From positions 806,001 through 870,000 of the forward strand of contig NC_026659.2 of the NCBI RefSeq assembly GCF_000004075.3: 64,000 nucleotides of DNA, read 5' to 3'. Shown one piece after another: positions 1 to 64,000 of this stretch. This stretch comes from Cucumis sativus (taxonomy: Eukaryota > Streptophyta > Magnoliopsida > Cucurbitales > Cucurbitaceae). Made by a program: the position numbers and the translations under genes. The notes beneath the pieces were generated by a model. That model did no database searches. It saw only the letters and a list, made by a program, of their open reading frames with translations, and was not told the origin of the DNA. Each line of letters starts with the position of its first letter. Position 1 is the stretch's first letter.

Positions 1-1640
1 TCTAAGGGAAAAATATATATATAAAAACCCATATAGAATAAGACATTATATATTCAAGTTCATAGATGGAGATATGTATATATAATAATAATAAATGAAC
101 CAAGATATATTATTTATTATTTAGAGTGTATTTATTAATTAATATTGAGCTTAAAAAAGAATCCAACTCAACTTTTGATACCCTTTGCATGAAGTCAACA
201 AAGAAGAAACTTTGAATATAATGAGAATGAAGGTTTGAGGTTTGAGGTTTGAATTATTAATTTATTTTGAGGGAGAAATTTTTAAAAAGAAAATTCAAGT
301 CCCAATAAGAGATGATGGGGAAAAAAGAGAGAGAGAGCATTAAAAACAGTAGATAGAAAGGTGATTTGGAAATGGGAAAAGTTTTTTAAGGAGGTGTATT
401 TGTCACAAATGTATGTATTTGTTGTCAATTTTCTATCTCAAACGTAGATGAGAGCAACTAAAAAATTGCATGTCCTTTACTAGAAAAAAAATTGGATGCA
501 TCTCGACTACCATCCGATCAAAATGTGTCTCGTGGCACTTACTCTTCTTTTATGTGTTGAAAAAATACAAGACATGCATCTAACTATTGCTCGTTTTTAA
601 TTAATTTATTTTTAGGTGCACACGATAGGCTTTACCTAGTTTCATGCCCTCTTTCCTTTATACACACAAGAAAAGAAAAAAGATAAATACAGTTCATGAA
701 ATGGTGTTTTGTTAACCCTAGAATAGGAGGGTGTATCGATAACCCTAGAATGAAAAATTGAATAACCGGACGCCTCATACCCTATCATATCTCCAACTTT
801 TTTCTATATAATTCTAACTTCACATGTAGTTTTAAATCACTTGCAAAAGCTTTATAGTAAACATTACACCTTTGAAAAGATACGCGTAGACATGTATATT
901 TAAAGGAGATGAGAAAGTTAGAGGGTAATTTTTAGAATTTAAAGATAATGTTTAAAGATAGCAGGGGTTATAACAGGAAGAACAATATGTCAAATCCAAA
1001 GGGGTAATTGGAAAGAAAGAAAGGAAAAAACATGACATTATGACAAGTATAAAGCTAAAGCCAAAGTCCCCTGCACTACTCTTTAACGTGTAAAGACCTT
1101 GTTTTAAGAACACTGTTTTTTTCTTCTTTTTTTTTTGTTCTAAAATATTTGAAGGCACATTCTCAATTCTTAATGTCTCTTCCTCTCCCTTAATAAAAAG
1201 AAACAATAATTTTCTCACTCTTTTGCTTTTACCAATACTGCATGTCGTTATTGCAGATGGAGGTTACTGGGAGATGGATGATTCTCTCTTTCCTCTCTTT
1301 TTCATCGCATTTGTTGAGCTATAGTCTCACGTCAATTATTAGAAAATGATGAAAAATAAAACGTATGAACCTAACTTTAACTCTAAAGTGGAAAATATTG
1401 TACTTTCTTTTGTTTTCTCCAACAATTTGTTGATTTGAAAATCATGGTAAATGGATCAGCACGGTTGTATTTAATTGAAACCATTTTGTTATATATGTTA
1501 TTGAGTTGGTGCTTTCTATGTCTCTTAATTAAATTAGTTTTCTACATGCATACGTTTCTTCATTTTAGCCAACCTGTCTTTATTGATTAAACCGATTAAA
1601 GCAACTACCCCTTCATGGTTATTTTGGTCTCTATCATATG

Positions 1641-1855
1641 TGTTGGAAAAGTTGAGAGTCTCATATTACAAAAACCAAAAAGACTCATACTCCATATAAG
1701 ATAGATAAGTCATTACTCCTCTCATTGTCAATTGATTTTGAGATGAAACCTCATACTATCAAATTTAACATGGTATCAAAATCCAATTAACCTAAATTAG
1801 TATTTAGTCTAAGATAGGTGAACTCATAGATGCACCATTAATTTTGAGGGGGCAT
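1641..1855 (+). mobile_element. TRIM-like short LTR retrotransposon remnant (5' LTR, primer binding site, polypurine tract)
   Basis: A 130 bp unit at 1641-1770 begins TGTTGG and ends TTAACA, the TG...CA ends of an LTR. It is followed at once by TGGTATCAAAATC (1771-1783), a degenerate form of the TGGTATCAGAGC site, which pairs with initiator tRNA-Met and primes Copia-type elements. A G-rich tract (GAGGGGGC, about 1845-1852) about 75 bp further on could be the polypurine tract. No coding domain fits between them, so this is a terminal-repeat-in-miniature type element; its 3' LTR is lost or too diverged to see. The reverse complement of the LTR aligns well with the two LTR-like blocks at 46545-46875, which makes them one family. 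Confidence 0.6.
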
Positions 1856-1894
1856 GTGAATGAGAACAAGATATACACCCAAGAATGACATTGT

Positions 1895-2259
1895 CAGGAT
1901 TGCAAGTCAACCCTCAAAATTCGAGTTAGACTAGGTTGGATGGTCAGGTTATTTATTTTTCTTTTTTAAGAATTTTATTTATTAATTTAAAATACTTAAA
2001 TTTATCTAACATATTTTAATAACTAAAATTTGATGAAACTGAAATGTTAAATATCAAAACTCAACATATCTATTCCAAACTTAAAAAAAAAAATCATAAT
2101 CATGTGTATGAATAAATTATAATATATATTTTAATAATATTAGAAATTGGAGTTGGAATCACTCAACTTAAAATTTAAAAAACGTAACCTAGATCAAAAT
2201 ATAAAAAAAAGTCAATCCAATCGGATTGTTCGTGCTATCGGGCTATTTGAACACCTCTA
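1895..2259. mobile_element. Possible non-autonomous hAT-like element
   Basis: The right end reads GGCTATTTGAACACCTCTA. Its reverse complement, TAGAGGTGTTCAAATAGCC, resembles the ends of short hAT-like elements I know from plant genomes. The left end near 1895 (CAGGATTGCAAG) matches only loosely. The interior is A/T-rich with no open frame. The ends are uncertain. Confidence 0.25.
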
Positions 2260-5200
2260 ATTACGAGAAATGACAAAAAAATGATAAAATCATTCAATGT
2301 TGAAACCTAACTACGAATCTTGAGTTTAAGACGTTACGTCGGTTATTATTTTTATTGTTGTTATCGGAGTAAGAGTTGATAGTTATTATTGGGATAGTTG
2401 TTAAGTATTTAAATATGATATTGGATGAGCATAGAGCATGAAGATATTTGTGTGTGTGTATATATATATTGAAGGTATACTCTTTCTTGTTTCTGACCAC
2501 ATCCCTTATAAATTTATTTTTCATGGTTATCCTCTCCTCTCTACTTTCACTTTCTTTCAAAAACCCTAATAAATGTACTCATTCATTCAATTTCTTTGCT
2601 TCTTCTTTTCTTTTTTCTTTTTTATAAAATTGGTCTTTGCTTTTTATTTATTAAAAAGAAAAAAAAAAACTCCCTTTTTGGCTTTGGAAATCACTCCCTC
2701 TCTCTTTCTAACATCAGAGAGTCAATTAAATTCAATGAGATACGTTAATTAATATATATATATTACACCAAAATTAATGGTATTTTGGAATCTAATAGTT
2801 AATAGTAATAAATGTTACACCAAAATTCTCTCTATTTTTCTTCTTTTTCTTTTTTCTTCTTCTTCTGTTTGGGTATAAAGGAATCAAATTGGAATAAGAT
2901 ATTCCAACCCCAAGTTACCTAATTTGAAAAAAGAATCACATTCTATTACCCTAATATATATATTTATGCTTATTTTATTTATATAACAAAAGCTAATTCT
3001 TCAATACTTTGGCACTTCATTGAAAAGGTAATTGCATGTCATTAGCGAGAAAAAAAAAAGGAAAGGTTTTGATAATTTATTCGAGTTGGTCTTTTAAGTT
3101 TTTGTTTTTTTTTTTTTCTTTAAAAGAACGAATCGATCGAAACTATTAAATCAAACTCAATCATATGTCTTTTCCTATTTGATGTATTTCTCAAGACTCA
3201 AATGAGTAAATGAGCTTTCGTGTGGTTAGTTAATAGATTCGAGTATTTTCTTTTAGACGCTTGTTTAATCTATAATGCATTTTATTTAGGTTCAAATTTA
3301 TCGTAACAATAAGAAAGTAATAACTTTTTCAATAAGTTTTGAAAAAATAATTTTTATTCCAAATTCGAACATTTGTATGGTAATAAGAAAAAGTAAAATT
3401 ATAATTAATTGAAGACTAGAAACCTCTCGCCTTATACGGGTGACATTAAATTCTTAAATACATCTATTTGAATTCACTAATTGCTTGATTAATGTATAGA
3501 ATATCAAACCTTCAACAAAAGTATAATAAACTAATGAGTTACAGAAGTGCAACACACACTTGTCTCTAGTCACACTTCTTGCTATCTAGAAGCTTTATTT
3601 TAAAATCTTTTTATCGTAATTGGAATAAATTGTGTAAAGATGAATATAGTTTAAGATGTACTAAAATAGTATTAAATTGATATGCATTTCTAACTCAACC
3701 AACTCAAAACATACAAATAGTATACGTAGTCAAGCATCATCCATGGTTCTTCTTATGGATGGTAAGTACAAAACTTCTTTCTCCTATTTATAAAGCAAAG
3801 TTTTAAAAGAAAATAAAACAAAATAAAGTCTACACGTAAATTATCTCACACATATATATAATAATGGACTATTAAAAGGTTTGATGTTCTAATGCTCTAA
3901 TCACTCTTCTATGTTTGAATAACTAAAACATAAATTTCAATGTGAATATCTCACGATAGGAAGTACTTGGTAATTATTTTATTAAATTCACTTGAACAAC
4001 ACATTGAAGACTATATATATACATTGCAAATACCCTCAAGTAAATTCATAAATTTGCAAAAAGTAGAGAAACCCCCTTTGATTCTCTTTGTTTATGTTGT
4101 TTAAGAAAAAAAAACTAATTTTTTTCACCATATATGTGGATTCGATATATAGATTAAATCTTTATCCTGCATAACCATAACTATATTCATATATACTTTG
4201 TAATGTTATAGCCATAACTATATGGATATATATATATATATATTTAAATATATGTAAGAATCTAAGATGGTTTAACCTTGATTTTTTTAGAAAAAGAAAG
4301 AAAAAGGAAAAGGAAAAGAGAAAGAAAAAGAAAAAGGTGATTAATGATTAGCTAGGTAGAGTGATTTAATTTTTATTTAATGCATGGCTTGGTTAAATAA
4401 AGTTGGAAAAAGAGAGAAATGAGTACAAAACTATATCTGAGAAAATGAAGCTCACCAACTTTATGATATCAAAAGAAAGTAATACCAATTGAGAACTTTG
4501 AGACATTCAACTTTTTTGGTCGTACCAACTACCAACCTTTGCATACAATGTTTGGCAGCTCATCAAGTTGTACTAATTAACTCATTTCAATAATATATAT
4601 ATATATAGAGCTCGAAATATCAATCATCCCCCACCACAACATGTTGATGGCATATATATATATATGTATATTAGTAATAGAGTGCGGTTGATTGCTTCTC
4701 CATCTTTCATGCATCATTTTCAATCACAAAAGAAGATAATATTATACAAAAAGAAAATTCGTTTTAAGAAAAAACTATACTGTCAATAAATGCGAGAAGT
4801 AAAATATAAATGCACTATAGTGAAGACATCCTCACTTATAATTATATCATTTTTTTTCACCACATATGGATGTTTCGAAAGAACCCCAAATACTTATATA
4901 AAAAAAAAATACATAAAAACCTAAATGAAACATGGACTATATGGACTATGTCAAATTGTAATAGATGATCATATCAACATTTATTTAATTTTAACAACAA
5001 ATGTTAGATGTATTGAATAATTTTATACATTCATGTGCTCATAATGTGAAGAAGAAAACATTGAGAAATGTTTTTTACAATTACTTTTTTCCTCTTAAAC
5101 TTCAATAGTTAATTTTGTTTAAGTCAAGAGTTTAACTACTGATTTGAGAAAATAATGTTTAAAAGAATCATTTTTATTTAATTAACTCTTTTACTAAAAA

Positions 5201-8049
5201 CTATTAGAAACAAACTTTAAAACATCTTCAAATTTTCTAAAATGACTTATTTTCATAATGAAACACTTGGAAAAATTTAACTAAACACATCCCAACTCTT
5301 AAGTAGTTGCATAATTAAAACTAACAATGAAACTTGACGAGTTTTTTCATAACAAATACTAAAATTTCATGACAAATTTGTAGTTATAGATTTAAAAGTA
5401 GAATAACTTAACTATATATATCAATCAACGGTCTCTATAAACCCTAAATCATTAAAGTTGAAGATTATAAGTAATTTTTAAAACCTATAAACCTATTAAT
5501 TTTTAAACCGATTTAAACATAACTAATCAATCGGTAAAAGCATGCAAAGATAGATCGAAAGGCTAATCTAAAATACTACGATTATTAAGAAGATTATCAG
5601 AAGTTTGTTTGTAACATAACTAATAATAATATCAAAGATATTTTAAATATTTAAAACTTGTCAACATTATTTGGGGGTCCAGATCAAATGATCGATGAAA
5701 AATGATGTCACTAAGAATTAGAGAAACGTGGAGAATATGATACGAAGATAACCGCATCCCAAACTCATGATCACGCATGAGAGAGTGTTTTGTCACTATA
5801 TACTTTCACACATATAAACCCCCTTCTTTTATTGCTTCTTTAATTTTTCTTCTTTTTCTTAGATGTAAATATATATTAAAAAAGATTATTATTTGATGTA
5901 AATATATAAGGTAAAAGAAAAAAGTGTGTGAGATGATAAAGAAAAAAGTGCTATTAGAAGGCCCATTAAGTGCTATCTTTTAAAGCACTTTGAGTGATCT
6001 ATGAAAATTAGTTTCTATCTATTTTTTTGTTTTCTTTTTTTCCCATTTACCAATTTTATGTTAAAGTAACTATTCTTTTTTCCATTAATTTTTTTGTTTT
6101 TAAATATTGCAATCGTGGTTGCAATTATTAAGAAGGATACGAACTATTAATGGAAAGAATCTTTTTTTTCATTTAGGGGCCCTTCTTTTTTCTTTCTTTT
6201 TCTTCTTCTTTTCTTTTCCTTTTAAAAAATTATGATTTAAGAAATGGTATATATTTGGAAAAAAAACATTATTTTCTTCTTTATAATAACATTTCTTTTG
6301 AAGTTTTTGTTACAATGACTTTTTCAAATTTTTAGTTTTTTTTTTATTATTATTGGTTAAAGATTTTAAAAATATCTTTTGAAAAAAAAAAACTAATTAG
6401 AGAAAATAATATCATACAGAAAAATCATCACCTTTCCATTGACTTCATTTACCCTTGGAGTCATTTTCATATCAAATTGTTTTAAGGAAAAAAAAAATTT
6501 ATACAATTTATTTTCGATGTACGATCACTCAATCATTATTACCAACAAATCAAATATTCAAATATCACTCTTGTTACGGCAAGTTTACAAAAATTGCAAA
6601 AGAAAAAAAAATGATAATAAAATCCATGTCACTTCAATTGCAAAAGTAACAAATTTAAAAGCATATAGCCGTTTGACATATTTAATTATTTGTCATATTT
6701 GCAATATGAAAAAAAAAAAAGTACTATAAACTGTTTCTTTCTAATTTTTTTGTTATATGATGTAATTTCTTTAAAATTAAAAATATTTGTATACATACGT
6801 ATATGTATATAATATCATTCTTGATTGTTTTCTCACGATTTTTGACGTAGTTATCCTAATATGACATTTTAATACCATAACTTTATTATTCTTGTCCATG
6901 ATTATTTTTAGTACCTCTATAGAGCACTATAGAAAGTTTTCAAATAGGTCTAGGAAAACAACTTGCAAAGTTCATCAAAAGAGAGCTAGCAAACTATGCA
7001 AATTTCTATCTTTTAGTGGATGGGAAGTACATATAAAGCAATAGTCAAATCTATAGACAATTGAAATATACAACATTAATGTTATCACAGATGTCTTTGT
7101 TTAATGATTACACTACACCAAAGTTCATAGAACTCATAAGTCAAAAGGATAATCTCAAAAATCTCATATTGAAGGTCCAATTATTAATCATCTAAATTAG
7201 TAACCCAACCACATGTGGCAAAAGAGATTGAGTTACAGAAAAAAAGGCTACATCTTAACTAGTAGAGTCACAATAGACACGGAAGTACTATACAACATTT
7301 TATGATTTAAGAATTAAGACAACCATAAACAATAAAGTAAAAAGCTAGGCAAAGTTAAAGACAAAAAGGGACAAATAATTCATTGATACAAATCAAATTA
7401 GTCGATGCTTATAAATCAAACCTTGATCATTATTTGATATCATTTTTTTAAAGAAATCACACCCATAGAGGTGGAGCTCAAACCACAACATCTTAATTGC
7501 TAACTCATATATGGAATGCCAATTAAGGTAGCTTTGCTTTTGACCCTTCAATTTTATTTTGTAACAAGTGGATAGATTTTAAAATTTATAAATAATTTAA
7601 AAGTTGAAGAATTGTATAGACACAAAACTAAAACTAAAACTAAAAAGGGATGTATATGCTATTTTTAGTTTTTTTTACAAAAATTGAACCTAATGAAGGA
7701 TAAAATTTTAGTGAAACTTTTAGTTGGTCTTCATATTTTAATAAAGTCTTGGTAAATAATTAGTATGGATAAGTGTTAATTATAAGAATTAGAAGGACAA
7801 AATTTCAATTAAGAGTTATAAATTAGTGTGAGTAATTAAGTTAATTTTGCTATTAAGGGTTTAGTCAAAGAAAATTTATTGACCAAATGTGGATTGAAGA
7901 GTAAAGAAGGACACCAAAGGCGCGCTCGCCCTAATCGCATTGCCATAGACATCGCCGCCTGCCCTCGAACACAAGATCAGCTCTACGGCGCAGCGCAAAC
8001 GAATACACGAAGCGGCTGTGGTTTATAGGGTTTTACAACCACCGAACAA

Positions 8050-10328
8050 ATGGATTCGTTTTCATCGCCTTCAAGCGGCTCTTCTCCCCAATTTTCTGCC
8101 AATGAATTCAGGGATCAGCTCAAGACTCAGCTTGCTCAGGCCTACGCCGAGGAGTTTCTTGAGGTTTTACTTCTCCCTTACTTGTTTCTTTAATTACTGA
8201 TATGATGTGCGGATGTATCGTGTAAGAATATCTGCACTTGTTAGAGTAATCGGTTTGATGAATGCGAATTGTTGAGTCTATAGATTTTGGAGTATTCTAT
8301 CACAACGTCAAGTTGAATCATTTAGGCTTCTTTTGATGACCATTTGGAGCTTTAGAATTGTGCTTGTTTTCTCAACCTTGTAGATTTTCGTATTTCTAGG
8401 GAATCATTTGAACTCCAAATTCTAAAATCAAAAAAGAAAAAACGAGTTTTTCAAAACTGTTCTTTTTTTTTTTATTAGTTTTCATAACTCGACTTGAATT
8501 TTAAAAATCCAACTCATAGGTAGGAATAGTATATAAGTTTCATTTGCAAATTACACAACTTAAATTCTCACTTGTCACTTCCAGTTCAAACTTCTTTTTC
8601 ATTTCCTCATACTCTTTTTAATAATTAAAGACGTAGAAATGTAAAATTCAGGTGTGGAAGTTCTTTACTGATCGAATGCAGTAGATAAAGAATACTTAAT
8701 GTTATCTAACTTGTGTTGTTGGATTGATTGATGGATTTTCTTTTTTTCTTGTTGATTTTGAATGGGGAGGGGGAGGGCTAGAGGTAGTACTATTAGGAGG
8801 AACAAATTTTCCGGAGAAATCTCCTGAACCTCTAGGCTTCACAAATGGTTCTTTAACATTATGTTATTGTCCATGTGTGGTAGATGACTCGTTCTTTGAT
8901 TTATTTTTGCTCTAGCCTTCTAGGTATGCATAAATCCTTCATAATGATTAGTAAAGACTATAATTTTACTTGGTCTCAGCATTGTTCTACCATAAGATCT
9001 TTGGAGTTGTCCACACTATAGACGCTGGGGAAGAAACGGCATAAAGGTTCATTGTTCAGCCAATGGTCCTTCCAAAACAGTGTTTTATTACCTTTGCCTA
9101 CCTTTGTCTTGTACCGGTTATCAGAAAACTGAATCCACTCCAAAATATGGAGTCAAGGGCCCTTTACTTGGCCGGACCTTTCAACATGGTCTACCAGTCT
9201 TTCTCTTCCCAGTTTTTTTGGAAGCGATCACCTTCCTCCACAAAGCCCTCTATTCAGTTGAGAATCTCCAATCCCAGTTGGCCAAGAGAGCCTATTTCTA
9301 GTTGCTATTTCTCCAATGCTCAAACCTCCTATTGAAGTAGGGACTAGGGAGGGACATGAGTTCCCAATTTATGAGGCTGTTAATGGGGTGAGGTGCACTC
9401 AATGAAATAAATTTTGAATCAGGAAACTTCTTTTTGGGGGAAAAGTCTCTTCTTTTGGGGAAATTGTGTGGGTTTTAGGCAAAATTTGAATCCAATTTTG
9501 ATTGCCTTATAATAAGTTGGTAGAGAATCCTCGAAGAAGGAAATCTAAAGGTTGAATAAGCTAGGAATGACTTGGAAAAAACGGTGGGAGAGAATGTCTT
9601 GTAAAAAATCTTTGAAGGATTGAACTTGGGGAGAGATGGGGCAGCTTTGATGTTTGATCTACAACTTTATCCACCATATCATAGAGTATTCAATTAGGAA
9701 AATCTTTCATCTGGTGTTCTCTTTCTGAACTTTTGTTGTTATAATCTTGTACGTTCCCATAAAAAAATATGATCATTTACAGTGTGGGCGTGTTGCCAAC
9801 TTGAATTCCTTTTTTAAGCTTTTCTATTAGGGACATCTCATCTCTCTCTCTCTTTTTTATGGTCTCTCCATCAATATATTTCTCAATTTCAGTAAGGGTT
9901 AAAATCAAATTACATGTTTTTTTTCCTCTGTTGATTCTTAGACTTTAATTTTTGTGAATAAAATTTAGTAGCTTTGTTTATGGGATAGATCTCATGGGGT
10001 AGGACATTGAAGATATTGATGTCAGTTATAATTTCCATGCTGTGTGTTTCTTTCGATTGTCTTGAGGGTTTTAAGGGAGAACACTTTTGGAAATGTGTTG
10101 TGGTATTTGCTGGTTCCTTTACTTCGTTTGCTGTCTGCACCTTGTGTGTGCTTAAAATCTTGCATTTTTCTTGCACAGACCTTAAGAGTGAAGTGCTTTG
10201 ACAAGTGTATCACAAAGCCAGGGTCAAGCTTAAGTGGAAGTGAGAGCAGTTGCATCTCTAGGTGCATGGAGCGTTATATTGAAGCAACCAGCATCGTCAG
10301 TAGAGCCCTCTTTAAGACACCACACTAA
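8050..10328 (+). CDS. Mitochondrial import inner membrane translocase subunit Tim13
   Basis: This is a small Tim chaperone of the mitochondrial intermembrane space. It partners Tim8 and escorts hydrophobic precursors to the inner and outer membranes. Exons are 8050-8163 and 10179-10328, joined in phase 0, giving 87 aa. The twin CX3C motif that forms two disulfides is intact: C44-F-D-K-C48 and C63-I-S-R-C67, 14 residues apart. The N-terminal part is Ser-rich and is followed by a helix ending A-Q-A-Y-A-E-E-F-L-E, typical of plant Tim13. The chosen ATG is the first in frame with exon 1 and gives the usual plant N-terminus, M-D-S-F-S-S-P. The length is normal and there are no breaks. The 2 kb intron holds a LINE fragment on the opposite strand. 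Confidence 0.95.
9010..9290 (-). pseudogene. LINE reverse-transcriptase C-terminal (zf-RVT) remnant in the TIM13 intron
   Basis: On the minus strand, about 9265-9225 reads R-A-L-W-R-K-V-I-A-S. Further along, about 9101-9012 reads G-N-K-T-L-F-W-K-D-H-W-L-N-N-E-P-L. These are the hallmark stretches just C-terminal of the reverse transcriptase in plant LINE elements (pattern L-W-x-K-V-I then F-W-x-D-x-W). They lie in the right order but in different frames with stops between, so this is a decayed fragment. I could not find the endonuclease or the main RT domain nearby. Confidence 0.6.
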
Positions 10329-10616
10329 AGGAACAGGTTTTCCTGAGACATTATGAGGTCGAGGTATCTTCAGCAACCACCAACCTACATTATTTTTCTC
10401 GGTTAGATATTTGTTTTCCAGCTCTAAAATCTTTCTTGAGGAGACAAGTTTTTGATCTGTGCCCCATAGATAATATCGGTATCACGTTCTTTATTTGCTT
10501 AACATGTGAACTTCGGGTCATTTAAACTCTCATTTCTTCTGATTTAACATGCTTCAATCGGGTTTATTACCATTTGGGGGTTCATGGTTCATCTATTAAT
10601 GCAAACTGCTCAACCT

Positions 10617-10730
10617 AGAATAAATAGTGTACTCTTCAAAATTTTGAAGTTGAGTTAATCTGTTGCCTTGATTTTTATACACTTTTCCAGCTTCTCATAG
10701 AATAAATAGTGTACTCTTCAAAATTTTGAA
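10617..10730. repeat. Direct repeat of 32 bp
   Basis: The 32-base string from 10617 to 10648 recurs exactly at 10699-10730, with 50 bp between the copies. It lies about 290 bp downstream of the TIM13 stop codon, probably in or just beyond its 3' untranslated region. Confidence 0.85.
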
Positions 10731-13700
10731 TAAAGGAATCAACACTTTTACTTGAAAGTTGATTTAAGTCATTCGTTAATTTTACACAACATTATAAAAG
10801 TCATAATTGGTTGATTAATTATAGTATTTTTCTTGCGTTCGATAAACGTTATAAAGAATCTTCAACTTTTGTAATAATAAAGAATCTCATCAAGATCATA
10901 ACAAAACGCTAAATCGTTTTTCCTATGTTTTTCTCTTATTCTTTCCTCTTCTTTTTCCCTATATTGTCACATACTTGAAGAAAAAAAAGTTTTAAATATA
11001 TAATATATGCTATAAAGAAATTCACAATTCACGTATTGTCTTCCGAATCAATCATTTTTTCCCTTTCACATACGATGCCGACAAGAAAAACATTCACAAT
11101 ACTAAAAATTGGAGGTCTTTCTTTATTTCTTTCTTTCTTAAAGTAAAATCAATGGTTGGAGTTTATATCTATAACATTTCATTTTTTTAAAAAAAAAATC
11201 AAAATTACTATGCTAGATAAGATCTTTTATTTGTTAGAGTTTATCTAGAATTGTTTATTTAGGACAGTGTTTGATGCCATCCATTATAGTAGAGATAAGA
11301 TTTTTATTTGCCAGTCTTATCTATATACTAAACTTTTTTACAAAATTATTTGAGAACACTATGTTAGATAAGTTGTTTATTCACTCAATTAGATAAGGAA
11401 AGAACCACTCATGTAACATTAATGAAAAAGAAAGACAAAGATATTAGAATTTCAATTTTGTATTAATAGATGTTTAATTTGTACGCTTAGATATTTAATT
11501 CAACAATCAAATACACAATCTATTCTGTTCATACTAAAATAAATAAATAAAGATCATCTTTATATATTCTTATTCTATTTCCAGAGTTTTCATATTGGTA
11601 CTTTAATAATGTAGCGTGGAAATTGGTTCGTAATTGACCCATCATCAAAATGGTAACTTTTTAATAAATTTCTTCAACGATTTCTGCTGTCGACATAAAA
11701 AGGGTAACAAAACAGCAAAATTTGAAAAAAGAAAAAAATATAGAGTAGATTACTGTTGATCATATATATATATATAACATCCACTAGTGCTTTGAAAACA
11801 AAACAAACAAAAATTGTCATGAATCAATTAGATTCATATATTGTTCACATTTAGGAGATTGCCAACGTAGAGGTTGGTCAGTGCTTCAATTATACGTATA
11901 TAATATATATCACTAATTTTTTTTAATCTTCATGTTCAATCCTTTTTAAACATAAATGTTTGTTATATGCTCGTTATATATAATATATAAAAAAAAAGCA
12001 GTCATTATATTAGTATCATGAATTGTTATAGGAATTGGTAATAGGGATTGCTTGATACAACCTTGAGTCGGTTGCATGGTATGTTTGGCATAAAAGATTT
12101 GTAGAATAAATTAATTAACAAGATTGATCAAAATAAGCTTATTTTTTTCTTCCATCAAAACAGTCGTTTTTAGAAATTTAAGAACTAAAATAAAATGAAG
12201 TACAAAGTTTATAAACCAAATAAGAAAAATTTATATACTACAACATACACATATGGTGTGGATACATTTAAAAATATGGTAGGATCTACCGATATTAGAT
12301 TGGTGTGGGATCCATAAAATTAATGATAAAGGTAACCTTAGAAATGCAAACACATGGAATATGGTAGCATTAGAGTAGCAGAACATTTTTTGGAGTATCA
12401 TCTTCCATACCTCCGTTCATGTGTGTCTTTATTATATGCAACCCTTTCTACATCACTCTCACCCCTTTCTTTTAAACATTAACTCTTTCTCTCTTTTTTT
12501 TCTTTCTATATATTACTAATTTTGATTTGTTTCATTTCCTCTCTACTTTAATCAATTTCCAAGTCTTCACATTTTCCTTTATATATTTCTTTATCTTTTA
12601 CTTTCAACCCAATTTCAACCATTTCACACTCCACTATCGTACTAGAAACTTTTTCGATGTTAAAAGATTGTAATTGTAAACTTTAATTTCACAATTTCAC
12701 TCTAGATTTTAAACACTTTAAAAATTGGCATCACATAGAGTGAAATCTCTCCATACTAATCCCGAGCAAAATTATTAAATACTTGTCACAACTTTTAAAA
12801 CTAAGCACGTACAAAATTTATAACCTTTAACTTTTTCTTCTCTTACCAAAAAAAGAGAAGGAATTTTTTGTCTTTACATTTTAGATTATTATTATTCAAG
12901 TCTTGACATGTAATAAACTAATATTATTAAGATGACGTTCTTGACTTAATTTCATGGTTAATTGAAAACATCAAAAAATCATTTTTAACTATTTTGTCCT
13001 TTTTCTTTTCTTTTCAATAATGAGGTTCTTTTCCAATGTAATTTGTCTTTTGTTTCATTATATAAATTAATATTTCACAAATAATTACACATACAAAGTA
13101 AATTTCAACATCTTCAAATCAAACTTTTCAATTAGAAAGAGTTTGAGTTAAGAAAATAATTATTATAATCTTGCCCTCTTATTTGTTCATAAAATCAATC
13201 GGTAGATCTAATAGATCTACGTTCAACTATAATAATACCCATTTACACAATAATGAAAGTTAGAAGTTGGGTTGATTTAATAGTAATAATTGATGGTTTT
13301 AAAATATATTATTTTAATCATAGTTAATGAAATTTATTTTATATAGTAATTAAGATGTGTGAAAGATCAACTCCCAATCAGATCCAAGTCAGCAAGTCAA
13401 TTTAGTAGAATTGTTTTATCATTTTAAACAATAATTCAAATGGGATCACCTCAAAAATCAAATTCAATCAACTCTAAAATTGATTATATTTATGCATATC
13501 TTCCAACTACAACTACAAGAATGTTCACTTTCAGCTATATACAGCTCATCAATTCTCATCAAATTAATCATAGCATTAAATTCAAGTTGTATAATCACAC
13601 CAATTTCAAAAACAAACCCAACAAAATAAAAACCTAAAAATAAATTAAATACTACCTCAAGTTTTATTTCTAAATTATCATTCGACTAATTGGCATCACT

Positions 13701-14287
13701 TTCAAGATTACGAAAGATCAAAAATTATTTATGAAGACCAAATCAAAAGGTTGATGTATGTGGAGTACATAGCTACTACGTGAATATTTGGAAATATGGT
13801 TTTTGAAAATGACTTCGGATCGGTCGATCTCAACCAACCGAAAGACAACAAGGGGAAGAGTTATGATATATACCTACTTCCATTTAGACTCATTCTCTCT
13901 AATGACTAATTCCTCACTCGTTTTGGTATTTCTTTCTTTCCTTTTCTCTTATTTACATTTCCTTTTCTTCGTATATTGCCAAACATGCAAAATTTAAAAT
14001 TAATTACCTCCCTTTTTCTGTACTACCTGTAACGCAGCCATCAAGTCTTTAATTTGTTTTTTCCATGAAAGATTCATCTATCTTCTTCAACATCTAACAT
14101 GCAAATGCATGTATAAGTTATTCATTCCTAGCTATATTCTCTCTCTCTCCTACATGCATGGCCAACCCAATTAATAATCCAAGTCTACTCTTAACTTTTC
14201 TTTAATACACCAACTTGATTCTTTAAATTTATCTCAAAACGTTTAGATCATGTCAATAACTCACTCACACCGTAACTATAACGATAC

Positions 14288-14400
14288 ATTATTCAAAATT
14301 TGTTACTATTTTATTATGTGAGAGGAAAGATTGAGTATATTACATATTATTCAAAATTTGTTACTATTTTATTATGTGAGAGGAAAGATTGAGTATATTA
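14288..14400. repeat. Tandem duplication, 58 bp period
   Basis: Positions 14288-14342 and 14346-14400 carry the same 55 bases, separated by three. The copies look identical, so the duplication is young. There is no open frame and no link to a gene. Confidence 0.9.
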
Positions 14401-16631
14401 TTATATGTATATATGTTAATATTTTAACTGCTATGATGCATATAGGATTTTTTTTATTATTAATATTTTTACATCATAGTGTGTTTTAAAATATAGTAAA
14501 TATTATAATTTTAATTGTTGTAACCCTTCACACACGTCAAATGTTAATCTTCTAAAATATGACCCCTTCACACACGGCACAGCTTTTGCTTTACATCAGT
14601 ATCACAATATGCCAAACTCCCCCCACTTAAATGCATGATGTATATCCCCCCCCAATTCTTTCTATACTATAATGTGGATATTGTTACAAGTAGAGATTTG
14701 AACTAGATAACCTCACTGGATTTATATGTATTCATGAAAATTGTCAAGAGAAAAAAGACGAAATTCAAGTGAAGATCAACCACATCCAAACATCCAATGA
14801 TTCCACTAGACCATGAAAAGAAAAAGAGATTAAACCAAAGACTTTAATTGACCTACTCAACCTTTATCCTTATTTCCATGAATGGGTCATACTTCTTAAA
14901 ACAATTATTTTATCTTAGAAACGAGATGTGATATCCAATTTTTAACTATTTGAGTGTGTGATTTGTGACTCCGTCTTTTTTACGAGCTTTTGTTTTAAGT
15001 TTTTTTTTCTGCAGCTGCTGTCCGTTCCATTGTTCGTATCTGTTACATGCAGATTCAGTGTTTCTATTATTGATGCTTGACATATCATTATGTATACATG
15101 TGTGAGTGTGTGTATAAAAGAAAGCAAAATTGTAATATATGTTCATAAATATTGGAGAGAACGTGAAACACACAAACAAAATTTCCACAAAAATTAAATA
15201 TTTTTGTTCCGAAGAAAAGCTAAGTCAAGAGTCCCACACCAAACTTAAATAATCCACGCGTTTTAAGCACTCTCTCTTAAATACACTTACCTTTCCAACT
15301 CTTTTATACATTTATTTCCAATTTTGGATCTTAGCAATTTTTCTTTTTTTTTGCTATTTCTCTTGTTTACATTTTCTCATACAATTTAATACCCCTAAAT
15401 AAATCTCTTAAGGATAATATATACACAATAAAAAGACCGTTTCAACCATGAAAATATGACACTAAATAGAAAAAGGTCGACAAAAACGACGTGATGTTTC
15501 ATATCGACATTTTATATTGACTTTTGATAGTTTCATGACTACAAGGCTATATAATGTTTTTATTCTTTCCTTTATAAAAAACAAAACTTCTGATAAATAC
15601 ATGACAACCATTCAACCTAAAATTAATCAAGTTTAATTGTGGAGTGTCTGAATTTAGAACAAGATTTCCAAATCTTGCTTCTAGATCTTTGATCTATGAA
15701 GGTAATTTTCTCTTGATTGATCCAAATTAATTAAGAATGTGTTAGTTTCTTATTTCAAAGGTTCTTGCTATGTAATAGCTTGAATTTTTTGGATTTTTGG
15801 ATTAGGATAATTATCTTATCCCATGCCCTGTTACCAATGAATGAACATAACCTGTTGTGGACTTTGCTATATTTCCTATCCTACTTTACACTAATTACAC
15901 AAATACAACTCACAATTTAATTTCATCTCTTTTTCTTTCAATTCCTCAATTACAACTTCCAGGCGTTAATCAAATTTAATTAATTAAATGAATTTGTAAC
16001 TTATGTATAGTTACGGACATCTAATTATAATTAATGGACAATTTACCACCCTTCTTTTTATCATTTTAATTTAAATTCGTTTTATTTTTTGTTGATTGGT
16101 CTAAACAAAGTTCACTAAGGTCAGTAATATATGATATCACTAATTACAAGAAGATTTGTATTTGAATTCTAAGAAAGAGCAACTCGTTTCTCATCATATT
16201 TAAATTAATACTTTCACCATCCACATGCGGTGTTACTATTTTAAATACTAAACTCTAATGTTGTGTAGGTGAGACTTTCATATCTAAAAAAGGAATTCAA
16301 ATTCAGATTTTATATTACTTTAATAAATATGTATCTCTGATTAACAGACAAGATTTTGTTTTTTAATACTCTGTTTTTTATTAGAAAATCAAAACGGTGC
16401 AAAAAAAAAAAAAAAAAAAAACCCATCAATTATATGATATTAACAAATATAATATTTCACGTTATAGATTCAATTATTTTTATTAAATTAAAATATGTAT
16501 ATTATAAATCATATGATAATAGATGAAAATGGTTTTAAATAATAAATTATTGAAATATTTATAAATAAATTAGCTAATTTTGTTCAATTATTTGAAACAT
16601 CCATGCAAAAATAATTATTATACAAAATTTA

Positions 16632-16670
16632 CACTACAACAAAACAATGTAAGTTTCAGTGACGCAATAT
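16632..16670 (+). mobile_element. Possible CACTA transposon end
   Basis: The sequence CACTACAACAAAAC followed by TTTCAGTGACG matches the usual start of plant CACTA (En/Spm) elements, CACTACAAGAAAA. I found no matching TTGTAGTG end downstream in the next few kilobases, so this may be an isolated or truncated terminus. Confidence 0.3.
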
Positions 16671-16770
16671 ATTTGCTGCAAATTCCACCTTTCTAAATTT
16701 ATATGTAATTCGTTTTAATCACAACCTTCAACTTACAATTTGATCGATTACCTTTTAAAAATTTGTTAAT

Positions 16771-17498
16771 GTTGTAATTTACGAAGGGGTATTTTCAAAT
16801 TAAAAAATAAAGATTTTCTCTCATTTCACATCTCACATCTATTAATTCTCTCTCCCTTCTCCTTCCACCTCTCCTCTCACGCTCTTCACCTTCTTCCTTA
16901 CTTTCAACAATGGTCATATAACGGCGTTAATGATATTTCTCTTTTCAAACCCTCTAATTCTGCGAGCTTGAACACTAATTCTGAAGACGACTATTCCAAA
17001 GATTACGACTAGGGTAAAAGAGAAACCAAGTCCCATGAGAATTTAGAGGGTATTTGTTATATCTTTGATATTTCTCTTTTCTGTATTTACTAATTTGAAA
17101 ATCTTCTTTCCCTTCTTGTCTGGGTGATGTCATCGTTACTTCCCCGGTTTTCGTTTTATTGACTTTTCCCTTGGGGGTTGAGTTTTCATTAGCTTCTCTC
17201 AATTTCCTACACACCGATATGAAGAATTTAAGGAATGGAAAATCAAGTTTAGAGAAAGAATTATTGTTGCTATCTTGGGGCCTAAAGTAATTAACCAAAC
17301 TGTAGGGGAAGATGAATGACATGGTTAAACAAAAAGTTCATTTCTTGTATGTATACAAATGAATATACAATATGGAAGATTAGTTAGCTTCAAACATGCA
17401 AATGACCATTTATTGAAAGCAAGGGATCGAGAAGAAGATGAAGATGGTGAGAGAAGATGGAGGGAGAAGACAGATGAAGAATGTGAGATGTGAGAAAA

Positions 17499-17529
<31 letters not shown>

Positions 17530-17561
17530 TTAATTTCAAAACAACAGATCATAATTACAAT
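16771..17561. mobile_element. MULE-like non-autonomous element with long terminal inverted arms
   Basis: The left arm (about 16771-16917) and the right arm (about 17402-17561) are inverted copies of each other. Both read, from outside in, GTAATT..., then AGATTTTCTC, CACATCTCACAT, a long C/T-rich tract, and finally TTTCAA..ATGGTCAT. Arms of about 150 bp are typical of Mutator-like elements. The 480 bp interior has an open frame of 115 codons on the minus strand (17322-16975), but it matches nothing I recognise and lacks domain features. I could not settle a 9 bp target-site duplication. A TC/TA microsatellite (17499-17530) has grown inside the right arm. Confidence 0.6.
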
Positions 17562-19243
17562 CGGCTAATTGCAACAATTGACAAACCTTAAATACATAAT
17601 TGATCAAAGTAAAAACTAATGAGTATGCATGATTGTAACCAATCCCATGGTTAGGATGGTTTAATTTATGCAGTTGTTTCTAATTAATAATACATTGTCA
17701 GATTCATTTGAAATAATGGTTTAAAATGAAATTTAATTTCTAAATATGCTACAAATTATATGTTGAAAAATACAGAATACACAATTATATTTGGTGGAAT
17801 GTTTGTTTTCAAATTTCCATTTCTAGTTACCTAGACCTACCAAACATGTTCTTTCGTCTTTTGTCAAACGTTACCTAATAAGTTATGATTAACCGAGCTA
17901 CTCAATCCAATCATCATAAAACTTAAAAATTTATATTAGTTGAACTAAACTCATTTTGATAATTAAGTTAATTAAATTCTATATATGGCTCTCCAACCCA
18001 CTCTTACCAACTAATCTTTGAAACTTAGGGAAAGTAGTAGTGTGTTAGGCAACAATTAATATAAAATAAATTTCAATTGATGAGTGAAGTCTAAAAGTTA
18101 CAAAGTAATCATCAAGTGCACAAAAGATGAAAAAGTGATCACATAAGCTAAATAAAATGTTAAAGTATCATATTAGCGTATGTTTTAACTAAATTAAACG
18201 GTAATTAACATAAGTGAAATATTTGATCTCTCATTTATACTGTTGTTATACTAAAAAGAATAGCATACGTCTATGATGAACTTTTAAATTGTTGTAATTA
18301 TTTTGTCATGTTAAAAAATTACTAAAAAACATTTAACTTTATATTTTTATTTTCAAATATAGCAAAATAAACTAAAATATTTACGCATATAGTCATTTTA
18401 TATCAATTATAACACTGTTTTTTTTTCTTTGAACAATATGTGAAGCGGAGATGGAGCCTTAGATCTTCAAATTAATATTACAAGTTGAGCTAAATTTTGC
18501 ATAATCTCTCGCTTATTGTTGACAATCTTTTAGAGTGTTGGAGCCCCCAATTTATCTTAATTAGAGTGGCCATTACTAGATTATTTGTACCCTCGTTATA
18601 ATAACACTCATGCTTAATTAGCCACAGTAAGACCATTTAAAACCTCCATTGTCCATGGTGTTTAATATTTTGTAATCATTCTCTCTAAACAAAGATTATT
18701 AATTATAATTCATATACTATAATAATCAACGCAACGCTTTACACAACCATTTACAATTTAATTTAATATATCTATATCATCGTAAACAAACAAGTGTATT
18801 ATTATTATTATTTATTTATTTAATAAGTAGTGACATATGTATAAAGATACTCAATGTGTGTCAACGATTGTCTATCCAAAATGGATCTAAAAGGACATAT
18901 AAAGAAAGACTTTCTTAGTACCACACACTATCATATGCATATTTATTTTATTCAAAATTTCGACACATCATTGAATTATTTATTATTACCTCAAAAAAAA
19001 AAAAAAAACTTTTATTGTTTAATTCTAGAGACCCTACCACAATTGATACAATCAATCAACACACCACACACCTTGTACGTCATGCAAAATTCGTCATCTA
19101 TCGTCGGCACCTTTCCTATAAGAAGCAATGATTTGCTGTCAAGGAAATTACAGCAACGCATTTTCCTTCTCCTCAATTAATTTTTTTTTATAAAAATAAC
19201 CCTTTTCTTTTTTTCTTTTTCCTTTTTTCTACTCCGGCCGGCG

Positions 19244-21553
19244 ATGTCCGCTTCCGGCCACACCAAGTTGCTTGTCACAGATCTCGCTGCCACTGTACAA
19301 CAAGTTCCCTCAAGGTACGTCCGCCCAATCTCTGACCGTCCAAACTCCTCCGATGTCAGACCATCCAACACCTATTCTTTCTCTGTCATTGACCTTCACG
19401 CCCTCGACGGCCCCTCTCGCCCCGATGTCATTTACCAAATTCGCCGTGCTTGTGAACGCGACGGTTTCTTTCTGGTAATCATTTCTTTAAATTCGATTAC
19501 ATGTGTATTTTTATTTTTGTTTTTGTTTTTTTGTAGTCTTCAGTTTATTTAAATTTCTAAGTGAAGAATATTAACATTTAACTAACAAAATAGTTACTTA
19601 GAATTAGATGCATGCATGCATATGATTTTCAAATGAGATGATCTTTGATTTAATTTTTAAGTTGTTAATTGCTTAATAAAGTTTAAGAGGTTAATTCATA
19701 AAGTTGTAGTAAATGTGATGGAAGATATTATAAGTTGATAAACTTACAGAAGCCTAAGTTAAAACTGATATAATAATTTTTTAAGTTTAAGGTTTAAATT
19801 AATATATTTTACTATAAATTTTGAACTCCATTTCAATTATACTTATTTTTTATGTTCCAAAAATACATCTTTTAATAGTAGAAATTGACTGTGGAGATTT
19901 GAATAACACATGTGCAAATGTCAGTTGACACTTTTGTTTACAAAAGAAATGTATTTATTGGTAAAAGAAGACTAAAACATGGATGCAGATAAAAAGTCAA
20001 CAGCATAGTTCACTTAAAATAAACTTTCTGTGTAAACATTTATTATAAGTTGAATTCTTTGCAACAAATTTCAAGATTCAAACGTTGATCAATTTTTTCT
20101 TTTTGAAGTTCGAACTTTGAAAAGTTCGAAAGATTTGGATAATTTAAACTACAAATTTCTTACTCGGAAATATATGTGTAGGTTAGTTGAGATTATAAAT
20201 CAAACTTTACTTCTAAATTTATTATATATAATTTAACCAAATAATAAACGTGGGCACAAAAAAGTTTGTGTAGTATTATATTAAAGGAGTGGGGCTTGGT
20301 GTGACAGGTGAAAAACCATGGAGTGCCGGAGGAAATGATCAATGGAGTGATGCGTATAACGAGGGAGTTTTTCCGGTTGCCAGAAAGTGAGAGACTAAAG
20401 AGCTATTCCGATGACCCGACGAAGAAGACGAGGTTGTCCACGAGTTTCAATGTGAAGACAGAGAAGGTGGCAAATTGGAGAGATTTCTTGAGACTTCATT
20501 GTTACCCTCTTCATCTTTATGTCGATGAATGGCCCTCCAACCCTCCTTCCTTCAGGTGTGACACCTTTGTCGTTTAAAAATATTTCTTAATTTTAAAAAG
20601 AGAAAAAAATGCATTTTCGTTATCTTTGTTCTTTTGACCCTACGTAACATTGGGAGTGGAGTGATTGAATGAGAGTCGAGTAAAAGAAAATAAAGCTACT
20701 GAATTGTTTTTATATGATATCATATTGACCTTATTACTTGTGAATGTTTGTAGAAAAGAAGTGGCTGAGTATTGTACTACTATGAGGCAATTGACCTTAA
20801 AGCTGCTAGAGGCCATTTCTGAGAGCTTGGGGCTGCCAAAGGACTCAATAGCAAACTCAATTGGAAGTCATGGCCAACATATGGCCTTGAACTACTATCC
20901 TCCATGTCCACAGCCAGATCTCACTTATGGCTTGCCATGCCACACTGACCCCAACCTCATCACTCTTCTCCTCCAAGACCAAGTCCCCGGCCTCCAAGTC
21001 CACCGCGACGGTGCTTGGGTCGCCCTCAACCCTATCCCTAACACCTTCATCATCAACATCGGTGACCAGATGCAGGTATATTAGTTTCCTAAGCATAGAT
21101 TTGAGTATTGTACTGACTTAAATGATTTCTTATATGTATTCAAAATATTTTCTCAAAAATCATGTATGTATATTTTTTTTCTCGATAATTTATCCCTCCA
21201 CCCAACCTTTTCCCCTCTTCATATCCACAACCACCTGTTGGTGCCGTTCATTATCATGAATATGATACATAAGTTTAGAGGCTAAATCAGAACGTTTTTT
21301 TTGGTGGTAGGTGCTGAGTAATGATAGATACAAGAGTGTACTTCATCGGGCTGTTGTGAACAATTCAACAGAGCGAATTTCGATACCGACGTTTTACTGT
21401 CCGTCGCCAGAGGCAATGATCGGGCCAGCAAAGGAGCTGATCCACGACGAACATCGACCTGCTTTTAGAAACTTTACTTATTCTGAATACTACCAGACTT
21501 TTTGGAGTGGAGAACTTGATACTCGAAGATGTTTAGATTTGTTTAGGATTTAA
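19244..21553 (+). CDS. DMR6-like 2-oxoglutarate/Fe(II)-dependent oxygenase
   Basis: A predicted soluble oxygenase of the DMR6/DLO group. Arabidopsis members hydroxylate salicylic acid and dampen immunity; loss of DMR6 gives resistance to downy mildew. Exons are 19244-19474, 20308-20555, 20754-21075 and 21311-21553, giving 347 aa, the usual length. The N-terminal DIOX_N part contains Y-V-R-P-I-S-D-R-P and a G-F-F-L-V-K-N-H-G-V stretch across the first junction. The catalytic jelly roll has the iron ligands H223 and D225 (H-T-D-P-N) and H279 (S-V-L-H-R-A-V). The 2-oxoglutarate ligands are R289 and S291 (R-I-S). The stretch around W-R-D-F-L-R-L-H-C-Y-P is strongly DMR6-like. All active-site residues are intact. 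I cannot tell DMR6 from DLO1 or assign the hydroxylation position from this alone. Confidence 0.92.
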
Positions 21554-23253
21554 TGATTTATATCGTCCAATTAATTAGAGTACTTGGGTTATTTCAAATT
21601 TTCAAAATTGATTTCCTCCATTAAAGAGTACTCGAAGAATGTACCAAAGTCATCAAGTTTAGAGTTAAAAAGTCTTTTGTTTGGAGTGGAAAAGTAGTAA
21701 GATAGATCAATTATTCACTAAATGTGATGACTTCAATGGTAAACACCATTGAAGTATTAAAGTTTTGAATTATTTAACATCACTGTACCTTGTACGTTAT
21801 GAAGTCTATAAGCCAAATATTGTTTAGTAATTTTGTACGTTGTTATGTTCACCACATTTCAATATGTAATTTTTATCATTTTCATATTATTAAAATTAGT
21901 TCTTAAAAGCATATGTTATAAAGCAAATTTTTCAAAAATTAATCATAGAGAAATTTTGAACCTTCTAAAATGATTTTAATCATGGCAAAATTACTCTTAA
22001 ACATAAATTTAATATATAAAAATCTTAAATTATTTAATTAATCAGTATGTTTCTATTCATAAAAAGAGAAATACTTTCTTAAATTTATTATAATGTAATA
22101 TGATTATGTTATTTTTTAAAAAAAAATAAAAAAATATGACAAACTATTTACACTCCATACAACAAAATTACAAAAAAGACAAAATTTATTACTTGATTTG
22201 ATTTTTTTTTTTTGTCAAATATTATATTTTTTTATCATTTTTCTTTAATTTAAATATATCATCATTTATATCAGCTAATTTTATTTAGAGGAATTGTCAT
22301 AGTAAAAAAAAGTAAAAATAGAGAGAAAGAAAAGAGAAAAAAGCTAAACTTTTTAAAAGGAAATAGAAAACTCATTGCCATAGGAGACCAAACAATAAAC
22401 ATTAGGTTGTAGCCTAAACAATCTTGAAGACCACAAATGTTCATATTTGTTGAAAGAATTGTTCAACTAAGATCTTAAAAAGCACAATGAACAACCGTGA
22501 AGAACTCAAACTTCCCAACGCTCGTAACATTGAATACGTACTGGAAAGCTCATACGTCTCTTTGGCTAGCATATCATGCTTATCGACTGCAGTTGAACTT
22601 AGGAACGATACTACTCTACCTAACTCAGATGTTAACCTACAAGCAAATCTCACACCTCAGTACCACAATAAGCTTTAAATCTGATTTTTAACCTTTTTCA
22701 GTCCACTTTAGGAAATTCCATTAACGATTCTTTAAGCTATCACGTTAACTTTTCATCTAGTGGATGACTCCTGGGAAGATTCGGTAAATTTTTTCAAGGA
22801 AACCCAAATGAAAAATAGACAATTTCTTCTTTTCTATCGAATCAGTTATCGGACCTTTTTCTTTTAGGAAATTTGGAATGTCAAATTACTTCAAACGGTG
22901 ATGCATCCTTTCCTTGGAATAGCATCACTCATTTTCAGCCTGACGCTTTTCACTAACTCGTTTACAGACGTATTTGGGCAGGAAAATCATGTGAATGAAA
23001 TGGAAATAAAATGAAAAAGATCGATGGAGACAACTTGGTTTGTTAGAAAGTAGTGACAGCTGAGAAGTAACATCTTGCACAACGCTCGAAATGGGATGCT
23101 CGAAGAAAAAAGTTAAGTGAGGTCAAGCATAAGAACCATATAGAAGTAGGAAGCTTGATTGTGGATTTGTAAATCTTTTTAAAAGTAAGATACCTCGAAT
23201 AGATTAAAGCATACAAAAAAAGGTGAAAGAATAGAGGAATTGATCCCAAATGA
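21554..23253. other. Intergenic region between converging genes
   Basis: The dioxygenase gene and RPL11 converge here, so the edges should hold the 3' untranslated regions of both. 21554-22380 is AT-rich with no gene. 22430-22960 is less AT-rich and looks like old coding or transposon sequence, but I could not match it to a family in any frame. Confidence 0.5.
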
Positions 23254-26200
23254 CTACACAAGCGCCTTCGTTTTAGGTTCAAGGACAGGAGGGTCAATCT
23301 CAATTCCCATATTGGCTGCTGTACCTGCTATGATTCTCATTGCAGATTCAATGGTTGTGCAATTCAAATCTGGTAACTTTTCTGCAGCAATCGTACGCAA
23401 CTGTTCAATGGTTATCTTTCCCACTTTTTCTCCCTTTGGATCTTTTGATCCTTTTTCAACTCCTGCATGGACAAGTGTGCTGTAAATTGTCTATATATGC
23501 CATTAACTGAATAGCATTTTTCAAAATGTAAGTTCTGTAATCATTTTTGCATAAGATCAATTCACTCTCGTAATAAATTACCTGGATTGTATCATAAGAG
23601 AAAGTTCAAAGAACTAAAATAAAGTAACCATTTTTACTCATTAGCTATTAATTACAAAATACAAATCTCTAGAATGACTCAGCTCCCTTCTAACTTGAAG
23701 TATAGGATCATAGAGTACTAATAGGTATTGTGAATATTAATTAGATAGAGGTGGGGAGTTGGGATTTTGGGGAGGGAGGACCATTTTGGTGAGAATTGAG
23801 ATTGTGCATTGCTGCGGGACTTGGTAGAGAGACAACCCTCACAAAAGGCTATTCGATTGGTACATTGTAATATCTTTTGTATGCTCTAGATACAAGGAGT
23901 TTTTAATACTACACATTGAAAGAGGGTTCTGTTCTTCTCTACCCTGTGCCTTCTCGTTTTCCTGTATACCCTTTTCTTTAATGAATGAAAGTTTGTCTCT
24001 AATGACTAATAAAAATATGTACTCTTTGCTTTTCTCAGTCTTGGGTTGTTCACCGAGATTTTCACAAGTATCAAATCGATTATATGGACCTCTAGCTCCA
24101 TGCTGATAGTGATTCAATCTCACTGTCAAATGGCTCAATGATTGCATTTTTCTTTTTTCTTTTTTTTTTGCGCAACAGTTCCATCTAGAGAATTAAAGTA
24201 TATAGGAAAGAAAACCAGTATGCCAACGAAGTTAAAAAAGGATATCAAATTGGGGGCAATAGTGAAAGAGGAAGAGTCATAGAATTCCTTAGAACTTATT
24301 AGTCATTAAGAAGTAAGGAGAATGATGATGTCCCAAAACCTCAGGTGGAAGCCTTTCTTACTGTTGTAAAAGACTCTTCAACCCCTTCTCAACCAACGTT
24401 CTTAAAAAATGGCCATAATAGCATCAAGCTACAAAACAGATCCCTATTTGCTTTAGAGTAAAAAATAATCCATCTAAAACTACATGAAGACCTGAAATTA
24501 GAAGGAAACCCGAAAACATGTCCAAAAGCTACCACCAGCCTCCATGAGAGATGGGTAGTACGCTGTAATTTTACTAAGAGGAGGTGGATAATATCCTCCA
24601 AATAGCACCCCAGAAGAAAACTCCGGTCCATTTAAGATGGGACATCCTTTCCATTTTTTAAAGTAACAAAAAGCTTAGAGGCATTAGCATGTGCTTAATA
24701 GACCAAACGAAAGACTTCCAAAAAATATGCAACGAACTTTTTTTGGTACACTATCTTCACTACACTGTAGCCTAAAGATAGCTACTCCCAAAAGCATATT
24801 AACATTCCAACTGGCAACCACCATCCTAGTTTTCCTAGAGATTTAGATTACTGGATTGGCTGTGAAGAACTGGGGACTTCTCTTGCATGATTGACCTTGA
24901 ATAAGAAGCTAAAGGAGACTACACCCTACTTAAAGCATTCCTCCTGTTACTGTTGCAATTGCAAATGCCAATTCTTCCATAGGCCATGAATCTCAAAGTT
25001 ATGTTCCAATGTATAAGCCTTATACATACCAATGAACTTCTGTGAGGAATGCAACTAGGAATGTTAAAGGAATATTAGTAATTAAATAGAGAGTTGGCTA
25101 TATATGGAGTTTAGTTAATAACTACAGGGAGTGGGGAAGAAGGGAGTTAGGCATCTGGTGAATGAATTAGGTTGGAGAGAGATCTCAAGAAAGAGAGTGC
25201 AAGCACTTCAAATTACTTATCTCTATGGCAGTTTCTTTTTTTATATTGCAATATACTTGCTCGGTATATTTTCTGTGGACACCTAACAACTTCTTGCTTT
25301 AGGCCCTCCAAAAGAAAAACTTTGGATTTGGCCCACCTTCCTTGCAACCATAGGGAAATGTGAGGACTAAAAACAATAGGGATGTTTGGGAAACTGGAAT
25401 GTAATCAAGAGTACTGGAAAACAGATAGGTGTTGGAATGCATGAGAAGTTAAGGGCAAACTGAAAATGAGATCATGAAGTGTGAAAATGATGGAAAAGAG
25501 GGTTGAGTTGAAAACAATCAGAACATAAAGAGTTAAGTACTACAAATTGAGCTCAAAACACTCGATTGAAACATGAACTCTGGATTACATCACATTACAA
25601 ACTCAACTCATTATGGGTCTCCAAGCAAACCCTAAATATTTGGCCAAATTAGATCATACAGCCCAGCTACCCTGACCTAGGGTGAGGCAGCTGACTCGTC
25701 AAGATGTAGGGTTTTTTCAATTTTCCAGTCTTGTCATTTGTTATTCAACTAAGGGATGCAAAACACAACACTTCTAGAATTATAACTAATATCAAGGTAG
25801 TTCAAGGGTTATTTCCCTCCTCGGACCTGAAATTCATGCTTAGTAAGAACATTGATCTCTGCCACCACAATTTCATCTAATTCCTATATTTCACCAATCT
25901 AAGTTATTGTTTTTAAAACAATTTCACAGAGGAAAAATAAAAATATGATATCAGTGGCAAATTGTAAAGAAAAAAATATCATATTTTAACATAAACCCGA
26001 TATTGATCATCCTATACCTAGGAGTTCCAACTACAAATCTAATTAGCAACTTATTAAGTAACTTCACAAATCTTCCTCTCCTATCCACCCCTCGTAAACA
26101 AATACGAAATAAACAGTTCTCGTGAAGAAAAGGCCAGCTTTACGTTAAATCAAAGAGAACAAAAAAGTTACACTGGGGAGGCCGAATGGGTTTGCAAAAA

Positions 26201-27000
26201 GCCATCCCAATTGGCACAAACAAGGGAAAGCGGAAAATTGTATAAAGCATATCAGCAGCTAAACGCACAAAATATAAAAATAGAATAGCCAAATGAGAAT
26301 CAAGCACTTAAAAGAAAATACCAGCAGCCTTGAGAAGAAGAACTGAAGCAGGTGGAGTCTTCAACACGAAAGTAAAACTTTTATCCTGTACCAAATCGAA
26401 CAATTAAGTCATTGCCAAAGGAAAGAATAGCAGAGGATTGACAGAGAAAGGAAAGACGAACCCACATCGTAAACAGTAATTTCAACTGGAATAACATAGC
26501 CAGCCTTATCGGCTGTCTTGGCATTGTAATCCTTACAGAAGGCCATAATATTAACACCCTTGGAACCAAGAGCAGGGCCTACAGGAGGAGCTGGGGTAGC
26601 CTTTCCAGCCTCCAAAGCAAGCTTTATCATCCCAATTACTGCAAACCCCCAAAAGCAAATTAGACAAAATCGCAGCCCACTTAAGGATAATGTTGAAAGA
26701 AATTAAGGGTTTATCCCCAAAAAAAAAAAGAAAAAAAATACCCTTCTTGGCTTTTCCACCAGGCTTGGCTTTAGGAGGGGCCATTGAAACAACACTGAGA
26801 CGCCTTGGAGTGGGAGAGATGAGGGAGGAAGATTGGCCATTGGTGAGGAACCGAAGAGAGAAATTGAACTTTGAAGACAACCCAGAAGAAGATGAAGTAA
26901 GAAATGGAGAGGAAAGACGGTTGGAACTGGCAGAAATTTTGGAAGAAAATGAAGGAGAAAGAAGATGGTGTTGATGATAGGTGGAGATGGAAGACGCCAT
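23254..27000 (-). CDS. 50S ribosomal protein L11, chloroplastic
   Basis: Nuclear-encoded plastid ribosomal protein. L11 with its rRNA forms the factor-binding GTPase-associated centre. On the minus strand the exons are 27000-26742, 26638-26466, 26385-26322 and 23462-23254, giving 234 aa. The first 75 or so residues are rich in Ser and Thr, as in a plastid transit peptide, and end near [11 protein letters not shown]. The mature protein begins with a [10 protein letters not shown] stretch. It then has the L11 N-domain signature [14 protein letters not shown] and the L11 C-domain with [13 protein letters not shown] across exon 3. The protein ends P-K-T-K-A-L-V. The ATG at 27000 is chosen because it opens the transit peptide; the frame stays open upstream but without typical sequence. 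Intron 3 is unusually long at 2.86 kb. Confidence 0.95.
23463..26321 (-). other. Long intron 3 of RPL11
   Basis: This 2.86 kb intron has no gene on either strand. Around 23700-23960 and 25060-25210, AT-poor blocks read like LTR or long-terminal-repeat-leader sequence (runs such as GGGAGTTGGGATTTTGGGG, and a TATATATGG followed by G/A-rich transcript-like sequence), but I found no paired copy. 24380-24740 holds a broken coding-like stretch on the minus strand (F-F-W-G-A-I-W-R) that I could not assign. Confidence 0.45.
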
Positions 27001-30000
27001 AGATAAGCAAACCAAACACGAGAGAGCTCTCACAATTCTTTTCGGATAAACCCCGCAAATTAAATGAAATAAAGTTCTGTTTTTTAAGCTGGGTTTTTGC
27101 CGGGTGACTTTTTCCAAATTTATCTTTTTACACATTTCATTGCTAATGGCTTCCAAAGCAATAACCACTGAAAACATTACATGCCAAAAAAACTCTTGCA
27201 ATTTGTATTTTATTTTTGAAAAGTATCCTATTCTATTTAGAGTAAAAATATATATCATTAATGTTCAAATCTTTTAATAACAATCTTATGAATTATTTTG
27301 CCTTTGCTAAATTGTTTTGCCTCCACCTTCGTCCACCTCATATCGCTTCACATATATCTGCCCTTCTCCAGCCATAGACGACCGCTTCACCTCTGCCCAT
27401 TCATTAGCATTGGCATTGACTCGTTGTTTCCCATCATCGTCTACACCTATCCCATCTTCTATACGTTTTCCTTTGTCTTTGGCCTTCTTAGCTTTAACCT
27501 TTCACCAAACAAAACCATATAAGTTTAGCCACACCACACCTCTCTTGTTTGCCCATCATTGCCAATGGTACATTCTTTGTTCTTTCCTTTATCACTAACA
27601 ACAAATTCATCTTCCCAAACTTGGATTTTGTTGCGAAACAGAGGATGAAATTTGGGCGAAATGGTGAAGGTGAAGAAAGACGGATTTGTACGTACGATCT
27701 GTTTGTGTGAAATGGAGTGATTGGAGATAATGAGAGAGATTAGTAATTATTGCTCTTCCATGTCTTCCATAAGGAGTGTTAGGATACGTGGATTGTTGAG
27801 TTTCAAATTGGTTGCCGTGTTTGTAGATCCCTGCTTCTGCCCGTCGGAGATGGTGATGGGTTTAGATTCTTCCGGTCACTGTCGGCTACTCTTTATATAA
27901 TGAAGTCTCTCTCTTTTCAATATTATGTTTAATATGAATTCCATCCATTCCAAATATATATATATATATTAAATAAAAATTTAGAGAGAAAAAAAAGAAA
28001 ATATAACCGTCAACCCATCATGTACCAATATACGGTATAAAATCATGTACCAATATCCAACTATTTTTTTCAAAGATTGAACCAAACAACACATTAAAAG
28101 AGTACAAGATTTGCATATAAAGATAATATCGTTTTATTTCGGTACATATGTTTAAGAAATAAAATTATTTAAATTCAGATACTCAAATCTTAAGCAAAAT
28201 CTACCAAAAAGTATTTGGGTAGTGTGGGCAACAATCTTTAAAAAAAAATCTTTAAATTTTATACCAAATCTAAATCAGTATGATCTAGCATCTTTTATAA
28301 TTTTTATTGTGAGCACGTGGATATGAACTTTTTTTTTTATTTTCGAAATTATAAATATTTTATTGATATGTTATATATTTAAAAAAAATAAGAAAAAATC
28401 GTTAAAAAATTTATTGCACAAAGTTGATAAGTTGTGATACAAAATATAGGAATTTATTAGACAGGTAAGTTTGAAATATAAACTAAAGTTTACTGATCAT
28501 GAACTTATTTATTATCGTTTCAAAATTTAATTTCAACCACTAAAACAACCAACTTTGAAACAAGAATGATAAAAAAATATAGGGTTTATTTTGATCTATC
28601 ATTCTAGGTGTTTTTTAGTAGATTAATTTTAATATAAACCTTAAAATAAATAATTTGACCAACAATGTCTATAATAATAAAGTTGGAAAATATGGGTGAA
28701 TCTACATCCACTTTTTTATTATTATTATCATAGTTATAGTTAATGTTGTTTCTTATGATGGAGACTTAGGCTATCATATAAAAAACTAAATTCGGAAAAT
28801 AAATATTTAAAAGGAAATTGATATAAAGTTTGATTTCAAATCCTTTTCAATCCATTCATATTTTCTTACCCTAAAAGAAGGAAAACAAATTACGTAATAA
28901 GTCCAAATATTTGTAATTTTTTTTTCTATGAAACAAAACTCAATAAAAAAATTTGTTTGAATGTAATAAAGTATTGGATGTTTCTCAAAATCAATAAATC
29001 AAGTTAGAAAGAGAGTGTATTGCATGAACATTTCTTCAAACAAAATGTGTGAGGTAACTAATAAAATGAACCAACAACTTTATCAATTTTTCTATTTTTG
29101 ATAGTGAATTTGTATTTATTTATATGCATTTATATTTATTAAAATCATAGTTGTATTTTTATTTCTTCTTGAATGTAATGGTTATTGTTTGTATAGTTGG
29201 TCATATGTAGGTATGTTGTATAAGTAGGAGATACATATTTAACACTATTATTACATATAGAGTACTCAAATTGAAGGGTTAGTTGAGAATCAAATCAATA
29301 AATGCATACAAGAAATAACATCATTTTTTTCCCTCTTTGTAAGAAAACAACTTAGGTGGCAAAAATTGGAAAACTTGATAACTTTTAAAGAGAATTTATC
29401 AACCCAACCAAACAATCTATTAGGATCATTAGCATGGAGGAGTAAATAAGAGGGTGTGAGAGTTTAATTGGTTTAGATTAGGTTAGCTACATTTATTAAT
29501 GACACAAATCACCTTTTCGGAAAGAATTCACTCACAAGTTTGGCATGTTTCATTTTTAGATGGGTGAAGATCATTTTTATATTGTTTGAACTTTCAAATG
29601 CGGGACAACTATTCTTCTAGTATTTTGTCAAAATCCAACACTGTTCTCCACTAAAAACTAGTTGAATAATGTCTAAGTTCTGTTTTGACTATTGAACTAA
29701 CGTAAAAAGTGACTTCTAATATAACCGTTAGAACTAGCACTTTGTGAAGCAAACTAGTCTCGAAAAATAGATCTAACTCCTTCACTCTTTTAACTCTTGA
29801 AAAATAGCACTTAATCCACCCAAACTAAGTAAAGTGTGCCCTTTAATGGCATTTAAGTAACCTTAATTACTTGTGAGCAAATTTAGATATCACAACCACA
29901 ACACACATGAGATGACAACAAATATGCATTTTCAATATTGTTATACGATAAAAGAAAATCAAATACCTCGATGACAAATGATGATATTAATAGAAAACAA

Positions 30001-31734
30001 AACGATGTATTCGAGTATTACACTATTTTGCTAAAACATATAAACCCTAAAAACTCCTTTGATGCTTTTGTTATCATCTTTCTCATTCCTATAATCTATA
30101 TAACTAAAATAACTACTTTTTAAAGTGATAAACAAAAGTCAAACAATTAACAAAATGAAGAACAAGAGAAAAGAACTGTTAGAAAAAATAGAAAAGTGTA
30201 TGATCATAAACTGAAGTACGAAAGGGAGAAAAAATAGAAAAAACATACATGTAAACAATGAGAACATTTTTTTTTCACTTTGTTTTTATAAGGGAATGGT
30301 ACTAATGTAACTTTAATTTATACATTAACATATATTTTTGTAATGAGATATTTATCATTTTTATTCGTATGTTAATAGTAAGAGTATTTTTTTTTAAGTC
30401 TAGAGTTGAATTATTACTTTTAAAACTTAATAAAACACTAATGATGATTTTGAAACAAAATTAATATTAAAAAAATTTATAAATTCTTTTTTGACATTGA
30501 AGAATATTTTTTTAAAGTTTTTAAAGTTCATGTGTACTATCTAACACTTAAAATATACTTTATAGTTAGCATGATGTTTCATACAAACGAACATAGAAAA
30601 TTTATGATATGAAGAGAAAATGACATATGATATAGATATATATGAACGTGAGTCTAATTTAAATATTTTTATTTTTAAGTAGTTAAGATTTTTCTTAATT
30701 ATATAGTTGAAGTATTTGAGTGGTAATTTAATATTTATCTTACAAACAAGGTATGGGTAAGGCAACCTTGAAAAATAAAAAGAAATCGAAAACAAAGTGT
30801 TAGGCATGTGTAGAAGAACATACTGCATCGAGACTCAAAATAAAATACTTTAATCAAAGTTATTAAGAAAAGTATAAAAATGTCTCTCTCCTTTTTTTTT
30901 ATAATCTTTATTCTTTTCATCCACTTATTTGCATGTGCTCTAAACTTTATGTGTATTCTTAAGCTTTAATCAAAACAATAATAAAAAAAATTCCAACTTT
31001 AATTTTCTTTCATACTATGCATCTATTAATACTTTCCAATTTTAATTAATTTTGTGTTTGATAAATATGTATTTTTTATTTTACTTTTTAAAAATAATTA
31101 AAAAATGTATATCTTTATGATTTTGAAAGTTAAAGAATCAAATAGATAAAAAAATATATATATTAAGAATCACATCTTAGTACTAAAAATAGTTTTGAGT
31201 TATTTTAAATTATAATATAGGTTTGAAAATGAAATTAAAAAAGAAAAAAGAAAAAGAAAAGGAAAAAGAAAAAGAAAAGAAAAGAAAAGAAAAGAAAAGA
31301 AAAAGAGGTTTTTATTTGTTGACATCTGCTGTTTGCTTCAGATACCGCTTGACAAGCTTGACGGCTACGGGTAGGTGGGGGCAGAACAGACCCAAGTCCA
31401 ATTTCTTTTTATGAATATACTATTTTTTCACATTCCCGTGACCCAGGCGATTCAAACATACACACCCATAATCGTATTTCTAATCACATTCTTCTACCAT
31501 TTCGATTCTGCCCATAACCTCTGAACACACCACACAACACCCCGAACCAAAATCCATTTTTCAATTCCCTATGTTTTGAAGGCAATCACTATCCTCTTTC
31601 TCTTTTGGAGATACTAATTTTCTTGCCTTCTTCTTTGATGGGTTCAATTGGATTCTTCTGTTTCATGCTTTTTATCTCAAGATAATAAATAGCCTGGAGG
31701 CGTTTTCTTGAGCTTGGGAAGCTTCTGGGCTCTA
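27001..31734. other. Intergenic region between RPL11 and the galactosyltransferase gene (divergent)
   Basis: 27001-27060 is the RPL11 leader. 27300-27900 is richer in GC than its surroundings and contains interrupted open frames on both strands, but no exon model works. 28000-31200 is extremely AT-rich with nothing visible. A polypurine tract of AAAAGA-type repeats runs from about 31226 to 31305. 31420-31734 is the likely promoter and leader of the galactosyltransferase gene. Confidence 0.55.
31226..31305 (+). repeat. Polypurine (GAAAA)n tract
   Basis: About 80 bases contain only A and G, in GAAAAA, GGAAAA and GAAAA steps, about 430 bp before the galactosyltransferase start codon. Such tracts can be polymorphic in length. 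Confidence 0.85.
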
Positions 31735-34700
31735 ATGGGTCTCGCCAGACCTCATAAGCCCACTAATGGCTTCTCTCCCAGATGGGTTTTTTTGTTTTGC
31801 ATTGCTAGTTTCTTCCTGGGTGTTTTTGTTGTCGACAGGTACTTTTTTCTTCTTCTTCTTCTTCTTTGAGATCTTGTACTGAATGGGATGTTTTTGTTCG
31901 TGTTGGGGTGTTGGCATTTTGAATGAGGATAGTGGGTTGTGTTCTTGAGCTGTTCTTTTGAGAAATTTTGGCTGATCGGATGCAGAATATGTAGAAGTGG
32001 AAGGGAAATTGTCTTTAGGCTGCATGGGTTTCTTTGATTTGTGAAGCCTTTTTTTTTTTTGTTCTTTCTTTTAGCATTTGGAACTTCCTGAAACTGGATC
32101 TTTTGGTGTTGGGTGTAGCAAATTTCTGGCTAATCGCAGAAGATTCCTGTTTCTGATTTCTTCTTTGGGCTGTAGATGTAGATTACTTTACATTCATATC
32201 GTTCTCTGGCATTTTTTTTGCTAGGCAGCAGAAAATTGTGAGAACTATTTCTTGTTTTGTCGCTGGCAAGAAAGTTTTATCTTTTAAACTTCCGTTTTTT
32301 GGTTAGATAGTGGTGCTCTCATGAGATCTATTGCACCAAAGCACAACATTTTGGATGGTTAGATTGTCAGTATCAAGTTCGAATTTTATTTACTGAGTCT
32401 GAAAACAGAGTACCAAAATTCTAAAGCTGGGATGGACATTGATGTGCCTTTGTGAATCCAAATTCCATTTAACGACTTTGGAATTGAGTATTCATGGCTC
32501 TTACTTATTTTGGTAACGGTTTTATGGAAGAAATTCTAAGTCAGTACTTCCGGAACTTTACAAGGATTATTTTCCTGCAAGCAGTGAAGCACGTAGATTT
32601 TTGAATCTGATAATGAGAAGTAATGAGTGAACATAGATAACTTTCATTTTTGCTTTACAAACTTAAAACTTCCAAATATGGGTTCACAGGGCAGATCTGC
32701 AATGTCGGTTCTTTTCTTTTCTTACTTTTGGGATGGTCTAAGACTCTTAGGTAATGCCTGTTTTCTTGATGTAATGAGTAAAGAGTAAGTGAGTTCCTTG
32801 TGCTCTGATAGTTACCTAGATTTCTTGTCAAAGAATGGAATTGTTCGTAGCAGCTGTTCCTTCTGAGCCTTGAATTTTTATCTATACTGAAATTATATTT
32901 ATAATATTGAACATATTGTTAATTATTGTTAAAAAGGTTCATATTTCCAATATCTTCTCCATGCTACGAAATTTTATCCACTTAGTTATGTAAGTTGGTA
33001 GATCGATTTATTATTGTTATTTTTAAATTTTTGTCTTACAGGTTTTGGGCCGTGCCTGATCCAGTTGAAACAGACGAGGAGGCATCTGTAGATAAAGTCC
33101 AATCAAAAACTTCTCACCCCATTGTTAATTGTGAGAAGAAGGCAAGTTAGAGTATATTGATGTTACAAATTTTCCATAACAGCAAGCAATATCTTGATGA
33201 CTGTGTTCATATCACAGGAAGCTTCCTTTCAGGCTGATATTCTTTCTCAAGTATCACAAACCCATGATGTTATCATGTAAGTTTCAGTCTCTTGGCTGTA
33301 TATGCACTATCCAAGAAATGTTGCTGTTTCCTTGTAATCATATCTCAAACGTAATGAGGCACAATAAATTGTTGATAAGGTCATATTATTATTCCTAAGT
33401 TTGAGGCATACTGCGACATGAGTTTTTCAGGACATTAGACAAAACAATCTCATCATTGGAGGTGCAGCTAGCTGCAGCTAGAGCTTCTAAAGCGGATAAC
33501 GATGAAGGATCTCCTATGGTTACAGAGCCTGGAGCCAAGATTTTGAAGGAGCGACCAAAGGTTTTCTTTGTTATGGGAATCATTACAGCCTTCAGCAGTA
33601 GAAAGCGAAGAGACTCCATTAGAGAAACATGGATGCCTCAAGGTTCAATCATAGCATAGTCACTCTGTTGCAACTGTTTCTGATATTGAATCATCAAACT
33701 TGTTCCTTACAACAAGTGTTATATTTAATTTAGGTGAAGAACTAAGGAAGCTGGAGGTGGAGAAGGGAATTATAATACGCTTTGTCATTGGACATAGGTA
33801 GAGTTTTCATGAACGCATGCATTGAGTTTAATGATGAAGCTTCTTTATTGCAAAATCTCATGCTTCATAATTTCATAGTTAATTTAGCATGCTATGGTTC
33901 TCAGTGCAACTCCTGGTGGGGTGTTGGATCGTGCAGTTGATGCAGAGGAGGTGCAACATAAGGATTTTCTAAAACTGGTAAGTAACTATTAATATTGTGA
34001 TTCAAATAGGGCGTAGGTGCATTTCACAAATGTGAGGAGAGGGAAGAGAGAGTTACTTACTGTTGGCAACTGGTAAGGCTCTTGTGGGTGTAGGGAGGTT
34101 GGCTTAATTAATCTGCATTTTGTTATGTACAGTCATTAACTGATATTAATAATAAAAATAAGCTATGGAATTACAATGTAATTGAGAGAAGGGGAGAGTC
34201 TAATTCTCTTGAATGCTTGCAAAGATTTGTACATTTTACCTCTTGTAATTCTAATTTTTGACTATTCTTGACTTCTATCAACTTTGATATAAGAGAAAAT
34301 CATTTCTAGCAATGCCAAAAGGGAAGCATAAGAACATGGAAGAGCTAATTGGTTCTGTTGAGGAGTTACTGGAAGCTGTATTGCATGAAATGAGGAAGGG
34401 ATTTATGAAAGGGAGTTCCATAAGATCCCAAGCGAAGAGAACATCGGGGTGCTCCTTGTAAATTCTTAAAAAAAATGAGAGCATTGTAGGAAGATGACCT
34501 CGAGGGTCTTCAGTTTACTACAGAAGTAGCTGAGTCATATTTTATCTCAAATCACGTTGACACACATCCACATGTGAAGGAAAATTTGAAGTCCATCAAA
34601 TGATATTTATGATAGGTTTTTCAGTCAAATGTAATTTTATCCCTCGAAACCCTTAAAGACAAGCTAACATCCCAATGTTGGTTGCAGGAGAATATGTGTG

Positions 34701-37308
34701 GATGGTTAAACTAGTATGAGCAGAGGGTGTTTCGTGTTTGTAACTGGGTCATGCTCTTACTCGTATTAAGAATAGCTGAGACTTCCTGAAGTATGCAGTT
34801 TTAACCTGGGGCATAGTACGATAGTGTTTTGTGGGGAACACTAGGCATGGCAACTATGTTGGCAACACTGAACAAGGGACATTCTTAAGAGTTTGGTTTT
34901 GCATCCATGCAAATTACGCAACTAAAGTGAAATACAACCAACTTGAGCAATTTGGCATTGTATTTATACACATGCAGGACTTCACCTATGTGAATTTGGA
35001 CCATACAAATGTTTTTAGGGTACCCTCAGATGCAGATACAGAAAGACGAGGTCTAGCAATTGTTTGAGATGTTAGTAACAGACATCATTGGACCAAGTCA
35101 CACATTCCTTTCTCTAGTCTAGTATTTATAGCCAATGAAAGTATCGTAGTTTTTCATTGTGAGCATAGAACAAATTGTTGATTCCTCCTCCTGTTATCAA
35201 TCTGAAGTTTGATCTTTTGTCAAGCAATCTGCAGCTTCAGGGGAAGGTTTTCTATATTCGTTTTTTCATATTTAATGGTATGGTAGTTCAAGGGTTTTTT
35301 TTTGTTTTTGAGCTATGGAGCTTTGTAGAAGATAATCTCCTCAATTCCCGATATTTGTTATAGACGAGATATATAATTATGCACAATCCTTGAGTTATAT
35401 GGAGATTGGGCCAAGGGTGTATCTCACCAGACTTGTGAGGGCCACTACAAGATTTTTTGTAACACCATTCAATTATCCATAAACTATTCGGCAATAATAA
35501 ATAAACTCTTCAGGAATCTAGTAATACCTAACTTCTGCAATTTCTTTCTGGAGACTTGTACAATGCTTGATAAAGCCACGAACCATTCATTCTGTTTTTA
35601 AGACATCTATTCCTATCAGCATTACCTCCATAGTTGAGGAAAGCTCCCTTTCCCAGCTTGTGGGTGGGGGGTGGGGGATTTGAGGGGAAGTGCACTCTTG
35701 GAGCTTGAATTTCTAATTATCTTAATATCGTTGTCAAATTTTCTCCAACTCCTCTCAACCAGAGCTTTCAAAAGATGGTAACCACCACATGTTAACTATA
35801 ATGTGCCAGCTGGTCTTGTACTTGATCTAACACTAATACATAACTAATTGTTGTTTCAAGGCGTTGCTATATTCAAAACTAAAGTAGTTAATATGTACTT
35901 TCTTTTCTTCCATCAACATAAATTAGCATAGTAAACTCCCATGCATCTTAACGTATCAATTTACTTTGGTTTATGCACATTGTGCACTTACTATTCGAAA
36001 TAACACACTTGTCGTTAAATGTACCTCTAAACTTTGATTGTTTTCTTACAGAACCACATAGAAGGATATCATGAATTATCCTCAAAAACCCAAATATACT
36101 TCTCAACAGCAGTTGCTAAGTGGGATGCAGATTTCTTTATCAAAGTAGATGACGATGTTCACATAAATCTTGGTTAGCATTCTTACATTCTTGGATTATT
36201 GACTCTATACTTTTGAGAGGGCATGTTTGTGTTTATGTTGGAGGTAGAATGTTGAGATTGTCCTCCATAACTAAACTGATTGGAAATTCACAGGTATGGT
36301 AGGCTCTACTTTGGCCCGTCATAGATCAAAACCACGCGTTTATATTGGTTGCATGAAGTCGGGCCCAGTTCTTGCTCAAAAGTAAGCAAATTAAGTACTT
36401 TATACTTGAGAATGTTAGTTTGCAGGAATGTTACATCAAATATGAAACACCATAAATTCTTTGCAGAGGGGTAAAGTACCATGAACCTGAATACTGGAAA
36501 TTTGGTGAGGAAGGCAACAAGTATTTTAGACATGCAACTGGGCAAATTTATGCCATCTCCAAAGATTTGGCCACCTACATTTCAGTTAATAGGCAAGTCC
36601 TTTCAGAGACTCGGCCCTGTTTATTAACCTAAATTAGGCTTGTTTTCTCATAATTTGTTTACTTTAGTCTTCATATTTCCTATGTAAACATTTTGACAAA
36701 ACAAAGAAACCAAGAGGTGAAAGTAGTGCTTACAAGTTTATTATTCACAAACCAAAAAGTTATCAAACGTAACCTTAACAATAATGTGGCTGACTTACAA
36801 GAAGATTTTTCTTTTACTATAGGCCTATACTACATAAATTTGCAAATGAAGATGTTTCCCTGGGTTCATGGTTCATTGGACTAGACGTGGAACACATTGA
36901 TGATAGGAGCCTTTGCTGTGGCACTCCACTTGGTAAGATAACAACTATTCCCTTCCTCTTACTTGGTTTTGTTTCAAAGTTCTACCTCATCTTGTCAAAA
37001 TATGTTTTGCCAATCCAAAAATCTAACCCCATGGAAGAGTTATCTTGATTCAATTTCTGATAATACTACATTTCATTTCATCAAAACTAACTAAATGCAA
37101 AAACATTTTGTCGAATTGTTTTGATGAAATTGATTTGGTTAAAACTGTGGATGTTGTAGATTGTGAGTGGAAGGCTCAAGCTGGGAATCCATGCGCAGCA
37201 TCATTTGATTGGAGTTGTAGTGGGATTTGCAAATCAGTAGAGAGAATGGAGGAAGTTCATCAGAGGTGTGGGGAAGGTGATGAGGCTATTTGGCATACTA
37301 GTTTTTAG
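31735..37308 (+). CDS. Probable beta-1,3-galactosyltransferase (GT31, DUF4094 subgroup)
   Basis: A Golgi type II membrane enzyme predicted to transfer galactose from UDP-galactose to glycoproteins or arabinogalactan proteins. The eleven exons are 31735-31838, 33042-33141, 33218-33276, 33431-33642, 33734-33797, 33905-33977, 36052-36172, 36294-36381, 36467-36592, 36823-36932 and 37160-37308, giving 401 aa, the family length. Residues about 16-33 ([17 protein letters not shown]) form the single membrane anchor. A DUF4094 stem follows, with [10 protein letters not shown] at residues 89-98. The GT31 domain has [10 protein letters not shown] (148-157), the metal-binding D-D-D at 237-239 in K-V-D-D-D-V-H, and E-D-V-S-L-G-S-W (324-331). 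The tail is Cys-rich (D-W-S-C-S-G-I-C). Introns 2 and 9 use GC donors. Intron 6 is 2.07 kb; the rest are short except intron 1 (1.2 kb). The acceptor substrate cannot be read from sequence. Confidence 0.93.
33978..36051 (+). other. Long intron 6 of the galactosyltransferase gene
   Basis: A 2.07 kb intron without a recognisable gene. 34260-34480 has a coding-like composition (plus strand [14 protein letters not shown]) and could be old transposon sequence, but I cannot name it. A G-run (GTGGGGGGTGGGGG) lies at about 35663-35676. Confidence 0.4.
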
Positions 37309-40300
37309 AAAAAAAGCCTTTGCATTTGATATATTTATTTTTGTCACTGTATATTTGTAGATTATCTGTTCGTATTATCAAGTCATCAACCCACACTAAT
37401 GTTCACAAACCAACCCCATCTGCCCAATTTTTTGCTTATTATTCATTATTACAAGGCAGTGGCTGTTGATTAATTTAATTAATGGGTTTCATCTGTTTTG
37501 GAAATAGAGGACTTCCTGTTCTTCTTCTTCTTCTTCTTTAATTTTAGTTGAAGTTTGGTATTGAGATCAAAGCTTAATTGTGATAATGATTTGAGTTTGG
37601 GTAATGTTTAAAATGTTGAGGGTGGGAAAGCCACAAAAAGGGTAGAAGGTGGAAGATGAAAGGAAAGTGTAGATTAAATCTTTGACCAAAATTTGTGGGA
37701 TTGGATTGATGTGTATGCCCCTTTGAAAGTGAGAGACATTTATGGCATGTGGTGTCTCTGTTCATTTATTTCTCTCTTATCCCACATTGTTTAAAATTGA
37801 AAGTTATGGAAGTTTTCTCTGTTTCAACTAATTAAGAGTGTTAGACTTTAACCCAACCACTTAAAATAGCTTGAAAATTTGAATTCATGAAATAAGTTGG
37901 GTTCGAGAGACAGATTACAAAAATCAATCCATTATAGTTATGCAAACTCTCTGCAATCACTTAATTAATGATCAATCTTTTTCTTAAATTAATCACTTGA
38001 AAAGATATTATCGACCACGCGAAATGTAGTACCATATAGGCCCCAAACAAAGAGGCATGCAATACAATGGGTAAGTGAAACAATGTGATTGTGGACCATT
38101 AGTTTTGGTAAAAAGACAGAGAAAAAACGTTTAGAAAGCTCACAAATAGTGGACGGTAGTACATTTCTCTTTGATGGGCTGTGGCATTTTCTTGTTTTGG
38201 TCTTTTTGAGTTCATTATTTTGACAAATGAATGTAAACAATTATTTTGTTTTGTTTTATTTGAAGTGGTTTCATAACCACACTTTCAAAAAGTTCTTCGA
38301 GTGGTTTCATTACTTATATGAAATTCAGATTTTGGTTGTTATCTTTATCAATATTGGAAATATGTTACAATGAGAATTATATTTTTCACTTTCTTTAATC
38401 TTCTTTACTTGCTTGGTTGTAATGGAAGTAAGCCTGAAATGGTTATTACAAAATTATTGAAATTGTTTGCTTTGATTTGAAATGAAAACGTCACTAAGTA
38501 TTAAGATTAAGAGTGTTTTTTGTATTGGAAGAATGAGAGTTAATTAGAATTTTATTACGATAACAATAAAATTGTTGAATTAATGAATATAATCTTCAAT
38601 TCTTCTCTACCTAATTTGGCCAAATTTTACTTACCTATTTGATTCTTCTTTTTAGTTTTATGACAAATTCTTTGTAGCGTTCTCTTACCAAATTAATATG
38701 TATTTTAACTATAAGAAGTATTTAATTACAACTCATTAAATTTTAGATTTTGTGTCTAATCTTGTGTTTAAACCTTCATAATTTCACACTTAAAAAAAAG
38801 GTTATTATGCACAAAATTTCATTGAATAGCAATTTGATAATTTTCATCTGTCCATGGATGATGGGACCTTTTTGCTAAAGTTGTGAGTTCCTTTTTCTAT
38901 ATATACATCTCTTATTGCTAGTTTTGAACAGGGATGTTAGTCCAACCGGAAATAATCCAACAACTCGAACTATCTAACTCATATTATATGAGTTGAGTTT
39001 GGTTGAATTGAAAATTTTGGTTTTTTTTAGGATGGGTTGGAGGTTGAAAAATTCCGTTCAACCCAATTCTAATCTGAATTAATAATATATTATACATTTT
39101 ATTATTTATTTAATAAAAGTAAAGTTACAAGTATTTTGTTGAACAATCGTGTAGCATATGGACAATTAATTGACCATGTAAGAAGTAAACGATAGTTTGA
39201 AGATAGAAAGCTAAACCATCACATAAAAGGGTAAACTATCGTTTGGTTTTCGAAACGATAGTTGGATTGGAAATTAAAAAAAAAAATACAATCCGACAAT
39301 CCAACTCGTAAAATATGGGTTACAGTCCGTTTAAATCCCTAATTTTCAATTGAAAAAGAAATATTCCTAATAATGTATTGAACATTAAAAACTTCGAAAA
39401 CAAAAACAATTTTTTTAAAAACGGTTTTTTTTCTTCAAAATTTGACTTGATTTTTTAAACCAACGGTAAAATATAGTCTTATAGATAACACAAAGGAAGA
39501 AAGTTAGAGATAAAAGTAGTGTTTATAGACTTAATTTTTTAAAAGCAAACTACATCGTAACCAGAACCTAAATTTGTATTGAAATATTTGAATTTGAATA
39601 ACATATAGTTTCGTGTAAATTATTCTTTCCCGGTAGCCACAATATATATACAGTGTGAAGGAAAAAGGTAGGAAAGTGACCAAAGTTCACAACTTTGAAT
39701 TTAAGATGAGAAGATTGTCGTTGAAACCTCAAACAATTTGAGGAAGATTTAAAAAACAAAATCAAAGTTTATTTATTTATCTTTTTTAACTAATTAATCT
39801 ATGTTTAAGTTTACAAATTGCAAGATTTTTAATTAATTGTATAATTAAAGACAACATCTGCATAGGCATGATTTATTTTAATATAGAATTTGCAAGAGAC
39901 AATTGACCCACAGCTATACATATCTTCATTAATATATATAAACTAAGGTATGCTTTTCCAAATATACATAAATTATTGTAACAAGATAATACACAACTAA
40001 TTTTCAATTAAGGTAAAGTATTAACAATTCATTCCAAGATAGAACATTTGAATTATTTATAAGAAAGCATCTAAGTTAGAATTCCATTTTCTAATTGATA
40101 AAGCTTTTCAAAGCTATTTTGGCAATATCTTTTTACCTCTCAAATTATTATTTCTTAAAACTCTTATAACATTTTGGATGTAAAGTACACATGTGTTTCT
40201 CATGCTAAAAAGGAATGAAAAGGGTTTAAGAGTTATTGGTTGTAGTAATCATGTTGGTGTTCAAAAGATTAATATTGATGAAGACTAAGTCTAATTAGTA

Positions 40301-41987
40301 TTTAATTATTACAAAGTTAATTGTAATCCAATAATATATGAGCTTAATTAACATTAATTCCACCAACAAACTTCAATATTTTATGTGTTTCATAGAGTCA
40401 AAGTTATTGGTTTTCAAACCCTTTATTCAATCTGACCTTCAAGGGAGAGAGAGCAGCCTTATTGAATCAATAAAGCTAAGTTCATACCATGTCAAACTTA
40501 ATATATTTACCATACAATAACAAAAGAATAAAATTTGAAAATTTGTTTTTGTTTCATTTATGTGTTTGGAAATATATATATTTTTGAGAATAAACTTGTT
40601 TGAAATGAAGGTAAATTTTGACTTCGAATGAGTTAGAAAGAATTATTAATGTTTGTAGACTAATAATGCATTTTTGTTGGTTGATGAACATGATCATCTT
40701 TTGCTGCTTTTAAACGTAATTATAATATGGCTTTTGGGAAGAAAAAGTTAAAACATTTGAAGGATTAAGAAACATATTGATAAACAAAATTATTAGTTAA
40801 AAAAAACAAGATTTAGAAATAGATATGTTTAAGTTTCTAAATTAAAATATAACTTTATGTCTATTTAGCTACTTGTTTTTCTTTCATCATCAAATATATG
40901 ACCTTTTATCTATAGTTTAAACAAACTTGTATCGACATCAATGACATTTCTATTATAATTTTAATATAAACTTTTGATTAATTCGATAAAGAAAGTTTCG
41001 AAGTATATGAGACTAAGTAGATGGTTGAAGTGAAATTTGAGGAACAAAATTGATTAGTTAAGTTAAGGTTTTCAAACTTATCCATTAGTAAGAATTTAGT
41101 CTATAATGTATGGTCGAGTATCCCATTAGAACCGCTCAACTATATTAATCAATAGATTTACTTTTATCCATATTTTACTTGAGGAAAAAAATATGAAAAT
41201 CCTAAAAAAGAGGGATTAGTATAAGGAAGAAAACTTGTATGTTTTTATTAATTCATAAGAAAAGAAAGGCAAACTTTGTTAATCAACAACAAAAAACACA
41301 CACTAAAACAATACGACTCACGAAAATTTTAGTCAAAAATTGAGAGAGTTGAAAAACGAGGAAGAAGACGAAGAAAGTAATTAAGTTTCAAAACGTGAAA
41401 AATACAAACGCGGCGACGAAAACACGATCAATCACTATCTTGGGAATTGGAATAGCCATTTTAATGGCGATTTAGAGAGCGACCGACCATACCCATCTGG
41501 CTTTTCAGCCGAAGTTCGGCCGAAATCCTTCATCCCATTAACCCTTTTTTTTTTTCTTTTCATTTTCTATATTTAAGCAAGGAGATTGAGAGATATTTAG
41601 AGTTGATTTGTTATTGGTTTTTGCCCCCAAACTTTGCTCTATAACCATAAAAATTTATCTGGTCCTTACAAGGGCGCGCGTCTTCTTTTCACCGCTTATC
41701 TCTGGATTCTTATCCATTTTATGATCTTCTGTTGCGCCTTTGAAGAATCTAAGAGGGAAAAACGGGGATAAAATTATATCCGAATCCCGGTATTCTTTGA
41801 TCCCTTTCCGTTTCTTACTCCGTTTCTTAGTTGGTTTGATTCTCTTGGTTCCTTTCGATTCTGTTCTTTTTTTTTTTTTCTTTTTTCTTGTTGGCTCTGG
41901 AACCCATTTACCCAAATTTGTTTTTCTTTCGTATTCCATTCGCTATTTGGCTTTGTGGGTCATTTGGTTTTCTTGATTTTGAGGGCT
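37309..41987. other. Intergenic region between the galactosyltransferase and START-domain genes
   Basis: There is no gene. 37309-37600 holds the galactosyltransferase 3' untranslated region, including a short TTC run near 37518-37540. A possible hAT-like element lies at 38929-39341. 39350-41300 is AT-rich with nothing else visible. About 41340-41987 is the likely promoter and leader of the START-domain gene, with a T-rich run at 41868-41887. Confidence 0.6.
38929..39341. mobile_element. Possible non-autonomous hAT-like element
   Basis: The left end reads CAGGGATGTTAGTCCAACC and the reverse complement of the right end reads TAGGGATTTAAACGGACTG, an imperfect inverted pair. The 8-base flanks, GTTTTGAA and ATTTTCAA, agree at six of eight positions, as expected of an old hAT target-site duplication. 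The interior has repeated CCAAC/GTTGG motifs and no gene. The right end of the element at 1895-2259 looks related. Confidence 0.35.
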
Positions 41988-44259
41988 ATGGCGGTGGATT
42001 CGTACGTTTTGGAAACGGCGGAGGCTTCCACTATCTACGATTTAGTGTTTAAGGTTCTGATGTTTGTTGCTCGTTTGTGGGTGGGGATTATTGTGGGGGT
42101 GTTGGTGGGATGGATTTGGAAACCTAAATGGGCAAATTCCGGAAGAGATTTGTTCAATTCTTCAAAGTTGAAGGATAATTTGCCGTCGTCGTCTTGCTTT
42201 GTGGGATCAATTTCTAGATTGAATTCCTTGAAAACTCAGCTACCCAGATGCTTGAATTTGACGTCAAATTGTGGAGATGAAAAAGAAGCTCTAGCTGACT
42301 CACCTACCCCTTCCATTTCCAGGTTTGTTGCTTTTAATTGCATCAAGAACAAGTGACAAAACTCGAATTTGAAGTTCCTTCTGTAATTTTGTGTTTGATT
42401 TAAACGTCTAGGTTTCCCATTGGCAATTGTTGTTTGTAGCATTGAACTTGAAATGTAAGATATTAAATTATGAGGTATTTCGTTTATTTAGACATATGTC
42501 TATCACCACAATTTTTAAAATTATTATGAAACTAGTTGAGCGTGTATTAGTTTTGATTGAAATGGTCGAAAGGTATAGGCTTGTTTCGATGCTGGAGTTT
42601 ATTGCAAAGTTTAAGCTGATAGGTTATGATATGGTATATTTAATCGCTGATACATATCCGTAACCACAGTTCATCAAAACTAGAAGGCGAGAAACTAGCC
42701 CGGTTAACTGAGGAGGATTTAAAGAATTTATATAGGCTTGTTGAGGAGAAAGATGGAGGCCCTTCATGGATTCAAATGATGGATCGTTCTACTGCTACCA
42801 TGAGCTATCAAGCATGGCGGAGAGACCCCCAGGTAGCGATCTAGCTATTCACTACATTACTTTATTCCCTTGTTTTGTTGCCCTTTTCGGTTTGTAACCA
42901 ATTTTCCATAATGATTAGCCAAAACTTTCAGAATGTTAGATGAAGACAATTGTGTCAAGTTTTTTCTAATGTATGAAGGTGTTATTTCTTGTGTTTTTTG
43001 CCAGACGGGGCCTCCGCAATATCGAAGTCGAACAGTTTTTGAGGATGCAACCCCTCAGATGGTAAGGGACTTCTTTTGGGATGATGAATTCAGAAAGAAA
43101 TGGGATGACATGCTTATTAGTGCTCAAACTTTGGAAGATTGTTCTGCCACAGGAACCATGGCTGTCCGCTGGGTGCGCAAGGTGAGTGAAGTTTGTTTCT
43201 TTCACGCACGTTTGGTCTCAAAATTTTAATCTTGTTTGCATCCTTTTCTCATTGATTTTTTGTTCCTGCAGTTCCCATTCTTCTGTAGTGATCGAGAATA
43301 TGTGATTGGAAGAAGAATCTGGGAATCGGGACAGTCGTATTATTGTGTGACGAAGGTAAGACATACTATGCTGGTGTACCTACCTCTCAATTTCGTCTTT
43401 TCTTCTGTTTCTGTTTTCTCATTCATCCATGGAAATCTTGTTGAAGTTGAGTCTTTTTAAATACTGCACGCACGCTTTTGCAGGTTAAATTGTAATTAGT
43501 TTTCAATTATGCAGGAATACTTGCGCGTTTAAAACTCGATTTTCAGGAAATAATAGTTTTTCTTGGCTTCTCTTGATTCAGGGCATACCATGTTCCTCAA
43601 TACCTAGACAGAATAAGCCAAAACGTGTTGACCTTTACTATTCAAGTTGGTGCATCCGTGCAGGTAGCTAAGTTCTTAAGTATCTTGTTTATTTTAACGT
43701 GTTAGACATTTCTTTGCCAAAAATTTCAATATATTGAGTAATACTCTAGTTTTAAGTAGCTTTCTGATATAAAATTGCAACTAAATACCTCTTGCATTTG
43801 CTCATAAATGGATCAGTTGAATCGAGAAAAGGGAACAGCCAGCTGACTGCGTGTGAGGTGTTATTATTTCACCACGAAGACATGGGTATTCCATGGGAAA
43901 TTGCAAAGCTCGGAGTCAGACAAGGGATGTGGGGAGCTGTCAAGAAGATCGACCCTGCTTTACGTTCATATCAAAAGCACAGGGCAACCGAAGCCCCACT
44001 TTCAAACTGTGCTCTAATGGCTAATATCAACACAAAAGTCAGTATTGACTATTTGAGATGCTCAGAAGATGCGTCTGATGATTCCTCAGACAACAAAGCC
44101 TTAGAAGAGCCCTTGGAAAAACCAGCAGGGAAGAACTTGCCTAAGCTGCTTATCGTTGGTGGAGCAATTGCCCTTGCTTGCAGCCTCGATCACGGCCTCT
44201 TAACAAAAGCAGTTGTATTCGGTGTTGCCAGGAGATTTTCAAACATCGGAAAGAGATGA
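41988..44259 (+). CDS. Membrane-anchored START-domain (StAR-related lipid transfer) protein
   Basis: Predicted lipid-binding protein of the phosphatidylcholine-transfer-protein-like START group, anchored in a membrane. The six exons are 41988-42322, 42670-42832, 43005-43181, 43272-43355, 43582-43663 and 43817-44259, giving 427 aa. Residues about 21-44 contain an N-terminal membrane helix followed by W-I-W-K-P-K-W-A, which is typical of this plant group. The START domain covers roughly residues 125-335. It has W-I-Q-M-M-D-R, F-E-D-A-T-P-Q-M-V-R-D-F-F-W-D, W-D-D-M-L and R-E-Y-V-I-G-R-R-I-W. A second hydrophobic helix lies near the C-terminus (L-L-I-V-G-G-A-I-A-L-A). An in-frame ATG 33 bases upstream (41955) is also possible and adds M-G-H-L-V-F-L-I-L-R-A. 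The lipid ligand is unknown. Confidence 0.9.
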
Positions 44260-45498
44260 TCATCACCACAACAAATCTCGTAATCAGCTTCAGCTTAGCA
44301 TTGGTTTCTTGACACATATATAACCCCTTCGAAGAAAAAGCTTTGAAGGTGGTAAAATTCTTAATTTTTCCCTCTTGAGTTTGTAAAAAGAAAAAGAAGC
44401 TTTAGAATTGGGGAAGAAGAGAAAAGAGTTGAAAAGATTTAAAAAAAGAAAAAAATTAGGCCTCATGAACATTGTTGTATGGTTGTATTTTTCTTTTTCT
44501 CATCTCATCTTCCTGTTATTTTGAGATGTGATCAGTGTTTGTAGAATAAATAGGGGAAAGTAAGAAGCAATGTTGGGTCGGTATTTTATTAAATTTTTGT
44601 GGCCATCTTCTTTTACAAATCGTTACTTCCCCCCAGGACCCACCTGAATATAGTAACTTTGTTCTTGTTAAATATAAAGAATTAATATCTGATGTTCATA
44701 ATATATACAACAGTCTTCTAATCTTGTGTATTCTTGACTTGAATATTACTCTATGAAGTTCTTTTTGTTTAAAGTTCATTTTTGGTCCATGAAGGCAACA
44801 ACTTTTCTTATTATAGTTATTGTTTTTACTTTACTATCTATTGTTAAATGGGTTGGAGGGGTTCAATCAGATTATAAAAATAAATGAAATAATCCTCATT
44901 CCACATGACAAAAGTTGCCATTAGTTTTTAATATGGTTTGTTCAATCTTGGAGAATATGTTGTCTCTTTCACAACTACTGCCTTCTGTAATATAAATATT
45001 ATTTGAGCAATCTAATCTAAATATTTTACTGTTTGAGCATACTGCTACTGCATCAACTCACACAAGAACTCGGAGGACATGGCTGTCCAAGTTCACCATC
45101 AAACCATTCACATTGTTAGTTTATTATGTGTTCTTTGTTTCAATATCTTCTCTTCTAAATTTTATTAATGAAGTTTTTGCATTATATATATATACATATG
45201 AGGTTATACCCTCGTAAACGGTAAGTGACGATCGATTTACAAAGAGCAATATGTGACAACTTAATAAAGTAAGTCATAAACTCATAGTTAAAAATTAAAA
45301 TCTCTAACTTCATTGATAATATAAATGCTCATCTTGATAAAATACTAAAGAATTACAAACATAGCAAAAATGGATAAATTCAAAAACTGATGAAAAGAAA
45401 TAGGCAGAATTAAAACTTGATAACATGAAAATTATAACTAACAAGATGAGTGGATGAGGAATTCATAACGGAGGAAAAGGGCTTTCAATGGAAGAGCT
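44260..45498. other. Intergenic region
   Basis: It begins with the 3' untranslated region of the START-domain gene and ends with that of the small minus-strand gene at 45499-45657. The middle is AT-rich and I see no gene in it. Confidence 0.6.
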
Positions 45499-45657
45499 CT
45501 AGCGGTTGTCTTGTTGAGTGGGCACCTGGGTCTTGGACTGCCCGTCATCGGTTCTTGATTGTGAGCTATGGGTTCCGCCATTGTTCTTGTTAAGCATTGG
45601 TTTGTTGAACAAGATTTGAGCAGCAAAGGAATCGAATAAGCCGAACAAAGAATTCAT
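45499..45657 (-). CDS. Small protein of the MNSxFxLFD type (copy 1)
   Basis: A single-exon open frame of 52 aa on the minus strand, starting M-N-S-L-F-G-L-F-D-S-F-A-A-Q-I-L. The rest is polar, rich in Asn, Gln, Ser and Thr, with no membrane segment after the hydrophobic first 17 residues. CTATAAAT lies at 45759-45752, about 95 bp before the ATG, a well-placed TATA box. The N-terminal 13 residues match copies 2 (46089) and 3 (49285), which is the main reason to call it a gene. It lacks the C-terminal D-G-L..F-E-T-L-V motif of copy 3, so it may be a shortened copy. It stands head to head with copy 2. I do not know a function. Confidence 0.65.
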   Translation of the reverse strand: MNSLFGLFDSFAAQILFNKPMLNKNNGGTHSSQSRTDDGQSKTQVPTQQDNR

Positions 45658-45751
45658 GTTGATGGGATTTGGTTGAAATCGGTGTTCTTCGTCTTCTCGT
45701 GTTTCTTCGTATGACGATTTGATACGAATGGGAAATAGGGGGTTTGGTTAA

Positions 45752-45759
45752 ATTTATAG
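45752..45759 (-). promoter_or_regulatory. TATA box of small gene copy 1
   Basis: CTATAAAT on the minus strand, about 95 bp upstream of the ATG at 45657. The same eight bases occur upstream of copy 3. Confidence 0.6.
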
Positions 45760-46002
45760 AGGTTTGCTTCCATCTTATCTTTATCTCAAACACTCTTAAT
45801 TTAAACAATTCCGAGAATATTAAGGAATTCTAATCTTATATCTAATGGGAGAGATTTTCTATATCTCTCGATTTAGCCTACGAGGGATTTTCTAATTTCC
45901 ACATCTTTTTATTAAACAAAATTCTAAAAAACTTATTCCGAGTAGTAAAAGGAAATTAAAGGTAATTGGAATTAGGAAAATGTGTGGGGGTCTATATATA
46001 TA

Positions 46003-46012
46003 TATATAAATA
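46003..46012 (+). promoter_or_regulatory. TATA box of small gene copy 2
   Basis: TATATAAATA at the end of an AT run, about 60-80 bp before the possible start codons at 46071 and 46089. Confidence 0.5.
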
Positions 46013-46070
46013 AAAATATTTCTATCTAATTCTATCTCTCATCTTGAAAAGAAGAAGAAAATTGAAGAAT

Positions 46071-46292
46071 ATGAAATCAAATTGGAAGATGAATACATTA
46101 TTTGGTTTATTTGATGTATGTGCTGTTCATTTTATTATAAAGTACTCTAAAAAGCCTCCTCCTCCTCCTTCCTCCCATCCTCCCTTCCCTTTTCCTTTTG
46201 CTTTACCACTTCCTCTCTCCGTCAAGCCGCCCCCGTCGCCTCCCAAGACCTTGCCGGAGTTGGGTGTCATCGTTTCCCTTCAACATTCTTAG
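46071..46292 (+). CDS. Small proline-rich protein of the MNSxFxLFD type (copy 2)
   Basis: A single-exon open frame. The first ATG after the TATA box is 46071 (73 aa), but the family signature M-N-T-L-F-G-L-F-D begins at the in-frame ATG 46089 (67 aa), so either may be used. After the signature comes V-C-A-V-H-F-I-I-K-Y, and then a proline-rich tail with P-P-P-P-P and repeated P-F-P-F-type steps, ending P-E-L-G-V-I-V-S-L-Q-H-S. The clear C-terminal motif of copy 3 is not visible. It is divergent from copy 1, with 413 bp between the start codons. The composition of the tail is odd for a real protein, so expression should not be assumed. Function unknown. Confidence 0.5.
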   Translation: MKSNWKMNTLFGLFDVCAVHFIIKYSKKPPPPPSSHPPFPFPFALPLPLSVKPPPSPPKTLPELGVIVSLQHS

Positions 46293-46544
46293 ATTATGTT
46301 TTGTGTAATTTCAAAATTAGATGATAATCACATTCTTTTATTTACTTTTTATATATGATATGATATGATCATAATTTGGATACAATGTGGTTGCCTATGG
46401 ATTCAAATTTTACTTCTCCATTATTATTCAAAGTTAGATTCTTCATTTTCAAGTATTGCAAAAATGAACTAAATTGTAGAAAAATATTATTCTATGGTGG
46501 TGATAGATGGTGGTGTTCTCTCATACTAATATAAACATTACTAA

Positions 46545-46875
46545 TAGTATTTGATAGTATAATGTTTTATCTTAAAATCAATTGACATTGAAAAAGACTA
46601 ACTAGTTCATCTATCTAAGAGTTTGAGTTCTCTTTGTTTTTTTGATGTGAGATTCTCAATATATCCTCAACATCGCATCTCTTTCGGATTCATAAATCTA
46701 GATCGAATTACAATTTTTTTTATTTGATAGAATACCTATTGGACTTTATGGTTCTAATACCATATTTGATAGTGCGAAATTGTATATCAAAATCAATTAA
46801 TAATAACAATAGAAGGAGTAGCTCTTCTATTTCATAATAAAGAATTTGAGTTCTTTTTAGTTTTTATTCACGACA
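46545..46875 (-). mobile_element. TRIM-like short LTR retrotransposon, two LTRs, minus orientation
   Basis: Read on the minus strand, the 5' LTR is about 46875-46763 (outer end truncated by some 25 bp). The primer site TGGTATTAGAACC follows at 46762-46750. After a 77 bp interior, the 3' LTR runs from 46672 (TGTTGAGG) to about 46545. The two LTRs share ACTATCAAATA at one end, the block TCAATTGATTTT or TTAATTGATTTT in the middle, and AGAACTCAAA. Both align along their length with the LTR at 1641-1770. The whole element is about 330 bp with no coding capacity, which fits a terminal-repeat-in-miniature element. The LTRs differ at many sites, so the insertion is old. Confidence 0.65.
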
Positions 46876-47655
46876 AAGTTTGGATTAAAACCAAAGTAAA
46901 CGAATAGTGTATATATATAATATGAATTCTTCATTAGATATAGTATTTTAATGATTGTGGTAAGATGTATATTTGAAAGAAAAAGGAAAGCTAACAAAAA
47001 TTAAAATCAGCAAAAGGGCCTCTCGAAAACAAAGTGAAAATAAAATTAAAACCAATCCATTAGCTTTTCTCTATATTATTAGACGTTAGTTTGGTTGTTG
47101 ATTGTCTCCAAAACTATAATATTACACTAATATATCAATAGTCACTATTTGTGATCGTATTAGTTTAATCTTATTTGTGATATGTTTGTCTTAAATTTAT
47201 TTTGAAAAATTAACTTTTTAATCTTGGATGAATATGTGTTTTTAGTTTTTAAATTTTGAAAACAAATTTTTTAATCCCACATTTATAACAGTACTCGTTT
47301 AACACCAGAGTTTTCAAGATATTTCTTTTATTTTAAGTTTGATTTTTTAAAAAATAATTATATGATATTTATATTTTAAAAAAAGTTTCAAAAATGTCTA
47401 TAATTATTTAAAATAAAAGTACACATTTTGAAAAATCAGTTTTCGAAACTAAATGAATTTATTCTTATAAAAGCTAAAAACCAAAGTCTATTTTTAAAGG
47501 TAATTATCCCCTCTATTGTTGTTTTGTGTTAAAAAAATTACTTTCTAAAATGTTTTTAATCCTTAAAAATAATTATAAAATGAAAAATTTAAATAATAGT
47601 TAAAAGAAGAGTGTGTTTGGGGAACAATTATGGAAGGAAAATGGTTATGAAAGGT

Positions 47656-47695
47656 TTATGTGTTTGGAGAAAGGATTATGTGTTTGGAGAAAGGA
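47656..47695 (+). repeat. Perfect 20 bp tandem duplication
   Basis: The 20-mer at 47656-47675 is repeated without change at 47676-47695, and a degenerate third start follows. There is no gene context. Confidence 0.9.
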
Positions 47696-47869
47696 TTGTG
47701 TAGGAAGTTATTATAATAAAATATGTTTGAGAGAAAGATTATGTAGATAGTGTTATAAAATTTATTTTGTTAGATATTTTTTTTTAACTTCGTATTTATT
47801 CAATATGAATTTTGTATATTTGATTTACCAAATTATCTTATTTTCGTAAATGTAAATAACTTATTGATT

Positions 47870-47980
47870 TTTTAAATAAATTTGTATTCTAAATATTTAA
47901 ATAAATTTGTATTCTGAATCCAATTTCCAACAAATTTTTTTATTTATTGAATTTCTAAATAAATTTGTATTCTAAATATA
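47870..47980 (+). repeat. Dispersed AAATAAATTTGTATTCT repeats
   Basis: Three near-identical copies of AAATAAATTTGTATTCT lie within about 110 bp, in the same orientation and unevenly spaced. This is simple AT-rich local duplication. Confidence 0.7.
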
Positions 47981-49042
47981 ATTAATTTCAAATTTCGTAA
48001 AACAATTTAAAAATATTTTAGTTTTTGATGTTAAATTATTATTTTAAAAAATTAATATTCTAAACTCTAGTATATTTAATTTATTAAAAATGATAATTAA
48101 ATATGATAAAAATTATAATAAACCAACTAAATATATAAAAGTAAGGAAGACGAAAGAGAAAAAAAAAAGAGCACATTTAAGCATAATGGTAAATTAATTT
48201 CGTAAATAAAATAAATTTTTTTTAAAAAAAGAAACTATGGAATGTTGAAAAAGGTGGATTATGAAAAGTTAGGGAGGGATTGAAAAAAAAGAGAGGAAAG
48301 AGGAGTTATAATAAACGTAAAAGAAGGTAACCCTAACCCCAATAACCATTCTCCAAAAGCCCCCTAAATTTTGAGGTGGATGATTATTGAATTGTAACAC
48401 TTTACATTGTTTCTTTTCGATTCCAATAGCAGCTTAATATTTTGAAGGCAACTACGATCGGTGTGTAAAATATAAAACTGTAATGAATTTAGGAAACATT
48501 TGATCTTTTGTTAGATGACCTTTTTTTTTCTTTTATCTTTTCCTTAATTTGTGAGCCACGCCATGCCACTCATTCTTTCTTTTTATGTTTCCCAAACTTC
48601 TCTTATTATATTCTTTCCGTAGTGTTACTTCCAACAAATTCCCATCAATGTAATAATTTACGATTATTCTTTTATCAATTACAAACCGTTTTCACAATTC
48701 ACAATTCACAATTCCCAATTCTAACAACAAACTCTTAAGATTATCCATCCAGATCATTCACAATACTTCAAAAATATGAAACAATAATTAACCAGCAAGA
48801 GCAATGAATTAACGAATATAGTATCAGAGATTTCATATCAAATTCCAGCGTATAACAGAATCCAATCATCTAATTCCAACCAAAAGAAGAAGGCTGATTT
48901 GTATTATAATACAATTCTAGTTTCCCAATATTATCCTCAAATTTCGTCGTATAACCTAACTTCTAAACCCTTAAACTGAAAGAATGAATGAAAAAAAAAT
49001 ATATGAGTTGAATTGAATCTTTGATTATTTCATCCGAAAACC

Positions 49043-49285
49043 TCAATTGGGGACGAGAGTCTCAAAGCAATTGAGACCATCCAACTCCAGAGCAAACCTC
49101 GGCTTCATCAACGAATTCTTGGATTTCGGTTCTTCTTCCTTCTTACTAGGCAGCGGCTTCGGAACGGCGGGGGAGGCGTTGTTGTTGTTGGGAGTGAAGG
49201 AAGGAACAGAGGAGGAAGCCCTAACGAAATTGCCGAGGAGGAATTCGGCAGCGAAGGCGTCGAATAAACTGAACATGGAATTCAT
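49043..49285 (-). CDS. Small protein with MNSMFxLFD N-terminus and DGLxxFETLV C-terminus (copy 3)
   Basis: A single-exon open frame of 80 aa on the minus strand. The N-terminus is M-N-S-M-F-S-L-F-D-A-F-A-A-E-F-L-L-G. The middle is disordered: Ser, Asn and Pro-rich, then the charged stretch K-K-E-E-E-P-K-S-K. The C-terminus is K-P-R-F-A-L-E-L-D-G-L-N-C-F-E-T-L-V-P-N. CTATAAAT at 49374-49367 is about 82 bp upstream. This is the most complete of the three copies. Its C-terminal motif recurs in the gene at 52721-53106. From memory, short unnamed plant proteins with this layout exist in other dicots, but I cannot check that here. There is no signal peptide, membrane segment or known domain. Function unknown. 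Confidence 0.75.
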   Translation of the reverse strand: MNSMFSLFDAFAAEFLLGNFVRASSSVPSFTPNNNNASPAVPKPLPSKKEEEPKSKNSLMKPRFALELDGLNCFETLVPN

Positions 49286-49366
49286 CTTGGTTATGTTGAA
49301 ATTGTTGAATTGAGAGAGATTGTTGGTGAGGAAATTGATGCAAAATTGGGGGGAATGGGAGAGGGA

Positions 49367-49374
49367 ATTTATAG
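49367..49374 (-). promoter_or_regulatory. TATA box of small gene copy 3
   Basis: CTATAAAT on the minus strand, about 82 bp upstream of the ATG at 49285, identical to the box of copy 1. Confidence 0.65.
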
Positions 49375-51689
49375 GGAGGAAGGATTTATTTGTTTCCGTT
49401 TTAGATTCCTAGAAGTTTCTTTTGATTTGAGTTGGTTAAATGGCGTAGTGGAGTGAGAGAGGACTTGTTCTTTAAAGCCGTGTTGAACAAGGGAAGTAGC
49501 GTTGTGGTTAAAAGGATCTTAACCGTCCATTCCTATCCTAATCTACTTCCAACCTAAACACCATATGATTATTCTCAAATTAAACCAAATTAATATTTTA
49601 TTTAAGAAAAAGGAAGATTTAACCAAATTAATATTTTGGAAGTGTTGATATTTACGGTGGTTGAAATTAGAATATTTTAAAGAGAGAATTTATAATTAAG
49701 AAGAGATAGGGGGAAAAAAAAGTGGTTGGAAAATGGGGTGACTAAGACTAAGGCATGATGATGCGTGGAACGGCGGGCGATGTTGCGGGAGAAGACGAGA
49801 AGCATCGCGTAAGTAAGGGGTCCACGCCAAAGTAAGCTCCGAGTCAATCAAGGGAGACGGAATGCTTAGCCTTAGTATCGTTCAACGCTTTGAATTCCTT
49901 GTTCAAACTTTTACTTTTAATAAAAAAAAAAAGCTTATGCTAAATTCCATCCTTGCTTAAATTGAATATATATTCTATTTGTGTATATATATATATATAA
50001 TGTATGAATTTAATCTCACATTTATACCTTACGAATCTAAGACTAATAGTTGATGTTGTTTATGTTCAAACAATTAACCTAACTTATCACTTTTTTCAAT
50101 TAACATACGAATAAATCAATTGTATTACATGAGTATTAGTCTAACCAATGTAACTTATGATTGAATTGATCTTAGGATAATTCAATTACGCACGTTTTTT
50201 TATCTAGTCATGTATGACAACTAATCTACTAATCTGTTATTTATGATAGTTTAATTAGTATTTCTTATTTTATTTTAGGTGTAAACAATAAACTAAATTC
50301 AGTGATGAGAACTTGATGAAACAAATACTTTAAATATGAAAAATCCACAACCCAAGATAGACTTTCGCACGTTTGCAATTTTTTTTTATTTTTCTTCTCT
50401 ATTTTAAACAGTTCCTTGCATCGACCATCATCGAGTCCCTCAAGTTGCAAGCTGTTTATTTGAGAAACTGCTTACTCCTTGTATTTCATTCAGCCTTGAC
50501 AATATTAAGACTAGTGCTTGTGGTACATTTGGTTAAATCGTTTGGTTTGAATTTAGGTGATAAAATTTGTTTGAATAATTGCATTTTCGTTTATTCATGT
50601 TAATAACTTCTAACATAACTCTATCAATTATAAACCACGTTGAAATTTTTTAAATGTTATCGTTCATTTAGAATGTAAGAAAGATCTATCAAATGCCTAT
50701 ATCGTTCAATTTAATGCAATCCAATTTCATTTCTAGTGAGCCAAAACTTAATTCAAGGAAATAGACTTAAACTACACCAAACTAAGTAAAGCTTTAATAA
50801 TGATAATAATTCATAGTCGATTACAAACTCTAAAGTAGTTATTTAATAGTCCAATTTTCAAATTTATTATACTTTATAAGACTTTCAAGTCCTTTTATTT
50901 AATTCTTTTGAGCTTGTTTTCTCAATGAATCTCTACAATATTAAAACAACTAAAATTAGGTTATGTTTTTCAAGGCAATATAAAGTCAAGTGCTTCTTGT
51001 ATCACAATTGCATATCTTATGTGTACAATTACAACGTCGTAATCACATACAATTCAAATAGTCTTGATCAAGCTATCTAGTCGAGTAAAGAAAATTCTAA
51101 ACAATATTCAAAAGGTCTAAACATAATATCTTGTACTTATATTCCTAATCAAGCTCGTAACATGCAAGAGGCCTAGACCCAAAGAGTAGATATTGTTAAC
51201 CAACGGTAGATTTCCAAACACAAAATTCTTAGCTTCAATCAAGAAGGCATCTGTCTACAAGAGTTTTTATAGCATTTTCATATTTTGATGAGCTTTTTGA
51301 CACAAGTGGGATCTATGTAAAGTCGTATCCAACGGCTCTCCTCCTCAGCTCAAGAAATGCACAAACTTTTACTCCCTCTTTTGCGGTTTGCCCTTCCTTT
51401 TTTTCAGCTTCACTTAACTTTACCATTCTATCCTTTCCCCTCTTTTTATTTCACTTTTTATTTTAACAAATTAATTAATACATTTTTAATTAAAATACTA
51501 TTTTTATTCCTCCATATCTTTTAAATTTTTTTATTTTATTTTAATAAATCTTCTTTTTTTGTATTTTTGAAGTTGTTTTTTTAACACCAAAATTACTAAA
51601 TGGTAACAATAAAATCTTCTTTTATTATTTTGGTATGTTGTTTCCTTGCATAAGCTTTTCTTTGCAGTTTTTTCTCATGTCGTGGGATC

Positions 51690-51900
51690 TTTCCCTTGTG
51701 TTGGTTATGGTCTTAATGGTCGTTTTTGGATCTTTCCTTTAAAAAAGGTGAATATAAATGTGGGGGATGTTTTGGTGAGGAGGAGTTTCCTATGTTTGTG
51801 AGATGTTTTTCCTTGTGTTTGTTAATGCCTTGATAGCCATTTTCAGTTCTTCTTTTTAAAAAGGTGAATATAAATTTGGGGTAGTTTTGGCGAGTCCAAG
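51690..51900 (+). repeat. Diverged tandem duplication, about 118 bp period
   Basis: Two blocks starting near 51692 and 51810 share CCTTGTGTT, then a similar middle, then AAAAAGGTGAATATAAAT and a GGGG..GTTTTGG step. They differ at many positions, so the duplication is old. Confidence 0.6.
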
Positions 51901-52720
51901 CTTGCACAAAATTAGCCTAATTCTATTGTTGTTAGTGTTGATCTTGTGAACATCTGTAACATGAAGAACAATAAGCATACCTTGTTGTAATCCAATTAGT
52001 CGTCTAATTATCATAATGTAACTCGAAAACCTAGAGAACACTCTAAGTCAACAATCTTTATAAATACATAATCATAACTTCAAACGAGGTAGCTCAAGTT
52101 CGAATCTCAAACTCTCAGCAAGCAAACGATATATTTTTTCATTCTCTATGTAAACAAGTTAATTAATGACTTACCACTATATATATAAAAAAAGAAATGG
52201 AAAATGATAAGAATCACTTCTATAAAAACACATTCGATAAATATTCCATAAAAGATCACACAAAAAATTTTAAAATAAGAAACACGACCCAAATGGAACA
52301 AAATGAAAACGATAAAAAAGAATAAATAGAAGAAAAAAAAAGAACTTTATAAACCATATCGAAACTTAGCACAAACCGACCAAAATTGACTATCTAACCT
52401 TTATATATTAGTTTTAATATAACACAATAAGAATTGAATAGGAAAACGCCACGTAAACCCAATGGGTTCCACCAGATACGAAGTGAATGGACGGCGTGAA
52501 ATAAGGTCGCTGCTAAACCAAGCCAAACCCCGGATCTTAAATCAACTTTCATTTTTATTAAATCACTTCACAACCGCTCAATAATATATCATTTTAAAAC
52601 CCCCCTCCCTCTTTTTTTTCCTCCCTCAGGTCAATTTTCAGCGCCGCGCTCTAAATTCTCCTCCCCGATCTTCTTCCTGAGATCCGACGACCCTCGTCGG
52701 ATTTCGACATCATCCTCACC

Positions 52721-53106
52721 ATGAAAGGCTCCTGCACTTTGCTCGCCTCCGTCCTTGCTGCCTCCACCATGGCTTTCTCCTCTTCTTCCTCCTCCTCCTC
52801 CTCATTCACTGGAGATCGCGACCTCCCTCTTTATTCTCTTTCTCATCAGGCATTATCTCTATCTCCTTCGCTTTCCGTTGTTTCCTTCTTCGATTTCGAC
52901 GAATCTCCATGAGCTAATCGAGTTTTTTTTCTTCTTTTTTTCTTTTTTGATTTGGTTTGGTGGATTGTGTTTCTTTTTAGGGCTTCGTTTCGGAATCTGG
53001 TGCGAACAGAGGTTGTGGCGCGGATTCTTCATCGGAGAAGGAGAAATTTGCGCCGAGGTTTGATGGATTGAGATTCATTGAGACTTTGGTAACTGCTCAT
53101 AGATAA
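52721..53106 (+). CDS. Small protein ending PRFDGLRFIETLVTAHR
   Basis: A two-exon gene. Exon 1 starts at 52721 (M-K-G-S-C-T-L-L-A-S-V-L-A-A-S), runs through nine Ser codons and continues D-L-P-L-Y-S-L-S-H-Q. Exon 2 (52981-53106) follows a strong T-rich acceptor and encodes the conserved tail K-F-A-P-R-F-D-G-L-R-F-I-E-T-L-V-T-A-H-R. Exon 2 needs a phase-0 donor. The candidates are a GC donor after 52849 (CAG|GC, 84 aa) or a GT donor after 52876 (93 aa); neither matches the consensus well, so the junction is unresolved. Without splicing the frame stops at 52912. The tail resembles that of copy 3 at 49043. The first 17 residues are mildly hydrophobic but not a clear signal peptide. I recall this C-terminal tail as conserved in small plant proteins of unknown function. 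Confidence 0.7.
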
Positions 53107-53261
53107 TAATAATCAAATCCTTGAGATGCATGTTCTCGTTCTTTCTCTTAATCTATTGCTACCGGATCGTGTTCTGCTTCATATGATTATTAGGAAGAGA
53201 AATTTTGTTTTTACGTTTTGTGAAGTGATTTTACTGACTTTTGAAAATTATGAAGGAAAGG

Positions 53262-53292
<31 letters not shown>

Positions 53293-54823
53293 CAAGAGAT
53301 TTTGTGCGAGTTCCTCTTGTTTGTAACGGAGTTTCATTGGTGTAAGAATTGGAAAATTCATGAATGAATTGAACGGTCTGTGTGTGTGTTTGAGAATATG
53401 AAGAATATTCCTTAGAACCTTAATTTTAAATCTTATTTTTTTGGGTATAAATTATTGAAATTAGTGGCTTCTCTTTGCTGTTTTCATTGGTGTTCTTCAA
53501 CTAAAGCAGAAAAGCATGGGGGAATTAATCAATTAAATTAGTTTGGTGCCTTTTGAACAACTCCTTTTGATGATGAAATCTCAGGAGTTTGCCTTCTTTT
53601 TTCTTTGTGGGAATTAAATAAAATATTCAATGAATTATTACCAAAACCATCTCTACTTTGAAATTTTTTGTTTTAACCCTTGAAATTTGTTTCAAATGTT
53701 CTTGAGATTCTTTTCCACCCTTATAAGAAGAGATAGATTACTTTGATGGAACAAATAAATTGAATGACATATGTGACATCAATCTGACATGCTAACATTG
53801 ACAAGTTATAGGAGTTGAGTATTGATTATGTAAATGCTTTTAAAAGTATGTTTTGTGATCAAATTAATTGGTAACATTGATTTTAAATAATATCATGCAC
53901 TTTTGCAGTTAAATATTTAGCCACAAGGAATGATTTGATCTAAGAAATCATTCTAAGAAGTGTTGAAAATACTTTGAGCTTTTCATTGCTATTGATTTGA
54001 TCAACTTTGTAATTTGCCATTCTTACCAACCTTTGACATCAATAAATGTTATCTATTAATTTCTTTGAGATTTGTTTTTTCTTAATTTGGATTGAAATCT
54101 TACTTTTGTTCTTTGATTTTTTTTTTTAATTTTTTTTTTTGTGTGTGTGTGTATGCTCTTTTAAGGTTAGTCAACTTTACTCTCTAAACTTTAAAAATAA
54201 CTATTATTTTGGTATATGTTCTGTTGGTTCTTAGTATAATTTATTTTATCAAAGTAGTTACAAGTTATTAAAAACTTTAATTTGAAGGCGAATCAATTAG
54301 AGGGAGACCTTGAAAAAGTTGCTCTCTCTTGGATTCCTTCCATGATGAAGCCTTTGGATTTTAATGCTTTGGGTTCAAAATTTTGAATGAAGACAGTGGT
54401 AAAATAAAAGCAAGAACATGGTTCGTTCACATGATGACATGAGCCAATATTTAATTTTTTCTGGCATGAAAACAATGAATGTGAATCATCAAATTTGTTT
54501 GTTGAGAATATGTGGTGTTTAAAGTCAAATATTTGATATACCTACAAATCTAGTTTGTTTTTATTTGTTTATGCAAATCAATCAAATTAAGGTGTGCATG
54601 TGAGGCTAAAAAAGGATTAGTATAGATTAGGTTTAATTGTTTGGTGGGATGATTTTAAGGAAATGAAAGGTATAAAGTGTAAAATGTTTAGTGGCAATTG
54701 CTTGAAAGGAAAGGAATCATATCACGGGTAAACGAACTGTTTAAACCAAAGTCAAAAAAGTTATTCTTTTCCCGCATTCTCTCTTTCTATTTTATGTAAT
54801 GTCTTTAAAATTGCATGCTACTT

Positions 54824-54950
54824 GCACATAGCACGATATACTAAAAAATCGAGTCTACTATAGAAGATCAATGGAATTGAAGGTTGTCGCACATAGCACG
54901 ATATACTAAAAAATCGAGTCTACTATACAAGATCAATGGAATTGAAGGTT
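54824..54950 (+). repeat. Tandem duplication, 65 bp period
   Basis: 54824-54885 and 54889-54950 are the same 62 bases with a single difference (TAGAAG versus TACAAG), separated by three bases. Confidence 0.9.
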
Positions 54951-55213
54951 AAAATGAAGGTTTAGGTTTAGCCGAAAAGTTGACATCCAATTAATGGATG
55001 ATGATCTCTACTAATACATATCAAAAGATTACTTTCCACCATAAGTAGGTATAATTTAGACTTTTACAAATTTGTAAATTTTTAATAATTTTATTAATAG
55101 ATGAACATTTTATACTATTTTCTTTAAAATTTAGAGACAAACGATTTATTTAAAATATGGTTAAATGTATATGATCAAAGATTGAAACTAAAGATTGAAA
55201 CTCGAAAAATGTT

Positions 55214-55293
55214 GAACTAAACTTTGAATTTTTATTCTTGGCATCAACGACATGAACTGAACTTTGAATTTTTATTCTTGGCATCAACAACGT
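55214..55293 (+). repeat. Tandem duplication, 40 bp period
   Basis: Two adjacent 40 bp copies, 55214-55253 and 55254-55293, are nearly identical and share CTTTGAATTTTTATTCTTGG. Confidence 0.85.
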
Positions 55294-56794
55294 AAATCAT
55301 GAATGTAGGGTCAGATGATCACACCTTCACTTTTATCTCCTAGTATAGTTTAAAATTACTAAATTGAAACGTTTAAAACCATCCCAATCACATAATTTAA
55401 TTTATCTCCATAACATTTAATAACAATTTTAATTGTAGCTTCACTTGTCCCAATGGGATTTAAAATAAATTGTATAAACATTTAAAATTTGTAGCACAAA
55501 CTTCGAAACTTCTTTGTGTTTGGCACAACTTGTCTTCATTCTTTTCGTTTGTAATTTTATTTGTCAATTATTGTCTATTTCACGTGCATGTGTTTCACTA
55601 TAACTACTTTCCCCCTTCCATTTTCTATATCTAAATTCACCTCTCCAAATAATTTGGTTTACTACACACATTCCAAATCAATTTTAAGAATTGTATAATC
55701 TGATGGCCAACTTTTATGGCTATCACCACCACCCACCAACTTCAATGACCGTCGTTTCCATCACTCCCATCTCTTGCCACCATTGTAGAGAACCAACTCC
55801 AAACATCAACCACAGCTTGGTCTATCAACTTTGACAACCACTGTTATAGATTATAAGCTCATACTATTTCACTTTTAGTATATAACAATTCGAAAAAAGT
55901 TCATAATCACACAAGATAATGACTTTTTTAATTTATGAAATAAAATATGGTAAGCTTGTATAATTAATAACAAAATCACAATCAATTCAAACCCTTCATC
56001 AAAATTAATTATTGTTCAATAGTTTTAACTGAATGGTTATTTATGTGGATTTGAAAAGTGGACAGTTATGCTAAGTTAATTAACAATTAAAAAACAACTC
56101 TTTTAGAAATTTTTTTTGAATGAATGTCCTTAATCACATTTTAATTTAAATACTTATCTCCATAAAGGTTGTTCACTTATTATAAATTGAATGTAAATCA
56201 TTAATAAACAATATACCAAAAATAAGTTAAGAAAAACAGAGAAAATATGATATATTGTGAATAAGGAACATTCCAATTTTTTTTTAATGTTAATAATGAT
56301 CACATTAAACATAAAAGAAATCAAGAAGCAATTATTTGATTGATTATAATAATTGAAAAGCAATGTTTCTAAATTATTCTTGAATCAATCATTCCACGTG
56401 GAAAGCAAGTGGCACTTTACTCTTAATTCTCCACCGTTCATTCACAAATCATAATAAAAGATGAATGACAATCTTACAAATTTTATACACAAATAAGAAG
56501 AAAGAAACAAAGAAATCCCATTGTACGTTCCTAATACATTGTTGCGTCCCATCAATGCAACCATCCACAACCCCAAACCACTATTACATTATGGTAATCC
56601 CATAATTTTTTAATACCTACCTTCAATCCCCCTTCTATTGTTATTGATTACTATTAGTATTGTTCATGAGTGTCTTATGAGTTTCATAACTTTCCATTTT
56701 AAAATTCTTACAGTTTTAATTACACATAATATTCAATATTTGATTAATTTAGTTTAGAGTTTAGGGTCAAAATGGTAAATTTAGGTCTTAAAAC

Positions 56795-56803
56795 AAAATA
56801 TCT
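56795..56803 (+). promoter_or_regulatory. Evening element upstream of GBSS1
   Basis: AAAATATCT is an exact evening element, the site bound by the CCA1/LHY/RVE clock proteins in plants. It lies about 740 bp before the start codon, and less than that from the transcript start because of the leader intron. By chance alone one such site is expected in a few tens of kilobases of AT-rich DNA. Confidence 0.35.
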
Positions 56804-56905
56804 TGGCCGTACTAAACAAATGGCATTCCTTCTTCAATCTTCTTTAACCTCAAATTTGGAGTATATTCGTAACGATGCCATGGCCCCACGATTCCCTTGA
56901 CATCA

Positions 56906-56911
56906 CACGTG
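56906..56911 (+). promoter_or_regulatory. G-box upstream of GBSS1
   Basis: CACGTG within CACACGTGCC. It is one of two G-boxes in the proximal promoter, which bZIP and bHLH factors typically bind. Confidence 0.4.
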
Positions 56912-56969
56912 CCAACTTAATTTTGAGGCGCTTGGGATTTGCTCGCACGGACACCCACTAACTCTTCGT

Positions 56970-56975
56970 CACGTG
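56970..56975 (+). promoter_or_regulatory. Second G-box upstream of GBSS1
   Basis: CACGTG within GTCACGTGTCC, 59 bp after the end of the first. It may lie very near the transcription start, since the leader exon ends at 57092. Confidence 0.4.
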
Positions 56976-57092
56976 TCCTCGTTGCTCAAAGCCTCTGAAC
57001 CACTACAAGTACCGTTGGATCCTCCGGAGATCTACAGCGGCCGGAGTTTCGTCTACAGTCGACGTTTTTCTCTCGGCTAAAGCTCATCGCCA

Positions 57093-57527
57093 GTGAGTCA
57101 TTCATTTTCTTTCTTCTTCTTCTTTAGTTTCGGATAGTTTCACATTTCCTTTTCATTTCTTGAGCTTGCTCTTTCATATTATGGTTGTCGGTCTTTGATG
57201 AGTGGGCTATTTGTTAATGCTTGCTTGTTTTTAGTTGAGCTGTTCAGTTTTATGTGAGTTCTTGTTCTGAAATAGCTTTGATTCTGTCTTTGTATTTTTG
57301 TTGTTTCTTGATCACTTTGAAATTTTGTTTGTATGGAAGCGGATTGAGCTGGATTGAGCATGATGGTTTTCATTTCAATGGATTTCGATTTTTTTTTGTT
57401 TTTTTTTTTTTTTTGCATGTCAGATTATTTGGAGTGTTTTGCATGTGTTGATTAGTGATGTTACGTTATGGTTTATTTGCTGGAGGTGAATGGATGTTAT
57501 TGTTCTGATTTCTGGATGCTGTTTTAG
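57093..57527 (+). other. Leader intron of GBSS1
   Basis: A CCA|GTGAGT donor follows a GC-richer leader exon (about 57000-57092) and a TTTTAG acceptor ends at 57527, seven bases before the ATG. Granule-bound starch synthase genes commonly have an intron in the 5' leader. This intron contains a 14-base T run near 57401. Confidence 0.7.
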
Positions 57528-57534
57528 ATCAAGG

Positions 57535-60500
57535 ATGGCTTCGATGGGAGCTGTGAGTGTATCAAACTTTGTTTCGAGGAGTTCTCTCATCAGTCATGGG
57601 GCTACAGCCTCAGAGACTAAGATGAGCCTTTCTGTTGGCGGGAAGAATCAAGTAGAAACACACAAGGGATTGAAATCCTTGAACAATCTGGATGTGCTGC
57701 GGAAAAGAACTCCTGCAAGTGCAATTTGCAGGACTGTGAGTAGGAAAACTGATGGACTTGGTGGAACTGCTGGGAAAATTGTGTGTGAACAAGGGATGAA
57801 TATAGTGTTTGTGGCTGCTGAAGTTACTCCATGGAGCAAAACTGGTGGGCTTGGTGATGTTCTTGGAGGATTGCCTCCAGCAATGGCTGTAAGTGAAGTT
57901 TTTTCGATTCGTTTTCATATGTAATATTGGCATAATTTTCTGTTATGGTCTGAATTTTTTACTGCTTTTATGTTTTAGGCTAGAGGGCATCGTGTCATGA
58001 CGATAGCTCCTCGCTATGATCAGTACAAAGATGCTTGGGACACGGATGTAACAGTCGAGGTAAATAGGTCCTTCATCTTTATGAAAATGGTCATTATTTG
58101 TTGTGGGGAGGAGACGAAGTAACCCAACAGTTTTGTGATATTTACATGAACATGACCAGATTCAAGTTGGGGACGCAATTTTAACTGTGCGGTTTTTCCA
58201 TTGCTACAAACGAGGGGTTGATCGAGTATTTGTTGATCACCCAATATTTCTGGAAAAGGTAATGTGAATTTCATAACTAAAGTTTGTGTGCATGGTTCTG
58301 CCGGACCTTTCTTCTAATGCTTTACGATGTGGATCTCAACAGGTTTGGGGCAAAACTAAATCCAAACTTTATGGGCCGAATGCAGGCGTGGATTATGATG
58401 ACAATCAGTTGCGATTTAGTCTATTGTGCCAGGTGATTAATTCCTTTGACTTGCAGATCATATTTTCATCCTCTAGCGGGTGGCATTGTATAGAGTGAAG
58501 ATATATACATTTTCCTTGTTCTGTTTTGAAATGTTTGTTCTTGTGCAAGATACGTTTCTGGGTTTGCTTTAATCTAGTTGGTTATTTTTCACTGAATACA
58601 CTTCCAACGAAAAAAATATTAACTAATTAATCACACAAAAAAAGTAATCGAGTGTCATTTTGTAACATATATAATTTTTTTTTTTGTAAATTTCATTTAT
58701 CCATCGTCTAGAAATGCTGAACGACATTTGTAAGTAGTTTATGTACAGAATATCCAATTTGCTAGGTGACTGAGACATTGGTAATTATCTTACCAATGAC
58801 ATGATTTCTTTCTAGTGGTACAACTTCCAACATTTATTTTATATTTAACCATTGAATCTCTGTGCTCATCAGGCTGCTCTGTTGGCGCCTTTGGTTCTAA
58901 ATTTGAACAGCAGCAAATATTTTTCAGGACCATATGGTATGCTTTTTATTCTTCTTCTTCTTCTTCTTCTTCTTCTTCTTTTTTCAGTAATGATGTAGTA
59001 ATCCTAATAAGTTGTGGATTTGGCCATAATATTCTAATCCTACTGCATCAAATTAGTTAAAGCTACTAGTTAACAATCAATTGACTAAGAAAATATTCTT
59101 CGCCAATTGGCAGGGGAGGAAGTTGTCTTCGTTGCCAATGATTGGCACACAGCTCTTCTTCCATGTTACTTGAAAACCATGTATCAAGCAAGGGGAATTT
59201 ATAAAAGTGCCAAGGTAGGTTTGTGCCACATTAGTTCTCTCTATTTCAGTAGATATATTAATATCACCTTTTACAAATTCAAGATCTGATATTGGTATCT
59301 CTCTTAAATGCTAACAGGTTGCTTTCTGCATCCACAACATTGCTTACCAAGGAAGATTTGCTTTCTCAGACTTTTCCCTTCTGAATCTGCCTGATCAATT
59401 CAAGAGTTCCTTTGACTTTACTGATGGGTGAGTGCCGTCAATTACTTTCCAGTCAATCTGCATGCCAGAAAATCTTATTCTCCCAACTCAACATGTGTCC
59501 TAAGAAATCTTGGTTTCTAGGTATGTAAAGCCTGTGAAGGGAAGAAAGATCAACTGGATGAAGGCTGGGATATTGGAATCTGACAGGGTGTTGACTGTTA
59601 GTCCATACTATGCCCAGGAGCTTGTTTCTGGAATTGAGCGAGGTGTTGAATTGGATTCCATTCTTCGTTTGACCACTGTTACTGGTATATTGAATGGCAT
59701 GGATGTTCAGGAGTGGAATCCTTCCACTGACAAATACATTCCCATCAAATTCAATGCTGAAACTGTAAGTTAACTAACTGACATGGTTCATATTTTCCTT
59801 CTAAATTGATTAAAGAAATTTCTTAGCCAGATCTTCACTTTCAGGTTGCGGAAGCTAAAGCTCTTTTGAAAGAAGCTCTTCAAGCAGAAGTTGGATTGCC
59901 TGTTGACAGGAACATCCCTTTGATAGGGTTTATTGGTAGACTTGAGGAGCAAAAGGGATCAGATATCCTATCAGCAGCTATTCCAAACTTCATTCATGAA
60001 GATGTTCAATTGGTGGTCCTTGTACGTACATATTATTTATTTCTTTTGCCCATTGGCCGCCTTATTTAGATGGAGGTTGATTTCCATTTTCTTTCTGCTA
60101 GGGAACTGGCAAGAAATACTTGGAGAAACAGCTTGAAGAGCTAGAGATAAAATATCCTGACAAAGCTAGGGGGGTAGCAAAATTCAACGTTCCTTTAGCA
60201 CATCTCATAAATGCTGCAGCTGATTTCTTGATGATTCCAAGTAGATTCGAACCCTGTGGTCTTATCCAGTTGCAAGCTATGCCTTATGGAACAGTAAGTC
60301 ACTAAAAATCGCATATATATATATATTTATAGTCATCTCTATTTCTTACCGGATACAATTCAAAATAGTTAAAACATACCCTTGAGGGTTGCCGCAAACT
60401 TCTGTTAGCACGCCCAACACAATAGCTTGATTATGTTGTATGTTTCAATTTCAGATTCCCTTGGTAAGCACAACTGGTGGACTTGCCGACACTGTTATTG

Positions 60501-61025
60501 ACGGTTATACAGGTCTCCAAATGGGTGCTTTCAGCGTCGAAGTAAGTACCATTAGTTTCAAATCCGCATCATATGATCGCTTCCAACCGCATCATATCAT
60601 ATGATCGCTCTATTTCTTATGGAACTCATGTAGCAACTTCGTGATTGGAGTCTACTTGTTGTTTGGCAGTGTGAAACAGTTTCTCCAGCTGATGCAGCCG
60701 CGATTGCTAAAACTGTACTAAGAGCTGTTGCTCTCTTCGGCACCGCTGCCCACAAAGAAATGATACAGAATTGTATGGCTCAGGATTTCTCTTGGAAGGT
60801 AAATCCAAACAAAAACCCCATAATCACAAATAGCCTCACACTCCTATTTCGCCTTTTGCACTTCAACCAAAAGGGAACAACATCGTCATTTTGTGGTAAT
60901 TTATGCAGGGTCCAGCAAAACAATGGGAGAAATTCTTGTTGGGATTGGGAGTCGAAAATAGCCAAGCCGGAATCGAAGGGGAGGAAATCGCCCCTCTTGC
61001 AAAGGAAAACGTTGCAACTCCTTGA
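57535..61025 (+). CDS. Granule-bound starch synthase 1, chloroplastic/amyloplastic
   Basis: The enzyme (GT5) transfers glucose from ADP-glucose to growing amylose chains on the starch granule in plastids. The thirteen coding exons are 57535-57888, 57979-58059, 58160-58258, 58343-58432, 58873-58936, 59114-59214, 59318-59427, 59521-59764, 59845-60021, 60102-60293, 60455-60541, 60670-60798 and 60909-61025, giving 614 aa, the usual length. Residues 1 to about 80 are a plastid transit peptide rich in Ser and basic residues. The mature part opens [11 protein letters not shown]. The ADP-glucose site K-T-G-G-L-G-D-V is at 102-109. The second conserved loop T-T-G-G-L-A-D-T-V is near 510-518, and S-R-F-E-P-C-G-L lies before it. 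The end [18 protein letters not shown] is typical of GBSS1. AATAAA at 61465-61470 may serve polyadenylation. No break is seen. Confidence 0.97.
58949..58982 (+). repeat. (TTC)n microsatellite in GBSS1 intron 5
   Basis: About eleven TTC/CTT units begin some 12 bases after the intron 5 donor. It is likely to be variable in length and is outside the coding sequence. Confidence 0.85.
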
Positions 61026-62959
61026 GAATGCTGGAAAAAGTGATGTATGGCTATATAAATTCCCAGTTTCTCTTAGTATATGCTAAATGCCATTGGGTTT
61101 GGATATGAAGAAGAGAAGGAGGGAAGTACTGAAGGATTTGTTTGATCTTTTTAGCACATATCCTTCCAACAGCAAAGGTAAAATGGCTCTAGAAATTGAG
61201 GCCACTCTCTAATTGATGGTTGGGTCCTCCGGACATGGCCATTGACAGGTAGAAGAACCACCCTGTGACCCGTGTAGTATTCCATCAAGGAAGAAGAATT
61301 GGAAAATAAACTAAATCTGCAATCTTTCATTTTTATTTTTCATCTTTTTTGTTGTAAGCATATAATATAGTTAGTATAATCCATCTCATAGCTTTGGAAC
61401 TTTTGATCTTTTGTTGTGCACTTGTATGGGTTTTGTTAATCTACGTCGCCACAATGTGACTCGTAATAAATAGTGCTACAACTGAAATATATTGTCAACT
61501 ATATTGTAGTTGTCTTATCAATACGTTGTTTTGGTTACTAAATTTGATATCTAGAATCCCTCACAACCATTTATATAATGAAATGGTCATTTGCTCCATA
61601 GTAAAGAACTAAAGATGATTTGGTGTATGGTAGAGAATCTCCGTTCATACAAAGACTAAAAATGCAAGTTGGAAACAAGAAGGGCATCTCCAATCCTCTT
61701 CACTTTATCTACCAAAAGGAATAATACTTTATTAGGGCAAATCCTAAAAAGAAATAAAAAAGAAATATAAAAGTAGAGAATATGTGCAAAAAAATCACGT
61801 GGGATGAGAATCATTGGAAAATAGGTTTATGAAACGGTGAAAAAGTTTCAAGTTTTAGAACGGTTAATGTAAAAATTTCACACAAGGAGAAGACACTTCT
61901 TTAAAATGCAAGATAATAACCCTTTTTTTAAAAGTTAAATTTGAACAAATTTTCATCTCTTTTGTATCTACTTTTTATCTTATTAATAATTCTAATTTTA
62001 TATTGGTGATAGAATTTGATCAATTTTGTTATATTTATAATTGCTCTATTTGTAACTATCATCTAATTTTTTGAAATCCAATAAAAATAGATGTAAATAA
62101 GTGACAAACCATTTTTGAAATCCAATTTTTTGAAATCCAATAAAAATAGATGTAAATAAGTGACAAACCATTTTTGAAATCCAATAAAAATAGATGTAAA
62201 TAAGTGACAAGTGGTTTGTAAAAGTTTTGAGTTTAATTAAGCGCATTGTCAAATTTAGCAAAATAAACAAAATATATTGATATTTGTTGGTGACATGGAA
62301 AAAATATAAAATTTTAATATATTTGTAAATACTTTCCTTTATCATAATTTTGCTTAATTTATTTTCATTATTAGTTTGAGCATGACTCAAAAGTTTTGGT
62401 GAAAAAAATTCTTTTGATTCGACTTTGAGTATTTGTTAATATGATTCAAATTCAAAATTATGTAGTGACTAAAGTTTGTACGTTTTTATTTTAGATTATG
62501 GTGTATTTTAAAAATGTTTGGTTTAATCATATTTAAAGAAAAAAGAAGTAATAGAATGGAAAATTAGAAATGATTGTGATGTCATAAAACAATTATACTA
62601 AATTGTAAAGTTTTCAACACAAAATGTTTTAACGAATAAATACTTAAAAACACTTTATTTATTATTTATTTTATTTTATCTTTTTTGTTTGTTTTTTTTT
62701 TAACTTTGCGTCGTCCATTTCAACGTTCTACAAATGACCACAAACGCACGGCTCTTCACCTTACTTCCGCCGCGCACTCACTCTCTCCACACTCGTATTA
62801 CACAGCGCCCGGTGGCTCACCGTCGCCATCTCCCCTAACTACTTCTCTGACCACGGTGTTTCTGTGGTAGCTCTAGATCGCTCCTCATTTTCACTCTTCA
62901 GTGCAGTGATTGGCATTTTCCGACTTCGAATTTCACTCACACTACTGAAGTTTAGCTCC
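61026..62959. other. Region between GBSS1 and the glucanase gene
   Basis: It starts with the GBSS1 3' untranslated region. 61480-62700 is AT-rich and contains a minisatellite (62067-62210). About 62700-62959 is GC-richer and C/T-rich, the likely leader of the glucanase gene. An in-frame upstream ATG at 62864 exists but is probably not used. Confidence 0.6.
62067..62210 (+). repeat. Minisatellite, 44 bp unit
   Basis: Three copies of a 44 bp unit containing TTTTGAAATCCAATAAAAAT begin near 62067, 62127 and 62171, with one extra 15 bp partial copy between the first two. Spacing of a fixed G is 44, 15 and 44 bases. The copies are nearly identical. Confidence 0.85.
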
Positions 62960-64000
62960 ATGGAGCTGAGAAGGTTCGGATTCAAGCAATGCGGTTCGTT
63001 CGTTCTACTTTTGATTTCAGGTGATATGGAATTTCATGAACTTGCAGTTTTTTGTTGGTTTAAGATGTGGATTATTGTGAATTTGTTGAGTTGAGACTAT
63101 GTTGAATTTTGTGATTTTGTGAAGGTTTGTTGTTGCTGCCTGTTATGGTGAGTTCAGTTGGAGTGAACTACGGTCAGATAGCGAATAATCTTCCTGCTCC
63201 GGAGAATGTGATCCCGTTGGTGAAATCAATTGGAGCTACGAAGGTGAAGCTGTACGATGCGAGTCCGAAGGTTCTTCGGGCATTTGCTAATACAAGTGTG
63301 GAGTTCATAGTTGGACTTGGAAACGAGTACTTGTCTAAAATGAAGAATCCAGCCTGTGCGGAAGAGTGGGTGAAGAATAATGTTCAAGCGTACTTCCCTG
63401 GCACTAAAATCACTTCAATCTTCGTCGGCAATGAGGTATTAACCTTCAATGACACTTCTCTAACTGCTAATTTACTACCGGCGATGCAAAGCGTGCACAC
63501 GGCGCTCGTAAATCTAGGGCTAGATAAGCAGGTGGCGGTGACTACGGCGCATTCTTTGGCGATACTTGAAACTTCCTATCCGCCTTCCGCTGGAGTATTC
63601 CGTAGAGATTTAGTTGATTGTTTGGTTCCAATCTTGGACTTCCATGTCAAGATCGGCTCCCCGTTCTTGATCAATGCGTACCCGTACTTTGCGTACAAGG
63701 CGAATCCGAAGCAGGTTTCACTGGATTTCGTCCTCTTCCAACCGAACCAAGGGGTTTTAGATCCCGGCTCAAATCTTCACTACGACAACATGTTGTTCGC
63801 ACAGATCGACGCTGTTTACTACGCACTCGCCGCTGTTGGTTACAAGAAACTTCCTGTTCATATCTCGGAGACCGGATGGCCGTCGAAGGGAGACGAAGAC
63901 GAGGCCGGTGCGACCCCAGAGAATGCAAAGAAGTACAATGGGAACCTACTCAAGTTCATCTGCCAGAAGAAGGGGACGCCATTGAGGCCGAACTCGGATC
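62960..64000 (+). CDS. Glucan endo-1,3-beta-glucosidase (GH17), 5' part, cut by window end
   Basis: Secreted cell-wall enzyme that cleaves beta-1,3-glucan (callose or fungal glucan). Exon 1 is 62960-63020. Exon 2 starts at 63125 and runs off the window, leaving 312 residues. Residues 1-31 form a signal peptide with core F-V-L-L-L-I-S-G-L-L-L-L-P-V; the mature part starts near V-G-V-N-Y-G-Q-I. The GH17 fold is visible, with the acid/base Glu at 124 (V-G-N-E-V-L) and the nucleophile Glu at 269 (I-S-E-T-G-W-P-S). The missing C-terminus would show whether an X8/CBM43 domain and a GPI-anchor signal are present, as in plasmodesmal callose-degrading members. The ATG at 62960 gives a normal signal peptide; an upstream in-frame ATG at 62864 would add 32 residues that do not fit. 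Confidence 0.92.

Follow-up and report, generated by a model that had tools for sequence, protein, structure and literature searches.

How three tiny open reading frames of cucumber, lying close together in a 64,000-nucleotide stretch of DNA (the window), come to begin with nearly the same residues and end quite differently is the question raised by this locus. A first-pass annotation had described single-exon frames of 52, 67-73 and 80 aa, all of which are present (g1, g2 and g3 below); the range given for g2 is explained by an in-frame upstream ATG. It had counted a cluster of three and missed a fourth gene, g4, at 52.7-53.1 kb. In the lines below, head denotes the N-terminal and tail the C-terminal part of the protein, and the exon ends of g4 are those suggested by its paralogues on contigs C6 and C7.

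45499-45657, minus strand: g1, 52-aa frame that has the family head but lacks the tail motif
45610..45657, minus strand: g1 head MNSLFGLFDSFAAQIL, E 4.6e-9 in the window with a family head profile that includes the protein P0042
45752..45758, minus strand: TATA box TATAAAT of g1, beginning at -101
45993..46011, plus strand: TA run in the TATA position of g2, -96 to -78
46071 or 46089 to 46292, plus strand: g2, 73 or 67 aa, proline-rich, nine head residues shared
46089..46115, plus strand: g2 head MNTLFGLFD from the second ATG, profile E 0.11 in the window
49043..49285, minus strand: g3, 80 aa, single exon, intact, with head MNSMFSLFDAFAAEFL and tail KPRFALELDGLNCFETLV-PN
49052..49105, minus strand: C-terminal family motif of g3, 50.3 bits and E 2.7e-14 with the tail profile run over all six frames of the window
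49238..49285, minus strand: g3 head, 16 codons, 33.5 bits and E 8e-9 with the head profile in the window
49367..49373, minus strand: TATA box TATAAAT of g3, beginning at -88
52721..53106, plus strand: g4, 84 aa (exons 52721-52849 and 52981-53106), with head MKGSCTLLASVLAAS and related tail FAPRFDGLRFIETLVTAHR

Likeness of the three starts

The window holds 212 ATG frames of at least 40 aa (nested frames counted), and among the 22,366 pairs that they form only the pairs within the trio share six or more of their first nine residues (6, 7 and 8 of 9), the next class being 5 of 9 with 21 pairs; the shared M-N-[ST]-x-F-x-L-F-D start that had been noticed earlier is thus far beyond chance. At the DNA level a pattern for this motif was found at five places in the 226.6-Mb genome and is open as the motif only in the trio; of the other two places, one is interrupted by a stop within the motif, and the second reads MNWLFYLFD. 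By this pattern, three open motifs lie within 3.7 kb and none anywhere else in the genome.

A chance likeness among short AT-rich frames could still be argued from the shortness of the motif, from the g2 profile match of only E 0.11, and from a looser start pattern that has 72 places in the genome versus 39 in a reversed control. Reading 30 of these 72 places as loci revealed no further members among them; the remaining 42, considered as 27 matched bases, include the three of the trio and one on C6 that reads MN*LFGLFD in apparently unrelated sequence. This degenerate head was rejected as a relative and is itself probably a product of chance, since more stops follow downstream and its next 24 bases match g2 at only 7 and g1 at only 11. 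Against chance as the explanation of the trio stand the pair counts, the confinement of the open motif to this locus, the ties of g3 over its whole length to proteins of other plants and the score of the g1 head with the family profile, P0042 included. Chance is refuted for g1 and g3 and unlikely for g2, and for the shared start as a whole we consider it very improbable. Judged from sequence comparison, the three frames are real relatives whose heads are alike beyond chance.

The likeness is confined to the coding heads. These align in codons, and the upstream (200 nt) and downstream (300 nt) sequence aligns no better than shuffles; TATA boxes aside, the three promoters share no sequence beyond shuffles over the upstream stretch (P 0.32 to 0.95). 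The earlier placement of a TATA box 80-95 bp upstream of each frame was about right. A TATAWAW string 70-110 nt upstream is found for 152 of the 2,389 ATGs in the window; CTATAAAT at such a distance is found for 5 of 2,389, g1 and g3 being among them. The frames g1 and g2 are arranged head to head, their conserved start codons being 431 bp apart, and no second copy of the kilobase that holds them was detected in the genome at E 0.001 (simple repeats skipped). Within the 6 kb, the heads of g2 and g3 form the longest inverted repeat.

The family motif and its carriers

The most conserved part of the family is not the start but the C-terminal motif RFALELDGLNCFETLV, with a mean pairwise identity of 0.87 versus 0.68 for the head across the 15 proteins that have both. 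Its core, DG[LF][NHK]CFET, occurs in 41 of 42 proteins, the exception being g1; these were collected through words in common with g3 or g1, so that the set leans towards the motif. Of these 41 proteins, 37 have four residues after the core. Grass relatives (Hordeum, Triticum, Sorghum, Panicum) carry the tail KPRFALELDGLNCFETLV as g3 does, mostly at the same distance from the C-terminus, but their heads differ, reading for example MGSTEAILS or MASTDAILS. The idea of conserved heads with free tails therefore does not hold for the family, in which the tail outscores the head and in grasses persists under another start. Likewise, the claim that the tails of the trio have diverged completely stands for g1 and g2 compared with g3, whereas the tail of g3 is the ancient conserved part of the family.

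By its sequence, g3 is an intact representative of a small-protein family that spans eudicots and grasses. A protein search with g3 matched 39 other proteins, in plants ranging from melon to grasses and with E no higher than 0.021, at identities of 86% in melon, 49% in Arabidopsis lyrata and 46% in Prunus; 14 of the 39 (P0002-P0014, P0019) were 41-86% identical over at least 98% of the query. The C-terminal string RFALELDGLNCFET[LI]V adjoining the C-terminus and the eudicot head MNS[MIL]F[SG]xFDxxxAE are both present in g3, and aligned eudicot members have head and tail alike in common with it. For the members tested, no Pfam or NCBIfam model matched above its curated cut-off, the sole Pfam row being DUF6994 at 13 bits versus a cut-off of 27; the family combines an 18-residue C-terminal motif strongly conserved across eudicots and grasses with the absence of such a match. 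No sequence relative was found in the PDB, and the motif strings found no match in the open full-text literature.

The remaining two frames of the trio are not filed as full members because they do not carry the C-terminal motif. In g1 the eudicot head is present apart from Q for E, and a search of 5.8 billion proteins with an E limit of 10 gave a single match, P0042, at E 4.1 over a third of the length of g1, with no full-length match to members in other plants; at such an E value, it is the 16 identical residues of the head that carry the link. The head of P0042 is identical to that of g1 at 16 of 17 residues and to that of g3 at 12 of 17, and in P0042, which comes from another source, this g1-like head is coupled to the family tail. 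Searched against the genome, P0042 matched g3 over its whole length (E 3.6e-6) better than it matched g1 (E 0.005), and a search of the genome for further places with the Lys variant of the tail that P0042 carries gave none. Since the g1 head is common to the tail-bearing P0042, g1 is best read as a tail-less copy, from a second family lineage, that lost its tail; past residue 17, g1 and P0042 show no alignment beyond chance (P 0.22), and the loss event itself is therefore not seen.

The weakest of the three is g2, because its head profile E is only 0.11 compared with 4.6e-9 for g1 and 8e-9 for g3. It agrees with the eudicot head over nine residues only, with T for S, and a mixed alignment of g2, g1 and P0042, a profile that may miss g2 relatives, brought up no homologue for g2 itself when run against 5.8 billion proteins; only g1 and P0042 among the 71 candidates passed E 10. 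Over codons 2-9, g1 and g2 differ by six nucleotides and one amino acid (P 0.006, one of nine tests), and the same comparison gave no significant result for the other two pairs of heads (P 0.19 and 0.11). This constraint ends at codon 9, being gone in codons 10-17 (P 0.93). We read g2 as a copy recognisable only in its first nine codons.

The tail motif recurs in g4, which sits 3.4 kb from g3, matches the profile at E 0.07 in the window and is read from its sequence as a relative with the family tail but a different head. The tail homology of g3 and g4 rests on ~20 residues, with P 0.001, the lowest value that 1,000 shuffles can give. Scanning the genome for the tail pattern D-G-L-x-[CF]-[FI]-E-T-hydrophobic-V gave four places, and the control none, with g3 and g4 4 kb apart; because the pattern was written after g4 had been seen, only its rarity and this linkage are independent evidence. 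Proteins of the g4 type, MK[KG]...AS[VA]...FAP[RK]FDGLRFIETLVTAHR, are encoded on contigs C5, C6 and C7 of the cucumber genome. They resemble g3 in their related tail motif and similar size and differ from it in having another head, an intron, and TAHR after the tail in place of two variable residues. The head MKK.G..AASVAAAS and the intron before the tail are absent from g1, g2 and g3; g4 has this organisation apart from differences in the head.

Origin of the cluster

We regard the cluster as probably composed of old local duplicates of one flowering-plant small-protein family, with g3 intact, g1 and g2 decaying and g4 a relative by its tail. As such it is a case of ordinary duplication and loss in a known but uncharacterised family. 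The earlier proposal of duplication followed by change or decay gains support from heads that align in codons within unaligned flanks and from the tail that accompanies a g1-like head in P0042. Under this reading, g1 would have lost its tail and g2 would have been reduced to nine recognisable codons, both most likely on the way to becoming pseudogenes, although the constraint on the first codons of g2 argues against plain decay at a P (0.006) that is modest given nine tests.

The same constraint invites the opposite reading, in which g1 and g2 are working tail-less microproteins whose retained head may bind or place the protein, so that they compete with g3 as small inhibitors. Both frames keep an ATG, an open frame and a TATA box at the right distance, their G+C is raised (0.46 each versus 0.32 in the window), and their codons 2-9 change almost only silently. 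Yet the constraint stops at codon 9, and the search of 5.8 billion proteins returned for g1 one homologue, which has a tail, and for g2, queried by the mixed alignment only, none; we therefore judge the microprotein reading unlikely. Its most specific form, that both are retained and translated as head-only proteins after loss of the docking motif and restrain g3 by competition as a home-made inhibitor pair, we hold to be less likely again. Finally, g1 and g2 could be whole genes with the tail on a second exon that a single-exon reading misses, as g4 and its two paralogues do have theirs. The tail profile, run over all six frames of the window, rose above background only at g3 and g4, however, and two genome-wide tail patterns found g3, the three genes of the g4 type and two more sites. 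Of these sites, one is embedded in a longer, unrelated frame, the other sits between stop codons, and both lack the flanks of the motif. On these grounds a second tail exon for either frame was rejected and is hardly credible. A frame-shifted remnant of the tail was also sought in the 330 nt from the ATG by frameshift-tolerant alignment, and neither g1 (P 0.21) nor g2 (P 0.11) exceeded shuffles, while g3 in the same test gave P 0.007, the floor of the test.

With its intact copy, its tail-less copy, its remnant and a relative that has a different head, the cluster is a natural deletion series suited to asking which end of the protein does what. We envisage g3 as a small, probably intracellular protein with no recognisable folded domain: its 16-residue head is hydrophobic, its middle variable, polar and probably disordered, and its 18-residue motif stops two residues short of the C-terminus. 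The tail may dock onto a conserved partner, and the head may form a helix contacting a membrane or a partner; amphipathicity of the heads is not clear (g1 P 0.10, g2 P 0.42, g3 P 0.09).

The database name and a possible stress association

Following its database name, g3 may belong among the quickly induced stress or defence genes. Three UniProt rows bear the name 'Avr9/Cf-9 rapidly elicited protein', namely A0A9I9CME3 of Cucumis melo, to which g3 is 86% identical over the whole length, and those of two Dipteronia species; g1 and g2 have only the head in common with these proteins, and the name is a database label taken from one of the original tobacco ACRE clones. Tomato ACRE75 and ACRE180, described as small and without a signal peptide, raise Botrytis resistance when over-expressed (PMC7821246), and are likened here to the g3 family by label and description. 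The ACRE label spans different proteins, protein 146 being reported to have a DUF761 domain (PMC10346371). The Arabidopsis candidate genes AT2G31945, AT1G05575, AT1G32920 and AT1G32928 appear in lists of genes that change under stress, with microbes or in the presence of a transgene (PMC5705785, PMC3485569, PMC3701873, PMC4819186).

Counts of WRKY boxes upstream of the trio do not favour defence induction. No TTGACY box occurs in the nearest 430-500 bp of upstream sequence of g1, g2 or g3; when the stretch is extended to 1 kb, a single box appears for g3, at -562, but still none for g1 and g2, and the 1 kb upstream of g1 contains two bare TTGAC cores versus 1.6 in shuffles. As for the Arabidopsis genes, AT2G31945 and AT1G05575 are conjectured family members, and AT1G32920 and AT1G32928 lie near the starch synthase gene GBSS1. 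The cucumber cluster lies near a starch synthase gene.

Location and shared start of the small frames

The first-pass annotation had placed in the window three small frames with a common M-N-[ST]-x-F-x-L-F-D N-terminus (the head), and all three were recovered in their positions. Together with a fourth gene nearby, they probably form a local gene cluster belonging to a family of small plant proteins that exists elsewhere but is uncharacterised. On this reading the cluster comprises an intact member (g3), a copy without the conserved C-terminal motif or tail (g1), a remnant (g2) and a relative sharing the tail (g4). The earlier interpretation stands in so far as it proposed a cluster of locally duplicated copies, but g3 reads as an intact family member and g4 had been missed.

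Small genes of the cluster (window coordinates)
g1: 45499-45657, minus strand; frame read in the window
g2: 46071 or 46089 to 46292, plus strand; frame read in the window
g3: 49043-49285, minus strand; frame read in the window, 2.8 kb beyond the g1/g2 pair
g4: 52721-52849 and 52981-53106, plus strand; two exons, 84 aa, containing the tail match at 53047-53091

The genes g1 and g2 lie head to head, with their conserved start codons 431 bp apart. The 212 window ATG frames with a length of 40 aa or above form 22,366 pairs, of which only 3, all within the trio, had at least six of the first nine residues in common. Across the genome (226,625,048 bases in 88 contigs, the window being 806001-870000 of contig C5), a DNA pattern for the start occurred at five places, of which only the trio's three encode the motif without a stop. 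These two comparisons place the shared start beyond chance, and a fortuitous likeness is very improbable, although the weak score of g2 against the family head profile in the window (E = 0.11, versus 4.6e-9 for g1 and 8e-9 for g3) raises that reading slightly. A looser start pattern matched 72 genome places versus 39 in a reversed control; no further member was found among the 30 places that became loci and were read, while the other 42, which include the trio, were judged by matched bases. In the 6 kb around the trio, the longest inverted repeat is formed by the g2 head together with that of g3 (40 nt, 70%). The putative tie of g2 to the trio is carried by nine residues, the codon pattern and location. 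One of those 42 places, on contig C6, reads MN*LFGLFD but is probably a chance match, its surroundings containing more stops and the likeness ending there. On contig C3, fifteen near-identical MN[GV]YFQTFD matches (L028-L038 and four more) fall within 0.5 Mb (18065781-18530085); they look like a locally repeated element and have no relation to the cluster.

The g3 family and the tail-sharing gene g4

In a protein search g3 matched proteins of eudicots and grasses, with identities of 86% to a melon protein (along the full length of g3), 71-74% to two further proteins, 57% to Momordica, 53% to Xanthoceras, 49% to Arabidopsis lyrata and 41-46% to Prunus. The tail core DG[LF][NHK]CFET was present in 41 of 42 gathered proteins, a set collected via words common with the queries and hence biased towards the motif; four residues follow the core in 37 of the 41, five in three proteins and fifteen in one. 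The strict head pattern MNS[MIL]F[SG] occurred in 15 of the 41, the remaining 26 including other-headed grass proteins, partial frames, a protein from Coptis whose head is altered, and g3 as translated from an inner start. In the 15 proteins with both, mean pairwise identity was 0.87 for the tail versus 0.68 for the head. The grass relatives read (among P0015-P0040) keep the tail and have a head unlike the eudicot one; one of the family, P0025 (Hordeum vulgare, 85 aa, with the tail), carries the evidently wrong source name 'Pyruvate dehydrogenase E1 component subunit alpha'. The motif strings had no match in open full-text papers, which means only that they are not printed there.

When all six frames of the window were scanned for the tail profile, g3 scored highest (50.3 bits), followed by 53047-53091 on the plus strand in g4 (10.6 bits, E = 0.07) and a third match of 5.3 bits. 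The g3 and g4 tails align over 22 residues (P = 0.001), and a pattern covering both forms hit four genome places and none in the control, the g3 and g4 places being 3,981 bp apart; by our own arithmetic, the chance of one of three g4-type genes in 226 Mb lying so near g3 is ~0.0001. The two tails probably go back to a common ancestor, though this is not proven. Two places other than g3 that matched a shorter tail pattern were discarded as family tails, the flanks of the motif being absent on reading. The two paralogues of g4, on contigs C6 and C7, resemble it in their heads, are interrupted by an intron in the equivalent position and carry FAP[RK]FDGLRFIETLVTAHR. Placed as in these paralogues, whose introns both start GT, the g4 intron (52850-52980) starts GC and is therefore a probable GC-AG intron. 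In the C6 paralogue (L047, near 9104619), 18 consecutive serines stand a short way before the tail motif.

Divergence of g1 and g2

The one relative of g1 besides itself in the protein search was P0042 (74 aa, from a 1,038-base contig), whose E value of 4.1 slightly lowers our confidence in the above reading of the cluster. Sixteen of its first 17 residues are identical to g1, and 12 of 17 to g3 and to the melon protein, and it continues into a divergent form of the family tail, RLTPDSDGFKCFETLV. Against the genome P0042 scored better with g3 (E = 3.6e-6) than with g1 (E = 0.005), as expected if g1 is without the tail common to the other two. We read g1 and P0042 as a putative second family lineage, predating the split from P0042's source, in which g1 would have lost its tail. 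The loss event itself was not seen: past residue 17 the g1-P0042 alignment was no better than shuffles (P = 0.22), and no tail remnant was found in any sense-strand frame after g1 (P = 0.21) or g2 (P = 0.11).

g2 retains nine head residues. Over codons 2-9, g2 and g1 differ at six nucleotides and one amino acid (P = 0.006, one of nine such tests in all), versus no constraint at codons 10-17 (P = 0.93). Neither of the remaining head pairs reached significance. No g2 homologue was found, g2 having been searched only within a mixed alignment. Stretches upstream and downstream of g1, g2 and g3 gave no alignment beyond chance, which argues that the duplications are old.

Upstream elements and putative function

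The TATA boxes noted about 80-95 bp upstream of the trio were confirmed, a box at such a distance preceding 152 of 2,389 window ATGs; CTATAAAT at that distance precedes 5 of the 2,389, g1 and g3 among them. WRKY boxes are absent from the 430-500 bp upstream of g1, g2 and g3, which counts against a rapid stress-response role; over 1 kb, g1 and g2 have none, g3 one (-562) and g4 three. Such a role for the g3 family would have as its sole basis the UniProt name of the melon and two Dipteronia relatives, 'Avr9/Cf-9 rapidly elicited protein'. Tomato proteins so labelled have a role in Botrytis resistance (PMC7821246), and a cucumber protein so labelled, tied to g3 by the label only, is among genes with altered expression after volatile treatment (PMC12013339).

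From its anatomy, the family protein may combine a short, hydrophobic, possibly helical head, a polar, putatively disordered middle and a C-terminal tail that would serve as a docking motif. Domain-model and PDB sequence searches found neither a model above cut-off nor a relative. Compared with shuffles, the head helical moment was high in the Arabidopsis lyrata protein (P = 0.004) and one Prunus protein (P = 0.002), borderline in P0042 (0.05) and Xanthoceras (0.06), and not clear in g1 (0.10), g2 (0.42) or g3 (0.09). Starch synthase exons (Glyco_transf_5) at 57490-59773 adjoin the cluster, a neighbourhood that we take to be similar in Arabidopsis.
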